Source: Acidobacteriota bacterium (GTDB taxonomy: Bacteria > Acidobacteriota > Blastocatellia > RBC074). Taken from it: 64,000 bases of DNA. Below, in pieces: positions 1-64,000 of this stretch. Under the pieces are notes generated by a model. That model searched no databases, had not been told where the DNA came from, and saw only the letters and a list, made by a program, of their open reading frames with translations. Location of the stretch: the NCBI GenBank assembly GCA_016196035.1, contig JACPYM010000024.1, positions 1 to 64,000 of the forward strand. Direction: 5' to 3'. Numbering within the stretch: the first letter of the stretch is position 1; every line of letters starts with the position of its first letter. Both the position numbers and the translations under genes were made by a program.

Positions 1-1616
1 CCGGGGTCGTTCTCCCAAACCACAGGCGTGCGTTGCACCCAAGTTTTCAGTTCAGTCTGGATGGCCGTATCACCGACCTTGCGCTCGATCTTCTCGACTT
101 TGCCATTTTCCCATTTCAGATTGCCCGTGCCTTGCGAGCCATAACCCGTGCAGCGGCGATATTCGGCATTGATGGCTTTGAAATAATGCTTTTCCCAGAG
201 CAACAGTGGGCCAGTGGCAGAACCTTGGTGCGCTTCAACAGTAGCCCCGCTGTATTTCCAGACAACATCTACGTTCGTGCCATCCGTCAGAATGCGGCGC
301 TCCCTGACCGGGCCAGGAATTTCAGCCCCAAATGGCGAGGGCACATTCTCACACCAAAAATTCAATGGCTCGAAATCGTAATCAATCTGTGATTTTCCTC
401 CATCGGGATAAACGATCTCAGCCAGTTCTGCATAGATATTATATCGAAAGCGAAAACCGCGCCCATCCGGGAAATTGAGTTGTGTCGGGGCTAATAAATC
501 GTCAATCAAGATTGGCGCTTCGCCATGTGTAAATAGGTCGGTGTGTGGCTGTGGTTGCGTATGTTCAATTATCCCTGTCGTGGTACCGTCCATGTATTTG
601 TAATAGTCGCCGGAATAGATTGGCCTTTGAACATTATGATAATCGGCACGTAAATTAATTGGGTTGTTCCCACTTTCCACCATGTGTCCTGTCACCACAC
701 TAATCGTTCGATCTGCCACACCTTGATAGCCTTTGATAGTGACTGACGCTCCACTTGTTCCACCTTGCAAAATGTATTGCCGCCCTAGTTGATCAGTGTA
801 AGTTACGGCTCCGTCACTGGGCGTGTTGTAGGCAATACTGATCCGGTTGCCATTGCGATCAATAATCTCGGTACATCTTCCGTTGTCCATCCTGAATTTG
901 GTTCCATCGGCCAAAAGCACCCAGCCAGTCAGTTGTCCGTTTACCACACCATTAGCAGCGTCGGTAATATAAGTGATGGCCGAGCCATCCACGCTGCGCC
1001 AGACCTTACCTCGGTCACGATCATTACCACTGAACCCACAACCAATGCTTGTTGCATAGGGTGCTCCCTTTGTTTCGACATCTCGTAACTCAATCTCCGA
1101 GCCATCCGGCATCAATAACCAAATCCTGGTGAATACAAAGCCAGCACAACTAAAGACATCCGATTCCAGCTTCTTCCATTTAATGGCTGGCCCTTTTGAG
1201 ATAAACCAGCCACTGCCAAGCATAATCACATTCGGAGTCGTGCCAATGGCGAGCAAATTGTTTGGTTGAAAGTGTTCGATAACGACTGGAGGCTGACCTG
1301 ACACTGGGCCAACAAAGGTTTCGTGATAACTCGACCAGACTTTACCGCGATAAGAGAGCGCGATGGGGAAAGCCGCGCCACCGCGTCCGCCAACAGTCAC
1401 CAGCGGAATCTGCACGTTAAAATTGCCGTTCGCCAAATTGACAGTCTCGATCTTGTCAGGCGCGTAAGAAGAAGTGTTTAACACCCCAGCTTTAGCCGCC
1501 GCCGGTGTGCCGCGATCATAGGCACTCTGAGCTAAAGACACATCGAAAGAAAACAGGATAACCAGTGCCGGGAACAGGTAATTCGCAGCTTTCATAAATG
1601 GCATGATTTTGTGCAT
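1..1616 (-). CDS. RHS/YD-repeat-like secreted protein, 3' end outside window
   Basis: An open frame without stops runs from an ATG at 1616 off the left edge (538 codons visible). The start is preceded by GGAAAGGA at good spacing. Residues 1-29 are a signal peptide (basic start, hydrophobic core, cleavage near SLAQ). The mature part begins with the typical RHS opening 'APDKIETVNLANGNFNVQIP', and residues about 245-258 (EIIDRNGNRISIAYN) and 382-410 (PDGRGFRFRYN, then AEIVYPDGG) are YD/RHS-type strand motifs. RHS proteins are large exported shells that often carry a variable C-terminal toxin; that part is outside the window, so the effector type is unknown. The 1682-2134 gene lies 65 bp upstream on the same strand and may be co-transcribed. 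I am fairly sure of the family and cannot judge total length. Confidence 0.72.
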   Translation of the reverse strand, partial: MHKIMPFMKAANYLFPALVILFSFDVSLAQSAYDRGTPAAAKAGVLNTSSYAPDKIETVNLANGNFNVQIPLVTVGGRGGAAFPIALSYRGKVWSSYHETFVGPVSGQPPVVIEHFQPNNLLAIGTTPNVIMLGSGWFISKGPAIKWKKLESDVFSCAGFVFTRIWLLMPDGSEIELRDVETKGAPYATSIGCGFSGNDRDRGKVWRSVDGSAITYITDAANGVVNGQLTGWVLLADGTKFRMDNGRCTEIIDRNGNRISIAYNTPSDGAVTYTDQLGRQYILQGGTSGASVTIKGYQGVADRTISVVTGHMVESGNNPINLRADYHNVQRPIYSGDYYKYMDGTTTGIIEHTQPQPHTDLFTHGEAPILIDDLLAPTQLNFPDGRGFRFRYNIYAELAEIVYPDGGKSQIDYDFEPLNFWCENVPSPFGAEIPGPVRERRILTDGTNVDVVWKYSGATVEAHQGSATGPLLLWEKHYFKAINAEYRRCTGYGSQGTGNLKWENGKVEKIERKVGDTAIQTELKTWVQRTPVVWENDP

Positions 1617-1681
1617 GGCAATTTTTCCTTTCCAAATAAGCCCGCTTAAACGTCCGGCAAACGATGAGTCCGAAGGGGTGG

Positions 1682-2134
1682 TTAGCGTGCGACAACAATT
1701 AAGCGTCCTTTGAGTTGCGGTAACACGGCAGAGAAATACACGTATTCGCCCGGTTGCAAAACCACTTCCTGGCTGGCGCGTTTTGCTTTGTTGACCGTCC
1801 GAATGCTCGCCTGCGGCGTGTTGGCCTGGTTCTGATTAAGGCGTTCAACCAAAAGCTCAATATCACCACCGGTCTCGTTCTCTGCGCGCAGCAAAGCTCT
1901 GCCCGGCCTGGCATAAATCAAATCCGGCATGATTTCATTTCTGTGTACCCAGACCTGGAAAAACTGGCTTGGCCCTTGTGGTTGTGCCTGAGGTTTTGAC
2001 GGCAAGGACGTAACAGGAGTTCGCTTCGGTAAAACCCAACTGCGCGTGCTCAAAGTTAGCGCAGCGGCCACAACGCTCGTGCAGACAATCGCCGCACCTA
2101 ACATGAAAACGGATGAGGACCTGGATTTAGGCAT
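1682..2134 (-). CDS. Small membrane-anchored hypothetical protein
   Basis: 150 aa. Residues 10-30 form one hydrophobic segment (signal anchor or uncleaved signal), followed by a Pro/Gln-rich linker to about residue 58 and a compact C-terminal domain with alternating hydrophobic strands that ends LKGRLIVVAR. The run VVLQPGEYVYF near residue 125 resembles the strand-turn seen in cupredoxin-like and other beta-sandwich folds, but no copper ligands (His/Cys/Met set) are visible, so no function is proposed. It lies directly upstream of the RHS-like gene on the same strand, so a role alongside that exported protein is possible but unproven. Confidence 0.6.
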   Translation of the reverse strand: MPKSRSSSVFMLGAAIVCTSVVAAALTLSTRSWVLPKRTPVTSLPSKPQAQPQGPSQFFQVWVHRNEIMPDLIYARPGRALLRAENETGGDIELLVERLNQNQANTPQASIRTVNKAKRASQEVVLQPGEYVYFSAVLPQLKGRLIVVAR

Positions 2135-2405
2135 ATAAGGTGTACCTCCGTTGATGCGTTCAACAAAGCATTTAGACTGCTTAACTGTTAGTGTCCCAAA
2201 TGTTGCGGATGACTTCTATCACTGTTTCAGCAAAATACCTTGCGCGTCTCGCGCCAACCACGCGTACTGCGTCAAATGCGCGAAATGCGTGTTCATTCTT
2301 TTTCCCGCAATCAAACACACCTCTTCCCACCCACCACAGTCAGCATCTGCTGCGGGCGTCTACCATCATCTTCCTGTCGTCATTCAAGCAGGCAGCCGCG
2401 TCAGA

Positions 2406-2708
2406 TCACTCGCGCTGCTGGGCGCACCGTTGTAGGTACGCCGCAACCGAAGGCGCGTCTACGTGATACTTTTTGCCGACCTTGACGGCGGCGATCAGAC
2501 CGTTGCTGATCCAGTCTTGCACGGTACGTTGGGCGATGCCGTATTGGGTGGCGATGTCTGCCGTGCTGAAAAAACGCTGCTGGCGTTGCCGGGGCGGGAG
2601 CGCGCAATAAACCGTTATGAGGTCTGTGGGTGTGGCTTCAGGCTTGCAGGGGGGGGGCAAAGATGATTGCGTGGAGAGAAGTGGTGCGTGGGTTTGCTGA
2701 ACGATCAT
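2406..2708 (-). CDS. Excisionase/MerR-type helix-turn-helix DNA-binding protein
   Basis: 100 aa. The start at 2708 is chosen because GGAGGAG lies seven bases upstream; the frame stays open further upstream but has no such site. Residues 1-45 are a Pro/Gln-rich unstructured part. Residues about 46-95 are a winged helix-turn-helix of the excisionase (HTH_17) kind: FFSTADIATQYGIAQRTVQD, then WISNGLIAAVKVGKKYHVD, with the usual Trp before the turn and a final helix (VAAYLQRC). Such domains bind DNA as small regulators or recombination directionality factors. No integrase or phage gene is near it, so a chromosomal regulator is the safer reading. It is divergent from the HAD gene. Confidence 0.72.
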   Translation of the reverse strand: MIVQQTHAPLLSTQSSLPPPCKPEATPTDLITVYCALPPRQRQQRFFSTADIATQYGIAQRTVQDWISNGLIAAVKVGKKYHVDAPSVAAYLQRCAQQRE

Positions 2709-2912
2709 CGGGAAACTCCTCCGGACGAAAAGCTGGGCTGTCTTTTGCGGGGCCGACAGGGCAAGCTGTCGGCCTTTGGGTGTAACGAACGCCGGATTGC
2801 CGTTATCCGGCGCGGAATAACGGGTTGATTGAATCACGCGTGGTGCGTTGGCTTGGGTCTGGCGGAATGCAATCAACCGGCGCAACCTTAAACCAGGAGC
2901 TACGAACAGACA

Positions 2913-3635
2913 ATGGATGCGCGCGTTCAGCAAATTAAGAACCAGCGCTTGCCAAACGCCCCCTGGCGCGCGGTGCTCTTCGATTTCAACGGCGTCATCA
3001 TTGACGATGAGCCATTGCATTTGGAATTGATTCAGCGCGTTTTGGGTGAAGAGGGCGTGCGCCTCAGCAAGGCCGAGTGCCGCAACAAATGCCTGGGCGT
3101 GCCCGACCGCGCCGGGTTTAAGGCGCTATTACACGAAGCTGGTCGTCAGGTAACCGAGGCTGCAGTAACAGCGCTGATTGCTCGCAAAGCAGATTACTAC
3201 CTGCAAGCTATCCGTGAACGCGATTTGTTGTTTCCCGGTGTGGGGGCGTTGGTGCAACGGCTGGCGGCGCAGTTTCCGCTGGCGCTGGTTTCGGGCGCGT
3301 TGCGGCCAGAGGTGGATTTCACGCTCGGACGTGCTGGTTTGCATGAGCATTTCAACGTCATCGTAACGGCGGAAGATGTGAGCGCAGGCAAGCCGCATCC
3401 GGCTGGCTTCCTGAAAGCGCTGGCATGTTTGAACGAAACACAGCCGCAGCTTATTCAACCACACGAATGCCTGGTGATCGAAGACTCGATTGCGGGTGTG
3501 GAAGCGGCCAAACGGGCGGGGATGTTTTGTGTGGCCGTCACCAACAGCTTTGCGGCTGAGGCATTGCAAGAGGCCGACTTGGTGGTGGCGAACCTGGCTG
3601 AGCGCGAGTTCGAACAATGCCTCATCAGTAATTAA
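2913..3635 (+). CDS. HAD-superfamily hydrolase (beta-PGM/phosphatase-like) with Asn in motif I
   Basis: 240 aa, full length for a subfamily I HAD. Motif I is FDFNGVIIDDEP (nucleophile Asp24), motif II Ser127 (LVSGAL), motif III Lys160 (GKPHP) and motif IV Glu190-Asp191 (VIEDSIAG). A helical cap lies between residues about 36 and 105. The second acidic residue of the usual DxD motif, the general acid/base for phosphate-ester hydrolysis, is Asn26 here. The rest of the active site is intact. Substrate is unknown; relatives act on sugar phosphates or phosphoglycolate. Its stop overlaps the convergent DUF433 gene by 11 bp. Confidence 0.85.
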   Translation: MDARVQQIKNQRLPNAPWRAVLFDFNGVIIDDEPLHLELIQRVLGEEGVRLSKAECRNKCLGVPDRAGFKALLHEAGRQVTEAAVTALIARKADYYLQAIRERDLLFPGVGALVQRLAAQFPLALVSGALRPEVDFTLGRAGLHEHFNVIVTAEDVSAGKPHPAGFLKALACLNETQPQLIQPHECLVIEDSIAGVEAAKRAGMFCVAVTNSFAAEALQEADLVVANLAEREFEQCLISN

Positions 3636-3924
3636 CCCGCGTGCCGATCAGGCCGTCTTCCAACGCTTCTTTGAGCAAATCCAAAGCGCCGATGGTCTTT
3701 TCACGGTCTACGGTGGGGTAATCTTTGAGGAAATCGTCGAGCGTTTCACCGGTCGCCATGTAATCGAGCAAAACGCTCACGGGCACACGACTAAGCCCGA
3801 TGACGGGCGTGCCGCCTTGGCGTTCTGGATTGATCGTAATGGCAGGAGCATCAGGGGCATGGCTGCGAATCGCTTCGATTTCGCGTTGCAAATCGGGATT
3901 GAGTTGAACAACCGCTGTTGGCAT
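3625..3924 (-). CDS. DUF433 domain protein (antitoxin-like)
   Basis: 99 aa. The start at 3924 is fixed by GGAGGTGA seven bases upstream; an earlier in-frame ATG at 3957 lacks such a site. Residues about 28-90 match the DUF433 pattern: ITINPERQGGTPVIGLSRVP, then VSVLLDYMATGETLDDFLKDYP and a final helix that starts EKTIGALDLLKEALED. DUF433 proteins are small winged-helix-like proteins often paired with PIN-domain toxins (known for the family). No PIN partner is adjacent here, so this copy is an orphan. It is convergent with the HAD gene. Confidence 0.75.
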   Translation of the reverse strand: MPTAVVQLNPDLQREIEAIRSHAPDAPAITINPERQGGTPVIGLSRVPVSVLLDYMATGETLDDFLKDYPTVDREKTIGALDLLKEALEDGLIGTRVNY

Positions 3925-3974
3925 AACGTCACCTCCGCGCAGGAGTTTATCACACAAGAGTGTCGCGCTTAGGT

Positions 3975-5789
3975 TTACAAAACCTTGATCGCCACAAGCG
4001 TCAGATCGTCTTGCAACTCTTCGCTGCCAGTGAAGTCGCGCACCTGTTTGACAGCGGCATCAACGATTACCGAAGCCTTCTGATGCCGGTTGGCGACGAG
4101 GAAATCCACCAGCCGTTGCTCGCCGAATTCGTGGCGGTCGTGGCGGCGCGCTTCATTCAAACCGTCGGTGAAAAAGAAAAGCAGGTCGCCTTTTTCCAGT
4201 TGCAGCGTTTCGGTTTTGTATTGCTGTTTGTCAAAGACGCCGACCAGCAGGCCGCCGACTTTGAGCGGCTTCCATTTGCCAGAGGCGCGCACCAGATAGG
4301 GCGGATTGTGGCCGGCATTGCAGTATTGAAAGGTCTTTTCCTCAATGTCGAGCACGCCGTAAATCAGCGTCAGCAAGAGATTGCCTTTGAGGTCGCGGTG
4401 CAGGCGCGTGTTGGCGTCGCGCAAGACGCGCGAGGGGCCGCCGCCCCGCCGGGCGGCGCTGCGCAAATGGCTGCGCGAGGCGGCCATGCCCATCGCGGCG
4501 CGCACGCCTTTGCCTGCGACATCGCCGAGCAGGATGCCGATGCGGGTGTCGGTCAGCGGGATGTAATCGTAAAAATCGCCGCTCAGGTTCAAGGCCGGTT
4601 CCAGCCGCGCGGCAATTTCAAAGCCTTTCAAATTCAGCGGATCAGGAATCATCGCGCGTTGCACATCGCGCGCCATCAGCATTTCGTTTTCCAGGCTCTT
4701 CTCGTGGGCGACGTGCTGGGCGTAAAGCTTGGCGTTGACCAACGCGATGGCGAGCGGGTTGGCGATGTTTTCCAGAATGCGGGCCTGGTATTCGTTAAAG
4801 GCGCCGGTGCGGCTGTGTTCGAGCGCGACGACGCCGATGACTTTCTCTTCGTAAATCAGCGGCACGGCGATTTCGGAACGCTGCCCTTGATCGCGCCAAA
4901 GATCAGTCACGAAATAATCGGGATCGCGCAGCACGTCGCAAACGATCTGCGTGCGGCGTTCACGCACGGCGCGCCCAACGACACCTTGTGCCAGTGGCGA
5001 ACGGCTGGCGCGCTCGCGTTTCGGCACGCCGTAACCGTATTCGACATGCCAGACAAATTCCTGGCGCTCTTCGTCAATCAGGCCGACCAACAAAAATTCG
5101 TAGTTGATGACGCGATCCAGAAGCGGCGCGATGGATTTCAGCAAGCGATCCAGATCGAGGATCGAAGTAATCTCGTGGCCGATTTCGATCAACGTGCGCA
5201 ATTCGCGCGTGCGCTGGCGCAATTCGTCATAGACGCGCGCGTGTTCCAGGGCGATGGCAAGGTGATTGCCCAGCACGCCCAAGACGCGTTCGTGTTCGCG
5301 CGTGAAATAGTCGGGTTCGGCGCTCTCGATAGTCAGCACGCCGACGATTTTGCTTTCGCGCGCGACGGTCAGCGGGACGGCAATTTCAGAGCGCGGCACA
5401 TCATCGCCGTCAATGGCGACCTGCAAATAACGGGCGTCGCGTTGCACATCGCCGACGTTGATGGTTTGGCCTTCGCGCCAGGCGGCAGAGGCGATGCTGC
5501 GGTCAAAGGGAATGACCTGATAACGCTCGACGGCGTCGGGGTGATAGCCGATGGCCTTTTTCCAAACCAGCCCGCCGCGCACTTCGTCCACCAAAAAGAG
5601 GTTGAAAAATTTGTAGTCAATGACTTCTTTCAAGCGCTGCGCCACGCGTTCGATCAAATCATCGAGATCGAGGATCGAGATGAATTCGATGCTCAACTCC
5701 TTGATGAGTTGTTGCAGGCGTTGGGCGGAACTGGCGTCGTCTGTGCCGGAGGCGGTCGGTTCAATGGTTGCGTACATGTCAGTGGACAT
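3975..5789 (-). CDS. GAF-GAF-SpoIIE serine phosphatase (RsbU-like)
   Basis: 604 aa. Two GAF sensor domains (about residues 25-180 and 195-355) are joined by helical linkers that share the phrase SILDLDDLIERVA / SILDLDRLLKSIA, so the sensor was duplicated. The C-terminal PP2C/SpoIIE phosphatase (about 370-604) has the metal-binding acids in SGDFYDY, LLGDVAGKGVRAA, FFFTDGLNEAR and DDLTLVAIK. Family members dephosphorylate anti-anti-sigma proteins in partner-switching pathways, with ligand or redox input through GAF. No RsbV/RsbW genes are in the window, so the target is unknown. No membrane segment is present, so it should be cytosolic. The peroxiredoxin gene is 30 bp upstream on the same strand, which may link the phosphatase to oxidative stress (inference). 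Confidence 0.9.
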   Translation of the reverse strand: MSTDMYATIEPTASGTDDASSAQRLQQLIKELSIEFISILDLDDLIERVAQRLKEVIDYKFFNLFLVDEVRGGLVWKKAIGYHPDAVERYQVIPFDRSIASAAWREGQTINVGDVQRDARYLQVAIDGDDVPRSEIAVPLTVARESKIVGVLTIESAEPDYFTREHERVLGVLGNHLAIALEHARVYDELRQRTRELRTLIEIGHEITSILDLDRLLKSIAPLLDRVINYEFLLVGLIDEERQEFVWHVEYGYGVPKRERASRSPLAQGVVGRAVRERRTQIVCDVLRDPDYFVTDLWRDQGQRSEIAVPLIYEEKVIGVVALEHSRTGAFNEYQARILENIANPLAIALVNAKLYAQHVAHEKSLENEMLMARDVQRAMIPDPLNLKGFEIAARLEPALNLSGDFYDYIPLTDTRIGILLGDVAGKGVRAAMGMAASRSHLRSAARRGGGPSRVLRDANTRLHRDLKGNLLLTLIYGVLDIEEKTFQYCNAGHNPPYLVRASGKWKPLKVGGLLVGVFDKQQYKTETLQLEKGDLLFFFTDGLNEARRHDRHEFGEQRLVDFLVANRHQKASVIVDAAVKQVRDFTGSEELQDDLTLVAIKVL

Positions 5790-5819
5790 AAAACTTGGAT
5801 GCGTGATGAGCCGCGCCGC

Positions 5820-6278
5820 TTATTGCATCACGGCGTTGATGGCCGCCAGCACTTCGTCATCGGTCGGGCGGAAGATGGGCAAAACGGTCTGGCGATAACG
5901 AATGACGCCCGCGCGATCAATGACGATGACGCCGCGTTTGGTGCCGAACAGGTTTTTCATGTCGTAAGCGCGCACGACACTGCCCTCGGCATCGGAAAGC
6001 AGCCGTAAGGGCAAGGCGTGGTGCGCGGCGAACCGCTCGTGCTTTTCGACCGAGTCGGTGTTGAGGCCGACGACTTCGGCGCCCGCCGCGCGATACCGTT
6101 CCCAGTTGTCGCGCACGCTGCACATCTGTTTGGTGCACACGGGCGTTTCATCCGCCGGATAAAACAGCAAGACAACGACTTTGCCGCGCTGGTCTTGCAA
6201 ACGCCAGCGCTGGCCGTGTTGATCGGGCAAATCAATCGGCGGCGCGGGCTGTCCTGTTTGTGCTCCGGTGTTGGTCAT
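5820..6278 (-). CDS. bcp: Peroxiredoxin, BCP/PrxQ type
   Basis: 152 aa, normal length for a thioredoxin-dependent thiol peroxidase. The peroxidatic site is FYPADETPVCTKQMC: Cys48 is the peroxidatic cysteine, preceded by the conserved Pro and Thr, and Cys53 five residues later is placed like the resolving cysteine of E. coli BCP. The thioredoxin fold strands VVVLLFYP and GVIVIDRAGVIRYR are clear. It reduces peroxides in the cytosol with thioredoxin. It is followed after 30 bp by the GAF-SpoIIE phosphatase, so the two may be one transcript. Confidence 0.92.
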   Translation of the reverse strand: MTNTGAQTGQPAPPIDLPDQHGQRWRLQDQRGKVVVLLFYPADETPVCTKQMCSVRDNWERYRAAGAEVVGLNTDSVEKHERFAAHHALPLRLLSDAEGSVVRAYDMKNLFGTKRGVIVIDRAGVIRYRQTVLPIFRPTDDEVLAAINAVMQ

Positions 6279-6325
6279 GACGGATCATTCGCTCTCTTTT
6301 TCGCTATTTTTGAGGATGCTAGTGC

Positions 6326-6585
6326 GAGACGGACTTTAGCTCAAATCCACGGCTAGCCTGGTACAGCAGACTGCCAGTCTGCTGTGGTCTCGGCAAAAGG
6401 GCGACTGGCAATGATTACAGCAGACTGGCAGTCTGCTGTGCCAGCATGCCATTGCACCCCACAGGTGCAGCGCCAAGCTGATGAAACAATCTGCTAGGCT
6501 TGGTCAAAACTGCGATTTCACCGGCTTAACCGTGGATTTAGGCTTTAGTCTGTCCGCCAGGATGAAACAGACTAAAGTCCGTCTC
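6326..6585. repeat. Nested fold-back element between bcp and the LolA-like gene
   Basis: Gap of 584 bp with no gene. GAGACGGACTTTAG (6326-6339) pairs with CTAAAGTCCGTCTC (6572-6585); inside it AAATCCACGG (from 6343) pairs with CCGTGGATTT (to 6539), and CTTTAGTCTGT / ACAGACTAAAG form a further 11-bp hairpin near 6543-6577. At 6364-6384 and 6418-6438 two copies of a 21-bp palindrome (arms CAGCAGACT / AGTCTGCTG around a 3-nt centre, GCC in one and GGC in the other) stand 33 bp apart. The whole folds on itself like a non-autonomous palindromic element. The remaining 6586-6862 probably holds the promoter of the next gene; no clear box was identified. Confidence 0.6.
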
Positions 6586-6862
6586 ACCCTCATCAAGTGA
6601 CTTCAAATCAAGTCACGCATTCTGCAATAGCAACCTTGATTTTGCCAGCGCCGGTTTCTGGCAGCTTTTTAACGCGGGAAATCCCTGCGCCGGATTGCAC
6701 GCTTTGTCTTTTTTGACGTTCCATGCCGAGACGTTTGCAGGCGCGGCTTGGGTTCCGGCCCGCACGCCAATGTGACGAAAGGCAACGCAACGCATATACT
6801 CTCCGTCAAAGGCCAGCTTTTTTTGACGGACTTACGCGGGATTCTGAAGGGAGATAATAGCG

Positions 6863-7807
6863 ATGAAACGATTTGTTTTGGCTTTGACCATAGTAATGGG
6901 CCTGGTTTGGCTGGCAGCGCGCGGCACGGCGCTGGCCCAGACACAAAGCAAACCGGCGGCGAATAAAGCGCTCACGCCGGACGAGGTCATCAAGCAATTC
7001 ACGCAACGGGAAAGCGAGTTGTTTGAGACCTGGAAAGATTACGCCTACAAACAGGAATCCCGGATGCAGGTGCTGGGACCGGCCAATACCGTGTCCGGCG
7101 AGTTTTACCAGGTTTCGGAATTTGTCTTTAACGATTCAGGCAAACGCATCGAACGCATTCTCAAAGCGCCGCCGTCCACGCTCGACCAAGCCGGTCTGAC
7201 GATGACCGCCGAAGACAAAAACGCGCTCGTCAATTTGCAGCCTTTCGCGCTGACGGCGCAAGAATTGCCGAACTACACCATCACCTATGTCGGCAAGGAA
7301 AAGGTGGATGACTTGAACGCGTATGTCTTCGATGTGATGCCCAAAGTGCTGGGCAATCAGAGCGAGTTGCGCCGGCTGAAATCGCAGAAGATCGAAGGCA
7401 AATACTTCCAGGGGCGCATCTGGGTGGATGACCAGGACCTGCAAGTCGTCAAATCGCAAGGCAAGGTCGTGCCCGAATTCAAACAACGCTTCCCGAAGTT
7501 CGAGACCTATCGCGAAAACATTGACGGGCGGTATTGGTTTCCGACCTACACCTACAGCGATGACACGCTGTATTTCGAGGAAGGCGGCTCGGCGCACGTG
7601 CGCATGGTGGTCAAATACAAAGACTATCGCCAGTTCCAATCTGACGTGAAAATCACCGGCGTCGAAGAGGTCAAAGACGAGCCGAAAGCCGAAGTCAATA
7701 AGGCCGGTGACAAGGCGACGGACAAAACAGGCAGCAAGCCTGCGGACAAAAAGGACGAAAAGAAACCGGAAGAGCCTGCGGCTAAACCGAAACGTCCGCG
7801 GCCTTAG
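6863..7807 (+). CDS. Exported LolA-like/outer-membrane lipoprotein-sorting-like protein
   Basis: 314 aa. GGGAG lies upstream of the ATG. Residues 1-26 are a signal peptide ending ALAQ. Residues about 35-260 form one beta-rich domain with YAYKQESRMQVLG, YVGKEKVDDLNAYVFDVMPK and GRIWVDDQDLQVVKSQGK, the kind of sequence found in lipoprotein-sorting-like beta-barrel halves that cup a lipid. The last 50 residues are Lys/Pro/Glu-rich and disordered. It should be periplasmic. A precise function is not claimed. The gene converges on the yfhO-like gene and the two coding regions overlap by 26 bp at their 3' ends. Confidence 0.7.
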   Translation: MKRFVLALTIVMGLVWLAARGTALAQTQSKPAANKALTPDEVIKQFTQRESELFETWKDYAYKQESRMQVLGPANTVSGEFYQVSEFVFNDSGKRIERILKAPPSTLDQAGLTMTAEDKNALVNLQPFALTAQELPNYTITYVGKEKVDDLNAYVFDVMPKVLGNQSELRRLKSQKIEGKYFQGRIWVDDQDLQVVKSQGKVVPEFKQRFPKFETYRENIDGRYWFPTYTYSDDTLYFEEGGSAHVRMVVKYKDYRQFQSDVKITGVEEVKDEPKAEVNKAGDKATDKTGSKPADKKDEKKPEEPAAKPKRPRP

Positions 7808-10331
7808 GCGGCGCGGCTCGCTGGCGACGCCAGCGCTCCCAAACGATCAGACACAACAACCCCAGGGCGGTCGTGAGCGTCACGACTGCCCCGTTTTTCA
7901 CCATCTGGGGTTGATAGACAAATTCAACACGGTGCTTCCCTGTCGCCACTGGCACACCACACAGGATGTAATTCACGCGCTGCCATTCGACTTCCTGCCC
8001 ATCCACGCGCGCGTGCCAACCGGGATAAGCCATCTCGCTCAGCACCAGGAGCGTCTCCGCCTTGGCTTCCGTTTCAATCAGCAACCGATCATGTGAACGC
8101 TCAATAATGCGCGCTGTGCCCGTGCCGCCGTTCGCCCGTGTCAGTTGTTGTGCCCACGGCTGCGCTGCCGCGCCTGGTTCAAGCAAGGCCGTTTGGAGCG
8201 GATCGAAAGCTTTGCCTTGCGCAGCTTTCAACTCGCCGCGAATCAGCCGCAATTGGTCGTATTCAGTCGCCACCACTTGCGCCTGACCGACCAGCCACGC
8301 ACGCGGCTGGGCGCGCAGGTTTTCATAAACCTTCATGTCTTTGTACCAATTGACGGTGCTGTCGTTGGGCACTTCGCGCCAGTGCGCGGGATCGCTCAAG
8401 CCAACTGTGGCGGCAGTCGCGGGCGGCGTCAGGAAGTTGGGCGCGACGAGGATATAGCGCACGTTGAGCAAATCCAGCGTGCGGTCTTGCGGCTGTAGCA
8501 GCGTCGGCAAGTAGCTGCGCCCGGCTTCGTCAATGCCGCTGAAAGTCTTGTAGCGCGTATTCAGAATCGGATCGTAACCGCTCGCCAATTCGTGGCCGTA
8601 AAGCCAAAACGGATTGAACTCGCCCGTCGTGGGATTCAACATCTGCTGGTAACGAAACGGTTCCAACACGCTTTCTTGCGCGGCCAATGACGGCGGCATG
8701 GCGCGTCCTATACGTCGCTCCAAGTGCGGTTCATCGTTATTGATCGGCCCGAAATAGGCGTACAAGTGATAATCGCCGAGCATGGCCACAAACAGCATCA
8801 CGAACCAGCGCCCACGTTGCGGCGCGCGCAGAAAGAGCAACAGCGCCGCGCACAGCACAACCGCCGTCAGCATCGGTACATAAAATTCCGGCCCGCCCTT
8901 TTGAAAAAAGCCCGGCGGCACCCAATTCATATCGCGCAAGGGCAAGAGCAGCCGTTCCGCCGCCGTGCGGTTCCACAGCACGAACCCGCCGACCGTCGCG
9001 CACAACAGCGTCAACGACACGGCCAGAAGTTGCGCCACTTGCGCCAATCGCTTTTGCTGAACGACATCATCTGCGCGCAACAACAAGTCAACGGCGAATC
9101 CTGCTAACACGGCAACGGCAAAAACGACTTCCATCCAATGACGATTGGGGCTGCGAAAATGGCCGATGATGGGGATGGGGTGAAGCAGTCGCGCCAACGG
9201 CTCTATGTAACGGCCCAGAGAAAGCAGCACGCCCACCACAGCTACCATGCTCCAAAAGCGGGCGACATTCCACGGGTGCAACCGTCCGCGCCAAGCGGCA
9301 TAAGCGCCCGCACCTGCCAATGACATTGCCACTACGCCCAGATAAATCTGCGCTTCGTAATGGTGCCAATAGGCGCCCCAATAGCCCATCGCATAAATCC
9401 CGCGCCCCTGCCCGTGCCAAAACGGAAAGAGCGTCACCAACAGCGACGCCGGATGCAGCGAATTGAGCGTGAACAATTCAAAGGGCCAATCCTGCCGCAC
9501 CGATTGCCGCGCCGTTTCCGCCGCCGGCAACACTTGGATTGCCGCCAACGCCACGCCGCCCAGATAAACCAAAGCGCTTTGGCGCAAAAACAAGAAGGCA
9601 GCTTGCCGATTATGAATTGTGGGTTGAACGTCCGTAGTCCGCAATCCGCAATCCGCAATCCGCAATCGGAAGAGCGCATACGCGCCCGCCAGCAGCGCGC
9701 CGTAAGCGAACGGTTGCGGATGCGCGGCGAAAAGCTGCCAGGCCACCAACACTGCGCCGAGCGCCGCCATACGCCAGGAAGGGCGTTGCCGCAGGTCTTC
9801 GATGACATAAAGCACCCAGGGCGTGAGCGCGAAAATGTGCAGGAAGCCGGGATAGATGACGCGGGCCACCGCGAAGCCGCTGAGTGCATAAATGACGGCG
9901 GCCATGACGCAGGCGCGCCGCTTCAGCCCCAGGCAGCGCGTGTAACGAAACATTCCCAATAGGCCGACGGCGTAAGCCAACTCCTGCACGATGGTCATCA
10001 TCCGCGAAGTCACCCCAAACGGCAGAAAGAGCCAGTTCAACGGGTCGAATACGCCCGCCTGCCACTGGGCAAAGAGCGGCGTGCCGCTATACATAAACGG
10101 ATTCCACAGCGGCAGTTTGCCCGCGCGCAGTTGTTCGGCGACGAATTGATAGGCGGGATAGAACCAGAAGAGCGCATCACCATCCGACAAGGTTTTCCAG
10201 CCCAGCGTTTCGCGCCAGAAAAAAAGCGCAGGTAAGCAGAAGAGAAAAAGTTGCGCCAGGCGTTCTTGCGCACGGTCATCGTATCGGAGGGATTGGAGCC
10301 AATGCGGCTGCGGATCGTCGGGGCTTTGCAT
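7782..10331 (-). CDS. YfhO-family integral membrane protein (GT-C fold)
   Basis: 849 aa with about a dozen hydrophobic segments. The opening KTLSDGDALFWFYPAYQFVA, followed by LWNPFMYSGTPLFAQWQAG, is the YfhO signature, and the C-terminal third is a soluble beta domain (GWHARVDGQEVEWQRVNY) typical of these proteins. Family members act as lipid-linked-sugar-dependent glycosyltransferases on cell-surface polymers. Odd point: at about residues 222-244 (genomic 9598-9670) the protein reads through a heptanucleotide tandem repeat (IADCGLRTTD) that also occurs in gene gaps elsewhere in this window, so a loop has been expanded by repeat DNA. Neighbouring GT-C genes suggest a surface-glycan region. 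Confidence 0.85.
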   Translation of the reverse strand: MQSPDDPQPHWLQSLRYDDRAQERLAQLFLFCLPALFFWRETLGWKTLSDGDALFWFYPAYQFVAEQLRAGKLPLWNPFMYSGTPLFAQWQAGVFDPLNWLFLPFGVTSRMMTIVQELAYAVGLLGMFRYTRCLGLKRRACVMAAVIYALSGFAVARVIYPGFLHIFALTPWVLYVIEDLRQRPSWRMAALGAVLVAWQLFAAHPQPFAYGALLAGAYALFRLRIADCGLRTTDVQPTIHNRQAAFLFLRQSALVYLGGVALAAIQVLPAAETARQSVRQDWPFELFTLNSLHPASLLVTLFPFWHGQGRGIYAMGYWGAYWHHYEAQIYLGVVAMSLAGAGAYAAWRGRLHPWNVARFWSMVAVVGVLLSLGRYIEPLARLLHPIPIIGHFRSPNRHWMEVVFAVAVLAGFAVDLLLRADDVVQQKRLAQVAQLLAVSLTLLCATVGGFVLWNRTAAERLLLPLRDMNWVPPGFFQKGGPEFYVPMLTAVVLCAALLLFLRAPQRGRWFVMLFVAMLGDYHLYAYFGPINNDEPHLERRIGRAMPPSLAAQESVLEPFRYQQMLNPTTGEFNPFWLYGHELASGYDPILNTRYKTFSGIDEAGRSYLPTLLQPQDRTLDLLNVRYILVAPNFLTPPATAATVGLSDPAHWREVPNDSTVNWYKDMKVYENLRAQPRAWLVGQAQVVATEYDQLRLIRGELKAAQGKAFDPLQTALLEPGAAAQPWAQQLTRANGGTGTARIIERSHDRLLIETEAKAETLLVLSEMAYPGWHARVDGQEVEWQRVNYILCGVPVATGKHRVEFVYQPQMVKNGAVVTLTTALGLLCLIVWERWRRQRAAPPKAADVSV
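9627..9668. repeat. Heptanucleotide tandem repeat inside the yfhO-like coding sequence
   Basis: On the minus strand the run reads GATTGCG four times followed by the variant GACTACG, period 7. Because 7 is not a multiple of 3, a gain or loss of one unit would shift the reading frame. The same heptamer family is found at 27040-27066 and 37625-37680. Confidence 0.8.
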
Positions 10332-10348
10332 TGAAGAGATTCAACTAG

Positions 10349-10512
10349 ATCGGTTTCACTTCGGTTTACGGGAAAAGCCGCGCAGCGCGCGCGGTACCGC
10401 GCGCGTCAGCAAGCGGAGTCTGTGCGACTCGGCCAAGTGCGGAAGCTTGACGCGCCACTTGCTGACGCGCGCGGTACCGTCCCGGCACAAGCCGCTCCCA
10501 TAAACGCGATTG
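10349..10512. repeat. CG-rich MITE-like element, copy 1
   Basis: Lies in the 407-bp gap between the yfhO-like and the first GT-C gene. Two long arms containing GGTACCGCGCGCGTCAGCAA and TTGCTGACGCGCGCGGTACC face each other around a variable centre, with a shared left flank (ATCGG-TTTCACTTCGG) and right flank (TAAACGC-TTGCAA). Related copies are at 31447-31549 and 33111-33276. No coding capacity is visible; the rest of the gap (10513-10738) shows nothing recognisable. Confidence 0.7.
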
Positions 10513-10738
10513 CAAACTGCTCTAAAACAACGGCGGAGCACACAGGCAGGCAAATTGAAAGGCAGAACAAAGTTTGGTACGACCAGCCGCAGATCAACGC
10601 GGAGCACGCAGATCAATCCAAATAAGCCAATTCGGTCGGGGGGTTAATCAGCGTTTTCAGCGTTCCTCTGCGGCCACATGTCTTTTCTTTCAGCTACTAC
10701 TCAAAGCTTTTGGGGTTTGCTCAACTCTTTGCACGCGC

Positions 10739-12526
10739 TCAATGCGCCGCTGGCGTTGCAGGCACGGTCGCGCCCCAAGCCGGGCGGTTCGTGGGATCAC
10801 CCAAATCAAGCACGCGGAAACTCATGCCGCTGCGTGACTGGTAAATGGTTTTGTAATTCGCCTCCGCCGGATCAGGCGGCTCCGGATAAATCGAAGCCTG
10901 CACCATATACCGCACACCGACCTTATTCCAGTTCTCCCAACTCAGGGCGGGCGCATCGAGCGCCACCGTTTTATGACCCGTGTACAGATAAAGTAGCGGC
11001 GGATTTGACGTCGTGATGATGCCCTCATCAGGCCCGGTGCGTGGTACGGATTGTTTGATCCAGGTCATCATTCTTTCGGCTTCGTCAAAGATTTGCAACC
11101 ACTGCGGGCGCTCCAGCGGCGAGGCGCTGTTGGCGTTGATGATGTAATGCGTGTGCCCCACCAAACTGATCGCGGCCAGCAACAACGCGCAGCCTGTCAT
11201 CACTTTGGTTTGCGCGGCGCTGGAAGCCGCCCGCGCCAGACGCTGAAACAGCCACCCCACGCCCAGCGCAAAATAAAACGCAATGAACGCCACCAGCGGC
11301 AACACGAAGCGATAGGTTTCCCACGGCCACAACAAGGTAATGCCCAATGAACAAACCACGACCACCTCAGCCAGCGTCAGACGTTCGCGCGCGGCGCTGA
11401 TAAAGCCGAGCAACACAATGGCACTGAGCAAGAACGAGAAAAACCAATTGCTCCCGTGACTCGCGCCGTACTTGACTTCGCTTTTTTGCGCCTCTTTGTA
11501 CGGATCAATCAACGACTCGAAAATCGGCGTTACCAGAATGCGCCCGATGTCACGCCCGATGATGTCTTGCGCATTCCACGCAATCCGCGCGGGCAAGCCG
11601 CCGATGCCGATGGTGCCGAGTTCGGGCACGCTGGCGCGCTTCTGCCAGAATTGCGTGGTGTAACTGAGCGTGACATGTCCGCCCTGTTCGGCGCGTTGCG
11701 CCGGTGTCGGCACGTGCAAGTGCGTGTAAAGCAACCACGGCGCAATCAGCAACACGACGGTGAGGCTGAATAAGACAGCCTGTCGCCACAAGCGCGCATT
11801 GAGCAAGTACAGCACGATGGCCGCAATGATCGAAATCGCAATCGCGCGAATCAAAAAACCGAAGCTCGCCAGCATTGCGCCAAGCAGAATGAATTTGAGC
11901 GCGTGTCGTTTGGCGTTGCTGTTTTCTTTAGCAGCTCGCACGCCGCTTTCGATCACCAAGATGGTCGCCAACAAGTTGCAGGTAAACACCGCTTCGGCCA
12001 TCACCGTCGAAGTCGCCAACATCACCAGCGACGGACAAAGCAGCGTCACGGCAGTAATGCTCAGGGCGACGGCCGTCGGCGTCTGGCGCACCTGCGTGAA
12101 AAAGCGGTACACCAGCGCGCCCGCACCTAGCAGCGCCGCGATGGAAAGCGCTTTGAAGAGCCAAACATTTTCGGGAAACTGCGGGTAAAGGCGGTACAGC
12201 AGCGAGAGCAAAAACGGAAAACCCGGCGGATAAAGCGGCAGGATGCCCGGCGAAGGTGAGTTGATCAACGTGTAGCCTTGCCCGGTCGCCAGGGCCTTCG
12301 CCAGCATGATGTACCAGCCGTCATCAACAAACAGACCCGCCACACGATCCAGTCGCAAAAGATAAATTGCCAGGCTGAGCAAAAATACTCCTGCCCCAGC
12401 GATCCTTATGCTCCGCGCTGTTTTCTGTTCAGTAGTTTCCACCGCTTTGACGCTGGTGTTGATGCGCGCATTCGGCTGCTCTCCTAGAAATTGGCTAACA
12501 GGAAGGGGATGGCTTTGATCTAACAT
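10739..12526 (-). CDS. GT-C family (GT39/ArnT-like) membrane glycosyltransferase, paralogue 1
   Basis: 595 aa. A 40-residue cytosolic start is followed by a dozen or so membrane segments. The first large loop has VAGLFVDDGWYIMLAKALA, the Asp-Asp catalytic/metal pattern at the luminal end of TM1 that marks GT-C enzymes, and YTLINSPSPGILPLYPPGFP follows. The C-terminal part is a short periplasmic domain (ITTSNPPLLYLYTGHKTVAL). It should transfer sugars from polyprenyl-phosphate donors on the outer face of the inner membrane; acceptor unknown. Its neighbour at 12838-14547 is a clear paralogue (same motifs, same segment order), so a tandem duplication with divergence. Confidence 0.85.
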   Translation of the reverse strand: MLDQSHPLPVSQFLGEQPNARINTSVKAVETTEQKTARSIRIAGAGVFLLSLAIYLLRLDRVAGLFVDDGWYIMLAKALATGQGYTLINSPSPGILPLYPPGFPFLLSLLYRLYPQFPENVWLFKALSIAALLGAGALVYRFFTQVRQTPTAVALSITAVTLLCPSLVMLATSTVMAEAVFTCNLLATILVIESGVRAAKENSNAKRHALKFILLGAMLASFGFLIRAIAISIIAAIVLYLLNARLWRQAVLFSLTVVLLIAPWLLYTHLHVPTPAQRAEQGGHVTLSYTTQFWQKRASVPELGTIGIGGLPARIAWNAQDIIGRDIGRILVTPIFESLIDPYKEAQKSEVKYGASHGSNWFFSFLLSAIVLLGFISAARERLTLAEVVVVCSLGITLLWPWETYRFVLPLVAFIAFYFALGVGWLFQRLARAASSAAQTKVMTGCALLLAAISLVGHTHYIINANSASPLERPQWLQIFDEAERMMTWIKQSVPRTGPDEGIITTSNPPLLYLYTGHKTVALDAPALSWENWNKVGVRYMVQASIYPEPPDPAEANYKTIYQSRSGMSFRVLDLGDPTNRPAWGATVPATPAAH

Positions 12527-12837
12527 AGGTACAACTCGATCGGTATGCAGGGCAAGTTCATGCCACCTGCGGTTACGGCTACGGCAATTTCAAAACAAGT
12601 TGAAGAACTTCAATTTCGGGGCAATAACTTGCTGTAGTGATGTAACAAGTGCTGGCGCAACTTCCGCAGGCTTTCTGGCAGTCACGCGCGTTCTCAGCAG
12701 GAAAACAATCTCAACTCCATTGATGCACTTGCGGCGGTAAGATACGCATTCGGACCTGGCTGTTGCCTCTTTAGCTTGGCAGGCGGAATTTTAATGTGCC
12801 GAGTGGCGCAAACTAGGCGGAAAAGCAGATGGCGCGG
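12527..12837. other. Gap with no recognised feature
   Basis: 311 bp between the two tandem GT-C genes. It shows no credible reading frame, hairpin or RNA gene. The first bases (ACTCGATCGGTATG) loosely resemble the flank of the CG-rich element seen at 10349, without its palindromic arms. Confidence 0.4.
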
Positions 12838-14547
12838 TCACGGGGTAAGCGTAACGATCCAGATTTGATGCGGGTAACGGCGCGATTGATAAACTACGCG
12901 ATAACCAGTCTGCGTGGGGTCATCGCCACGCTCAAAGAGATTGACATTCATGATGTAGCGAATGCCCAGTTGCTTCCATAACCCTTCCACCTTTGACGAC
13001 TCGCCCACCCCAATCGTTTTGTGACCCGTGAAGAGGAACGTCAGTGGCGGATTGGCGGAAGCGACGACCTCGCCCGGCTTCAGTTGCCGGTTCAGAAATT
13101 TGAACTGGTTTTCTACTTCAGTGAAGATGCCGGGCAAGCCTCCGCTGGCGACGACAGAGGTGTCGTACTGTTTTGCGAGATAGCTGAGGTTGCCAAAAAA
13201 TCCGAGCGCCACAAAAACCGCGAGCGCGCCATTCATCACCCAGGCCTGCCGTGGTGAGCCTGCGGCCAAAGAGTCGCCGTCAACCGACGGCGCGGGAAAA
13301 AACCGCTGGGCAAGTTGGCGCAACCCCAGCAGGAAATAGTAATACCAGAATGGCAGCAACGGCAGAATCAGTCTGAACGGGGGCCAAGGCCATAAAACAA
13401 TCACGAAGATCAAACATGGTACGAGCAATTCCGCATACGTCACTTTGTTGCGGCAAGCGCTTGCATAACCCAACAGCGTGAGCGCCGTCAGCAACAACGA
13501 GAGCAATAGCATGCTCCACGGCGTGGCGGTGGCGCCTTCGGGGTCAGCCTGCCCATAAAAGAGTTCGACCAAGGGCGCCGCCATGCTGCGCAGTAAATCC
13601 ACGCGCGCAATCAGGCCCAGGTTCCGGGCCATGCGTCCGGGCAAATCGCGCCACGTCTCTTCGCCGGAATCCACATCGCCCGCGCGCTTTTGCCAAAATT
13701 GTTTGAGATAGGGTTGAACGATATGACCCTGTTCTTGCGTTTCCTGGGTCAAGGCGGGCGCGTGCGCATTGGAATAGAGCACCCACGGCCCGCAAATCAG
13801 GGCCACCGTCAAGGTGAAGACCGACGCAGCACGCGGCAACCGTTCTTTGAGCAAATAGAAAAAGGCGGCGGCCAACGCTCCCAGCGCAATCGAGCGCGTC
13901 AAAAACGTAACCGAAGCCGCCAGCCCGGCCAAAACAGCCCAACGCCACTGTTGTTGCGGCTCCGCCTCCCGGCAGCGTTCAACCAGCCAAACGGTCAGCA
14001 AGAGCGCGCAGGTAAAAAAGCATTCCGACATCAAAGTCGAAGTCGCCAGAAACACCAACGGCGGCGCGACCACGGTGGCGACCGCAATGCCCAAGGCGGC
14101 GTAAGGCGTCAGACTTTTCACCTTGACGAAGTAGCGAAAGGTCAGCACGCCAGCCCCTAGCATTGCGCTGATCGAAACCGCTTTCAGCAGCCACAAATTC
14201 TCAGGGAAAGTCGGCGAGAGGCGATAAACCAGCGACAGAAAAAACGGAAAGGCGGGCGGATAAAGCGGCAGTAATCCTGGTGTCGGGCAATTGATTAGCG
14301 AATAGCCCTGTCCGGTCGCCAGGGCTTGGGCCAGCACCACATACCAGGCATCATCCACAAAGGTCCCAACCACCCGATCCAGCCGCAAGACGTAAACGAC
14401 CAAACAGGCGATCAGGCTAACCAGACCGATGAGGGCAAACTGGCGTTGTGCGGCCAATGGCTGTGCCGCTCCGCTGGCGGCAGGAGTTGACGGTTGCACC
14501 GCCGCGCCTGTCACTGCGACATCCAGATCGTCGAGTTCTTCAGACAT
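12838..14547 (-). CDS. GT-C family (GT39/ArnT-like) membrane glycosyltransferase, paralogue 2
   Basis: 569 aa. It carries VVGTFVDDAWYVVLAQALA, then YSLINCPTPGLLPLYPPAFP, aligning position for position with its downstream neighbour, including the Asp-Asp loop after the first membrane helix and the terminal VVASANPPLTFLFTGHKTIG stretch. Around twelve membrane segments are visible. It is predicted to be a polyprenyl-phosphate-sugar-dependent transferase of the inner membrane. The Asp-Asp pair is followed by Gly-Trp-Tyr in paralogue 1 and Ala-Trp-Tyr here. The region downstream of the start codon carries an acidic cytosolic leader rather than a signal peptide. Confidence 0.85.
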   Translation of the reverse strand: MSEELDDLDVAVTGAAVQPSTPAASGAAQPLAAQRQFALIGLVSLIACLVVYVLRLDRVVGTFVDDAWYVVLAQALATGQGYSLINCPTPGLLPLYPPAFPFFLSLVYRLSPTFPENLWLLKAVSISAMLGAGVLTFRYFVKVKSLTPYAALGIAVATVVAPPLVFLATSTLMSECFFTCALLLTVWLVERCREAEPQQQWRWAVLAGLAASVTFLTRSIALGALAAAFFYLLKERLPRAASVFTLTVALICGPWVLYSNAHAPALTQETQEQGHIVQPYLKQFWQKRAGDVDSGEETWRDLPGRMARNLGLIARVDLLRSMAAPLVELFYGQADPEGATATPWSMLLLSLLLTALTLLGYASACRNKVTYAELLVPCLIFVIVLWPWPPFRLILPLLPFWYYYFLLGLRQLAQRFFPAPSVDGDSLAAGSPRQAWVMNGALAVFVALGFFGNLSYLAKQYDTSVVASGGLPGIFTEVENQFKFLNRQLKPGEVVASANPPLTFLFTGHKTIGVGESSKVEGLWKQLGIRYIMNVNLFERGDDPTQTGYRVVYQSRRYPHQIWIVTLTP

Positions 14548-14667
14548 AACTGTTCAACTCCCGTCTTCGACTTCCGACTTCAACTCCCGTCACGGACTAC
14601 TGATTCGCCAGAAAAGGCGGTGATTGATGTGTGCAGGCTGAATCGCGAGAACCCTTTGGCCAAAGGC

Positions 14668-14704
14668 GGGGTGAACCAGAGTCAAGCAAACCCTGGTTCA
14701 CCCC
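14668..14704. terminator. Hairpin after rplS, possible operon terminator
   Basis: GGGGTGAACCAG (14668-14679) pairs perfectly with CTGGTTCACCCC (14693-14704), a 12-bp stem with a 13-nt loop, 10 bp beyond the rplS stop. No T-run follows, so it may be a processing or factor-dependent end rather than a classic intrinsic terminator. Confidence 0.45.
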
Positions 14705-14713
14705 ACAGGACAC

Positions 14714-15091
14714 TTATTTTTTGCCAGCCCCAGCGGCATGGGTACGCGTATCGCGCTCGCGGATGCGAGCCGCTTTGCCACGCAATTCGCGCAGGAAATA
14801 CAGCTTGGCGCGGCGCACACGGCCCCGTTTCACCACGTCAATATGGTCAACGATGGTCGCGTGCAGCGGAAAGATGCGTTCGACGCCAATGCCGAACGAA
14901 GTCTTGCGCACGGTGATGGTTTCGCGAATGCCGAAGCCCTTGCGCGCGATGACCACGCCTTCAAAAGCCTGCAACCGTTCCTTGGTTTCGCTTTCCTTGA
15001 TGCGCACGTGGACGCGGACGGTATCGCCGGGAATGAATTCGGGGATAGTGGTCTTGATCTGCGCCGCATCGAATTGATCTAAAGTATTCAT
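14714..15091 (-). CDS. rplS: 50S ribosomal protein L19
   Basis: 125 aa, usual length. [20 protein letters not shown], then [20 protein letters not shown] and [29 protein letters not shown] are the L19 hallmarks. It sits at the 30S-50S interface. It is last in the ffh-rpsP-khpA-rimM-trmD-rplS series, 100 bp after trmD. The C-terminal tail (THAAGAGKK) is slightly longer than in E. coli. Confidence 0.97.
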
Positions 15092-15192
15092 GATTCGTTC
15101 ACCTCTTCAATAATTTGGCAACCTCGCGGTTTGCCCGGCCTCAACGTGCCTGTCGTTTTGTTTTGCTTAGCCTCGAATTTTCAGGCTCAAAC

Positions 15193-15960
15193 TCATTGCG
15201 CCGTGTCTGACGCTTGTTCCGCCAGCCAGCGCCGTTCCTGGTCGGTCAACTCGGCTTGGTCAAGTAATTCAGGCCGCCGTTGCCAGGTTTTCAGCAGCGC
15301 CGCGCGCCGCCGCCATTTCGCCACTTCGCCGTGATGGCCGCCAATCAAAACGTCTGGCACCTGCCAGCCACGAAACTCTGCCGGGCGCGTGTAATGCGGA
15401 TAATCCAGCAGACCAGCAACAAATGAATCATGCACGGCGGATGTTTCACTGCCCAGCACATGCGGCAGCAGCCGCGTCACGGCATCCACCACCACCATCG
15501 CCGGGATTTCACCGCCCGTCAGCACGTAATCGCCAATCGAAATTTCATCGGTGACCAGATGCTCAACCACGCGTTCGTCTACGCCTTCGTAGCGGCCACA
15601 CAACAAAATCAAGCGGTCGCACTCATCCGCCAAGCGCTGCGCTTCGTGTTGATTGAACACGCGGCCTTGGGGCGACATCAGCACGATGGCGGTGCGTTTG
15701 GCTTCGACGGCTGTGTCAGTTGGTGCGCTACCCGCCAACAAACTTTCGACCGCGCGAAAGAGCGGTTCCGGCTTCAGTACCATCCCGTCGCCGCCGCCAA
15801 ACGGGCGATCATCCACGATGTGGTGTTTGTCGAATGTAAAAGAACGAAGATCGTGGACAGCGATTTCGATCTGCCCTTGCTGTTGCGCCCGGCGCAGGAT
15901 GCCGTGTTCAAACGGCCCGGTAAAAAACTCCGGGAAGATGGTCAGCAGGTCGAAGCGCAT
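15193..15960 (-). CDS. trmD: tRNA (guanine-N1-)-methyltransferase
   Basis: 255 aa. TrmD methylates G37 of tRNAs using SAM and is a knotted SPOUT enzyme. [13 protein letters not shown] opens the protein, [20 protein letters not shown] is the conserved N-terminal signature, and the knot is [16 protein letters not shown] plus [20 protein letters not shown]. The catalytic Asp of the C-terminal domain lies near [18 protein letters not shown]. Upstream, the gap to rimM is filled by a 28-bp-arm hairpin built of heptamers; its end supplies the only GAGGT-like ribosome-binding site six bases before the ATG. Confidence 0.97.
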
Positions 15961-15970
15961 TTTCAGACCT

Positions 15971-16037
15971 CAGACTTCAGACCACAGACCTCAGACTTTG
16001 CCTGGTCTGAAGTCTGAGGTCTGTGGTCTGAAGTCTG
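15971..16037. repeat. Heptamer-built hairpin between rimM and trmD
   Basis: 28-bp perfect arms (15971-15998 and 16010-16037) around an 11-nt loop, composed of variants of the 7-mer AGACTTC/AGACCTC/AGACCAC. It fills the 80-bp rimM-trmD gap inside the operon, so it would fold in the mRNA right before the trmD start. Confidence 0.85.
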
Positions 16038-16040
16038 TGT

Positions 16041-16616
16041 TCATAAATCCAACAAGCCTTCCGGCGGCTCGATCACAATCCGTTTCCTGGCGACATCAAC
16101 CTCGGTGCAAATGCTGCTGGCGAGCGGAATCAGCCGCTCTCGTTGCTCGTCATCTCTCACCACCAACAGCGGCGCCGCACCGAAATTCTGAACGCCGACG
16201 ACTTTGCCAATGACCAACCCGGCAGCCGTGCTGACCACGCAATCCACCAAATCAAAATCGTAATAGCTATCCGCAGGCAAGGCGACCAATTGCTCGCGCA
16301 TCACCAGCACACGCACATCCCGCAGAGTTTCAGCCGCGTCGCGCGAATCGTAGCCTTTGAGCTTCAGCAGGATGCGACCCAAATGTGGCCTGGCTCGTTC
16401 CAATCCGATGATGGCAGCTTTGCCGTTCGGCCAGCCTAAACGCAACTCCGTAAGCTTGGCGAAGCGTTCCGGGAAATCGGTCAGCAGATCAGCGATCACT
16501 TCGCCGCGAATCCCCTGCGGACGGGCGATGCGCGCGATGGTGATCAGATCATCTAACGGTTCAGCCACTGCCGTGCCTCGCCCTGCCCACGGGCTGTTCG
16601 TTGCCGGACTATTCAA
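16041..16616 (-). CDS. rimM: 16S rRNA processing protein RimM
   Basis: 191 aa. The N-terminal RimM domain ([20 protein letters not shown]) and the C-terminal PRC-barrel ([48 protein letters not shown]) are both complete. It helps assemble the 30S head with S19 and S16. The first 20 residues ([20 protein letters not shown]) are not conserved, so a later start cannot be excluded. The start overlaps the khpA stop by 8 bp, in keeping with translational coupling. Confidence 0.95.
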
Positions 16617-16839
16617 GGATTTCCAGCACGAAGCGCCGCTTCAGCTTGATGCCCGAAGCATTGAGAATCGTGCGGATGGCGCGGGCCGTGCGGCCTTGCT
16701 TGCCGATGATCTTGCCCAGATCGCCGTCGGCCACGCGCAATTCGATGACGTTCGCCTGGTGCCCTTCGATCTCTTTGACTTTGACCTGTTCAGGATGGTC
16801 AACCAAGGCAGCCGCGATCAGTTCGACAAGTTCTTTCAT
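16609..16839 (-). CDS. khpA: KH-domain RNA-binding protein KhpA (YlqC)
   Basis: 76 aa with the start at 16839, chosen because GAGGAG lies six bases upstream and the family begins MKELVELIA. The single KH domain has the loop [18 protein letters not shown] (residues about 40-57), the standard GxxG RNA-binding site. In other bacteria it forms a heterodimer with KhpB and binds many RNAs. Its place between rpsP and rimM is the classical one. Confidence 0.95.
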
Positions 16840-16859
16840 GGCTCCTCGCCCTTTCTTAA

Positions 16860-17132
16860 TTAAGCCGCGACCGGTTGTTCTGCCGCCGCTGCTGCCGCCG
16901 CTTCGCTCTTGCGAATCAGCGAACGCACCGTGTCGGACGGTTGCGCGCCGCACTTAATCCAGTGATTGACGCGGTCATGATCGAGTTTGATCTGCGCCGG
17001 ATTCGAGAGCGGGTTGTAATGCCCAACGATTTCCACAAATTTGCCATCGCGCTTGCTGCGCTTTTCGGTCACGATCACGCGATAGAACGGTTTCTTCTTC
17101 GCGCCCATTCTGGTCAATCTGATTGTTAACAA
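16860..17132 (-). CDS. rpsP: 30S ribosomal protein S16
   Basis: 90 aa. It starts at a TTG (17132) with GGAGGT eight bases upstream; the protein then begins [20 protein letters not shown], as S16 does. [16 protein letters not shown] is also characteristic. The Ala-rich tail ([14 protein letters not shown]) is a common extension. It binds 16S rRNA in the 30S body. Upstream, a 5-unit heptamer repeat and a second heptamer run separate it from ffh. Confidence 0.96.
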
Positions 17133-17152
17133 GGTTCGCTACCTCCGACAAA

Positions 17153-17187
17153 GGCAGTTGGCAGTTGGCAGTTGGCAGTTGGCAGTG
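17153..17187. repeat. Heptanucleotide tandem repeat (GGCAGTT) upstream of rpsP
   Basis: Nearly five perfect tandem units of GGCAGTT, period 7, between ffh and rpsP and only about 20 bp before the rpsP start region. The same heptamer in reverse orientation is at 53393-53422. Confidence 0.9.
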
Positions 17188-17210
17188 TTGATTGCGCGTT
17201 TGCAACTAAG

Positions 17211-17237
17211 CACTAACCCCTAGCCCCTAGCCCCTAG
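17211..17237. repeat. Heptanucleotide tandem repeat (TAGCCCC) after ffh
   Basis: TAACCCC followed by TAGCCCC twice and a partial unit TAGCC, period 7, in the first bases after the ffh stop. A second, unrelated heptamer array is 25 bp away. Confidence 0.8.
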
Positions 17238-17239
17238 CC

Positions 17240-18685
17240 TCACCGCCGTTTCTTTTTCTTCTGTTTCGGTTTCTGTTTCTTGCGCCCGCCGCCAACGCCT
17301 GTCAGCTTGCGCACCACTTTGTTGCGAATGCCGCCGAACATGCCGCCGCCACCGCCAAACGGGTCGCCGCCAGCGCCGCCCATCAACTGCTGCATCATCA
17401 TCTTCATCTCGACGTACTGTTTGATCAGCGCTTTGACATCGGTGACGGTCGTGCCGCTGCCTTTGGCGATGCGCATCTGGCGCGAAGCATTGATGATGAT
17501 GTGATTTTCGCGTTCGGCCTGCGTCATCGAATTGATGATCGCCTCGGTTTTCTTCAGTTCGCCTTCCATCTGCGCGGTCATCTCCGGCGTCAATTTCGGC
17601 ATCATGCCGCCGAACATATCGCCGGGCAGCATCTCAAAGATGTTTTGCAGCGAACCGATTTTCTTGACCTGCCCCAGTTGGTCGCGGAAATCTTCGAGCG
17701 TAAACGAATTGCGCGCCAGCTTTTCTTCCAGTTCCGCTGCCTTCTCTTCGTCCACTTCAGTCTGGACTTTTTCGATCAGCGACATCACATCGCCCATGCC
17801 CAGAATGCGCGAGACAATGCGATCCGGATAAAACGGATCAAGCGCATCGTACTTTTCGCCCACGCCGACGAACTTGATTGGCTGGCCGATGACTTCCTTG
17901 ATCGAGAGCGCCGCGCCGCCGCGCGCATCGCCATCCATCTTGGTCAGGATGACGCCGCTGATGCCGATGCGTTTGTGGAATTCCTGCGCGCTCTTGACCG
18001 CGTCCTGGCCCGTCATCGCGTCGGCCACAAACAGCGTTTCAATCGGCTGCATCTCAGCCTTGATGCGCTGCAATTCATCCATCAACGCATCATCAATGTG
18101 CAGCCGGCCCGCCGTGTCAATCATCAGCGTGTCGAAGCCGATCTGCTCGCAATGCAAGCGCGCCGCCCGGCACAATTCCAACGGATCATTGATGCCCGCG
18201 CCGTCAAAAACCGGAATGCCGATCGCCTTGCCAATGACAGCCAACTGGTCGCGCGCCGCCGGGCGATAAACGTCCACCGACAGCAACAGCGGATTGCGAT
18301 TCTGATTGGCCGCCAGCCACTTCGACAGCTTGCCCGTCGAAGTCGTCTTGCCCGACCCTTGTAAGCCCACGATCATCACCGCATTGGGCCGCCGCGAAGT
18401 GAACAACAAACGGCTGGACGTGCCGCCCAGCATCTCGACCATCTCGTCATTGACGATCTTGATGACCTGCTGCCCCGGCGTCAGCGAACCAATCACTTCC
18501 GCTCCGACGGCTTTGGCCTTGACCCGCTCGATGAAGTCTTTGACGACCTTGAAATTGACGTCGGCTTCGAGCAAGGCAATACGAATCTCACGCATCGCCA
18601 AATCAAGATGCTCCGGCGTCAGACGGCCCTGGCCGCGCAAGTCCTTGAGGACTTTCTTCAGTTTGTCGGAAAGTGCTTCAAACAT
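17240..18685 (-). CDS. ffh: Signal recognition particle protein Ffh
   Basis: 481 aa. N domain (1-90), GTPase G domain with P-loop VGLQGSGKTTSTGKLSKWL, RPAARDQL, DTAGRLHIDDALMDEL and TKMDGDARGGAALS, then the Met-rich M domain (about 300-440: IFEMLPGDMFGGMMPKLTPE, GSGTTVTDVKALIKQYVEMK). The Gly-rich and very Lys-rich tail (KQKPKQKKKKRR) adds RNA-binding charge. It binds 4.5S RNA and signal sequences and delivers ribosomes to FtsY at the membrane. It heads the ribosomal-protein operon. No 4.5S RNA gene was recognised nearby. Confidence 0.97.
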   Translation of the reverse strand: MFEALSDKLKKVLKDLRGQGRLTPEHLDLAMREIRIALLEADVNFKVVKDFIERVKAKAVGAEVIGSLTPGQQVIKIVNDEMVEMLGGTSSRLLFTSRRPNAVMIVGLQGSGKTTSTGKLSKWLAANQNRNPLLLSVDVYRPAARDQLAVIGKAIGIPVFDGAGINDPLELCRAARLHCEQIGFDTLMIDTAGRLHIDDALMDELQRIKAEMQPIETLFVADAMTGQDAVKSAQEFHKRIGISGVILTKMDGDARGGAALSIKEVIGQPIKFVGVGEKYDALDPFYPDRIVSRILGMGDVMSLIEKVQTEVDEEKAAELEEKLARNSFTLEDFRDQLGQVKKIGSLQNIFEMLPGDMFGGMMPKLTPEMTAQMEGELKKTEAIINSMTQAERENHIIINASRQMRIAKGSGTTVTDVKALIKQYVEMKMMMQQLMGGAGGDPFGGGGGMFGGIRNKVVRKLTGVGGGRKKQKPKQKKKKRR

Positions 18686-18987
18686 GGGGTTTCGGTCACA
18701 CTAGCAGCGTCTGGACGCCAAACGCAAAGCGTGCAGGATACGGACAGGCGTAGGGCGTGTCAAGACGAAGCTGCCCGCTGTATGGTCGCCCCGCAAATTT
18801 GCTCGCGCTGCTGCCCTGTTCCAGCGCCCAGTTCTCCTCACGAAATTCCGTCTGTGTCTACCCAGGCTTCGTCGTCTCATCCTGCCTGTCGAAACTGCGG
18901 TCAATCGAAAACCGAACCTCATCCGTGATCGCCTGAATATGCGGCGGCCGACCGGTAAGGTGGCGAGATAAATTACAGGAGCACATA
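18686..18987. other. Gap with no recognised feature
   Basis: 302 bp between the ffh start and the hsdR stop. It must hold the ffh operon promoter, but no convincing -35/-10 pair, hairpin with T-run, or SRP RNA signature (the GGAAGGAAGCA-like loop) is visible. Confidence 0.4.
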
Positions 18988-21357
18988 TCAGCGGCTGCCT
19001 GGTTGCTGCGGTTGTGCCGGGCTTTGATAAAGAAAGCGCTGGAAGCTGGTGAAGACCTTGCGAATCTGCCGCGCCTCGCCCAAATCGTTGACGGCATAAG
19101 GGATGGAGTTGTTGTATTTCAGCCTGAGCAACGGCGTCAGCTTTTCCGGCGCGAGTTCCTCCACACCGACGCTCACGTAATGTGAAAGCACGAAATCCAG
19201 AAAGACCTGCTGCTTGGTGGTAAAGCGCGTGCTGATTTCGACGCGGGCTTTTTCTGACCGTTCAGCGCGGGTGAGTGGCGCCAGCGCATAGGCCACATGT
19301 GCCAGCACGTCGAACAAATCGCTTTTTTCAGCGTCAATCACCTTTTGCATTTCGGCCATTTGCTCTGGGCCGAATCCCTTTTCGGCCAAACCTTCCAGCA
19401 AGCGAGCGCGGGTTTCCGGCTCGCTCCAAATCTCGCGCAACTCCTGTTCGTTTTTGAAGTATTCAGGCAGTCTGCCATACAGCATTTCCAGGAATTGCTG
19501 CGCCGACATCGGCGTGCCATCGGGATGCCAGAAACTCGTGACCATCATGTGCTGGATGTTGCGCTCTTTGCCGTCGGCCAGCCTGACCTTGATCTTGGGT
19601 GGACGCGGACGAGGTTCGCCATCGCCGCCGTCTGATGGCTGGCGCTCTCCGCCACGCGGACGCTCGCCGATTTCCCCTTCGTCTTCGCCTTCAATCGTGT
19701 TGTCTTCCGGTTCGCCATCCCATTCCGGATCGCTGAAATGCTGGTGCGCCCGCACAAAGTCATAAATCGTAAAATAAGCCTTGCCGTCAAAGAGCCGCGT
19801 GCCGCGTCCGATGATCTGCTTGAATTCGATCATCGAATTGATCGGACGCAGCAGCACGATGTTGCGAATGTTGCGCGCATCCACGCCGGTCGAGAGTTTT
19901 TGCGAAGTCGTCAAAATCGTCGGAATGGTTTTCTCGTTGTCCTGAAAATCGCGCAGGTGCTGTTCGCCCAATGCGCCGTCGTTCGCCGTCACGCGATGGC
20001 AATAGTTCGGGTCTTTGCTGGTTTTGAGCTGCCGAATCTGATTGATGTAATCGCGCACGGCCAGCGCGTGGTCTTGCGTAGCGCAAAAGACCAGCGTCTT
20101 TTCCTGCTGGTTGATCTGCTCCATGAAAATCTGGATGCGTTTCTTTTCGCGTTCGGGGATTTCGATGACGCGGTTGAAATCGCTTTCGACAAAGCGCCGC
20201 CCGGTTTCGATCTCGCCTTCGATCAAGCGGTCGTCCGGCGTGTAAACGTATTCGTCCAGCGTGGTCGAAATCTGTTTGACCTTGAACGGCGTCAGAAAGC
20301 CGTCGTTGATGCCATCTTTCAGCGAATAGACATAAACCGGCTCGCCGAAATAAGCATAGGTGTCAATGTTGTCCTTGCGTTTGGGCGTCGCCGTCAAACC
20401 AAGCTGCACCGCCGGGGCGAAGTAAGTCAGGATGTCGCGCCACGTGCTTTCGTCGTTCGCGCCGCCGCGATGGCATTCGTCAATGACGATGAAGTCGAAA
20501 AAGTCCGGCGGGTATTCGCCAAAATACGGCGAAGGCTGCCCATCAACTATCGGCCCGCTCATGAAGGTTTGAAAGATCGTGAAGAAGAGACTGCCGTTTT
20601 TGGGTACGCGACCTTTCTTTTTGATGTCGCTCGGTTCGATACGCACCAGCGCGTCTTCGGGAAAAGCCGAGAAAGCGTTGTATGCCTGATTCGCCAGAAT
20701 GTTGCGGTCAGCCAGAAACAGAATGCGCGGACGGCGCGACGCTTCGCGGCTCAAGTTCCAGCGGCTGTGAAAGAGCTTCCACGCCAGTTGAAAGGCGATG
20801 AAAGTTTTGCCCGTGCCCGTCGCCAGCGTCAGCAAGATGCGTTCGCGATTGTCGCTGACGGCTTCCAGCACGCGCTCGACGGCGATGTCCTGATAATAGC
20901 GCCCCTGAAAATATCCGCCGCGATCTTCAAACGGAACCGCTGCGAACCGATCGCGCCAGTTGTTTTCGGTGGCAAAGGTCATCTGCCACAACTCTTCCGG
21001 CGTCGGGTAATGCGGCTGCTCGCCTTCTGTCCCCTCGTGCATGTCTACGGCGTAAATGCCCTGGCCGTTGGTCGCGTAGCTGAACCGGACAGCCAGTTTG
21101 CCCGCGTAATCTTTGGCCTGGGCGACGCCTTCGGTCAGCAACGAGTCCCAGGCTTTGGCTTCGATAACGGCCAGTTTGTGGTTGCGGAATTCCAGCACGT
21201 AATCGGCACAAAGCGCTTTGCCGCGCCGCCCGTGGCCTTCGATACGACCCAGCGTGATGGGGTATTCGCGGCGAATGCGGCTGCCCGCGACAACGCCCCA
21301 ACCGGCAGTTTTCAGCGCCGGGTCAATGTGTTCGGCTCTGGTTTCGGCTTCGTTCAT
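18988..21357 (-). CDS. hsdR: Type I restriction enzyme, R subunit
   Basis: 789 aa. An N-terminal PD-(D/E)xK nuclease has Asp52, Glu66 and Lys68 (ADYVLEFRNHKLAVIEAKAW). The SF2 motor follows: Walker A LATGTGKTFIAFQL, DEAD-like VIDECHRGG, motif III LTATPKR, motif IV/V TLVFCATQD and TGVDARNIRNIVLLRPI, motif VI IIGRGTRLFDGK. The C-terminal part matches the EcoEI-type R C-terminal domain. It translocates DNA and cuts unmodified DNA with HsdM/HsdS. An acidic, Gly/Arg-rich linker (about residues 555-590) is notable. It lies downstream of hsdM-hsdS but is separated from them by 1.9 kb of repeats and a transposase gene. Confidence 0.95.
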   Translation of the reverse strand: MNEAETRAEHIDPALKTAGWGVVAGSRIRREYPITLGRIEGHGRRGKALCADYVLEFRNHKLAVIEAKAWDSLLTEGVAQAKDYAGKLAVRFSYATNGQGIYAVDMHEGTEGEQPHYPTPEELWQMTFATENNWRDRFAAVPFEDRGGYFQGRYYQDIAVERVLEAVSDNRERILLTLATGTGKTFIAFQLAWKLFHSRWNLSREASRRPRILFLADRNILANQAYNAFSAFPEDALVRIEPSDIKKKGRVPKNGSLFFTIFQTFMSGPIVDGQPSPYFGEYPPDFFDFIVIDECHRGGANDESTWRDILTYFAPAVQLGLTATPKRKDNIDTYAYFGEPVYVYSLKDGINDGFLTPFKVKQISTTLDEYVYTPDDRLIEGEIETGRRFVESDFNRVIEIPEREKKRIQIFMEQINQQEKTLVFCATQDHALAVRDYINQIRQLKTSKDPNYCHRVTANDGALGEQHLRDFQDNEKTIPTILTTSQKLSTGVDARNIRNIVLLRPINSMIEFKQIIGRGTRLFDGKAYFTIYDFVRAHQHFSDPEWDGEPEDNTIEGEDEGEIGERPRGGERQPSDGGDGEPRPRPPKIKVRLADGKERNIQHMMVTSFWHPDGTPMSAQQFLEMLYGRLPEYFKNEQELREIWSEPETRARLLEGLAEKGFGPEQMAEMQKVIDAEKSDLFDVLAHVAYALAPLTRAERSEKARVEISTRFTTKQQVFLDFVLSHYVSVGVEELAPEKLTPLLRLKYNNSIPYAVNDLGEARQIRKVFTSFQRFLYQSPAQPQQPGSR

Positions 21358-21434
21358 AACGTCTTTGAGTTATGTTCCAACGGGGCATTGGCACATGGGT
21401 TCAGCGCGCAGATTGCGCCACGTCTTCATTCAAA

Positions 21435-21647
21435 GCTCCAACGGGGCAAGAGCCAATAGCCAGGGGCAGAGGCACAGCCGCCGCCCCCGAAAACAAGAGT
21501 CGTTATCCCGCCAAGCCCTGAAAGGGCGCAAGCGCAAGCCAATGGATGTGGCTCAAGCCCCTTCAGGGCTAGGTATATTTCTCGCCCTGTTTCCCAGGGC
21601 TTCGCTTTGCTTCGCCCTGGGCTATAGGCTTGTCGCCCCGTTGGGGC
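21435..21647. repeat. RAYT-associated composite palindromic element, copy A
   Basis: 213 bp in the gap between hsdR and the transposase. Left end GCTCCAACGGGGC, right end GCCCCGTTGGGGC; in between come CCAGGGGC, AAGCCCTGAAAGGGCG and its inverted partner, and a CCCAGGGC / GCCCTGGG hairpin. Each is a short palindrome with a 3-nt loop or a facing pair. An extra isolated left end (TCCAACGGGGC) lies at 21375. It is degenerate compared with copies B to D. Confidence 0.8.
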
Positions 21648-21701
21648 TTGACTCCAGGCTGTTAGCTTGTCGCTCCGGCCTTGCCAACCAACACGCGCGG
21701 T

Positions 21702-22154
21702 TCAATCCCAAACATACCGCTCATCAATCTCAATGCCGTGTTTCTGGCACAACAACCGGTACTCATCCTGAAACGCTGTTTGGCCGTGATGTTGTTTCTG
21801 GTTGGCAATATAACTTTTCACTTTCTCAAGTCCGGATTGGCTTACCGAAAACGCGCCATATCCCGCCTGCCATTGAAAGGCTTGCCACGCCGCGCCTTTG
21901 GTCTTGATCCATTTTGACGAACTGCTTTTCACATCTTCGACAATACTGGCAACGGTTTTGGTGCGCGACAGAACAACCAAAGCATGAATGTGATCCGCTG
22001 TTCCGCCAATTAACAGCGAAGGGCATTCACAGCGCCGAAAAATGCCACCCAGGTAATCGTGCAAATCCAGTTCAATGTCCGCCGTAATGAATGGTTCACG
22101 ATGCTTCGTGCTGAACACCAGATGAATCAGAATCGAAGACAAGGATTGTGGCAT
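21702..22154 (-). CDS. IS200-like/REP-associated tyrosine transposase (RAYT), Y1 HUH family
   Basis: 150 aa, full length for an IS200/IS605 TnpA. The HUH metal site is His55-Ile-His57 (GTADHIHALVVLS), and the catalytic tyrosine is Tyr115 in KVKSYIANQKQHH, the usual YIxNQxxHH pattern. Strand 1 (ILIHLVFSTKHREPFI) is also typical. Such enzymes nick and rejoin single-stranded DNA at hairpins. No TnpB partner is present. It lies between copy A of a palindromic element and copies B-D, the arrangement seen for domesticated transposases that move REP sequences in trans, although an ordinary IS200 copy without clear ends is possible. Confidence 0.88.
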   Translation of the reverse strand: MPQSLSSILIHLVFSTKHREPFITADIELDLHDYLGGIFRRCECPSLLIGGTADHIHALVVLSRTKTVASIVEDVKSSSSKWIKTKGAAWQAFQWQAGYGAFSVSQSGLEKVKSYIANQKQHHGQTAFQDEYRLLCQKHGIEIDERYVWD

Positions 22155-22224
22155 GTCTGCTCCTTCGTGAAAGGATTCTTGTTTGGTGATGAGGGGCGGG
22201 CGCAGAATAACACAAGTTCCAACA

Positions 22225-22371
22225 CCTCAACCGTCCCAAAGTCCCAATGCCCCAACCAACGCCCCAACCAACGCCCCCACCGTCCCAGAATTCCAATGCC
22301 CCAACCAACGCCTCCACCGTCCCAGAATTCCAATGCCCCAACGAACGCCCCCGTCGTCCCAGAATTCCAAT
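22225..22371. repeat. 37-bp tandem repeat, three full units plus partial
   Basis: Units of 37 bp starting CCCCAACCAACG and ending GAATTCCAATG are repeated three times with few changes, preceded by shorter partial units (CCCCAACCAACG twice). The last unit runs directly into the left end of element copy B (GCCCCAACGGGGC), and the unit start resembles that end. There are no unique spacers, so it is not a CRISPR array. Confidence 0.85.
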
Positions 22372-22576
22372 GCCCCAACGGGGCATCAGCCAACAGCCAG
22401 GGGCAAAGGCGAAGCCGACGCCCCTGGGGAAGGCCAACAAAATTCCCTCAAGCCCTGAAAGGGCGCAAGCCTACCGTTGTGCTGACGCCCTTTCAGGGCT
22501 TGGCGTTCGCATTCGCCGATGTCCCAGGGCTACGCGTTGCTCCGCCCTGGGCTGTAGGCTGTGGCCCCGTTGGGGC
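22372..22576. repeat. RAYT-associated composite palindromic element, copy B
   Basis: 205 bp with perfect end palindromes GCCCCAACGGGGC (22372-22384) and GCCCCGTTGGGGC (22564-22576). The ends plus adjoining bases form imperfect terminal inverted repeats (AGCCAACAGCCAGGGG against CCCTGGGCTGTAGGCTG). It is followed 13 bp later by a broken hsdS 3' end. Confidence 0.88.
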
Positions 22577-22589
22577 AGGCAGCGTAGTT

Positions 22590-22677
22590 TCAAAGCTGCC
22601 CCGTGAACGCTTGATGCAGCGCGATCTTTTCAATTCGTCCAGCGCCGCGAGCTTTTGTTGGTAGATGGATTCAAGGT
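22590..22677 (-). pseudogene. Fragment of an hsdS 3' end (remnant 1)
   Basis: On the minus strand the frame reads LESIYQQKLAALDELK, identical to the C-terminus of the intact HsdS, and then shifts by one missing base; with that base restored it would end SLLHQAFTGQL and a stop. Only the last 28 or so codons exist; no upstream target-recognition domain is present. Copies B and C of the palindromic element lie on either side. Confidence 0.85.
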
Positions 22678-22708
22678 GTATGCCACGCATCCACGCCACG
22701 ACTGTTCT

Positions 22709-22920
22709 GCCCCAACGGGGCACCAGCCAATAGCCAGGGGCAAAGGCGAAGCCGACGCCCCTGGAAAGAAAACCAACGAAATTCCCCAAGCCCTGAAAGG
22801 GCGCAAGCGCAAGCCAACGGTTGTGCTGACGCCCTTTCAGGGCTTTGTCTGTCGCTCTGCCATGTCCCAGGGCTGCGCGTTGCTCCGCCCTGGGCTGTAG
22901 GCTGGTCGCCCCGTTGGGGC
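22709..22920. repeat. RAYT-associated composite palindromic element, copy C
   Basis: 212 bp, ends GCCCCAACGGGGC and GCCCCGTTGGGGC, same internal order as copies B and D. The right end directly abuts the stop codon of hsdS remnant 2. Confidence 0.88.
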
Positions 22921-22921
22921 T

Positions 22922-23009
22922 TTACAACTGCCCCGTGAACGCCTGATGCAGCAGCGATTTTTTCAACGCGTCCAGCGCCGCGAGTTTTTGTTGGTAGATG
23001 GATTCGAAG
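22922..23009 (-). pseudogene. Fragment of an hsdS 3' end (remnant 2)
   Basis: The minus strand encodes FESIYQQKLAALDALKKSLL, then HQAFTGQL and a TAA stop, 28 codons matching the intact HsdS C-terminus (which ends HQAFTGEL). Upstream of this the similarity to hsdS ends abruptly within a few bases. The reading frame is intact, so the loss of the gene body is probably more recent than for remnant 1, or the tail has been repaired by recombination. Confidence 0.87.
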
Positions 23010-23042
23010 CAGTGGCAACGCCATCCACGTTAGCACTTCTTT

Positions 23043-23251
23043 GCCCCAACGGGGCCTGAGCTAATAGCCAGGGGCGGAGCAACGCGTAGCCCCTGGCATG
23101 ACGACGCCTCATTTACCCAAGCCCTGAAAGGGCGCAAGCCTACGGTTGTGCTGACGCCCTTGCAGGGCTTGGCGTTCTCTTTCGCCGCTCCGCTGTCCCA
23201 GGGCTTCGCATCCGCTCCGCCCTGGGCTGTAGGCTGTGGCCCCGTTGGGGC
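23043..23251. repeat. RAYT-associated composite palindromic element, copy D
   Basis: 209 bp, same ends as B and C, located 14 bp beyond the stop of the intact hsdS. The series element-tail-element-tail-element-hsdS repeats with a period of about 330-345 bp. Confidence 0.88.
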
Positions 23252-23265
23252 GGGGAGCGTGGCCT

Positions 23266-24465
23266 TCATAGTTCCCCCGTGAAGGCTTGATGCAATAACG
23301 ATTTTTTCAATTCGTCCAGCGCCGCGAGCTTTTGCTGGTAGATAGATTCGAGGCGTTGGGTTTCTTCGCGTAGAGCGTCAAGTTTAGCGACAACATCTCT
23401 CTGGGCTGGAAGTGGTGGCAAGGGCACGGTGAGTTGCGAGAAGAAGCCAAGACTTAAATTGGCTCTTGCACTATCAACCTCGTTGTCATGCAGAATATCC
23501 CGAAAGACCGGAGAATTTAACAAATAGGTCAGATAGAAGTTGCTGAGCAACATCGGTTCACAACGAATCAGGCAAACCGCTTGATTGATATTAGCGATTT
23601 CCTCCAAATCAAAGATTGCCGTTCGTCCTATAGACGCGCCAACGATGTTGGTTAGGACGTCGCCTTTTTGAAGAATTGACTTTTTATCCTTCGCATTGAA
23701 CTTCTCTTCAACATACTTTGGCTTGGTCATCAGCAATTGATACTCACCGACGTTCTCACTGGTGACAAACAGCACGCCGGGCTTTTCGACGTAATCTATT
23801 CCTTGCCATTTTGGCGATGAACCTTTGGTGATGCGTTCGCACAAGTCTCCCAATCGTTTCTCCACCCATCCCTCACCGCGCATCGTGAAGACGGATTGCA
23901 GGTGGCTTTCAAACAGCGCACGCGCGTTCTGGCGGTTCTGTTCGGCATTGGCTTTGGCGGTGCCGATGCCGTCAAACGCTTCGTCGAGGATGCCGACAAT
24001 CCGCTGCTGTTCGGAGAGTGGCGGAAGCGGTATCTCAAACTGACTCAGTGTCTCGCCGGTGAAGTGCTGAATGCCTGCGCCATTGAAATGCTGCTTCAAC
24101 GTTCCATCAAGATCGCAAGCGTACAGGTAGTAAAGCATCCACTTGCTGTGCTCAGCCTGATAGAAGCGAACTCGATGGAGCGCCTTTTGAAAGTAGATCG
24201 GCTCATCCTGATCCCAAATCGCCGCGCGTCCCGGATAGCCGCCTTCGCAAATCAGCAAATCGCCTTTGATGGCGGTGTATTTGGCTGTTTCTTCGGGCAA
24301 GAAACGCATCTCAGACACATCCGATAGATCAAACCCAAACCAGCGGACATTGAGGTTTCGCAGATACGGCTTTGGCTCACCTTTGTTCTTCGCTTTGTCG
24401 AGCATCTTGCCAAGTGAGTGCTGGGCGATTTCGCTGACCTTCTTACGTTGCCAACCCGCTTTCAT
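23266..24465 (-). CDS. hsdS: Type I restriction-modification specificity subunit
   Basis: 399 aa with two target-recognition domains. TRD1 (about 1-160) ends in the conserved FEIPLPPLSEQQRIVGILDE helix start; TRD2 (about 200-360) ends in LTVPLPPLPAQRDVVAKLDA, with matching coiled-coil spacers. The C-terminus is LESIYQQKLAALDELKKSLL followed by HQAFTGEL. It selects the bipartite DNA target for HsdM and HsdR. Its ATG overlaps the hsdM stop by 4 bp (ATGA). The 3' end and the element after it are repeated twice downstream as remnants, so the locus may have held alternative specificity genes. Confidence 0.95.
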   Translation of the reverse strand: MKAGWQRKKVSEIAQHSLGKMLDKAKNKGEPKPYLRNLNVRWFGFDLSDVSEMRFLPEETAKYTAIKGDLLICEGGYPGRAAIWDQDEPIYFQKALHRVRFYQAEHSKWMLYYLYACDLDGTLKQHFNGAGIQHFTGETLSQFEIPLPPLSEQQRIVGILDEAFDGIGTAKANAEQNRQNARALFESHLQSVFTMRGEGWVEKRLGDLCERITKGSSPKWQGIDYVEKPGVLFVTSENVGEYQLLMTKPKYVEEKFNAKDKKSILQKGDVLTNIVGASIGRTAIFDLEEIANINQAVCLIRCEPMLLSNFYLTYLLNSPVFRDILHDNEVDSARANLSLGFFSQLTVPLPPLPAQRDVVAKLDALREETQRLESIYQQKLAALDELKKSLLHQAFTGEL

Positions 24466-25916
24466 AACAACCCCCGAATCGTTTCCAACACTTCCGCACT
24501 CTCCACATCCAATGCTGCAATCTCATCCATAATTTCCTGCGGGCTGCGGTGCGCGACTGCTTCGCCGCCGTTGGGGCTCTTGACCGAAAGATCAAAGGTC
24601 GCCGAGTCAATGCTGGCGGCGTCCACGCTCCACGATTTGGGCGAATCGGCAAAGCTCTGTTGCAGCGCGACGAATTCCTGCAAATCGTCATCATTAAGCG
24701 GATTGGTCTTGCCCAGATTGCGGCCCGGTTCAAGCTGATAAAACCAGACCTTGCGCGTCGGTGCGCCTTTCTCAAAAAACAGCACGACGGTTTTGACGCC
24801 TGCGCCCTGGAACGTGCCGCCGGGGCAATCCAGCACCGTGTGCAGGTGGCAGCTTTCCAGCAGCAGCTTGCGCAAGCTGACCGAAGCGTTGTCCGTATTC
24901 GACAGAAAGGTGTTTTTGATGACGATGCCGCCGCGTCCGCCCGCGCGCAAAATCTTGATGAAATGTTGCAGGAAGAGGAACGCCGTTTCGCCCGTGCGGA
25001 TGGGGAAGTTCTGCTGCACTTCCTTGCGCTCTTTGCCGCCGAAGGGCGGATTGGCCAGCACCACGTCGTAGCGGTCTTTTTCCTGAATGTCGGCGATGTT
25101 TTCGGTCAGCGTGTTGGTGTGGATGATGTTGGGCGCTTCGATGCCGTGCAGGATCATGTTCATGATCGCAATGACATACGCCAGCGACTTTTTCTCTTTG
25201 CCGAAAAAGGTGTTGGTTTGCAGCGTTTCCAACTCGCTGGTTTTCAGGTTCGGCTTGGCTTTCAGGTAATCAAAGGCTTCGCACAAAAAGCCCGCCGAAC
25301 CGCACGCGCCGTCATAAATGCGTTCGCCGAGGCGCGGCTGTGTCACCTGAATCATCGCGCGAATCAGCGGACGCGGCGTGTAATATTCGCCGCCATTGCG
25401 TCCGGCGTTGCCCATGTTTTTGATCTTGGCTTCATAGAGGTGCGACAGTTCGTGTTTTTCGGTCTGCGAACGAAAGCGCAATTCGTCAATGTGATCAATG
25501 ATCTCGCGCAGGTTGTACCCGCTCTGAATCTTGTTTTTGATCTCGCCGAAAATCTCGCCGATCTTGTATTCCAGCGTGTTCGGCCCGGTGGCTTTCTGCT
25601 TGAAGCCGTGCAGGTACGGGAACAGCTTCAGGTTGACGAAATCGCGCAAATCATCGCCTGACAATGCCGCGTTGTGATCGAGCTTGCCGCTGGCATCTTT
25701 CGGTGCAGCCCAACTTTCCCAACGATAGGCATCGTCGAGGATGAAGCTGTAAGGCTTGCCTTCCAGTTCGGCTTCGGTGGCTTTGTCCTGTTCCAGCCCG
25801 TCCAGATATTTCAGGAACAGCAGCCACGAGGTCTGTTCGGTGTAATCAAGTTCGGTGGTGCAACCCGCTTCTTTGCGCAGGGTATCGTCAATGTTTTTGA
25901 ATGCTTGTTCGAACAT
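24462..25916 (-). CDS. hsdM: Type I restriction-modification DNA methyltransferase
   Basis: 484 aa. The N-terminal helical HsdM domain (about 1-140, EQTSWLLFLKYLDGLEQDKA) is followed by the N6-adenine methylase: SAM motif I IYDGACGSAGFLCEAFDYL and catalytic motif IV VVLANPPFGGKERKE, and GEYYTPRPLIRAMIQ before motif I. It methylates adenine in both half sites with HsdS and protects from HsdR. It is first in the hsdM-hsdS pair. Its coding region is complete; no stop or shift was seen. Confidence 0.96.
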   Translation of the reverse strand: MFEQAFKNIDDTLRKEAGCTTELDYTEQTSWLLFLKYLDGLEQDKATEAELEGKPYSFILDDAYRWESWAAPKDASGKLDHNAALSGDDLRDFVNLKLFPYLHGFKQKATGPNTLEYKIGEIFGEIKNKIQSGYNLREIIDHIDELRFRSQTEKHELSHLYEAKIKNMGNAGRNGGEYYTPRPLIRAMIQVTQPRLGERIYDGACGSAGFLCEAFDYLKAKPNLKTSELETLQTNTFFGKEKKSLAYVIAIMNMILHGIEAPNIIHTNTLTENIADIQEKDRYDVVLANPPFGGKERKEVQQNFPIRTGETAFLFLQHFIKILRAGGRGGIVIKNTFLSNTDNASVSLRKLLLESCHLHTVLDCPGGTFQGAGVKTVVLFFEKGAPTRKVWFYQLEPGRNLGKTNPLNDDDLQEFVALQQSFADSPKSWSVDAASIDSATFDLSVKSPNGGEAVAHRSPQEIMDEIAALDVESAEVLETIRGLL

Positions 25917-26016
25917 GAGTTGTAGAGTTCAGCCTCTTATTTTCAAGGCATGACTTGGGTGCCGCTGATTTTGAAACCAAACGTGTGCGGGCTTGTTCCC
26001 GTGAAAGGGTTTGGGA

Positions 26017-27030
26017 TTACGCTTGGCTAACGCCGATCAAGTTGAGCAGCAGCGCTTCCGTCGCCAATTGCCGGTTGACGTTGAAGCGCAACCGCGCGCG
26101 CAATTCGTTGAACTGCTCCGCCCAGTTCGTCAGCTTGGGAATCCCGGTCGCGGCGGCCAGTGGCTCCAGCTTGTCGGCAACATCTATGTTGACGATGGTA
26201 TCGCGGGCGCTGCCTGCCGCCAGCAGGAAGAGGTCGCGCAGCAGGCGGTTAAGCAAATCCAGTTCGCGCTCGAACTCTTCGCGCTCTTTTTTGCCGAGGT
26301 ATTCCGCCGCTTTCATCAGCCGGAAGCGGTTCTCGCCCGTTGCCAGCAGTTCCAACAGGTTGATGAGCACGTTGCGTTCCTGGCGATAAACTCCCAAATC
26401 AAAGGCCGTGGCCTGGCCGATGCGCCCTTCGGTCAGACGCGCGAGCAAGAGCGTGTCGGGTTTGGGGCGGCGGAAGTTGGCGGTCAGGTATTCTTCCATT
26501 TCTGCTGTCGTCAGTGGAGCGAAGTTGATGCGTTGGGCGCGCGAGCGGATGGTTTGCAGCAAGGCATGCGGTTTGGCGGTCAGCAAAATCAGCGTCGAGG
26601 TCGGCGGCGGTTCTTCCAGCGTTTTGAGCAACGAATTGGCGGCCTCATCGCGCAAGCGGTCGGCGTCGTCAATGAGGAAGAAGCGCTGCTTGCCTTCGCG
26701 CGGGCGGTACTGCACTTCGTGGGCGATTTGGCGGGTCTGGACGATTTTGATGAATTGGCCGTCGGGTTTGATCGTCGTCACGTCGCCGTACACGCCTGCA
26801 TTAATGCGCTGGCAGACCGGGCAAGTGTCGCAGCTATCGTAACGGCCCTGGGCGGCGTCAATCACCGGCTGATGGCAATTGAGCGCCTTCGCCATCGCTA
26901 AGGCGAATTGGCGTTTGCCGATGCCATCAGGCCCGGCAAAGATCAGCGTCGCGCCAATACGTCCGCCCAACAGCAAACGCTGCAAGACGGCTTTGTTGCG
27001 TTCGTTGCCGATCAGCTTGGCGAAAGACAT
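26017..27030 (-). CDS. holB: DNA polymerase III delta' subunit
   Basis: 337 aa. AAA+ clamp-loader subunit with LIFAGPDGIGKRQFALAMAK (Walker A, residues 29-48), a zinc module Cys52, Cys67, Cys70, Cys73 (YDSCDTCPVCQ), FFLIDDADRLRDEAANSLLK and TLEEPPPTSTLILLTAKPH (Walker B and sensor 1 with the SRAQRI segment). The SRC arginine finger motif appears as SRAQR, that is, the Cys is replaced by Ala while the Arg is kept. The protein acts in loading the sliding clamp. Its start lies 2 bp beyond the tmk stop, so the pair is one operon. Confidence 0.92.
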   Translation of the reverse strand: MSFAKLIGNERNKAVLQRLLLGGRIGATLIFAGPDGIGKRQFALAMAKALNCHQPVIDAAQGRYDSCDTCPVCQRINAGVYGDVTTIKPDGQFIKIVQTRQIAHEVQYRPREGKQRFFLIDDADRLRDEAANSLLKTLEEPPPTSTLILLTAKPHALLQTIRSRAQRINFAPLTTAEMEEYLTANFRRPKPDTLLLARLTEGRIGQATAFDLGVYRQERNVLINLLELLATGENRFRLMKAAEYLGKKEREEFERELDLLNRLLRDLFLLAAGSARDTIVNIDVADKLEPLAAATGIPKLTNWAEQFNELRARLRFNVNRQLATEALLLNLIGVSQA

Positions 27031-27032
27031 GG

Positions 27033-27734
27033 TTATTGCAGATGGTAGATTGCGGATTGCGGATTTAGGAGTTTTGTAACTTCGACGAGGGTGAGCGCCG
27101 CGACTTCTTCGATGGAACCAGCGGCGGGGATGATATGAAACCGTTCCGGTTCGCGCGCCGCCAGCAGGTGATAGCCGCGCCGCACGCGCTCGTGAAATTC
27201 CAGCGGTTCCAGGTCTAAACGGTCGGGCTGTTCGGCGACGGTTGGGTTGAGGTCAACAGAAGCCGGCGCTTTGCCGCGACCATGCACACGGCTCAAACCG
27301 AGTTGCACCTCCAGGTCAAACAGCAGGGTCGCATCGGGTTTCAAGCCGCCCGTCGCCAAATCCATCAAGTGTTCGACCATCGGCAAGTCAAAGCCGCGCC
27401 CATAGCCTTGATAGGCAATCGTAGCGTCGGCATAACGGTCGCTCAGCACGATCATGCCGGCGGCCAGCGCGGGCATGATCAATTGCCGCACGTGCTGGGC
27501 GCGATCTGCGGCATAGAGCAACAGCTCGGTCAACGGCTCGACCGGCGCGTCCTGTTCGGCGGGCACATCGAGCAGGACGGCGCGAATGCGTTTGCCAATA
27601 GCGGTGCCGCCCGGTTCGCGGGTGGCAAGGCAAGGAATGCCCTGCTCCGCCAAATGGCGAGCGAGCAACGGCAATTGTGTCGTCTTGCCGCAACCGTCAA
27701 TGCCTTCGAAGGTGATGAATTTGCCGCGTTGCAT
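27033..27734 (-). CDS. tmk: Thymidylate kinase
   Basis: 233 aa. P-loop FEGIDGCGKTTQLPLLA, the DRX motif as SDRYADATIAYQGYGRG, and the REPGGTAIGKRIRAVLLD segment mark TMP kinase, which makes dTDP. Family members are usually 205-215 aa; the extra residues include a tail LLNPQSAIYHLQ that is read directly from a heptamer repeat (ATCCGCA units) bordering holB. So the repeat has been absorbed into the coding frame, and natural stops lie beyond it. Function should not depend on this tail. Confidence 0.94.
   Translation of the reverse strand: MQRGKFITFEGIDGCGKTTQLPLLARHLAEQGIPCLATREPGGTAIGKRIRAVLLDVPAEQDAPVEPLTELLLYAADRAQHVRQLIMPALAAGMIVLSDRYADATIAYQGYGRGFDLPMVEHLMDLATGGLKPDATLLFDLEVQLGLSRVHGRGKAPASVDLNPTVAEQPDRLDLEPLEFHERVRRGYHLLAAREPERFHIIPAAGSIEEVAALTLVEVTKLLNPQSAIYHLQ
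27036..27066. repeat. Heptanucleotide repeat forming the tmk C-terminus
   Basis: Minus-strand units ATCCGCA, ATCCGCA, ATCTACC, ATCTGCA, period 7, translated as PQSAIYHLQ. It is the same family as the repeat inside the yfhO-like gene and at 37.6 kb. Confidence 0.8.
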
Positions 27735-27795
27735 GAAATGGCGTAGGCGGCGCGCTCCGCTTTACCAGCCAAGCGCGCCTGCCAGAGCGACGCGT

Positions 27796-28179
27796 TTAAT
27801 CGCCTGAAGGAGCGGCGCCACCAGAGGGAGCCGGTTCTCTAGGGGCTTCTCTGGTAACCAGCGGAGGACGCTCAGCACTCACAGGCCGATCTCCCAGAGG
27901 AGGTCTGTCAGCGCCGACTCTGTCAGCCCCAACGCTTGGGGTGTGATGATCGCGCGTGTGCGTCATGCTGCCGCGCGGCACTGAGATCGTGGAAATGGCG
28001 TGCTTGAAAATCAGTTGCTCTAGATTTCCCGATTCCAGCACCACCGAGAACTTATCGAAGCTACGAATCTTACCCGTCAGTTTGACACCGCCGACCAAAT
28101 AGATCGTCACATTGATGCGATCCCGGCGGAGAGTATTGAGGAAGCCGTCTTGTACGTTTTGACTATTTTGCGTTTCCAT
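27796..28179 (-). CDS. hfq: RNA chaperone Hfq
   Basis: 127 aa from the ATG at 28179 (a TTG three codons earlier is also in frame). Residues about 9-70 are the Sm fold: Sm1 DGFLNTLRRDRINVTIYLV and GGVKLTGKIRSFDKFSVVLE, then Sm2 LIFKHAISTISV, with the conserved Lys-His of the uridine pocket. A long tail of about 55 residues is rich in Pro, Gly, Arg and Asp and should be disordered. Hfq forms a hexamer that pairs small RNAs with mRNAs. Neighbour tmk is 60 bp downstream on the same strand. Confidence 0.92.
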   Translation of the reverse strand: METQNSQNVQDGFLNTLRRDRINVTIYLVGGVKLTGKIRSFDKFSVVLESGNLEQLIFKHAISTISVPRGSMTHTRDHHTPSVGADRVGADRPPLGDRPVSAERPPLVTREAPREPAPSGGAAPSGD

Positions 28180-28431
28180 ATTTCCCAAATCGGTAACCCG
28201 AATTGCCCCTCTCTGAAAATTTATTTGTTGTTGTTGTTATTGGCTTGTTCAGCCAGGGTCTAACCAGCGGCAATACTAACCGAAACGGCACGCCCTTGCC
28301 AGATCAAATCTTGTCGGAAACATATTGCCGCAACTTCTCGCAGCCAGGGTTGCTCTCAGCCATTCAATGTTGGTAGAAGGCTACAAGCACATCGTCACCG
28401 CTTTTCCAGGAGCTTCCGGAGGAAATTCAGA

Positions 28432-30306
28432 ATGCCGTTTCAACGCCGTCACCACCATTCGTTCCGCACTTTTTTCAGTCTCGCGCTGCTGTTGCTCGCC
28501 GCCGCCAGCGCTAGCGCACAAAGCAAGGTCGAATACGAGATCGCCTTTCCCAACGCCGTGCACCACGAGGCCGAAGTCACTGTGACTTTCACAGGCGTGC
28601 CGGCCAACAAACCGCTCGAAGCCCGCATGAGCCGCTCGTCGCCGGGCCGCTATGCGTTGCAAGAGTTTTCCAAGAACGTATACAACGTGCGCGCCACCGA
28701 TGACAAAGGCGCGCCGCTCGCCTTCACGCGGCCCAACTCAACCCAATGGAACGTCGTCAGTAAGGGCGGCAAGGTGCGCATCAGTTACACGCTGTTTGGC
28801 GATCTGGGTTCGGGCACCTTCACCGGCATTGATCACACGATGGCGCACCTGAGCATACCCGCGACGTTTATGTGGGCGCGCGGGTTTGAAAACGCGCCGA
28901 TCACGGTGCGTTGCCGCCGTCCCAATCCGAATTGGAAGATCGCCACGCAACTGGCGCCGACCGCCGATGCCGAAGTCTTCACCGCGCCGCACATGCAATA
29001 CTTCATGGATTCGCCAACCATGCTGGGCGACTTGAAATTCCGTGAATGGCCGGTGCAATCGAACGGCAAGACCTACACCATACGCCTCGCGCTCAATGAC
29101 AACTGCGAAGAAAAGGATGTGGACGAGTTCGCTGAGATGATCAAAAAAGTCGTCAACGAACAGATCGCCGTCTTTGGCGAGACACCCGATTTCGATTTCG
29201 GCACTTATACCTTCATCGCCAATTATGTGCCGCAAATCGGCGGCGATGGCATGGAGCATCGCAACTCGACCAGCCTGACCGCGCCGCGTTCGATCAGAGG
29301 GAATCCACGCGCCAATCTGGGCACCGTCTCGCACGAGTTCTTTCATTGCTGGAATGTCGAACGGTTGCGCCCGCGCACGCTCGAACCGTTCAGTTTTGAA
29401 GACGCCAATGTCGCGGATGGTCTTTGGGTAGGTGAAGGCTTCACGCAGTATTACGGCAACCTGCTGATGAAACGCGCGGGCTTCGGCGGTGACGATGCCA
29501 ACTTTGGGCGCGGCCTTGGCTTCACAATTAACGCGGTCGTCAATTCGCCTGGCCGCCGCTTGCATGGCCCCATCGAAATGAGCCAGCAGGCTGTGCACGA
29601 AGACGGCGCTAACAGTGACTTCCCGACCAACAGCCGCAATCTGTTCGTGTCGTATTACACCTATGGCGCGGCGGTCGCCCTCGGCCTTGACTTGACGCTG
29701 CGCACCAAATTCCCCGGCAAGACGCTAGACAGTTACATGCCCGAACTTTGGCAAAGTTACGGCAAGCATCAGAAAAACTATAATCCCGCTAAACCCTACA
29801 CCATTGCCGATCTGAAAGCTGCGCTCGCCAGGCTGACCGGCGATGCGGCGTTTGCCAATGACTACTTCGCCCGTTATATCGAAGGCCGCGACGTGGTGGA
29901 TTATGGCCCGCTGCTCGCCCAAGCCGGGTTTGTATACCGCCAGGCGCGCCCTGGCAAAGTCTGGCTCGATGCGCAATTGCGCGAACAGAACGGCGCGTTG
30001 ACGATTGGCGGGCCGACATTGACGACGGGGCCGCTGTATCAAGCTGGTTTGGATCGCGGCGACAAGATTTTGAGCTTTGACGGTCAGGCGGTGAAAACGC
30101 CTTCGGATGTGCAAGCAATTCTCGAAAAGCACAAACCCGGCGACACCATCGCTATCGAAGCCGACCAGCGCGGCGTCAAACGCACCGTGCAATTGACCTT
30201 CACCGAAGACCCGAATGTCGAAGTCGTGTCATACGAAAGCCTCAACAAAGAGGTCACACCCGCAATGAAGAAGTTGCGGGCCGAATGGCTCGGTTCACAA
30301 CGTTAA
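28432..30306 (+). CDS. M61-family zinc metallopeptidase with PDZ domain
   Basis: 624 aa. GGAGG lies nine bases before the ATG. A signal peptide ends near SASAQS (residue about 29). The catalytic zinc motif is His301-Glu-Phe-Phe-His305 ([15 protein letters not shown]), the third ligand is expected in [13 protein letters not shown], and residues about 515-600 form a PDZ domain ([20 protein letters not shown]). M61 enzymes are glycyl aminopeptidase-like proteases of the cell envelope. The gene converges on the KAS III gene; a 34-bp-arm hairpin separates them. Confidence 0.94.
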
Positions 30307-30310
30307 AGAA

Positions 30311-30396
30311 CCGCCCACTAAGACACACGAAGGAGCACGAAGAAGATTCAATTGGGTTGGCTTTCTTCGTGCCCCTTCGTGTGTCTTAGTGGGCGG
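30311..30396. terminator. Long hairpin between convergent M61 and KAS III genes
   Basis: Arms of 34 bp (30311-30344 and 30363-30396) match with one mismatch, loop of 18 nt. Being between convergent genes it could end transcription from both sides, although no T-run follows. The arms start CCGCCCACTAAGACACACGA and are unrelated to the other hairpins in the window. Confidence 0.65.
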
Positions 30397-30402
30397 CCTT
30401 GG

Positions 30403-31404
30403 TCACTCGCACGCCTGGCATAGCGCGGCACCCCACGTAAACCCAGCCCCAAACGCCAGCACCAACACATACTCACCCGCCGCAAAGCGCTTTTCTTCCT
30501 GCGCCTGTTGCAACGCCAGAAAAGCCGACGCGCCGCTGGTGTTGCCGTAACGGTCAAGGTTGATGACGATGCGCTCCGGCGCAAGGCCCAGCCGTTTGCC
30601 CAGCGCTTGCAGCAGATTCAAATTGGCTTGATGCGGCACGACGAGATCAATCTGTGCCAGTGTGAGACCGTTGCGCGCGGTGATTTCCAGCGCGGCTTCG
30701 CTGAGTTTGCGCACCGCCTGCAAGATCACCGTGCGCCCGTTCATTACACCAAAGAGAGATTGCGTTTCGTCAAACCAGCGCGCGCCATTCGCCGTACCCG
30801 GCGCGCGCACAATCAGGTCTTCGGCATAATTGCCATCCGTGGCGATGAGCACGTCCAACAGCCGCAATGACAGTCCGTCAGGTTTTGGCGCGCGGCTGAC
30901 GATCACCGCGCCCGCACCATCGCCAAACAACATGCTCAGTTCGGCGGCGCGCGGGTGTATGTCCAAGCCCTTCGATTGCGCCTCAGCGCCAAAGCAGGCG
31001 ATGTGCTGCGCCGTGCCCGCCGCCAGCAAGCCTTGCGCGACTTGCAGACTGTAGAGAATCGCCGCGCACGCCGCGCGCACATCCAACGCCGGTACTGGGC
31101 GGCAACCCACCAGGCGGTGTTGCACCAACGGCGCGATGCCCGGCACCTGGTAATCGGGCGACAGCGTGCCGCCGATCAGATAATCGAGTTGTGCGGCCTC
31201 CAAGCCAGCATCGCGCAAGGCGGCCTGCACCGCGTCCGCCGCCAGTTCAGAAGCGGACTGGTCAGTATTCGCCCAGCGTCGCGCACGTATGCCGGAACTA
31301 GCTTCGATCCATTCCGAGGTGACGCCGAGTTGCGGCGCAAGTTCGGCATTGGTCACTTCACGTTCGGGCAGCGCCGCGCCAAAGCCAGTCAGGTAACAAG
31401 TCAT
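30403..31404 (-). CDS. 3-oxoacyl-ACP synthase III (KAS III/FabH-like)
   Basis: 333 aa. Catalytic triad: Cys113 in DVRAACAAILYSLQVA, His in LVVPHQANLNLLQALG, Asn in DRYGNTSGASAFLALQ. The start is the second ATG, with GAGGTGA six bases upstream. KAS III enzymes condense acyl-CoA with malonyl-ACP to start fatty acids or related chains. No other fatty acid genes are adjacent, and a dedicated role in a secondary acyl chain is possible. Family assignment is firm; physiological substrate is not known. Confidence 0.92.
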   Translation of the reverse strand: MTCYLTGFGAALPEREVTNAELAPQLGVTSEWIEASSGIRARRWANTDQSASELAADAVQAALRDAGLEAAQLDYLIGGTLSPDYQVPGIAPLVQHRLVGCRPVPALDVRAACAAILYSLQVAQGLLAAGTAQHIACFGAEAQSKGLDIHPRAAELSMLFGDGAGAVIVSRAPKPDGLSLRLLDVLIATDGNYAEDLIVRAPGTANGARWFDETQSLFGVMNGRTVILQAVRKLSEAALEITARNGLTLAQIDLVVPHQANLNLLQALGKRLGLAPERIVINLDRYGNTSGASAFLALQQAQEEKRFAAGEYVLVLAFGAGFTWGAALCQACE

Positions 31405-31446
31405 CACTTCACCTCATACGTTGCTGGGCAAGGCCATAAGGTTTGC

Positions 31447-31549
31447 AAAACGGTACCGCGCGCGTCAGCCAGCGGCGCGTCAGGTCTGACGGATGGGTGC
31501 AGCAGCGCAAGTCTCCGCTTGCTCACGCGCGCGGTACCGCAGCAGTGCA
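31447..31549. repeat. CG-rich MITE-like element, copy 2
   Basis: A reduced copy (about 100 bp) with GGTACCGCGCGCGTCAGC and its facing arm GCTTGCTCACGCGCGCGGTA. The outer flanks shared by copies 1 and 3 are absent. It lies between the KAS III gene and the M48 gene. Confidence 0.7.
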
Positions 31550-31552
31550 TTC

Positions 31553-32980
31553 TTACCGCGCCAGTTGCAAGCTGCGCAGCACCTGTTCAAAGGCCGCTTT
31601 GTAAACCTGCTGTTCGTCTTCCGGCGCGATGGTGATCAGATAAAACAGCCGTCCATCCGCCGTCACCGTTGTGTAAGTCACATCCACTTCGGCCACGCCC
31701 GTGTTGGCGGAAGGCCCGGCGATGGCGGCGACGTAGCCTTGCTGGCCGCCGAAATTGATGGGCTGGGGCTGTTTGACGATTTGGAAATCGGGATTGTCAT
31801 TGATCTGTTGCTGGATTAACGCGCTCGTCGCACGGCCCAAATCGCCGCCTTGCGGATTCAGCACGCCGACGAACACGCCGTGCGTGACGATGAAGGACTC
31901 GTTGAATTTTCCATAGCCGCCGTGCGGCGCAAAGATCAGCGTCGAAGCGCCGCCTTCGATGGCGTCCCAATTCGCGGGCACCTGCACGGCGAACGAGCCG
32001 TCTTTGGCCTGTTGGGCTTTGAGCTGACCGGAGGGGCGCGGCGGACGCTGGCCCATTTCCATGTTCGTGGGGTCTTTCGGCCCGACACGTTTCAACTGGC
32101 TGTTCTCGGCCAATGGCTGCGGCGCGCGTCCGGTCAACCGCGCTTTGACGGCCTGGAACTCAGGGCTATCGTGTTTGGGGCTGGAAGACACGTGCAATTG
32201 CTGCGTAGCTTCGAGAATGTACTTGATGCGATTGCCGGGGTCGGGATGATCGCTGAGCAATTCGGGCGCGCGTTGGCCGCCTTCGGACTCCAGCGTTTTG
32301 AAGAAATTCGCCATATCGCGCGGATCGTAGCCCGCCTCGGCCAGTATGCGCGCGCCTTCCAGGTCGGCTTGTTTCTCAGCGGTGCGCCCGAATTTCAGGA
32401 AGAGCATATTTGCGCCAAAACCGCCCACCTGGCTGATGATCTGGCCGAGTTCGGGCCGTTCGCCCGCGCCTGCGATCACGCCCAAGATACCCAAACCACC
32501 CTCGGCCAGTTTGGCTTTGGAAGCTTGGGCTGTACCGTGGCGCAAGGTGGCGTGCGAAATCTCGTGCGCCATCACGCCCGCCAGTTCGCCTTCGTTTTTG
32601 GCGGCGGCAATCGCGCCCGCGTTGACAAAGAGAAAGCCGCCGGGCAGCGCAAAGGCGTTGATCTCTTTGGTCGCCACGACCCAGGACTGGAAATTGAACC
32701 GTTCGCCTTCGGCTTTGGTGGCAAGTTTCTGCGTGAGTTGCTGCACGTAATTGACGATCTGCGCGTCTTTCACCATCGGCGTTTCGTGCATGACCTGCTC
32801 GGCGGATTGGCGGCCCAGTTGCACGTCCTGCTCCGGACTGAACAAGTTAAAGGCGGCGGGTTTGAAATGCGGCCCTGGCCCGCCGGACGTTTGCACGGAA
32901 TCGCCGCCACCGCCGCGACAAGCCAATTGTCCGGCCAAGGCTGCCAACAAAACCCAACTCGCCAATTTCTTTTTGCGCAT
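31553..32980 (-). CDS. M48-family metalloprotease, lipoprotein
   Basis: 475 aa. A lipoprotein-type signal (residues 1-21, LAALAGQLAC) is followed by a Gly-rich linker. The zinc motif is HEISH (GVMAHEISHATLRHG) with the third ligand downstream in ADLEGARILAEAGYDP. M48 proteases of this kind (BepA/YfgC-like) check outer-membrane protein assembly. The C-terminal half (about 300-475) contains a DUF-like domain with GGQQGYVAAIAGPSANTG. The start region is odd: the outer arm of a nested palindrome ends only 10 bp before the ATG, so promoter and leader come from repeat DNA. Confidence 0.92.
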   Translation of the reverse strand: MRKKKLASWVLLAALAGQLACRGGGGDSVQTSGGPGPHFKPAAFNLFSPEQDVQLGRQSAEQVMHETPMVKDAQIVNYVQQLTQKLATKAEGERFNFQSWVVATKEINAFALPGGFLFVNAGAIAAAKNEGELAGVMAHEISHATLRHGTAQASKAKLAEGGLGILGVIAGAGERPELGQIISQVGGFGANMLFLKFGRTAEKQADLEGARILAEAGYDPRDMANFFKTLESEGGQRAPELLSDHPDPGNRIKYILEATQQLHVSSSPKHDSPEFQAVKARLTGRAPQPLAENSQLKRVGPKDPTNMEMGQRPPRPSGQLKAQQAKDGSFAVQVPANWDAIEGGASTLIFAPHGGYGKFNESFIVTHGVFVGVLNPQGGDLGRATSALIQQQINDNPDFQIVKQPQPINFGGQQGYVAAIAGPSANTGVAEVDVTYTTVTADGRLFYLITIAPEDEQQVYKAAFEQVLRSLQLAR

Positions 32981-32990
32981 CAATATCTCT

Positions 32991-33099
32991 CTAGTACTCC
33001 ATCAAGCTGAAAATGAGGGATGTAGGGCGGGATTTAATCCCGCCCTACATCCCGGATGCGCTCTCAGCATCCATCACTTACAGCTTGATGGAGTACTAG
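32991..33099. repeat. Nested perfect palindrome
   Basis: An outer 19-bp perfect inverted repeat (CTAGTACTCCATCAAGCTG at 32991-33009, partner at 33081-33099) encloses an inner 18-bp perfect inverted repeat (33017-33034 and 33036-33053, starting GGGATGTAGGGCGGGATT) with a one-base centre. It sits directly upstream of the M48 start codon. Confidence 0.9.
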
Positions 33100-33110
33100 C
33101 TCCTTCATTA

Positions 33111-33276
33111 GATCGGTTTTCACTTCGATGTATGGGAAAACCGCGCAGCGGGACAATACCGCGCGCGTGAGCAAGCGGCGCGTCGGCAGTTCAGCCAAGG
33201 GGGCAAGCTTGACACGCCGCTTGCTCACACGCGCGGTACTGTCCCAGCATCAACTGACTTCTGTAAACGCACTTGC
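33111..33276. repeat. CG-rich MITE-like element, copy 3
   Basis: About 165 bp with arms ACCGCGCGCGTGAGCAAGCG and CGCTTGCTCACACGCGCGGT and the same outer flanks as copy 1 (ATCGGTTTTCACTTCG on the left, TAAACGCACTTGCAA on the right). The distance between arms and the centre sequence differ from copy 1. Confidence 0.75.
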
Positions 33277-33326
33277 AACCCGCCCTAGTCGTATACGCGG
33301 CTAAAGGTCGGGCCACGGACACGTAT

Positions 33327-34124
33327 TTAATCACGAATCGCAAACTGCTTAAACAACCGCTCTGCCGCGCTAACCGCCGTTTTGCGCGAGGCGAGGCGTT
33401 CGAGTTGTACCATCAGCTTATTATTCCAGCCCGTCACAACGTGGCTGCGGCCTTCTGCCAGCGCGTCCAAAGCCTCGGCCACGACTTCTTCCGCCGTTTG
33501 CACCTTGCCGCGCAGCTTGCGCTTTGAAGTCCCGGCGACGGCCTGAAAGTTCGATTCGGTCGCGCCCGGACAGAGCGCCGACACACGCACGCCCTGGTCG
33601 CGGCATTCGGCCCAGAGGGCTTCGCTAAAAATGAGGATGAAACTTTTGGTGGCGGAATAGACGGCAAAATACGGCACGCCTTGAAAGGCCGCGGTCGAAC
33701 TAACGTTGAGAATCGCGCCTGCCCGGCGTTGCAACATCGGTTGCACAAACAGATGCGCCAGGGCGACCAGCGCCGTTACGTTGACCTGGATCATTTCCAA
33801 CTGCCGGTCGAGCGACAGCTTGGCGAAATCGCCCGCCGCGCCAAACCCCGCGTTGTTGATGAGCACGTCAACGCGCAAGCCTTGCCGTTGCACTTCGTCA
33901 AAGATTAATTGCGGGGCTTCGTGCTGGGCGAGGTCGGCTTCGATCGAAGTGACGTGGATGCCGTATTGGCGGCGCAATTCATCCGCCAGCGCTTCCAAAC
34001 GGTCGCGCGAACGCGCCGTCAAAATCAGATGCGCGCCGTCCGCCGCCAACTTGTGTGCAAACGCCGTCCCGATGCCATACGACGCGCCGGTCACCAGCGC
34101 TGTTTGGCCTTGCCATTCTGCCAT
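33327..34124 (-). CDS. Short-chain dehydrogenase/reductase
   Basis: 265 aa, classical SDR. NAD(P) site TGASYGIGTAFAHKLA (residues 13-28), NNAGFG, and the active-site Tyr-Ser-Ala-Thr-Lys in VYSATKSFIL, with the catalytic Ser three residues into NVSSTAAFQ. The C-terminal half (RKLRGKVQTAEEVVAEALDA) resembles DltE-like members. Substrate unknown. Its stop is followed by repeat copy 3. Confidence 0.9.
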   Translation of the reverse strand: MAEWQGQTALVTGASYGIGTAFAHKLAADGAHLILTARSRDRLEALADELRRQYGIHVTSIEADLAQHEAPQLIFDEVQRQGLRVDVLINNAGFGAAGDFAKLSLDRQLEMIQVNVTALVALAHLFVQPMLQRRAGAILNVSSTAAFQGVPYFAVYSATKSFILIFSEALWAECRDQGVRVSALCPGATESNFQAVAGTSKRKLRGKVQTAEEVVAEALDALAEGRSHVVTGWNNKLMVQLERLASRKTAVSAAERLFKQFAIRD

Positions 34125-34203
34125 CGCCGTTTCCTTTCGTGTTCACCGATGATGTGGTGGGGTGGCGGTCACGATAGACGAAGGGGAAAGAGAAAGCAAA
34201 AAC

Positions 34204-34325
34204 CCTGGGTACGCACGCTTCCCAGCGTGCGGCTTGGCATGAGACGGATAGATGCTGAAAGGAAACCCCACCGGCATTTGTCTGTCTCATGCCAAGCCGC
34301 ACGCTGGGAAGCGTGCGTACCCAGG
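34204..34325. repeat. Perfect 42-bp inverted repeat
   Basis: Arms 34204-34245 and 34284-34325 are exact reverse complements over 42 bp, with a 38-nt loop. It lies between the SDR start and the VWA gene stop. Such perfection implies recent formation or selection. The sequence is not shared with the other hairpins here. Confidence 0.95.
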
Positions 34326-34335
34326 CTATGCCAGG

Positions 34336-35385
34336 CTATTTCGGATAGTAGCCAAAGCGCGTGGCGGTCTGGCAATTGGGGCGTTTGACCTTGACGCGAA
34401 TCGCGCGGTATTTGCCATCACGTTCGGCGCGGGTGGGCGAATAGAAAATCACATATTGGCTGCGCAATTCTTCGGCGACTTGCTGATAAGCGGCGCCTAG
34501 ATCATCGAACTGTTCCGGCAAAAAGATGCGCCCGCCGGTTTCTTCGGCGATGTGAGTCAGATTTTGCTCGCTCTCAGAGAGTGTTTTCAGGTGCAGCTTG
34601 ATGCCGTCGAGGCGGATTTTGTTGAGCGAATTATTGCCCTCGCGTTGATAAAATTCCAAGTCCTCGCGCTCTTTGTTCGCATCCAGCCGCGTCTTGCTGA
34701 CGACGTAGGTGGCGACCTCGGCTTCCTGCAGGGCACGGAAGGCGCGTTCGTTGGTGATGCGCCCGAAGCCGCTGTCAATGCCGTCGGTCAGCACGATGAT
34801 GGCTTTGCGGCCCTTGATCTTGTCGAGTTGTTCGTTGGCCGCCAGCCAGAGGGCTTCGTTGAAGCGCGTGAACATGCCCGATTGCAACCGGTTGAGCGCG
34901 CGTTTGAGCAACAGGCGGTTGGCCGTCCAATCCTGAATCAATTCGACTTTGTCGTGAAAGCTGATGAGCGAGATTTGATCGGCGGGGTCGAGTTGCGAGA
35001 TGAAGTTATAGGCGACCGTTCTGAAGCTCTCCAATTCGTGGGCCGCGCTGCTGCTCGTGTCTACCAACAGGACGACGTGCACGGGCAGCCGCTTGAGCGC
35101 GAAGGAACTGATCGGCTGCGGCTGGCCGTCTTCATACACGAGAAAATCGTCGGCCTTGAGATCGGTGACGAATTGGCCGCTCGTGCGGTCGCGCACGGTG
35201 ACGGGCAAGAGCACTTCGAGCGTGTCAATCGAGATGGTCGAACCGGGGTCAGGCTCAGGTGGGCGCTGTTTATCCTGTTTGTCGCGGGTTTGAGCGGCCA
35301 GTGGCGCAGTGGCGAGCAAACAAACAAGCGAAAGAAAAAAAACGCGAAAAGCTGGATTGCACATCTTGATCACGGCGGGAGGCAT
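34336..35385 (-). CDS. VWFA-related secreted protein
   Basis: 349 aa from the ATG at 35385 (an ATG at 35364 gives the tighter signal peptide [20 protein letters not shown]; the longer frame start at 35436 reads through a hairpin and is rejected). After the signal comes a von Willebrand A domain: [14 protein letters not shown] near residue 113, GIDSGFG and IVLTDGID. This type is very frequent in acidobacterial genomes and is of unknown function; exported VWA domains bind partners through metal. It lies 70 bp after the duplicated-domain protein. Confidence 0.88.
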
Positions 35386-35445
35386 GTTTGTAATTCCGCT
35401 TTCAGGCGGTCGTTGGGCAAACTGAAACCCGCCCAAAGGCGGAAC
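35383..35445. repeat. Imperfect inverted repeat before the VWA gene
   Basis: GTTTGTAATTCCGC faces GCGGAACTACAAAC (one mismatch over 14 bp) with a GC-rich middle. It occupies the gap upstream of the VWA gene and makes the longest open frame start inside repeat DNA. Confidence 0.55.
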
Positions 35446-35454
35446 TACAAACGG

Positions 35455-36258
35455 CTACTTCATTTCGATCCCCATCGCTTCAGCCATCGCTTTGATGACG
35501 GACTCGCTGACGCGGTTCTTGCGCAACTCGGCCAGCGCTTTGGTCGAAACATCGAAATCCACCTGCGAGCTTTCGATCTTGCGCAGGATGCTGCCTTCCG
35601 AAAAACCCGCCTCGATTAAATCCAGAATCGCTTTGTTGTCGAGTTTGGGCGCGCGCTCCAACTTCGGCGCGCTGGGGCCGCCATTTTCGCTGGGCGGGCG
35701 AATAATTCTGACCGAGGCCGAACCCAAGGTTTCGCCTTCATTCGAGGCGCTGCCATTGGGGCCGCCCAAGCCCCGCGAGCGGCTCTGACTCTTGCCGCCA
35801 GAGCGCGAACCGAAGATCGGATTTTCGGATTCATCCATGCGGGAATCGCCGCGCGGATTGATTTGCGGGGGCGCTTCTTTTTGGCCTGGGTTATTGGATG
35901 AATTCGGATTGGCGCCGCGAAAGAAAGCGTCATCGTCCTGTTTGAAAAACTCATCGTCGGCCAGCGAACCGCCGCCCAGCCCGCCGCCCAACGTCTGGCG
36001 TTCGATCATGGCGGTGATGATCTTTTCGCTGACGTTATTCTTTTTGAGCGTGACCAGTTTGGCGGTGGTGATGTCGAACGAGACGGGCGAGGTGCGAATG
36101 AGCGCAATGATCGTGTTCTCTTTGAAGCCGGCTTTGGCTAGATTGATGATCGAATCGTTGGAAAGCACTTCGCGCACGGGCGCGCCCTGGGCGCGGGTGG
36201 TTTGAACCAAACCGCTGGTGAGCAAGAGTGCAAGAACGACTGGGATGAACGCTTTCAT
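35455..36258 (-). CDS. Exported protein with duplicated helical domain
   Basis: 267 aa. GAGGAGGT five bases upstream fixes the start. A signal peptide ends RAQG (residue about 24). Residues about 31-80 (SNDSIINLAKAGFKENTIIA, LIRTSPVSFDITTAKLV, SEKIITAMIE) and residues about 205-260 (LDNKAILDLIEAGFSEGSIL, RKIESSQVDFDVSTKAL, SESVIKAMAEAM) are two copies of the same helical repeat. Between them lies a low-complexity Gly/Ser/Asn/Pro linker of about 120 residues. The family is unknown to me. The arrangement fits an extended adaptor joining two partners outside the membrane. Confidence 0.8.
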   Translation of the reverse strand: MKAFIPVVLALLLTSGLVQTTRAQGAPVREVLSNDSIINLAKAGFKENTIIALIRTSPVSFDITTAKLVTLKKNNVSEKIITAMIERQTLGGGLGGGSLADDEFFKQDDDAFFRGANPNSSNNPGQKEAPPQINPRGDSRMDESENPIFGSRSGGKSQSRSRGLGGPNGSASNEGETLGSASVRIIRPPSENGGPSAPKLERAPKLDNKAILDLIEAGFSEGSILRKIESSQVDFDVSTKALAELRKNRVSESVIKAMAEAMGIEMK

Positions 36259-36406
36259 AACAAACCTCCTCTGCTTAACTGACATTCCGGCAAGGAAGGC
36301 GATCTCGTGGATGGTCGCGTTGAGTTGTGCGGCGCGGGGATTTTCGGCGAAGCGGGCGGCAAACTCAAGCGGGAGAGTTGGACAAGAACGTGTTTGCCAT
36401 TCGACC

Positions 36407-37591
36407 TCAGCGATTCGCCGTCGTCACGCGCCGCTGTTTTGACTTCAGTTTCGGCGGTGTCTGTTGCGCCAGCATTTGCCGCTGCAACTCCGCGGGCGTC
36501 ACAACCAGCCCCTGCGCCACGGCGCGCCGGTACGCGACGTTGATGCTGTACACGTAATTTTGCGTCTCGCGATAGGGCGGCACGCGATAGCCGTAGCGGA
36601 TCACCGCGTTCTCGCCGGCGTTGTAGCCCGCCAGCGCAAGGTTCACGTCGCCGTTGAACATCTGAATTAAGGTCTTCAAGTAGCGCGTGCCCGCGTCTAC
36701 GTTTTCTATCGGATCATTGATGTTGCGCACGCCCAGCCGCAGTGCTGTTTCCGGCATCAATTGCATCAGGCCGCGCGCGCCCACCGGCGAGATAGCGCGA
36801 TGATTGAAGTTCGATTCCTGCTTCATCAACAGGTAAATCAGCAGCGGGTTGACATCATATCGGATCGCGTTATGCACGATCAGTTGATCCAGCCCGCGAT
36901 GCCCGGTGGTGAATTTCATGTCGGGCAGTTGCAAATCGGGCAGCGGCTCATCCTCAGCGATGTCATAGAGAATTTTCTCAACCGCCAGGCGATCTACAAA
37001 CGTTTGAATCTTGCCCAGCCGATAGCCGATGCGCGCTGGCTCTTCCCAAACAGCATCTGCGTCAATTTTGACGCCGCCTTTGAGCATGATGCGCGTAATT
37101 TTGGGCGCGGGTTCTTCAGGCTTGGTGTCGGCTTTATTGGCGGAGACGTTGGCGGATTTGATTTCAGCGGCGGCTTCTACTTTTTTGGCGGCGACGGTCT
37201 CGGCGCGTTTGGTTTCGGCCTTCTTGACTGCGTCTTTCTTAATCGCGGTGATGGTACCGGGAATGCTGCTGTAACCCGGCTGGCGCGCACGCAAACGGGC
37301 GGCTTCGGCTTGGGCGGCTTCGGCGTCGAGTTGGGCTTTGACTTCTTCAGGGGTGCCGTGAATCACGCGCGCGACGTTATCTTTGCGCAAAGCGTGCATC
37401 ACCTTCCCTTGCCGGTACCAAAGATCATCGCCGACTTCCCACACCTCATCGGCCTCGAAGGTGCGCCCGTCTTTTAAGCGTACCTGGTCGGCATAAACAG
37501 CGACGCCCGCCAGGATGTGACATGCCATCGCGACGAGCACTCCGAACGAAACGGATTTTTTACGGAAGTTCATCCGCAGGGTTGTCCCCAT
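36407..37591 (-). CDS. Lytic transglycosylase (SLT, LysM-less) with N-terminal signal
   Basis: About 394 aa from an ATG at 37591 (ATGs at 37597 and 37573 are also possible; earlier in-frame codons translate a heptamer repeat and are rejected). Signal segment FRKKSVSFGVLVAMACHILA, then a short domain with DQVRLKDGRTFEADEVWEVG, a Lys/Ala/Glu-rich linker and a Slt lysozyme-like domain: catalytic Glu in KQESNFNHRAISPVGARGLM, and VNLALAGYNAGENAVIRYG. It cleaves peptidoglycan, as often needed to pass a secretion channel. Its place at the end of the tad-like cluster fits that role. Confidence 0.9.
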   Translation of the reverse strand: MGTTLRMNFRKKSVSFGVLVAMACHILAGVAVYADQVRLKDGRTFEADEVWEVGDDLWYRQGKVMHALRKDNVARVIHGTPEEVKAQLDAEAAQAEAARLRARQPGYSSIPGTITAIKKDAVKKAETKRAETVAAKKVEAAAEIKSANVSANKADTKPEEPAPKITRIMLKGGVKIDADAVWEEPARIGYRLGKIQTFVDRLAVEKILYDIAEDEPLPDLQLPDMKFTTGHRGLDQLIVHNAIRYDVNPLLIYLLMKQESNFNHRAISPVGARGLMQLMPETALRLGVRNINDPIENVDAGTRYLKTLIQMFNGDVNLALAGYNAGENAVIRYGYRVPPYRETQNYVYSINVAYRRAVAQGLVVTPAELQRQMLAQQTPPKLKSKQRRVTTANR

Positions 37592-37624
37592 GATCATTGG
37601 TTGGCACCAAACCTTTCCCTGACT

Positions 37625-37680
37625 AATTGTGAATTGCGGATGGGCCAGTTCAATCCGCATTCCACAATCTGCAATCCGCA
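37625..37680. repeat. Heptanucleotide repeats, inverted pair
   Basis: ATCCGCA, TTCCACA, ATCTGCA, ATCCGCA units (period 7) on the plus strand with a facing AATTGTGAATTGCGGAT upstream. It is the same family as in yfhO and tmk. It lies between the AAA+ gene and the transglycosylase gene. Confidence 0.75.
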
Positions 37681-37686
37681 AGCACT

Positions 37687-38961
37687 TTACACGTGCGCCA
37701 TACCGAAGTAATTGCTCCAGGCAATATCCAGCAAATCGGGCGTCAGATGCGGCGCCAGACTTTGGTAGGTGCAAATATCAATGAACCGGTTGAGCAAATC
37801 GCGCGGTTCGCAGGATTTCATCACCTTGCTCTCGACGCGATACTTGGCGATCAGATAATCGAGCACCGAATTTTCGTAACTGATGCCCAGCACATCGGCC
37901 CGCTTCTCAAAAATCTTGCGATAGGTCTTCTCGTTCGGCGGTTCGATCATCACGCGGTAACCGAGGCGGCGCAGGAACGCTTCGTCCACCAGGTCTTTCG
38001 GATTGATGTTGGTTGAGAAAACCACCAACTGCTCAAAGGGCACGGCAATCTTTTTGCCGGTGTGCAGCGTCAGGAAGTCCACTTTGCGTTCGAGCGGGAC
38101 GATCCAGCGGTTGAGCAATTCTTCCGGCTCGACGCGTTGACGGCCAAAGTCGTCAATCACCAGCGTGCCGCAATTGGCTTTGACCTGGAACGGCGCTTCG
38201 TAATAACGCGAGGCGCGGTTGTAAATCAGATCGGTCGTTTCCAGCGTCATTTCGCCGCCGACGATGATCAACGGGCGCATGATGCGCAACCAGCGCCGGT
38301 CATAAGAATCATAGCCGTCTTCGTCAAACGTGCGTTCGTGGTTGTGCGCGTCATAGATGTTGATGACGTGTTCGTCCACCGCGACTGAATAGGGAATCCA
38401 CACCGGTTTCGGCAAGGCGTTGTTCATGCGTTCGGCGACCGCCGTTTTGCCCAAGCCCGGCAAGCCCGACAGAAATAGACTGCGCCGCGAATTGAGCGCA
38501 AACCCGATGGTTTGCAACAGCGAATCCGGCAGCACGAGATCGTGAAACGCATCGGCGACGGCGGGCGGCCCAATGACTTCTTCGGGCTTGGCTTGCGAAC
38601 GCACCATTGCGCTGTAGGCGGCCAACGAAACCGGCGCGGGGCCGACATAGCCGGAAATTTCCGCCAGGCGTTTGATCTGATCCCAGCCGCGATCCAGCAC
38701 CGCATAGCGGTTGTTGTTGAAACTCACGCGCCCGCGCACCTCGACCAGCTTTTCACGGTAAAGATGCTGCATCAGGTCTTCGGCAATATGCAGCGGCAGA
38801 CAAATGCGTTCGGAAACCGCCAGCGTGGTCATGCTACTTTCGGTGCCTGCTGTCTTGAGCGCCAGATCAGCCAGAAATTGAAAGGACATGCCGGTGGCTT
38901 CGACGGTTTCCGGCATCGGCGGGATAAAATCCTGCTCGACCATCACATCTTCATACATCAT
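37687..38961 (-). CDS. AAA+ ATPase with N-terminal winged helix
   Basis: 424 aa. GAGGAG nine bases upstream supports the ATG at 38961. Residues about 35-95 are a predicted winged helix ([20 protein letters not shown]). The AAA+ core has Walker [15 protein letters not shown], Walker [12 protein letters not shown], sensor 1 [14 protein letters not shown] and an arginine-finger segment [17 protein letters not shown]. It is of the type that recurs next to tad genes in this group; it may remodel a pilus or gene-expression complex. The substrate is unknown. It is followed by a heptamer repeat and the transglycosylase. Confidence 0.82.
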
Positions 38962-38984
38962 CGCGTTCCACTCCTCACACCCGT

Positions 38985-39057
38985 CCAAATGCGGAAAATG
39001 GAAGGCGGGGTACGAACTAAAAATGCCAAGCGTTTTCTTCCGTACTCCGCCTTCCGC
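38985..39057. repeat. Inverted repeat between TPR and AAA+ genes
   Basis: AAATGCGGAA, then AAGGCGGGGTACG on the left face CGTACTCCGCCTTCCGCATT on the right, with a small insertion and one mismatch. It may end or attenuate transcription between the TPR gene and the ATPase gene. Confidence 0.6.
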
Positions 39058-39061
39058 ATTT

Positions 39062-40147
39062 CTATTGATCCACCGTGGTCGCTTCTTTTGACTGATTGGT
39101 CACGGCCAATTTCTTGTACTGCTCGTTGAGCGAAGCAGCCTCGCGCGCCCGGCCCGTGCGTTCATAAAGCTGGGCCAGATTGCTCAGCGCGGGCAACGAA
39201 GAGGGCTGTGTTTGCAGCGCGGCTTCATACGCCTGTATCGCCTGCTCATATTTGCCGTGCTGGCTAAACACATAACCCAGATTCAAATAGGCGCCAAATT
39301 CACCCACGGCTTGCGTGAAATGATAGCGCGCCTTCTCGAACTCGCCTTTGCGCCCGTAGGCCAAGCCAATGTTGTTGTGCAGGCGTTTGTCTTCAGGCGA
39401 GACCTGTAAGCCTTTGCCGTACCATTTGACCGATTCGCCGTAATTCCCCGCCAGATAAAACGAATAACCGAGATTGTTCAGGAAGCGCGTATTGTTGGGT
39501 TCCACACGCAGCGCTTTTTTGTACTCATTCTGCGCGTTCTTGTACTGGCCTTTCTCGTCGTAACAGACGGCCAGCATGTTGTACGCCTCGGAATTATTCG
39601 GATCGAGCACCAGCGAGCCGACCAATTTCTCGATGGCCGAATCAACCCGCCCTTTGCTGTGCTGTTCCATGGCGTCGTCGTAAAGCTTCGCCGCCGCCGC
39701 CGCCACCGAACTGGCCTCGACATTGAGCGGCGCGGTTTCTGTTGGAACACTATTGGCTGTGCGGTTCACCGGGGTGATCTTCACTTTCTGCGCATCTTTC
39801 TCTTTGGCCCGTGCGACATCTTCATTCGCCCCATCGCCACCCCGGAAAATGCGCGCCACCAACCGCACGGGCGCGCTGATGATTTTTTTGAACGTGCCCG
39901 GCTTGCCCGCAGTCGTCGTCGTCGGTTTGACATTGCCGGGCGTATCATCTCCGTAGCCATACAGGAAGATTTCGGTCGCCGTCAGGTGATCGGCCAGGCG
40001 CAGCCGCACACCGGGCATGGCCACCAAAAAACCGAGCACCAAGGCCATCGTTAACGCCGCGGCGACGGCGGGTTCTTTCAACCAGCGCCGCCAACCGGGT
40101 GCGGTCTGTTTGTTATTTTGCGGGTTGATCAATCGTTCGTCTGTCAT
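39062..40147 (-). CDS. TPR-repeat membrane protein, tad locus (TadD-like)
   Basis: 361 aa. An N-terminal cytosolic part, one membrane segment (residues about 29-47) and a linker come first, then five or more TPR units from residue about 145 ([60 protein letters not shown] and so on). TPR lipoproteins (TadD) help assemble the tad secretin and platform. This protein is a membrane-anchored variant; the role is inferred from position and repeats. AAGGTGAG six bases upstream supports the start. Confidence 0.85.
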
Positions 40148-40754
40148 TGGGTCTCACCTTTCAATGCGCTGACGCTTGCGAGAGTCCGAGGGAGGAATGA
40201 CGGGGGTTTGAACCCGCACCGTCAAACATTCGGAAGAGCCTCGCCAGGCCGCGCTGAATCGGGTTGATTTGGGGCACCGACCATTTCAACCAATCGCTTC
40301 ACCAACACCATTACTCCCAAGAAAAGCTGTCACCTGCGAAGGGAATCGGTAAATCGTAAGTTCGTAATCGTCTCGTTATGTTGCGCCAGTCCGGCAGAAC
40401 CGAAGTGGGGAAAATCTATTCGGCGGACAGGCCGCCGTGTGGTGTCACACGCCTGGGGCGGGCAACGCGCCGCAAACTAATTTTCAAACTCTTATCAAAT
40501 CATCATTAACCCATTGAGTAACCCATTGAGAGGGTACGTCCAGCACCTGTCATCTATGGATACTTTTTACGGGGATGCCACAGCGGGCTTCTGCGGGGCA
40601 ACGCGGCGGCGCTGAAACAAATTGCGCGGCCTGTTCAGAAGAAGTGGGCGGCGATAACCTGAGAGAGCAGCCTTGGGGCGGTTACGCCGGGGCGATTGTC
40701 ATCTCCTCGGCGCTACTTTTCAACTAAAAAGATCACATTCTGCAATTTGCGGGG
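40148..40754. other. Long gap within the tad-like cluster
   Basis: 607 bp with no credible reading frame. It holds a direct repeat AACCCATTGAGT twice near 40507-40528 and a GCGGACAGGCCGC hairpin near 40432. It interrupts the tad locus between the small membrane protein and the TPR gene, so a promoter for TPR-ATPase-SLT may lie here. Nothing more specific is visible. Confidence 0.5.
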
Positions 40755-40937
40755 TTAAAGATCCCATTCTTCATCGCGTTCGCGCACCCGGCGCTTTCCC
40801 ACCACCACGCTTAAAAAAGCGACAATCACCAATAAAACGACAATGATGATGTAATTGAGGGTCAAATCAGGCCGTGGCTCGTCTTCCATCTGCAAGAGCC
40901 GTCCGGCCCACAAAATCATCGAATTGAGAAAAATCAT
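40755..40937 (-). CDS. Small single-pass membrane protein
   Basis: 60 aa. GGAG nine bases upstream of the ATG. One membrane segment (residues about 29-47, YIIIVVLLVIVAFLSVVVG), then a charged tail KRRVRERDEEWDL. The N-terminal 28 residues contain a partly hydrophobic stretch. No Flp prepilin cleavage motif (Gly followed by E-Y) is visible. Its place between the truncated tadB and TPR gene suggests a role in the same system. It resembles no family I know. Confidence 0.65.
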   Translation of the reverse strand: MIFLNSMILWAGRLLQMEDEPRPDLTLNYIIIVVLLVIVAFLSVVVGKRRVRERDEEWDL

Positions 40938-41011
40938 GGGGCATTACTCCTAAACGCTGCGCATCAACCAAGCGGCAGGCAAGCGGCGGGAGCCACTTGG
41001 TCAATTCGAAT

Positions 41012-41425
41012 TCAGCGTACCAGCACCGCCAACAAAACGGCCACCAGCGGCGTGCTCATTCCGCCCAGTGTCATGGCTAAAGCCACCAGACCCGAACCTG
41101 AAAAGAGCAACGCCACTATCCCGGCCACCAAACCGACCGACAGGCTCACCAGCACGAACCGATTGATCACCAACCGCATTTCCGCCTGCCGTAAAAACCG
41201 CTGCAAATGCGTCAACACCTCCAAGCGACTCACCAGCCGCTGTAAAACTGGCAACCCCGGCTTTAGGTGCAGCGCCGTTCCTTGTCCGGCGCCCGCTTGC
41301 GCGATCTCATTCAAGCGCCGGTCAATGACACGCCGGTAACGCGCCGTCTCGCGCGTCAGAAAGAAATAAACCGCCGCCGTACCGCACAGCAACGTCAACC
41401 AAAGCGACAAATAAACTAACGTCAT
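41012..41425 (-). CDS. Truncated TadB-like protein (N-terminal part only)
   Basis: 137 aa. Membrane segment 1 at about 4-24, a basic cytosolic part with LVSRLEVLTHLQRFLRQAEM, then two membrane segments (about 90-110 and 113-136) ending AVLLAVLVR and a stop. This is the N-terminal half of TadB up to the point where the T2SSF domain normally begins. TadB is around 310 aa. The next gene starts only 74 bp later and no T2SSF sequence exists there, so the domain is lost rather than shifted in frame. It may be inactive, or act together with a platform protein encoded elsewhere. Confidence 0.72.
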   Translation of the reverse strand: MTLVYLSLWLTLLCGTAAVYFFLTRETARYRRVIDRRLNEIAQAGAGQGTALHLKPGLPVLQRLVSRLEVLTHLQRFLRQAEMRLVINRFVLVSLSVGLVAGIVALLFSGSGLVALAMTLGGMSTPLVAVLLAVLVR

Positions 41426-41497
41426 AACACCGGCGGCTTGCAGCCTCGTGATGTTTCAGCCGCAATCCGCATCCTCCCTTACACCGACACCGTGAAA

Positions 41498-42928
41498 TCA
41501 ATATGCTTCGAATAGATGCGCGGGCATGCGGAAGCCATACGCTTCCAGTTTGTCTGAACAACGCGGGCGGATGCCGGTCGCTTTGAACGAACCCAGCACT
41601 TCGCCTTTCGGCCCCATGCCAGTGCGCGTGAACTTGAAAATATCCTGCATGGTGATGATCTCGCCTTCCATACCGATGATCTCGGTCACGTGCGTGATCT
41701 TGCGCGAACCGTCGTTCAAGCGCGCGCACTGCACGATCAGGTTGATGGCCGAACTGATCTGCTGGCGCATGGCTTTTTCGCCCAGGCGCAGGTTGCCCAT
41801 CGCAATCAGGGTTTCGAGACGCGACAGCGAATCGCGCGGCGTGTTGGCGTGGATGGTCGCCAGCGCGCCGTCGTGACCGGTGTTCATGGCCTGCAACATA
41901 TCCATCGCTTCATCGGAACGCACTTCGCCGATGATGATGCGTTCGGGGCGCATACGCAGCGAGTTTTTGACCAGATTGCGGATGGTGATTTCGCCCTTGC
42001 CTTCGATGTTGGGCGGGCGCGTTTCCAAGCGGACGACGTGCGGCTGTTGGATCGTCAATTCAGCCGAGTCCTCAATCGTCACGATACGTTCATCGTGTGG
42101 AATGAACCCGGAGAGGCAATTCAACATCGTCGTCTTACCGGCACCGGTACCGCCGGACACGAGGATGTTCAAACGCGATTTGACGCAGGCTTCGAGAAAT
42201 TGGGCCAGGGCCGGGGTCAGGGCTTTGAACTCAATCAGATCGCTGATCTTGAGCGGGTCTTTGCCGAAGCGGCGGATCGAGAGCGAGGGGCCGTCAATCG
42301 CCAGCGGCGGGATGATCGCATTGACGCGCGAACCGTCGGGCAAGCGAGCGTCGCAGAGCGGCGTCGTTTCGTCCACGCGGCGGCCAATGCGCGAAACGAT
42401 GCGGTCAATGATGGACATCAGGTGCGCGTCATCACGGAAAACAATGTCGGTCAGTTCCAGCTTGCCACGCCGCTCGACATAAACCTGTTTGGAGCCGTTG
42501 ACCAAAATGTCAGAGACCGTTTTGTCTTCGAGCAAGGGTTCCAGCGGCCCCAGGCCGAACAACTCATTGATGACGTCGGTTTGGACACGCTCGCGTTCGA
42601 GGCCGGAGATCGGGATATTCTCTTCATCCAAAATGCGATCCACCGCGCGCCGCACGTCGGCTTGCATCAGCATGGGATCCATCTTTTCCAGCTTCGACAT
42701 GTCGAGCCGGTTGACGAGAATGCGCCCGATGCGCAAGCGCAATTCCTGCATCTCTGCCGTATTCTCGCGCAAACCGCCCGTTGTCGGCGGCATCGCTCCG
42801 GGACGATAGGATGGCGTGCCAAATTGATTGCCGGTGGCGTCGCCATACTGCCCGCCATTCGCGGGCGGCTGCGCCCCACCGGGACGAAACGTCGTGGCCT
42901 GCTCCAATCTGGTTCTTAAATCCGACAT
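41498..42928 (-). CDS. cpaF: Pilus assembly ATPase CpaF/TadA
   Basis: 476 aa. The start at 42928 is preceded by GGAAAGGA. A short linker is followed by the secretion-ATPase N-terminal domain (about 90-230) and the motor: Walker [19 protein letters not shown], Asp box [20 protein letters not shown], Walker [20 protein letters not shown] and the His box [18 protein letters not shown]. It powers Flp-type pilus assembly from the cytosol. The in-frame region upstream of the chosen start contains a 12-bp triplicate repeat and is not conserved. Confidence 0.95.
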
Positions 42929-42996
42929 AGAGGAATCTTCCTTTCCGAGGTCATGTTGCTTAACTGATGTCCGGCCTTTGCCAGCGTTTGTCTGCG

Positions 42997-43032
42997 TTCT
43001 GCCAGCGGTTCTGCCAGCGGTTCTGCCAGCGG
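42997..43032. repeat. 12-bp tandem repeat, three units
   Basis: TTCTGCCAGCGG repeated exactly three times, about 70 bp upstream of the cpaF start. If translated (from an earlier in-frame codon) it would give RTAG repeats, but the Shine-Dalgarno position argues against that. Confidence 0.85.
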
Positions 43033-43123
43033 CGCCTCTAGTTCGAATACGGCAGGGCGCACTGCCACGAACTGTGAGGAACATGTTCAATACGCGGCCA
43101 ACGAAGTTCCTTGCTGGTTGCGA

Positions 43124-43196
43124 CCTCACCTTGTAGTAACGAATTTATTCGTTACGTCCCACGCGTAACGAATAAATTCGTTACTACAAGGTGAGG
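43124..43196. repeat. Perfect 33-bp inverted repeat between cpaE and cpaF
   Basis: Arms 43124-43156 and 43164-43196 match exactly over 33 bp with a 7-nt loop; the core is GTAACGAATTTATTCGTTAC, itself a nearly perfect palindrome, so each arm can also fold alone. AT-rich compared with the surrounding DNA. It lies in the 302-bp gap inside the tad-like operon and could attenuate or separate transcription. Confidence 0.95.
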
Positions 43197-43230
43197 CTCA
43201 AACCGCCAAAGAACCTGGGTGCCGGTGTAG

Positions 43231-44439
43231 TCAACGGCGTCCGAATAAAAACCAACTGCTATGACCGCTGCGCGCGGCCTGTGCGTTGTGCTCCGGCAGC
43301 AGCTCTTTACCGCTCAACCGGCCCGCCAACTGATAAAAATCCTGGGTCAGGAGCGGCTGGGTTTTGCTCAACACCAGCGGTTCACCCATGTTGATCGAAG
43401 CGATGGCCGCCGGGTAATCATTTGCCAGCGTCGCATAAATCCTGGTCTCCAAGACTTTCTCGACCTGCTTCAGATCGAATTCCGGCGCTTTCTCGTAGCG
43501 GTTGACCACCAGCTTGATGCGTTCGCGGTCATAACCCAGCCGCTTGAAAAGATCGAGCGCACGTTTGGCGCTGCGAATCGTGGGGATGTCAAAGGTCAAA
43601 AGCAAAACCCGTTCATCGGCGCTGTCCAGCGCGCCGATGGTGGTTTCATCCAAGCCGCGCGGCAAATCCAGGACAACGTATTCCATGCGTGATCGAAGCA
43701 GATTCAGCACGCGCATTACGTGAGCCACTTTCACTTCCTCTTCGCGCCCACTCTCAGTGGGGGCAGCCAGTAAGGAAAGCCGGTCGGTGCGCGGCGTCAG
43801 GTACTTTGCCAGCAATTGCTCATCCAGCCGGTCAAAGTTCTGCACCACGTCGGACAACGTCGCCACCGGCTCCAGGCCCAGATAAAGCGGTTGGTCGCCG
43901 GCTTGCAGATTCAAATCCACCAAACAAGTGCGCGCTTGCGCCACGCGCGCCAGACTCGCCGCGAGATTGGCCGCGACGAATGTCGTGCCGCAGCCGCCTT
44001 TGCTCGAATAAACCGCAATCACTTTGCCGGGCCGGGCTTCGGGGGGACGCTGGAATTGCTGTTCGAGTTTGGCGAAAGCCGCCATGACTTCTTCCAAATT
44101 GAGCGGCTGACTCAAACACTCCAACGCACCCGCGCGCAACGTTTTCACAATCACTTCTGCCGAGGCGTTCTCGCTCGCACAGAGCACGGCGGCGTCAGGC
44201 AATTCCTGATGTAGGCGTCCGACCAGCCGGAACGACTGTTGCAACTCAGCGTCGAGAAATAGCAAGACGGCTTGCGGACACAGCCGCTGCAACTCTTCAA
44301 AGATCTGGGTGGGCGTCAATGTGGCGCGAGGCAATTCCGCCAGAATCACCAGCGGCGTTTGGCAGGCATTGCGCAGCAACACGCGCTCCTGCAAATTCAG
44401 GGTGCGCCCGACCACAACAACGGAGAGGGTCTTTAACAC
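43231..44439 (-). CDS. cpaE: Pilus assembly protein CpaE/TadZ-like ATPase
   Basis: 402 aa. It begins at GTG (44439) with GAGGAG just upstream. Residues about 1-125 are a receiver-like domain without a clear phospho-Asp set; residues about 135-402 are a ParA/MinD ATPase with the deviant Walker [18 protein letters not shown] and the region [20 protein letters not shown] as motif A'. TadZ proteins place the pilus apparatus at the pole. It lies upstream of cpaF with a 302-bp gap containing a 33-bp hairpin. Confidence 0.92.
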
Positions 44440-44783
44440 AGGCTCCTCGGCTCAAACTGTGACGACAAAGGGATACGCGAACTGTCTGTTCAATCAACGG
44501 CCCTCACGCGGCTCCGTTCCTGTCTCCGGGTCTAAACCTGTGGCCTTTACCGTTGGCCTTCTTAATGGGATGCTCTGCGAGCTTTTTCCTCTCAGCAGGT
44601 GGGATGCGCGGGCGGCACTTTGGATAATCACGTTCGGGAGACTACTACTGAAAAACTGCGGGCTGGATTATATGCGCATCCAGCGCCAAACTCCATTGAA
44701 AATTTCACCCGCACCCATCACCTGCGCCTAGCTTTCGCTAGCACATCTCACTTTTCCGGCGCCTTCGCGCTGGCGTGGAGGTA
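44440..44783. other. Gap between cpaC and cpaE
   Basis: 344 bp inside the pilus cluster. It contains a small GCTTTCGCTAGC-type hairpin near 44731 and otherwise nothing recognisable. A promoter for cpaE-cpaF could be here. Confidence 0.4.
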
Positions 44784-46349
44784 TCACGGTTTATCTTTTT
44801 TCGGTGGTTTGGGGGGCGCTTTTTCCGTCTTCGTTTCCGGTTTGTCTTCTGGCTTGCCTTCCGATTTGCTTGGCCCGCTCACGCCCGCTTGCACCAAAAT
44901 TTCCGGCCCCTGTTTGCCGGAAAGCGCATGCCCGGCCTGTCCTTCGATACTTTCCACCGGCAGTTTAGACACCTCGGGTTTGGTAGCGGCGACCTGCGGC
45001 AATTGATCGGCATTGAGCGCCGCGACGGTTTTGACCGTCACGATAAAGATCAATTCCGTTTCGTGGCGCTGGAAACTGCGGCTCTTGAATAACTCGCCTA
45101 AAATCGGGACCTGGCTCAAGACCGGGACTTTCGCCAAATTGGCTTGCTCGACACTATCAATCAACCCGGCCAGCACAAAGCTTTGCCCATCGCGTAATTC
45201 CAGCGTCGTCTTGGCGCGGCGAATGCGCAGCCCCGGAATCACCAGCCCCTGCACGGTTACGCCCGCACTGAAATCCAGACTCGAAACCTCGGGTTCCAGC
45301 GCCAACCGGATATGATTCTCGTCCAAAATGGTCGGCTGGAAATTGAGCTTGATGCCAAACTCTTTGAACAGCACCGTGATGGGCGGCGCGCCTGTTGGTC
45401 CGGCAGGTTGTAACACCGGCACCGGGAATTCGCCGCCCGCTTGAAAGCTCGCCTGCTGCCTGTCCAAGGCAATCAGCGTCGGCTCAGCCAATTCACGCAA
45501 CGCGCCACGCGCCCGCAAGGTGCGGATAAACGCCGGTGCCCCTGCCGTACCCAGACCGCTCAACCAAACATTGACCGACGAATTGGCCAGCCCAAACCCT
45601 TGCGGGCGCTTCGGATCAACGCCACCGCCCAGCCCTGACCCGCTGGGGCCGCCTGCGGCGCGCGTATTCACGATGGCCGGCACGGTGTTACTGACCAGCC
45701 CATTGGCGACGCCCAAATCGCGCACCAAGCGGCGCTCCACTTCGACGATGCGCAATTGCAATTGCACTTGGGCCGTATCCAGCACAGGCGCTTTGAGCAG
45801 GTTGTTGACCTTCAGGCCGGTCGCCTCAACGATCTTTTGCACCTGCTCCGCCATTTCGGGTTTGCTCACGCTGCCGGAAAGCACCACGCCGTTGGGCACC
45901 TGGCTGAGTTGGATGTTTTCGTTGGGAAAGAGCAGCCGAATTTGATTGTCAATGAGCGTCAGATTGACCTGCACATACACATCGAAAATCAACAAGCGCG
46001 CGGGTTCACCCGCCTGCGCTTCGGTAGCTGGGCGCTTGGCCCAAGCCACGACATTGACCTGACCGAAGGCCAGTCCATTGAGCAGAAATTGCTTTTCCGA
46101 AACCGGCACGACTTCAGCAATGTTGCTGTCCGAAACCGCCACACGTTCATAAGGCTGATCAAAATCCACCACGCGCGTTTGCCCGACCAGCACATCCAGT
46201 TTCAGCGGCAACGCATTGTTGGCAAAGGATGCCTGCAAGGTCAGGCGTTCTTGTGCCTGCGCCTGCACGGCATTCCGCCCAACCAGCAAGACCAGCAGCA
46301 GCCAAAGCAGCCGGGCGACCTGTCTGTTTTTTTGGTGCTGAAATTTCAT
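44784..46349 (-). CDS. cpaC: Pilus secretin CpaC/RcpA
   Basis: 521 aa. Signal segment (about 10-30), N-terminal pilus-secretin domain ([20 protein letters not shown]), BON-like domain ([20 protein letters not shown]) and the secretin C-terminal domain with [20 protein letters not shown], then [15 protein letters not shown], plus [14 protein letters not shown]. It forms the outer-membrane ring through which the Flp pilus passes. The tail after residue about 460 is Lys/Pro/Glu-rich. It follows cpaB by 8 bp. Confidence 0.95.
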
Positions 46350-46357
46350 AACGCTAC

Positions 46358-47260
46358 CTATTGAATCGCGACGCGCGTGCGCTTGCGGCCTTCGATCAGT
46401 TCAATGGAAGGGCCTTTCTTTTCGCCGGGCGTCCCGCTGTCGGAAGCAGCCGGAGCAGGCGTCGCTGCCGGCAGAGTATGCCGCTGAGAAAGGGGACGCA
46501 ATCCTGCCGGTTTCCGCAACAAATCATTGGCGGCGCGCGCTTCGAGCGCCGCATCTGCCAGCACATCGCGCCGTGTCGCGCCGGGCGTCGTTTCCACCAG
46601 CCGGTCGGTGGCGTTGCGTATCGAAAGCTGCAAGCGGCCCTCAGCTTCGGCCAATTTCAATTTTTCGGCCTGCGACGGCGTAACCTCCAACCAAACCACC
46701 TTGCCCCAAACTGTTTTGCGCGTTTGCGCAACGTCGCCGCCCGCCAGCACGCGGATGTTTTGCAGGATCACTTTTGAGACCGGCTTCGCGTTCTCAAGGG
46801 GCGGCGGCATAATCGCAATCACGTCCACATAACTGCCCAGATAATCATTCGTCTTGGTTGATTCGCTATTGCCACTGGTTTCATCCACGCGCACGGCCAC
46901 GGCGCGCAAGCCTGGTTTCAATAAGCCACTTAAGCCAACCGGCGTGCCCAGCGCAGCCAATTGGCGTTTGAGCACAGGCGTCAGCGCAGGAATCTCAGTC
47001 AAAGCGACGCGGTGAACCACGGCGTGGCGCTCAAATACCGATTCAGGCGAGAGCAGGCTTTTTGGATATTTCGCCAAACCTATTTGTTGCGGATTGATTT
47101 CACTGCCCAACGGAATGTCCGACAACGCGACAACAACTTCAGTCAATTCTTCGGCACTGCGGGCTTGAATGCTGGTTTGCAAGTAACGCCGGACTGCTTG
47201 CGTCAGAAGCAATCCAAAGCACAGCGCACCGATCACTGCAATCCAAAACCGTCTATCCAT
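46358..47260 (-). CDS. cpaB: Flp pilus assembly protein CpaB/RcpC
   Basis: 300 aa from the ATG at 47260, which has GAGGTGAGGAG nine bases upstream; the longer open frame upstream is not conserved. One N-terminal membrane segment (about 6-22), then a SAF domain ([20 protein letters not shown]) and a beta-clip region with [16 protein letters not shown] and [13 protein letters not shown]. CpaB links secretin and periplasmic parts of the tad system. It is the first gene of the cluster, followed directly by cpaC. Confidence 0.92.
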
Positions 47261-47729
47261 CACCACTTGCTCCTCACCTCGGATGCCGCGCATCCGAAAC
47301 CAAACGCCGCAGGCCTTGCTGGAACACCGGCCTGCGTGGGCACACGCACGAAGCCCAAGTTCGCGCCAATTTAAGGATGCTGTGCGTCTGTAAATTCCTG
47401 GCAAGGGGATGTGCGAACGATCGGCCGATCTACCAAGTTCGCTGTGTTTGGGACGTATTCAGGGGATGATATTTTGGCGCGTTTCCGGTTTGAATGCTTG
47501 TCGCTGATGCAACCCTTAATCTTTTTGCCAACGCGAAAGCACTGGATGACGCGGGGCATTCTATGCATGCCCTGCCAGCCAAGCAACATAAAAATTTTGA
47601 CCCGTCGTGCGCAAGACTCCGTCAAGCATCTTTTTGCTACCGGCCACGCGCGCGCTTGTGGTAAGAAATGCGCCCGTAGTTTCCTAGCATCCCACCATAT
47701 CTTTCGCGCATCCCCGCGAGGTTTCCCGC
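47261..47729. other. Divergent promoter region
   Basis: 469 bp between the divergent cpaB and the GT-C-like membrane protein gene. It must carry promoters for both. No convincing box, riboswitch or reading frame was recognised; a slightly AT-richer stretch (about 47440-47620) is the likeliest regulatory part. Confidence 0.45.
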
Positions 47730-49562
47730 ATGTCCGAATCCATCTCCCTGCCGCTCGCAAAGGCTGGCGCCAGTTTCAGTGCGCAACGTTTGAAAGAAGG
47801 GCTGACGCTGGTTTGCTTCTTTCTGCTCGTTGCCGTTTGGGTGTCGTATGCGCGGTTGAACAATCCGACCTTTGGCGCGCAAGGCGATCTGCCCGCGCAT
47901 TACCAACTCACCCGCGCCTATGCCCAAAGCCTGGCCGAAGGCGCTTGGCTGCCACGCTGGGCTGGCATTCTGGATGGCGGACGCGGCGATGCGTTTTTCA
48001 CGTTCTATCCGCCGCTCTTTTATGGACTGACCGCGCTGGCGGCGAAGCTGCTGCAAACCGATTTCATCAATGCGCTGAAAGTCAGCACGCTGGTTTGTCT
48101 GCTGCTGGCGCAAATCAATGCCTATTTGTTGGCGCGCAACTTCTTTCCCAAAACGGCGAGCGTGCTGGCAGCGGCGCTCTATGTGCTGTTGCCCGCGTAT
48201 GCGCTGCTGACCTTGCACCGCGCCTTTTTGCCAAATGGCCTGGCGCTGGCGTTCGTGCCGCTGGCCTTGCTGGCCACACACCGTTTGTTGCTGGGCGAGC
48301 AAGTCAAACACGCCACGGCGCTCTTCGCCTTCAGCCTCAGCCTGATTGTCTTGACGCACGTCATCACCACGTTTCTGTGCGCCATCGCCGTGGGCTTGCT
48401 GGCGCTGTGTTATTTGCCTGAAGCGGGTTGGCGCGGCTGGAAAAACCTGCTGCTGGCCGGGCTGCTGGCCCTGGCGTTGACCGTCTTCTTCCTGCTGCCG
48501 CAACAACTGGAAATGAGTTGGGTGCAGGTGAAACTGCAAACCGCACAGCAAGATTTTCGCAATTACTTTCTGTTCGCCGCCGCGCCAGATAGCCAACAGT
48601 TTCACCAAGCCTGGGCCGAACTCAATAGGGCGGCGAGTTGGATCACCGTGCTGCAAACGGCGCTGATTGCAATCATTGGATTGGCCTTCTGGCGCAAGTC
48701 CCAACCACAGCCGCAACGCTTGCTGCTGCGGTTTTGCCTCGCGCTCGCGGCCTTTGGGTTACTGATTTCCCTGCCCGTTTCGTTGCTGCTTTGGGAACGT
48801 TTGCCCGGACTCGCATACATCCAATTCCCCTGGCGCTTGCAACCCATCGTCGGTTTATGCGGCGGTTTATTGCTGGCCGCTTTCCTCGCCTGCCGCACGG
48901 AGTTTTCTGCCAACAGCCGCAAGCTGCTAACGGGCGCGCTGGCCCTGTTGCTGCTCGGCAATTTCCTCTTTACCTACGTCATTGCCAAACACACCAAGGC
49001 CGAAATCGCGCGCGCCGAATTGATCAAGCACCTGGAAAATCCAGCCCGCCCGCCCATCACCATCGAACAATTGCGCGAACTGGAATATCAGGAAGAGTTC
49101 ACCTATCTGGCTGCTCTCGCCAACCAAATCTATTTCCGCCCGCTCAGCGCCGATGCGTTGTTGTATGCGGCCAGCAAAGAATATGGCGGACTGAGCTTCG
49201 TCAACGGGCGCGGGCAGATCGTGGCGCAACAGTTGACCAATCAACACCGCGAATTCCGTTTGGACAATACCGAGCCTGTGCGCGTGCGGCTCAACACATA
49301 CGCCTATCCGCATTGGGCCGCGCGGCTGGATGGCAACGCCGTCACACTCAACACCGAAACCGGCAGCGGCTTGCTGCTGCTTGATCTGCCCGCCGGACAA
49401 CACACGCTGACGCTCGCTTACGAAATCCGCCAGCCTGCGCAAGTTTGGGCGCGGCGCATTTCGGCTGTGGCCTGGCTCCTATTCGTCGTTTGGGTGTTGT
49501 GGCTTGTCACCCTACGCCTAAAGTCCGGCGCGGGCCGCGTGCTATACTCGCCATCGGCATGA
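47730..49562 (+). CDS. Integral membrane protein, 6-pyruvoyl-tetrahydropterin synthase-related (GT-C-like)
   Basis: 610 aa with about ten membrane segments. GAGGT seven bases before the ATG. The first periplasmic loop has [20 protein letters not shown], then [20 protein letters not shown], the pattern of the PTPS-related membrane family, which shares the GT-C fold and the Asp after TM1. The C-terminal part is a small beta domain ([20 protein letters not shown]) like that of YfhO proteins. It is probably a surface-glycan glycosyltransferase; acceptor unknown. Its stop overlaps the hemW start by 4 bp. Confidence 0.82.
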
Positions 49563-50701
49563 CAGACCTTGCGGGCATCTACATTCACATTCCGTTTTGC
49601 GCCGCGCGCTGCCATTACTGCAACTTCGCCACCGGTGGCTATGAAGCAGAATTGGCCGAGCGTTACGTCCAAGCCTTGTTGGCTGAAATCAGCAACACCG
49701 ATTTCAGCCGGCGCGCCGCAATGCGCGCCGCAGACACGCTCTATTTCGGCGGCGGCACACCCACCACACTCGGCATCGAACAGTTCGACCGTCTCATCAC
49801 ACGCTGCCGCACGCAATTCGACCTCGCGCCCAACACCGAAATCACTGCCGAAGCCAACCCCGGTTCCGTTTCGCTCGAATACCTGCAAGACCTGCGCGCG
49901 CTCGGCGTCAATCGTCTGAGCTTCGGCGTGCAATCGTTTGCCGATGACGAATTGCAAATGATCGGGCGCATCCACGATGCGCAGGCGGCGCGTGACGCGA
50001 TTCAACTGGCGCGCCAAGCCGGTTTCGACAACGTCAGCCTGGATTTGATCGCGGGATTGCCCGAACAACAGGCCGCCACCTGGCAGCGTAATTTGCAGGA
50101 AGCCTTTGCCATCGCGCCCGACCACCTGTCGGTCTATCTGCTAGAACTCTATCAAGACGCACCGCTGCTGCATCGCATCAAGCGTGGCGAGTTGCGCGCG
50201 ATTGACGAAGATTTGACCGTGGCGATGTATTACGCGCTGCTGGATGAGGCCGAAAAACACGGCTTCGCGCATTACGAACTTTCGAACTGGGCGCGGCCCG
50301 GGCGCGAATCGCGGCACAACCTGAAATACTGGACAGGCGCGCCGTACTGGGCCTTCGGCGTTTCGGCGGCGGGCTACGACGGCCAATCGCGCTGGTCGAA
50401 CACGCGCAACATCCACGAATATCTGGCGAAGCTGGAAAGCGGCGCGTCACCCGTGGCTGAAACCAGCGTGCTCAATGATGAAGACCGGCAGAGCGAACAT
50501 CTTTTCCTGCGGCTGCGCTTGCAAGACGGCGTCAACCTGCGCGAGCATCAGCAACGCTTCGGCGTGAATGCGCGCGAACGTTATCGCGAAGACCTGGCCC
50601 GGCTGGATGAAGCCGGGTTGATCGAATGGCAAGCCGACACGCTGAAGATTTCACGCAAAGGCAAGGTGCTGGCGAACGAAGTCTTTGCGGCATTTGTTTA
50701 A
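49559..50701 (+). CDS. hemW: HemW-like radical SAM protein
   Basis: 380 aa from the ATG at 49559 that overlaps the previous stop. Radical SAM cluster Cys-x3-Cys-x2-Cys in [18 protein letters not shown], the SAM glycine motif [12 protein letters not shown], and the HemN C-terminal domain (about 290-375: [20 protein letters not shown]). HemW proteins are heme chaperones rather than coproporphyrinogen oxidases; they lack the extra Cys after CxxxCxxC found in HemN, and here the residue after the third Cys is Asn-Phe. That fits HemW. Coupled to the GT-C-like gene upstream only by translation. Confidence 0.93.
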
Positions 50702-50719
50702 GCAGCGCGCAACATTGCC

Positions 50720-50797
50720 AACCACGGGGCGCACCGGGATCACGGGGACATTGATTGACCGGTGATTTTCCCCGTGTCCCACGTGCGCCCCGTGGTT
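50720..50797. repeat. Inverted repeat between hemW and ltaE
   Basis: ACCACGGGGCGCACCGGG and CCCACGTGCGCCCCGTGG face each other with further matching (CACGGGGA / TCCCCGTG), a few mismatches, loop of about 20 nt. Possibly ends hemW transcription. Sequence unlike the other hairpins. Confidence 0.7.
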
Positions 50798-50851
50798 TCA
50801 ACGGCTTGATTCGATTTAACTCAATCTCAAATTCCAAATCTCAAATCCACC

Positions 50852-51883
50852 ATGATTGATTTACGCAGCGACACCGTCACCAAACCCACTCCCGCCATGC
50901 GCCGCGCGATGACCGACGCCGCAGTCGGCGACGACGTTTACGGCGAAGACCCGACCGTCAACCGCTTGCAAGAACGCGCGGCGGAACTGCTGGGCAAAGA
51001 GGCCGCGCTCTTTGTCCCCTCCGGCACGATGGGCAATCAGATTTGCGTCCGGCTGCACACGCGCCCCGGCAGCGAAGTCGTGCTGGAAGAGCGCAGCCAC
51101 ATTTTCAATTACGAAATGGGCGCGGCGGCCGTGCTCTCAGGCGTCATCCTGCGCCCGGTGCGCGGCGAGGAAGGCTTGCTTAATTGGGATTTGATAAGCA
51201 CTGCGATTCATCACAGCGCGCCCTATTACGTCACGCCGACATCGTTGGTCGCGCTCGAAAACACGCACAACATGGCCGGCGGCGCGCCGCTTTCGCTCAA
51301 TGCCAGCCGCGCGATTTGTGACGGCGCGCACGCGCTGGGCTTGCCCGTGCATCTGGATGGCGCGCGCATATTCAACGCGGCGCTGGCGCTGAATACGACT
51401 GTCGCTGAGATTGCGCAGCCTTTCGATTCGGTGATGTTCTGTTTGTCAAAAGGCCTGGGCGCGCCGGTCGGCTCGCTGATTGCCGGCAGCCAGGCGTTTA
51501 TCAAAGAAGCCGTCAGCGTGCGCAAACTGCTCGGCGGCGGCATGCGGCAGGTCGGCGTGTTGGCGGCGGCAGGATTGCTGGCGCTGGAAGAATCACCCAA
51601 GCTTTTGATCGAAGATCACGCCAACGCCAAACGGCTGGCGCAAGGCTTGGCCGAACTGCCCAGCGTCGCGCTCGACCCAGAACGCGTGCAGACCAACATC
51701 GTGATCTTCGACATCAGCGGCACCGGCCTGACAACGGCGCAATGCACACAGGAACTGAAAGCGCGCGGCGTGCTGGCCAATGGCATTAACGCGCGCGAGA
51801 TGCGCATGGTCACGCATTACGACGTGAGCCGCGCCGACATTGAACAGACGCTGACATTCGCGCGCGAAATTTTGAGTGCGTGA
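50852..51883 (+). CDS. ltaE: Low-specificity L-threonine aldolase
   Basis: 343 aa. PLP fold type I: the opening [40 protein letters not shown], the PLP Lys in [18 protein letters not shown] and [17 protein letters not shown] (Asp binding the pyridine N) are all present. It cleaves threonine and allo-threonine to glycine and acetaldehyde. No ribosome-binding site is visible at the start. It is separated from cmk by an inverted repeat. Confidence 0.95.
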
Positions 51884-51890
51884 GCTGAAA

Positions 51891-51996
51891 GAGAGATTAC
51901 GGAACAGACTGAAATAACGGAACAGACTGAAAAGAGGGGCTGGGTTAAGGATTTTTTCCGTGTGTTCCGTTATTTCCGTCTGTTCCGTAATCTCTT
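51891..51996. repeat. Inverted repeat between ltaE and cmk
   Basis: GAGATTACGGAACAGACTGA, then AATAACGGAACAGAC on the left; the right arm reads back with one mismatch over about 33 bp, loop about 35 nt. Each arm holds two copies of ACGGAACAGAC. Confidence 0.85.
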
Positions 51997-52029
51997 TCCC
52001 CATTCGTGACCAAATTTTTCCAACCATCA

Positions 52030-52713
52030 ATGACTGACCGCAAACTCATCATCGCCATTGACGGCCCGGCAGGCGCGGGCAAAAGCACGATTGCCAAAGA
52101 ACTGGCGCGCCGCCTGGATTATCTCTTCATCAATACGGGCTCGATGTACCGCGCCGTGGCCTGGAAAGCCTTGCAGCAAGGTCTCTCACCTGAAGACGCT
52201 GAGCGCGTCGGCCCGCTGGCCCAAACCGCGCGCATCGAATTAACTGGTGCCGTAGACGCCATGCGCGTGCGCTTGGACGGACGTGACATCACTGCCGAAA
52301 TCGCCGCGCCGGAAATCAGCCAGGCGGCCTCGCAGGTCTCAACCATCCCGGCAGTGCGCCGCGCGCTGGTCGCGCAACAACAGGCGCTGGGCCGCGCGGG
52401 CGGCGTCGTGATGGAAGGGCGCGACATCGGCACCCAGGTTTTCCCCAACGCCGAAATCAAAATCTATCTGGACGCCAGTGCCGCAGCACGCGCCGAGCGG
52501 CGCTACACCGACGAGCTGGCAAAAGGCTTCGACACCGGCCCGCTTGCCGTGACGCAAGCTGAGATCGAAGCGCGCGACCACCGTGACAAAACGCGCGCCG
52601 ATTCGCCGTTGGCGCAGGCGGCGGATGCGATCTACATTGATTCGTCAGGACTGACGATTGAGGAAGTAGTCGAAAAGATTTTGGCGCTCATCGCAACGAA
52701 AGCTGAACGCTGA
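52030..52713 (+). CDS. cmk: Cytidylate kinase
   Basis: 227 aa from the ATG at 52030 (a GTG eight codons earlier is in frame and less likely). P-loop [20 protein letters not shown], the CMP-binding segment [37 protein letters not shown] and [19 protein letters not shown] identify CMP/dCMP kinase. Complete. It is followed 5 bp later by ribE, so the pair is probably transcribed together. Confidence 0.96.
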
Positions 52714-52718
52714 TTGTT

Positions 52719-53363
52719 ATGTTCACGGGCATTGTCGAAGAACTCGGACACATCCGCCGCCTCGCGCACAGCCCCAACGGCGCGCGGCTCGAAATCGCCG
52801 CGCAAGCTGTGCTGACCGGCGCCAAACTCGGCGACAGCATCGCTATCAATGGCGTCTGCCTGACCGTCGTCGAACAAGGCGCGGATTGGTTCGCCGCTGA
52901 TTTGTCGGCGGAAACGCTGAACCGCACCAGCTTGCAACAGGCACGCACCGGCACGCGCGTGAATCTGGAACGCGCGTTGTTGCCGACGACGCGGCTGGGC
53001 GGCCACCTGATGCAAGGCCACGTGGACGGCACGGGCCGCTTCAGCGAAGCCCAGCCCGTTGGCGCAGGCTGGACGGTACGCATCGGCTTCCCTGCCGAAC
53101 TGGCGCGTTACATCGTCGAGAAAGGCTCAATTGCGGTGGACGGCATTAGCCTGACTGTGGCGGCGCTCGGTGATGACTGGTTCGAGATTGCGGTGATTCC
53201 GCATACGTGGAAGATGACGAACCTGAGCGCACTCGAACGCGGCGCGCTGGTAAATCTGGAAGTGGACGTCATCGCCAAATACGTTGAAAAAATGCTGCAA
53301 CCACACTCACCGCAACGCAAAGAAACCTTGACGCTGGAAAAGCTGACCGAACTTGGCTACTGA
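52719..53363 (+). CDS. ribE: Riboflavin synthase alpha chain
   Basis: 214 aa. [15 protein letters not shown] opens the first lumazine-binding barrel with [15 protein letters not shown]; the second barrel (about 97-190) has [13 protein letters not shown] and [20 protein letters not shown]. Two homologous domains of about 95 residues each, as in all RibE. It makes riboflavin from two 6,7-dimethyl-8-ribityllumazine molecules. No FMN riboswitch was recognised upstream. The lumazine synthase (ribH) and ribD genes are not in the window. Confidence 0.96.
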
Positions 53364-53392
53364 ACCAGCTCGCGGTTGAGCATGCGCAGAGA

Positions 53393-53422
53393 ACCAACTG
53401 CCAACTGCCAACTGCCAACTGC
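53393..53422. repeat. Heptanucleotide tandem repeat directly before ribBX
   Basis: Four units of CAACTGC (period 7) end only four bases before the ATG of the ribB fusion gene, so no normal Shine-Dalgarno sequence is present. It is the reverse complement family of the repeat at 17153. Confidence 0.9.
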
Positions 53423-53425
53423 ACT

Positions 53426-54556
53426 ATGCCTTTCGCACCTATCGCACAAGCTATCGAAGAGTTCCGCGCCGGACGCCTCGTCATCATCGTGGATGACGAA
53501 GACCGCGAGAATGAAGGCGACCTGTGTTGCGCCGCCGAAAAGGTCACGCCCGAAATCATCAACTACATGGCGCGCGAAGGGCGCGGCTTGATCTGTTTGC
53601 CGCTGACCGAAGCGCGTTGCGATTTCCTGAATTTGCCGTTGCAAGTTTCGGAAGCTGAGAACGGCACCGGCTTCGGTACGGCGTTCACGGTTTCGATTGA
53701 GGCACGCACCGGCGTGACAACCGGCATCTCGGCGGCGGATCGCGCGCGCACGATTTTGACGGCGGTTGATCCGGCGTCAAAACCTGCGGACATCGTGCGG
53801 CCCGGCCACGTTTTTCCGCTGCGCGCGCGCAATGGCGGCGTGTTGATGCGGCCAGGCCAAACCGAGGCCAGCGTAGATTTGGCGCGGCTGGCGGGGCTGA
53901 CGCCAGCGGGCGTTATCTGCGAAATCATGAATGATGACGGCACGATGGCGCGCTTGCCCGAGTTGGAAGTCTTCGCGGCTAAACACGGCCTGAGCATTAT
54001 TTCGGTCGCCGATTTGATTCGCTATCGGATGAGCAACGAGGTCTGCGTGCGCCGCGTCGCCGCGGCCCGTGTGCCAACGATTCACGGGCAATTCAACGCG
54101 GTCGCCTTTGAAAACATGCTCAACGGCGAAGTGCATCTGGCGATGGTCTTGGGCGAGATCAAACCTGATGAGCCGACGCTGGTGCGTGTGCATACGCAAT
54201 CAGTGTTAGGCGATGTGTTTGGCAGTTTGCGCGACGATTACGGCGCGCAGTTGCAAACGGCGCTGCAACACATCCGCGCGGCGGGTTGCGGCGTGGTGCT
54301 CTATTTGAAACAGGAAATGCGCGGCGTCGGGCTGGCCGATCAATTGCGCGGCTATCAGGCGTTGGATGAAGCGGGCGAGCCGACAATAGCCCGCCGCGAC
54401 CCGCTGCGCGAGGTGCGCGATTACGGCACGGGCGCACAGATTTTGCACGAACTGGGCATTCGGAAATTAAAGCTGTTGTCGAATCGTCCGCCGAAACTGC
54501 ACGCGTTGGAAGGCTTCGATCTGGAGATAGTCGGGCACGTGCCGCTGACGCAATGA
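53426..54556 (+). CDS. ribBX: DHBP synthase fused to a GTP cyclohydrolase II-like domain lacking zinc cysteines (RibBX type)
   Basis: 376 aa. Residues about 1-200 are 3,4-dihydroxy-2-butanone-4-phosphate synthase, complete with [40 protein letters not shown] and a C-terminal [11 protein letters not shown]. Residues about 205-376 are homologous to RibA, but the three zinc cysteines are gone: the usual [20 protein letters not shown] region reads [20 protein letters not shown] (Ser, Asp and Tyr in their places). The other RibA signatures, such as [11 protein letters not shown] and [11 protein letters not shown], remain. So GTP cyclohydrolase II activity should be absent while the fold is kept, like proteobacterial RibBX. 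A separate ribA is expected elsewhere. Confidence 0.9.
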
Positions 54557-54559
54557 CGT

Positions 54560-55462
54560 TCACGCGGGCTTGGCCTCTTGCGTTTCAAAACGCTTCGTCT
54601 CGTCTTCAACTACGCTGATTGGCTGTTTGGCCGCCGGAATCGAATTGGCGTCGCGTTCGAGTTCGTTGGTTGAAATGACGCTGGGCGTTTCGACGGCGGA
54701 TGGCATCGCTGACGGTTGTGGCTGATAGTTGAAACTCGATGCTTGATACTCTTGCCATTGCGGCTCCGGCGCTTCCTGTAACTCCTCTGGCTTGGGCGCG
54801 AAAAAGACGCCGTTGATCACATGCGCCACGCCTTTCGCCACCGGGATCAGACCCAGCACCCACAAACTCGCCAAGACCTGCGGAATCCCGACCACCGGAA
54901 AATGCACATTGCCGCTGGTATTGATGGCCGTTTCAATGTTGTTGAGGAAACCGGAAAGCAGCGCCCTTTGCAGTATTTCATGCCAGGCAAACATCAACGC
55001 CCCGCCGCCAAAAATCGAAAGCATGCCTTGTTGCAAACTGTGTTTGCGCGTGTTGGCGAGTTTGACCTTGTTGTACATCCGCCGCAGGTCTTTGAGCGTC
55101 TTGCGCATTTCGCGGACGACTTGAGGCGGGAGAGTAGCCGCTGGCGCTGTGGGCGTCGCTGGCGTTGCGGCAGTCGCAAGCGAAACAGGCGGTTGCGCTT
55201 GCCCCGCAACCCACCAATTCTGCTGCCCGCTTTGGTTAGGCTGGTTGAGTTTGTTCGTCTGTGCTTTGAGATTCTCTTTGACTTGCTTATACCCTACGCT
55301 CAAATTCTTACCCAATTCCTTCAAATCGGCCTTGAGCGTCTCGAAATCAATCTGCCCGCCTTTGCCTTCCATCGCATCCACAATCGCGCCTAAGTTGGCG
55401 CCGCAACTGCGGCAATAACGCTGGCCGGGCACGGCTTTGGTCGAACAGTTCGGACAATACAT
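54560..55462 (-). CDS. Zinc-ribbon membrane-associated protein
   Basis: 300 aa from the ATG at 55462; the longer upstream frame is not conserved. An N-terminal zinc ribbon Cys-x2-Cys-x11-Cys-x2-Cys (CPNCSTKAVPGQRYCRSCG) is followed by a helical region (about 30-70), a Pro/Gln/Ala-rich linker, a helical segment (EMRKTLKDLRRMYNKVKLAN) and two membrane segments (about 163-178 and 208-226), then an acidic disordered tail. The topology suggests an adaptor in the inner membrane with a cytosolic zinc end. No known function. Confidence 0.72.
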   Translation of the reverse strand: MYCPNCSTKAVPGQRYCRSCGANLGAIVDAMEGKGGQIDFETLKADLKELGKNLSVGYKQVKENLKAQTNKLNQPNQSGQQNWWVAGQAQPPVSLATAATPATPTAPAATLPPQVVREMRKTLKDLRRMYNKVKLANTRKHSLQQGMLSIFGGGALMFAWHEILQRALLSGFLNNIETAINTSGNVHFPVVGIPQVLASLWVLGLIPVAKGVAHVINGVFFAPKPEELQEAPEPQWQEYQASSFNYQPQPSAMPSAVETPSVISTNELERDANSIPAAKQPISVVEDETKRFETQEAKPA

Positions 55463-55505
55463 AACGGGTCGCTCGCTTTCGTTGGGGTTTTGAATGCGGT
55501 CGTGA

Positions 55506-55979
55506 CTACGTCTTGCCGCGCCGTTTTGTTCCGCCGAGCTTGACGTATGCGGCGCGCACGACGGTCTTGATGTTGCCGCGCACGTGAAAATCGCCTTCGA
55601 TGTGGCATTCGAGCGGGTCACAGGCGGCAACGAAATCGGCCAGGATTTTATTGACCACGTGCTCGTGGAAGATTTTCACTTCGCGGAACGAATTGATGTA
55701 GAGCTTCAGCGATTTCAATTCGAGGCAGCGCAGGTTCGGCACATACGTCAGTTGAATCGTTGCAAAGTCCGGGAAGTCTGAGAACGGACAAATCGCCGTG
55801 AATTCCGGCATGGTGAATTCGATCTCGATGCGCTTGCCGGGATATTCGTAGGCAAACGTGTCGAGCGGTACCAGATTCATCTCGGCTTCCGGCGTCGAGC
55901 GGATTTCGAGATGCTGTTCGGGCGAAATCTCGCGCAAGGGCAGCAGTGATCTCTGGTCTTTTGCTTTCTTTTTAGCCAA
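55506..55979 (-). CDS. queF: NADPH-dependent preQ0 reductase QueF
   Basis: 157 aa, the short (unimodular) type. It starts at TTG with GAGGAG eight bases upstream. [15 protein letters not shown] holds the catalytic Cys, [13 protein letters not shown] the QueF signature, and FHEHVVNKI the conserved Glu-His. It reduces 7-cyano-7-deazaguanine to preQ1 in queuosine synthesis. Here the third residue after the Cys is Ser-Asp, as in other family members (the pattern PxTxxPD is FPDF). Other que genes are not adjacent. Confidence 0.93.
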
Positions 55980-56032
55980 CTCAATTACTCCTCAATAACA
56001 AACATCATGAGGAGCGTAAGCAAGTGAGCTTC

Positions 56033-56213
56033 AAGCCCTGAAAGGGCGACATTCAATAGCCCAGGGCAACGCCCTGGGTTCCGTTTACCAAATAATTCAA
56101 GCCCTGAAAGGGCGTAATTCATACGCCTATTTCGCCCTTTCAGGGCTTGAGAAATTCCGGCTCTCCTCACCAGGGGCGTTGCCCCTGGTTATTAAATTTC
56201 GCCCCGTTGGGGC
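56033..56213. repeat. RAYT-associated composite palindromic element, copy E (rearranged)
   Basis: 181 bp between queF and the DHH gene. It contains AAGCCCTGAAAGGGCG twice, the inverted CGCCCTTTCAGGGCTT, the hairpin CCCAGGGC / GCCCTGGG, the hairpin CCAGGGGC / GCCCCTGG and the right end GCCCCGTTGGGGC, but the left end palindrome is missing and the module order differs from copies A-D. It lies 33 kb from the transposase. Confidence 0.8.
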
Positions 56214-56258
56214 TTTTCAGCATGACACGATGCCACTTGCTCACACTCTCTATGCTGA

Positions 56259-57215
56259 TTACTTCTGCAACTCTTCCACAATCCCCGCCGCAATCGTCCG
56301 CGCCTCTTCCAACTGCTCCGGCGCGAGCGAGATGGCGGCGACAACCGCGTGGCCGCCGCCGCCGTAGCGTTCGCAAATCGCGGCCAGGTCGTGCGTGCGC
56401 GGGCGCGGCGCCCAGGGACTCGATCCGACCGAAATCTTTGAGCGAAACACCGACTGGCTAACGCTCACGCTGTAGGTCACTTCGGGGTGCAAATAATACG
56501 GGATGAATTTGCTGTAGCCTTCCATGTCGTAGCCGGCTACGTCGAAAAACACGACCGGGCCGATGACGCGCGCATGCTCGGCAATGATCTTTTGCGCGAG
56601 CAAGTGGCGTTCATAGAGCGGTTCGATGCGCGCGACGACATAAGACAACCGCACGACTTCGCTTATGGGCCGCACCTGCAAGTCGCGGATGATCTGTTCG
56701 GCCAGCGCGGTGTCACGGTCGTTCTCGATGACCAACCCCAGCCGCAGCGCGTCCTCTTTCATTTCGACCGGCACGGCGGGACTGTCATACAACGCGCCGT
56801 CAATGATGTTGGCCCAGTGGATCAGTTCGCCGACGGGCGTGGGATCAAACCCGAATTTCTGTTGTGCGGTGTCGGCGATGAATTTGGTGCACGATTTATA
56901 ACTGGCGTCCACAAATTTTTTGCCGCTCGTGTCGGCGCGAAACTGGGCTTCGTCGGCGGGCGTCAGGAAGGCGCTTTTGTGATGATCGAACCACCAGGTG
57001 AGGCGCGCCGAGTTGCTGAATTTGAAATCCACGATGGCGTTTTCGTCGCCGTCAAACCCGGCTTCGTCAAACAGCGCACCGGCGCGGTGCATCATGGGCA
57101 TGAAGGTCTGCGCCCAATCCGGGTGAATCTTTTCGCGGTAAAAGCGGCCAAAGACGGCAGCGGATGAGACTCCGTCAAAGCAGTTGCCGTGGTAACAAAT
57201 CTTGAGCGTTTTCAT
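56259..57215 (-). CDS. DHH-family phosphoesterase-like protein
   Basis: 318 aa. The N-terminal motif is [19 protein letters not shown], a variant of the DHH family's first Asp motif; AIVDFKF and [11 protein letters not shown] carry the Asp and DHH motif; the C-terminal DHHA1-like end has [11 protein letters not shown], matching GGGH that binds substrate. Members cleave small nucleotides or phosphoesters with Mn. Substrate here is not known. The start is uncertain; the ATG at 57215 is preferred over an earlier TTG. Confidence 0.85.
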
Positions 57216-57382
57216 GGGTAGTGTCTGCAAATTCCTTTTTGTTTGGGCCTGTGGCTGGTCTCGGAAGTATGCGACAGCTTACGCGCTGGCAACCGCTGGA
57301 TGCAAGCGCTACTGCTCTACGGCGCGTTCCTCACCAGGGCTTTTGCATCGTCGCCAGCGCGAGAGCACGTGAACGGCTTGAC

Positions 57383-57480
57383 CGAATCCTGACCCCTGAT
57401 TCCCGATGCCTGCCAGCCTGAAAATACCGGCTGATTTTCAATTTGTCAGGAATCAGGAGTCGGGAGTCAGGATTCGGCGC
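57383..57480. repeat. Heptanucleotide repeat with inverted partner
   Basis: On the plus strand the right part reads CAGGAAT, CAGGAGT, CGGGAGT, CAGGATT (period 7), and the left part (GAATCCTGACCCCTGATTCC) is its approximate reverse complement, separated by about 50 bp. It lies between the DHH gene and the HhH gene. Confidence 0.75.
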
Positions 57481-57487
57481 AATGTCT

Positions 57488-57988
57488 TTAGCTGGTGATT
57501 TGAGGACTTTGCAAAAACCTACTTTCCTCACGCAGCGTTTGCAACGAGGCGCGGATGCGTTGCTGCGTTTTCTCGCCCAGGCGCGGCACACTGTCGAGGC
57601 CGCCACCCGCGACAAATTTGGCGAAGTCCGCCAGGTTGGTGAGCTGAAATTGGTGATAGAGGATTTGCAGCGTCTTCATGCCGACGCCATCAACCTGCAA
57701 CAAATCAAGCACGCTGGCGGGAATCTCGCGTTTGACCTCTTCGTAGGCTTTGAACGTGCCGGTCGTGAGCAGGTCAACGATTTTTTGGCTGATGGCCGCG
57801 CCGATGCCGGGCAATTCGCGCAGGCGGGCCACACCGCTCGCCGCATACAAATCAGCGAGCGGCGTGACCAGGTCGGCGATCAGGTCAGCGGCGTTGCGGT
57901 AAGCGCGCAACTTGAATTCGTTGTCGCCGCGCAATTCCAGCAAATCAGCCAGACGGCGAAAGACATTGGCAATCTCAGCATTGGTCAT
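57488..57988 (-). CDS. Stand-alone PolX N-terminal (8-kDa/HhH) domain protein
   Basis: 166 aa. It matches the first part of bacterial DNA polymerase [21 protein letters not shown], then two helix-hairpin-helix motifs ([19 protein letters not shown] and [17 protein letters not shown]) and a third ([18 protein letters not shown]). Palm and PHP domains (another 400 residues in PolX) are missing, with a stop shortly after [12 protein letters not shown]. Downstream DNA is heptamer repeat, so it is either a truncated polX or an independent DNA-binding HhH protein. The frame is clean. Confidence 0.82.
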
Positions 57989-58002
57989 CGCGGAACTGTC
58001 AG

Positions 58003-58815
58003 TTACCCCATCATACTGGCGAAGAATGAACCCACCAGCGCCGCTAAAACATACAACACAACATGCGGGATCGCCGCTGTACCCGCCTTCATCTTGTGCG
58101 TCACCGCCGCACAGCCAATCGCCAGCAAGACGATGCGCCAGATGCTGAACACGTCAATGAACGACGCCAGCCCGGTGACGAATTTCGGCAAACCCGCGCC
58201 CGCCATCGTCAAAATCGCGCCCAGATTCGAAGCGACCGGGTTCATTACATCAATGTCTTCGGGGCTTTTCAGATAAATTGAAATCAGGGTCACGACCAAA
58301 TGCACAAGCCCCACCGCGAGATAAGCAAAACATACGGCAGAAAGCACGCCTTTGAACGTATTGCTGGCGCCCATAATGGCCGTGAAAAGTTTGAACACGC
58401 CCGCGACGATCAAGACCATCACCAGAAAACCGAAAGCCGCGCCCGCCGCGCCACGCACTTTGCCGCGCGTGACGTTTTCCGGCTTGAGTTGCGCCTCAGC
58501 TTGTTTCTTGGCCTCTTCGATCCGGTCTTCCGGCACATTCATCTTCTGCATGATCTCGCCTTGCATCTCGATCTGCTTCTTGACGATGTTTTCGTAACCG
58601 AAACGGTTTGTGACCGAAAACTGGATCACCCCGCCTAAAATCGCCAGGCAAATCAGCGGAATCAAAACACGCGGCGCGCGGCCAATCTCGGCAAAGGTTT
58701 CGCCCGGCGAAAACAGCACGCCGGTCAAGCGTGCAAAGAAATTTTGGGGTTTGGGTTCAGTTTCGGGCGCGGCTGCGCCTGCCACAGGTGAAGCGAGGTT
58801 CTGTCCGGCTTCCAT
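58003..58815 (-). CDS. Yip1-domain membrane protein
   Basis: 270 aa. GAGGAGG five bases upstream of the ATG at 58815. The Yip1 pattern starts [20 protein letters not shown], followed by five membrane segments (about residues 55-72, 135-160, 170-195, 215-235, 245-265) and a Lys/Glu-rich soluble loop between the first and second. Bacterial Yip1 proteins are of unknown function. It lies 15 bp upstream of the PolX-like gene, so they may be one transcript. Confidence 0.85.
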
Positions 58816-58932
58816 AAATCCTCCTCGGATAGGGCAATGAAAAGGGGTTGTTTCAGAGGCTTCGCGCACGCGCCCAACTACACGCGCGCGTAAAGCGGAC
58901 TGGATTGTTGGTGGACTGCTTCAAGTACGCTG

Positions 58933-59892
58933 TCAGTCTTGGCCGGGTTCGTGGAGAAAGCAAGCCGTCCAGTGTCCAGACTCAATTTGGACAAAGGCGG
59001 GTTCTTCAAGTTTGCAACGTTCCGTGGCGTGCGGACAGCGCGTGTGAAAGCGGCAACCGGGCGGCGGCGCGAGCGGCGTGGGCACGTCGCCGGTTAAACG
59101 CGGCGCGCTGGCTGAACGCGCGGCGGGGTCAGGTTGCGGAATGGCGGCGAGCAAGGCTTGCGTGTACGGGTGCAGCGGCTTGGCGTAAATCGCGTCGGCG
59201 GGCGCAAGTTCGACCAGCTTGCCCAGATACATCACGCCCACGCGCGTCGAGATGTGTTCGACCACCGCCAAGCCGTGCGAGATGAACAGGTATGTCAGGC
59301 CGAATTGCTCCTGCAAATCCTGCAACAGATTGACGACTTGCGCCTGCACCGAGACGTCCAGCGCCGAAACGGGTTCATCGGCGACGATGAAATCAGGGTT
59401 GAGCGCCAGCGCCCGCGCGATGCCGATGCGCTGGCGTTGACCGCCGCTGAATTGATGCGGATAGCGGTTGGCGTAATCAGGATCAAGCCCAACGACGCGC
59501 AACAATTCGGCCACGCGGGCGCGGCGTTCCGGCTTAGTGCCGAGGCCGTGGATTTCGAGCGGTTCGCCGACGATGCTGCCAACCGTTAGGCGCGGATTGA
59601 GTGACGAATACGGGTCTTGAAAAATGATTTGCATGCGCCGCCGCAAGCCGCGCAATTCGCGTTTGCCGAGTTCGGTCAATTCCTGCCCGTCGAATTTCAC
59701 CGAGCCTTCTGTCGGTTCAAGCAAGCGCAACAAACAGCGCCCGACTGTCGTTTTGCCGCAGCCCGATTCACCCACCAACCCCAATGTTTCGCCGCGTTCG
59801 ATGGTGAACGAAACGCCATCCACCGCGCGCACGAGTTGTTTGCCAGCGGCGGGGAAATGTTTTTTGAGGCCGGTGATTTCGACGAGGGTCAT
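58933..59892 (-). CDS. oppF: Oligopeptide ABC transporter ATP-binding protein OppF-like
   Basis: 319 aa. Walker [21 protein letters not shown]-loop [17 protein letters not shown], signature [15 protein letters not shown], Walker [17 protein letters not shown], then the OppF/DppF C-terminal module [14 protein letters not shown] with conserved cysteines. It powers peptide uptake or export in a heterodimer with OppD. Permeases and binding protein are not in the window. Its ATG overlaps the Uma2 stop by 4 bp. Confidence 0.94.
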
Positions 59893-60491
59893 CGTGTTTT
59901 GCGCGGCAGAGTCTGACAGATTTCGGCGACCGAAGGCGTAAAGCCCGGCAGCACTTGCGAGACGACGCGCTCCTGGCCTGTGAAGGATTGTCCGCTGTTG
60001 TAGGCGCGCGGTTGCCCTGTGCGGCGGGGTTTCAGGTTGCGCACTTCGATGAGGTTATTGGCTGGGTCTACCAGCCACAACTCGCGCACGCCGAGCGCGG
60101 CGTAAGTGTCGGCTTTGGTGTTGCGGTCATAGATCGCGGTGCCCGGCGAAATGATCTCCACCACTAAATCAGCAGTGGCGGGATGTTGCAAGTCGAGCTT
60201 TTTCAGCAAGCGCGCTGAAACATAAAACAGGTCTGGCTCGATGTAAGTATCGGGGTTGAGCCAAAGCGCGGCGCGGGGCGCAAAGATCACGCCCGCGTCC
60301 CCGATTTTAGATAGATGCAGGATGAACAATTGATTGAGCGTGGCCCAGGCCAGATTGTGCAGCGCGGTTGGCGGAGGACTCATATACAAAACCCCCGCGA
60401 TCAACTCGAACCTGGAGCTGTCCTTTGGCGCGGGCAAGCTCCAGAACTCTTCGAGCGTGTACCTTTTAATCAGTGGCGAAGTTGACAACAT
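59889..60491 (-). CDS. Uma2-family endonuclease-like protein
   Basis: 200 aa. PD-(D/E)xK fold of the Uma2/DUF820 type: [40 protein letters not shown] and the [20 protein letters not shown] segment with Asp, Glu and Lys in active-site positions; [20 protein letters not shown] follows. Uma2 proteins are abundant in cyanobacteria and acidobacteria and their biological role is unclear. This one is embedded between oppD and oppF with a 4-bp overlap to oppF, so it is translated with them. Confidence 0.88.
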
Positions 60492-60567
60492 AACAGCCTC
60501 ACAATAACAGCCTCACAAACTTGTTTTCGGAATGCGCTGTGATTCTACGGCTGACGGCTAATTTTGG

Positions 60568-61566
<999 letters not shown>

Positions 61567-61573
61567 AGCGGCC

Positions 61574-62098
61574 TTATTTGACAGGCTTTTTCGGCGCGAG
61601 CAGGAACGGTTTGAGCGCCGCGTAGGTCTCATCCACCGCCGCCGAAATCTGATCGAGGTTGGCGTTGAATTCCTGCTGGTCAACGACGCGCAAGCTCAGA
61701 TCAATGCGCACAAAGATGTCGCCGTCTTTGTTGTCCAGCCCGACTTTGACGCGGTCGAGGTCGTCATTGAGGGTCAACAATTTTTGCAGCAGTTCCGGCG
61801 AAGTCTTGATCTCAGCCTTTTCCGCCGCCGTCGAAACGAAGATGAGCATGCCCTGCGAATAAATGGTGACGACCGAAATTTCGGGCAATTGATTGCCTTT
61901 GAATTTCACCACCCAAACGCCCTCTTTGGCCTTGGCATAGGCCTGACCAGAGGCTTCGAGCAGTTGCACGACTTTGGCTTGCGCAGCCTTGTCCGCTGCT
62001 GTGGCAGTTGCAGTTTGCGAGTTGGTTTGCGCTGGCACGGCGACAGCACAAACCAACGTCAGCAGTAAGGCGAGTGAGAGGGAACCTGTTTTTTTCAT
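61574..62098 (-). CDS. Exported YbjN/TesB-chaperone-like protein
   Basis: 174 aa from the ATG at 62098 with GGAG eight bases upstream. Signal peptide ends VAVPAQ (residue about 24). Residues about 40-170 have the alternating helix-strand pattern of YbjN/type III chaperone-like folds ([40 protein letters not shown]). The function is unknown. Its stop is 7 bp from the oppD start, so co-transcription with oppD-Uma2-oppF is likely. Confidence 0.75.
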
Positions 62099-62130
62099 CA
62101 AGGCGACTCCTAAAAGATGATCTTGCTGGA

Positions 62131-62517
62131 TTAGTTCAACAAGTTGACAGAGTAAGCGGAAAACACCGGATCAACGCTGACCAATGTCAAGTTTTCGGCG
62201 ATTGCTTGTGCAATCAGCAGCCGGTCAAACGGGTCTTTGTGATGAAACGGCAAATTTTCCAGGGCGAGAACGTTGGGTAATTGAATCGGCAAAAGCTGTA
62301 AGCGATTGGTTTGTTGCTGGCTCGCCAGCAACAGCGGCAACGGGTTCTGTAAATGTAGCTTGCCAATTTGCGTTTTGATCTGCAACTCCCAAACGCTGGC
62401 GATGCTCAACACCCATTGATTCAGGCCGGGCTGTAAAACCGCTCGCAAATGGCCGGGAATGCGCTGGGGTTGTTCGTCCGCCCAGATCAGGATTTGCGTG
62501 TCTAACAGCAGTTTCAT
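62131..62517 (-). CDS. vapC: PIN-domain toxin VapC-like
   Basis: 128 aa from the ATG at 62517 with GGAG four to five bases upstream. PIN acids: Asp6 (KLLLDTQILIWADE), Glu in IASVWELQIKTQIGKL, Asp in KDPFDRLLIAQAIAE and Asp in TLVSVDPVFSAY. VapC enzymes cut tRNA or rRNA. Its ATG overlaps the antitoxin stop by 4 bp (ATGA), the standard toxin-antitoxin arrangement with the antitoxin first. Confidence 0.92.
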   Translation of the reverse strand: MKLLLDTQILIWADEQPQRIPGHLRAVLQPGLNQWVLSIASVWELQIKTQIGKLHLQNPLPLLLASQQQTNRLQLLPIQLPNVLALENLPFHHKDPFDRLLIAQAIAENLTLVSVDPVFSAYSVNLLN

Positions 62518-62771
62518 GCTTCTCCTAACCAGAACTCGTCCGGCAACGGAGCATTGAAATCCTCGCTCATCCAACTCTGGCCGTTCTGATGAAGTCCCAG
62601 AATGTGCGCGGGCGGCTCACCATTTTTGGCTGGTGCTTCCTCAAGCATCGGCACTAACCGCGCCACTGGCTTGTCGGCTTCCGTCAGAATGATCTCTTCG
62701 CCATTCCGCGCCAAAGCGAGTAAGGCGCTCAATTGCGTTTGTGCTTCTTGTACGTTGATCGTGCGCGTCAT
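62514..62771 (-). CDS. Phd/YefM-family antitoxin
   Basis: 85 aa. GAGGT seven bases upstream of the ATG at 62771. The N-terminal DNA-binding part TINVQEAQTQLSALLALARN, then GEEIILTEADKPVARLVPM, is the Phd/YefM fold; the C-terminal 35 residues are the disordered toxin-wrapping part. It should neutralise the VapC toxin and repress the operon. It lies directly downstream of the SYLF gene. Confidence 0.92.
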   Translation of the reverse strand: MTRTINVQEAQTQLSALLALARNGEEIILTEADKPVARLVPMLEEAPAKNGEPPAHILGLHQNGQSWMSEDFNAPLPDEFWLGEA

Positions 62772-62781
62772 TTTCGCCACC

Positions 62782-63483
62782 TCACTTGGTTGAAAATTTC
62801 TGCAACATCTGCGGAAAAATCTGAATGCCTTTCGGCGTGCGCGCTTTGCCTTCGAGCAACACCTCGCGCGTGCTCACTTGCTTGCCATAAACCTCTTCAT
62901 TCGCCTGCTTGTCGGGCGCGATGACCGCGCCTTTGAGTTCCAAACCGGCAAACAGCCCACGGCTGCGCGAATACGAGAGAATCTGTGCGCGCAACAGTGC
63001 ATCGGTCGAGGCCGAGGCGTTGCGTCCCACCGGCCCCGCCGAAGCCGCCGCGCCCGCACCAATTTCAAATTTGTCTTTGAGCAGGCCTTCGACGCCGCCC
63101 TGATTCATAATCACCAGCACCAAATCCACCGCCTGCCCGCCAATTTGCAAGCCGAAGCTGCCCCCGCCGATGGTGAAAAACACGGGCGCGCCCCACGAAC
63201 CGCCGTCGTCGCGCCGGCAACTAATCAGGCCTTTGCCGTACTGGCCGCCGATGACGAAGCCGGCCTTTTTGACCGAGGGGAAAACAGCGACGCATTTGGC
63301 ACGTTCGAGAATTTCATAAGGGATGGCTTGATCGGGCGCGGACATGATTTCCTGAAACGCCTTGGCGGCTTTTTGCGTGCGTTCGCGTTCCTCATAGGTT
63401 GAGAGTTGCGCCAACGCCGTGGCCGTGCTGAGTGAAACGCCAAGCAAAATGACGAGCAAATAGACGATTCGGTTCAAGTGCAT
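62782..63483 (-). CDS. Exported lipid-binding SYLF-domain protein (Ysc84-like)
   Basis: 233 aa from the ATG at 63483 with GGAGG five bases upstream. Signal peptide ends TALAQ (residue about 25). The SYLF domain (about 50-225) has [40 protein letters not shown] and [20 protein letters not shown]. Such proteins bind lipids; in bacteria the location is probably periplasmic. The frame extends upstream to 63732, but that part has no ribosome-binding site. It stands 10 bp upstream of the antitoxin gene. Confidence 0.93.
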
Positions 63484-63704
63484 AAATCCTCCGCCAAGGC
63501 TTCCTGCGCCTTGCGTCACGAAACAGCCAACGTTTGGGAGCGCGCCCTTTCTACCTTGCAGCAGGTTGATTTTCAAGCACCGCTTCGTTTTCCCAAGCGC
63601 GGGTTGCGGGATGTGCGTTAGCAGATCAACGCGAATTTGGCTAAGATGCGCGCGAGCACTTCGGCTCATCACCACGGCAATGAAACAAGTAAAAGGGCGG
63701 GCGC

Positions 63705-64000
63705 ATGGCGGCAGTCTTGACTCCCCAGACACAACACTTCGACCAGACCCAGGCGGCGCGCACCGCTACCGCATCTGAAGACCGTCTGCACGCCTTTGAG
63801 CAGTTCACGCTCGTGCCCATGACCGCTGGCGACATCATTGATCGCGCCGTGCGGCTGTACCGGCAACATTTTCTGGTCTTCCTGCGCATCGTGTTGGCGC
63901 CTAGCCTGATCGCCTATGCGGGCGGCATTCTGTGGGCCATCGGCCTGCGCAATTTTTCGTTTGAACGCGGCGACCAGCGCATTTTGTTGTCGCTGGCGCT
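63705..64000 (+). CDS. Integral membrane protein, 5' part only
   Basis: An open frame starts at the ATG 63705 and runs off the right edge (98 complete codons). Residues 1-36 are polar, then [20 protein letters not shown] is followed by [20 protein letters not shown], the first membrane helix. This 'GDIxDRAxxLYRxHF' opening is typical of multi-pass membrane proteins related to the glycerophosphoryl-diester-phosphodiesterase membrane domain. Substrate and full length are not visible. A weak AGGGCGGG lies upstream. Confidence 0.6.

Follow-up and report, generated by a model that had tools for sequence, protein, structure and literature searches.

The transposase gene in the 64,000-nt stretch of Acidobacteriota DNA analysed here (the window) encodes an enzyme of TnpA-Y1 subclass 1.2, and together with the palindromic elements around it the gene probably forms a REPtron-like system, of a type that earlier work had not described for this subclass, in which the enzyme would have moved the elements in trans in the form of single-stranded hairpins. 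The anatomy of the elements, their recurrence, the matching of the two arms at each locus, the co-divergence of arms and enzyme, the dispersal of the elements in the genome and their presence or absence at orthologous intergenic sites were all observed directly. A first-pass annotation of the same DNA had proposed a new REP family with its own enzyme. The evidence supported a repeat family that has a Y1 enzyme of its own, REPtron-like and extending well beyond the locus; the RAYT class and the REP foot did not hold.

The locus and its enzyme

The tnpA reading frame is intact and lies between copy A on one side and copies B to D on the other (Table 1), as the first-pass annotation had described for four copies of about 210 bp. 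The four copies are 205 to 213 bp long and almost symmetric. From either end inward, an element consists of hairpin A (GCCCCAACGGGGC), about 10 to 11 nt ending in AAYAG or ATAG, hairpin B, about 20 to 25 nt, hairpin C (AAGCCCTGAAAGGGC) and a short centre, followed by C', B' and A'. In the window copies, hairpin B is CCAGGGGC...GCCCCTGG or CCCAGGGC...GCCCTGGG, with long, partly nested loops. Each copy therefore holds four inner hairpins (B, C, C' and B') rather than the three counted earlier. The 13-bp terminal palindromes are exact except at the left end of copy A, which deviates (GCTCC...). The GTAGG that had been likened to a REP tetranucleotide is part of the hairpin B foot as read from the opposite strand (AYAG-CCCAGGG); across the family the foot is [A/T]TAG instead of GTAG. 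Folded as single-stranded DNA, copy C reached -71.3 kcal/mol. The fifth copy, thought to be rearranged, is complete, with one arm ending in GCCCTGAAAGGGC in place of GCCCCAACGGGGC.

Table 1. Features of the transposase locus and of the dispersed element in the window
Feature	Position	Strand	Basis and remarks
tnpA, Y1 HUH transposase, TnpA-Y1 subclass 1.2, 150 aa	21702..22154	-	H55, H57, W95-Q96, Y115, Q119, H122-H123; Pfam, NCBIfam, alignments, AlphaFold2 model
Element copy A, A-B-C::C'-B'-A' inverted dimer	21435..21647	.	RF01687-like half 21593-21648, 28.3 bits, below gathering score
Element copy B	22372..22576	.	RF01687-like half 22523-22577, 21.8 bits
Element copy C	22709..22920	.	z -8.2 for the single-stranded DNA fold (against shuffles); RF01687-like half 22866-22921, 24.6 bits
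Element copy D	23043..23251	.	RF01687-like half 23197-23252, 23.3 bits
Fifth, dispersed element, complete	56033..56213	.	RF01687 (Acido-Lenti-1) match 56034-56078 (-), 48.1 bits
Two additional hsdS 3' ends (22584-22682, 22917-23015) between element copies	22584..23042	-	Repeat-family comparison; kept in G006
3.5 imperfect 37-bp tandem repeats with GCCCCAAC, between tnpA and copy B	22207..22379	+	Repeat-family comparison; looks like a decayed arm end

Copies B to D are a tandem amplification in which each unit carries about 130 bp of the hsdS 3' end, so that element plus hsdS end recurs with a period of about 335 bp. We infer that element arrays beside genes grow via tandem duplication. In the window, tnpA lies between whole dimers, unlike the single-arm bracketing of the general scheme described below.

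The surrounding genes (window 18988-25916) form a complete type I restriction-modification operon (hsdM, hsdS and hsdR), with tnpA and the elements between hsdS and hsdR. The order hsdR, tnpA, element array, hsdS, hsdM recurs in G006, a genome of another genus in the same family, and the hsdM DNA is 93% identical. The tandem amplification with the hsdS 3' end between the copies is present in both genomes. A pattern search placed all six CCCCAACGGGG sites of G006 at the orthologous tnpA locus. The generic pattern CCCCAACGGGG, run over 297 genomes of the phylum, was too family-specific and was informative mainly for the source genome (G000) and G006. The last 99 bp or so of hsdS are present in three copies interleaved with the elements (window 22584-23359), again in both genomes, and these copies are a possible recombination substrate at the end of the specificity gene.

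The window TnpA matched the Pfam model PF01797 (Y1_Tnp) with 84.5 bits and passed the NCBIfam IS200 model (61.1 bits, cut-off 55), while it failed the NCBIfam model REP_Tyr_transpos (19.6 bits, cut-off 80). Alignments confirmed the HUH motif and Tyr115 noted earlier and gave the motifs DHIH, WQ and YIANQKQHH and a short C-terminal tail. Y---Q--H was found in all 124 relatives tested, and the window enzyme lacks the Y---NP motif of RAYTs. In an AlphaFold2 model (pLDDT 89.6), the predicted fold had its best PDB matches in the TnpA proteins of ISDra2 and IS608 and matched the RAYT structure 4er8 much more weakly.

Quentin et al. 2018 (PMC6006769) defined the motifs of TnpA-Y1 subclass 1.2 and set it apart from IS200 (subclass 1.1) and RAYTs (class 2). 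The window enzyme has the features of subclass 1.2: Y---Q--HH, DH[IV]H, WQ, a length near 148 aa, the specific conserved C-terminal tail, low copy number and low identity between paralogues. The near-identical multiple copies and the Y[IV]ENQ without HH of subclass 1.1 are lacking, as the paralogues are 36 to 67% identical and HH is present. The enzyme is a TnpA-Y1 of subclass 1.2, and the RAYT (class 2) label is wrong. The RAYT identity failed on its defining features, the NP motif, the NCBIfam model and the GT[AG]G foot.

Inverted arms around subclass 1.2 genes

The source genome (9.6 Mb) contains 14 Y1 genes, seven of which belong to subclass 1.2. The six other subclass 1.2 enzymes include no near-identical copy of the window TnpA, which is therefore not one copy of a multi-copy insertion sequence. 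All seven genes are flanked by composite palindromes, the family of which varies from gene to gene. The GCCCCAACGGGGC family is common only to the window gene and the C117 paralogue, which encode the closest enzyme pair (67% identity).

The arrangement was then followed in 80 subclass 1.2 loci from Acidobacteriota, Verrucomicrobiota, Planctomycetota, Bacteroidota, Armatimonadota, Fibrobacterota and others. Perfect hairpins (stem of 7 or more, loop of 3 to 8) occurred at 5.9/kb within 150 nt of the gene and at 0.70/kb beyond 1.5 kb, an 8-fold excess over background; their density in distant intergenic DNA was 1.31/kb. Hairpins were present in 112 of 149 flanks, compared with 232 of 1,368 far windows (p 1e-47). 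AAC or GTT loops were found in 64 of the 210 near hairpins and in at most about 3 of the 306 far ones, and the foot [A/T]TAG stood directly 5' of the stem in 30/419 near and 3/611 far cases. The GT[AG]G foot was not enriched (GTAG, 3/419 near and 12/611 far; GTGG, 1/419 and 4/611).

When the upstream flank was compared with the reverse complement of its own downstream flank, the median local score was 55, against 20 for other loci, and the own-flank inverted match exceeded the 99th percentile of control pairs from distant windows in 57 of 69 loci. Thus, the gene lies between two inverted, locus-specific arms. Most of the 80 loci and all seven in the source genome are bracketed in this way by arms of one grammar: hairpin A, a spacer ending in [A/T]TAG, hairpin B, about 20 to 25 nt, and hairpin C, which is nearest the gene. 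An example from Bacteroides xylanisolvens reads AAGGCTgaaAGCCTT-ccattatatag-CGTAGGGCatcGCCCTACG-...-AAGCCCTGAAAGGGC-tnpA-...inverted; besides the local array, this genome has no more than three partial copies dispersed elsewhere. In a control of only 14 flanks, classic IS200-like and other Y1 genes had 0.43 hairpins per 300 nt, compared with 1.71 for subclass 1.2. A search of plasmids and phages for full-length relatives returned only 2 plasmids and no phages.

Arm similarity rose with enzyme identity across 124 loci. At 60 to 70% enzyme identity, 39% of the pairs shared arms (score of 40 or more), compared with 0.2% of pairs below 40% identity, and windows 1 kb from the same genes were similar in 0% of pairs at 60 to 70% identity. 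The Mantel r was 0.42 for pairs below 70% identity, and 0 of 999 permutations were as high. Such co-divergence is expected from a cognate pair moving as a unit, and not from chance palindromes or host structures. That enzyme and element form a cognate pair is very probable.

That arms and gene travel together, while the DNA 1 kb off does not follow, would also be seen with an ordinary IS200-like insertion sequence, in which the arms are the ends, the whole moves in cis as a unit and the dispersed copies are internal-deletion MITEs. The IS200 model that the enzyme passes and its predicted fold, nearest to ISDra2 and IS608 TnpA, are consistent with this explanation as well. We consider it unlikely, since the paralogues are so far from the mean intragenomic identity of 99.4% in classic subclass 1.1 (PMC6006769) and the arms are inverted triple-hairpin arrays, whereas IS200 has small subterminal hairpins.

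Dispersed elements and the Acido-Lenti-1 motif

The dispersed elements are gene-less, with the same pair of arms fused head to head, and we liken their relation to the tnpA locus to that of a MITE to an insertion sequence or of a REPIN to a RAYT. The 13-bp end GCCCCAACGGGGC, pointed out in the first-pass annotation, occurs 47 times in the source genome and its reversed control 0 times; the copies are dispersed over the genome and not confined to the neighbourhood of hsdS. Similarity between dispersed copies ends at hairpin A. In an unselected 1.26-Mb sample, arm families of subclass 1.2 recurred at 25 scattered positions, usually as head-to-head arm pairs, and 12 of the 25 were intergenic by a crude ORF mask (10% expected). 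A detector built on clusters of three perfect hairpins was too strict and returned 8 in 1.2 Mb.

Inverted-repeat dimers of every type number 106 in the same sample of the source genome (L229-L288). Many intergenic inverted-repeat families of the genome, such as CCTGGGTACGCACCGCTTCCAGCGTGCGG, TCCGTCTGTTCCGTTATTTCCGT and CTCCGTGCCTCTGTGGC, are unrelated to the subclass 1.2 arms; examples lie at 34265, 43160, 51950 and 30350 in the window. Because palindromes, including families with no known enzyme, are common in this genome, the weight of the argument rests on the cross-phylum data, and adjacency within the genome itself is weaker evidence. In a single control genome without the enzyme (G024), no inverted-repeat dimer was found in 0.4 Mb save a run of N.

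Two features of individual copies were also recorded. At G000:C22:186372-186666 (L060), another inverted-repeat element (TAGTACTCCATCAAGC...GCTTGATGGAGTACTA) has inserted within hairpin B' of one element copy, and intact copies elsewhere are the empty sites of this nested insertion. A recent subfamily (L058, L063, L064, L069 and L072), 82 to 94% identical where measured, has additional inverted repeats (GTAACTRCTCA) at its termini, beyond hairpin A, and the B arm CCCGGTGCAACGCACCGGG.

The Rfam model RF01687 (Acido-Lenti-1, gathering score 37) covers the B-A half of an arm. At the tnpA locus, all four copies scored below this cut-off (21.8 to 28.3 bits), and the match in the fifth copy is the only one in the window to exceed an Rfam gathering score. 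Several dispersed copies of the source genome pass the model (37.6 to 40.6 bits), and the genome has 98 matches in total. When 20 tnpA loci of subclass 1.2 were searched against Rfam at E up to 5, RF01687 accounted for 19 of the 25 matches, at nine loci and in some cases less than 100 nt from the gene.

Acido-Lenti-1 was listed as a motif without a function and is classed as an sRNA (Weinberg et al. 2010, PMC2864571), and a 2026 paper described its function as still little known, tentatively reading it as regulatory (PMC13298647). Our literature search returned no paper tying Acido-Lenti-1 to subclass 1.2 or to any transposase. The likely explanation of the matches is that the motif represents a DNA module of transposase-associated elements, a reading we prefer to that of an independent sRNA gene.

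Among relatives, RF01687 was present in 19 of the 23 genomes having the gene and in 6 of the 14 without an intact gene (p 0.027, with kinship ignored). The first-pass annotation had held that copies in relatives lacking the enzyme would weaken the link; such relatives mostly lack an element detectable with RF01687, yet these six have one. No intact subclass 1.2 gene was found in G002, G005, G009, G036 and G037, and G027 has only a gene fragment; some of the gene-less genomes with copies are incomplete assemblies. RF01687 without the gene requires gene loss, incomplete assembly or another driver. Conversely, G014, G028, G032 and G035 have the gene and no RF01687 match, and their arms are likely too diverged for the model.

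Three near-complete two-contig genomes of one genus gave the sharpest contrast, although it represents a single evolutionary event: the gene is present in G025 and G029, with 46 and 50 RF01687 matches, respectively, whereas G021 has no gene and 0 matches. At an orthologous intergenic site, the two genes lie about 45 nt apart in G021, whereas G029 holds an array some 640 nt long that includes two RF01687 matches and G025 a longer array with six. For the element family of the window, orthologous sites lacking the element were found in relatives, with flanks too diverged for exact junctions or a target site. At C1:226187-227121 of G025 (L425), RF01687 units form a near-regular direct array with a period of about 170 bp, interleaved with a second palindrome family (GCGGGCATCCTGCCCGC); the copy number differs between G025 (six) and G029 (two).

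These comparisons bear on the idea that the palindromes are RNA or DNA structures maintained by the host (terminators, mRNA stabilisers or supercoiling sites), among which the transposase inserted or by which it was captured. The sRNA entry of Acido-Lenti-1 (PMC2864571), the frequent intergenic position of the elements and the copies kept in some relatives without the gene are in keeping with it. Nevertheless, host structures leave unexplained the inverted, locus-specific arms that bracket the gene, the co-divergence of arms and enzyme across phyla and the absence of elements at orthologous sites of relatives, and we regard this explanation as improbable.

Relation to known systems and significance

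A true class 2 RAYT/REP system has the same architecture, a palindrome-flanked enzyme with dispersed inverted pairs, and the window enzyme has WQ at the position that RAYTs use for the guide (PMC6006769). Such a system is very improbable here, given IANQKQHH without an NP motif after Y115, the REP_Tyr_transpos score far below its cut-off, the lack of enrichment of the GTAG foot and the much weaker match of the predicted structure to 4er8. Equally improbable is an array that serves hsdS variation, with the repeated 3' ends and palindromes as specificity-switching recombination sites: three hsdS 3' ends do lie among the elements and are kept in G006 with a different hsdS, but no alternative hsdS target domains were seen close by, the elements at other places in the genome have no relation to hsdS, and simple unequal crossing over explains the tandem array.

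The REPtron-like reading shares with RAYT/REPtron and REPIN systems (Nunvar 2010, PMC2817692; Bertels and Rainey 2011, PMC3116915) a hairpin-flanked single-copy Y1 enzyme, dispersed inverted pairs and a locus-specific cognate repeat, the gene being flanked by palindromes of its own dispersed family. It differs in the enzyme class, in the absence of a GTAG/GTGG foot and in its three-hairpin arms (A-B-C), which have an [A/T]TAG foot at B and are inverted around the gene. The IS200/IS605 elements IS608 and ISDra2 have the closest fold to that modelled here, presumably with the same HUH/Tyr chemistry, and their subterminal hairpins are recognised as single-stranded DNA; in the present system there is no tnpB beside the gene, no near-identical multi-copy insertion sequence, and the composite ends are much larger.

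By analogy with IS608, ISDra2 and the Escherichia coli RAYT, an HUH transposase that is present as a single copy, resembles IS200 but has an HH tail, and lies between two inverted arms would recognise foot and hairpin in single-stranded DNA on the lagging-strand template, cleave through Tyr115 and join copies at new sites in trans. Mobilisation of gene-less elements by the enzyme is likely. A broader proposal, which in our judgement may or may not hold with about equal chance, is that subclass 1.2 and its triple-hairpin arms constitute a third, phylum-spanning class of domesticated single-stranded DNA transposase system, in addition to IS200/IS605 and RAYT/REP, that uses a separate [A/T]TAG guide code, and that such repeats across Acidobacteriota, Planctomycetota, Verrucomicrobiota and Bacteroidota, including Acido-Lenti-1, are its products.

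In the reference classification, subclass 1.2 was listed with no REP and mostly from Cyanobacteria and Bacteroidetes (PMC6006769). Here, the enzymes have composite palindromic arms and occur in Acidobacteriota, Verrucomicrobiota, Planctomycetota and more. The finding supplies a candidate substrate for an enzyme subclass that had been left without one, in phyla where REP-type systems have hardly been studied, and it gives a testable explanation for Acido-Lenti-1. Since the sequence family of the arms varies from locus to locus, these loci offer a natural code-breaking set for hairpin-guide recognition by HUH transposases.
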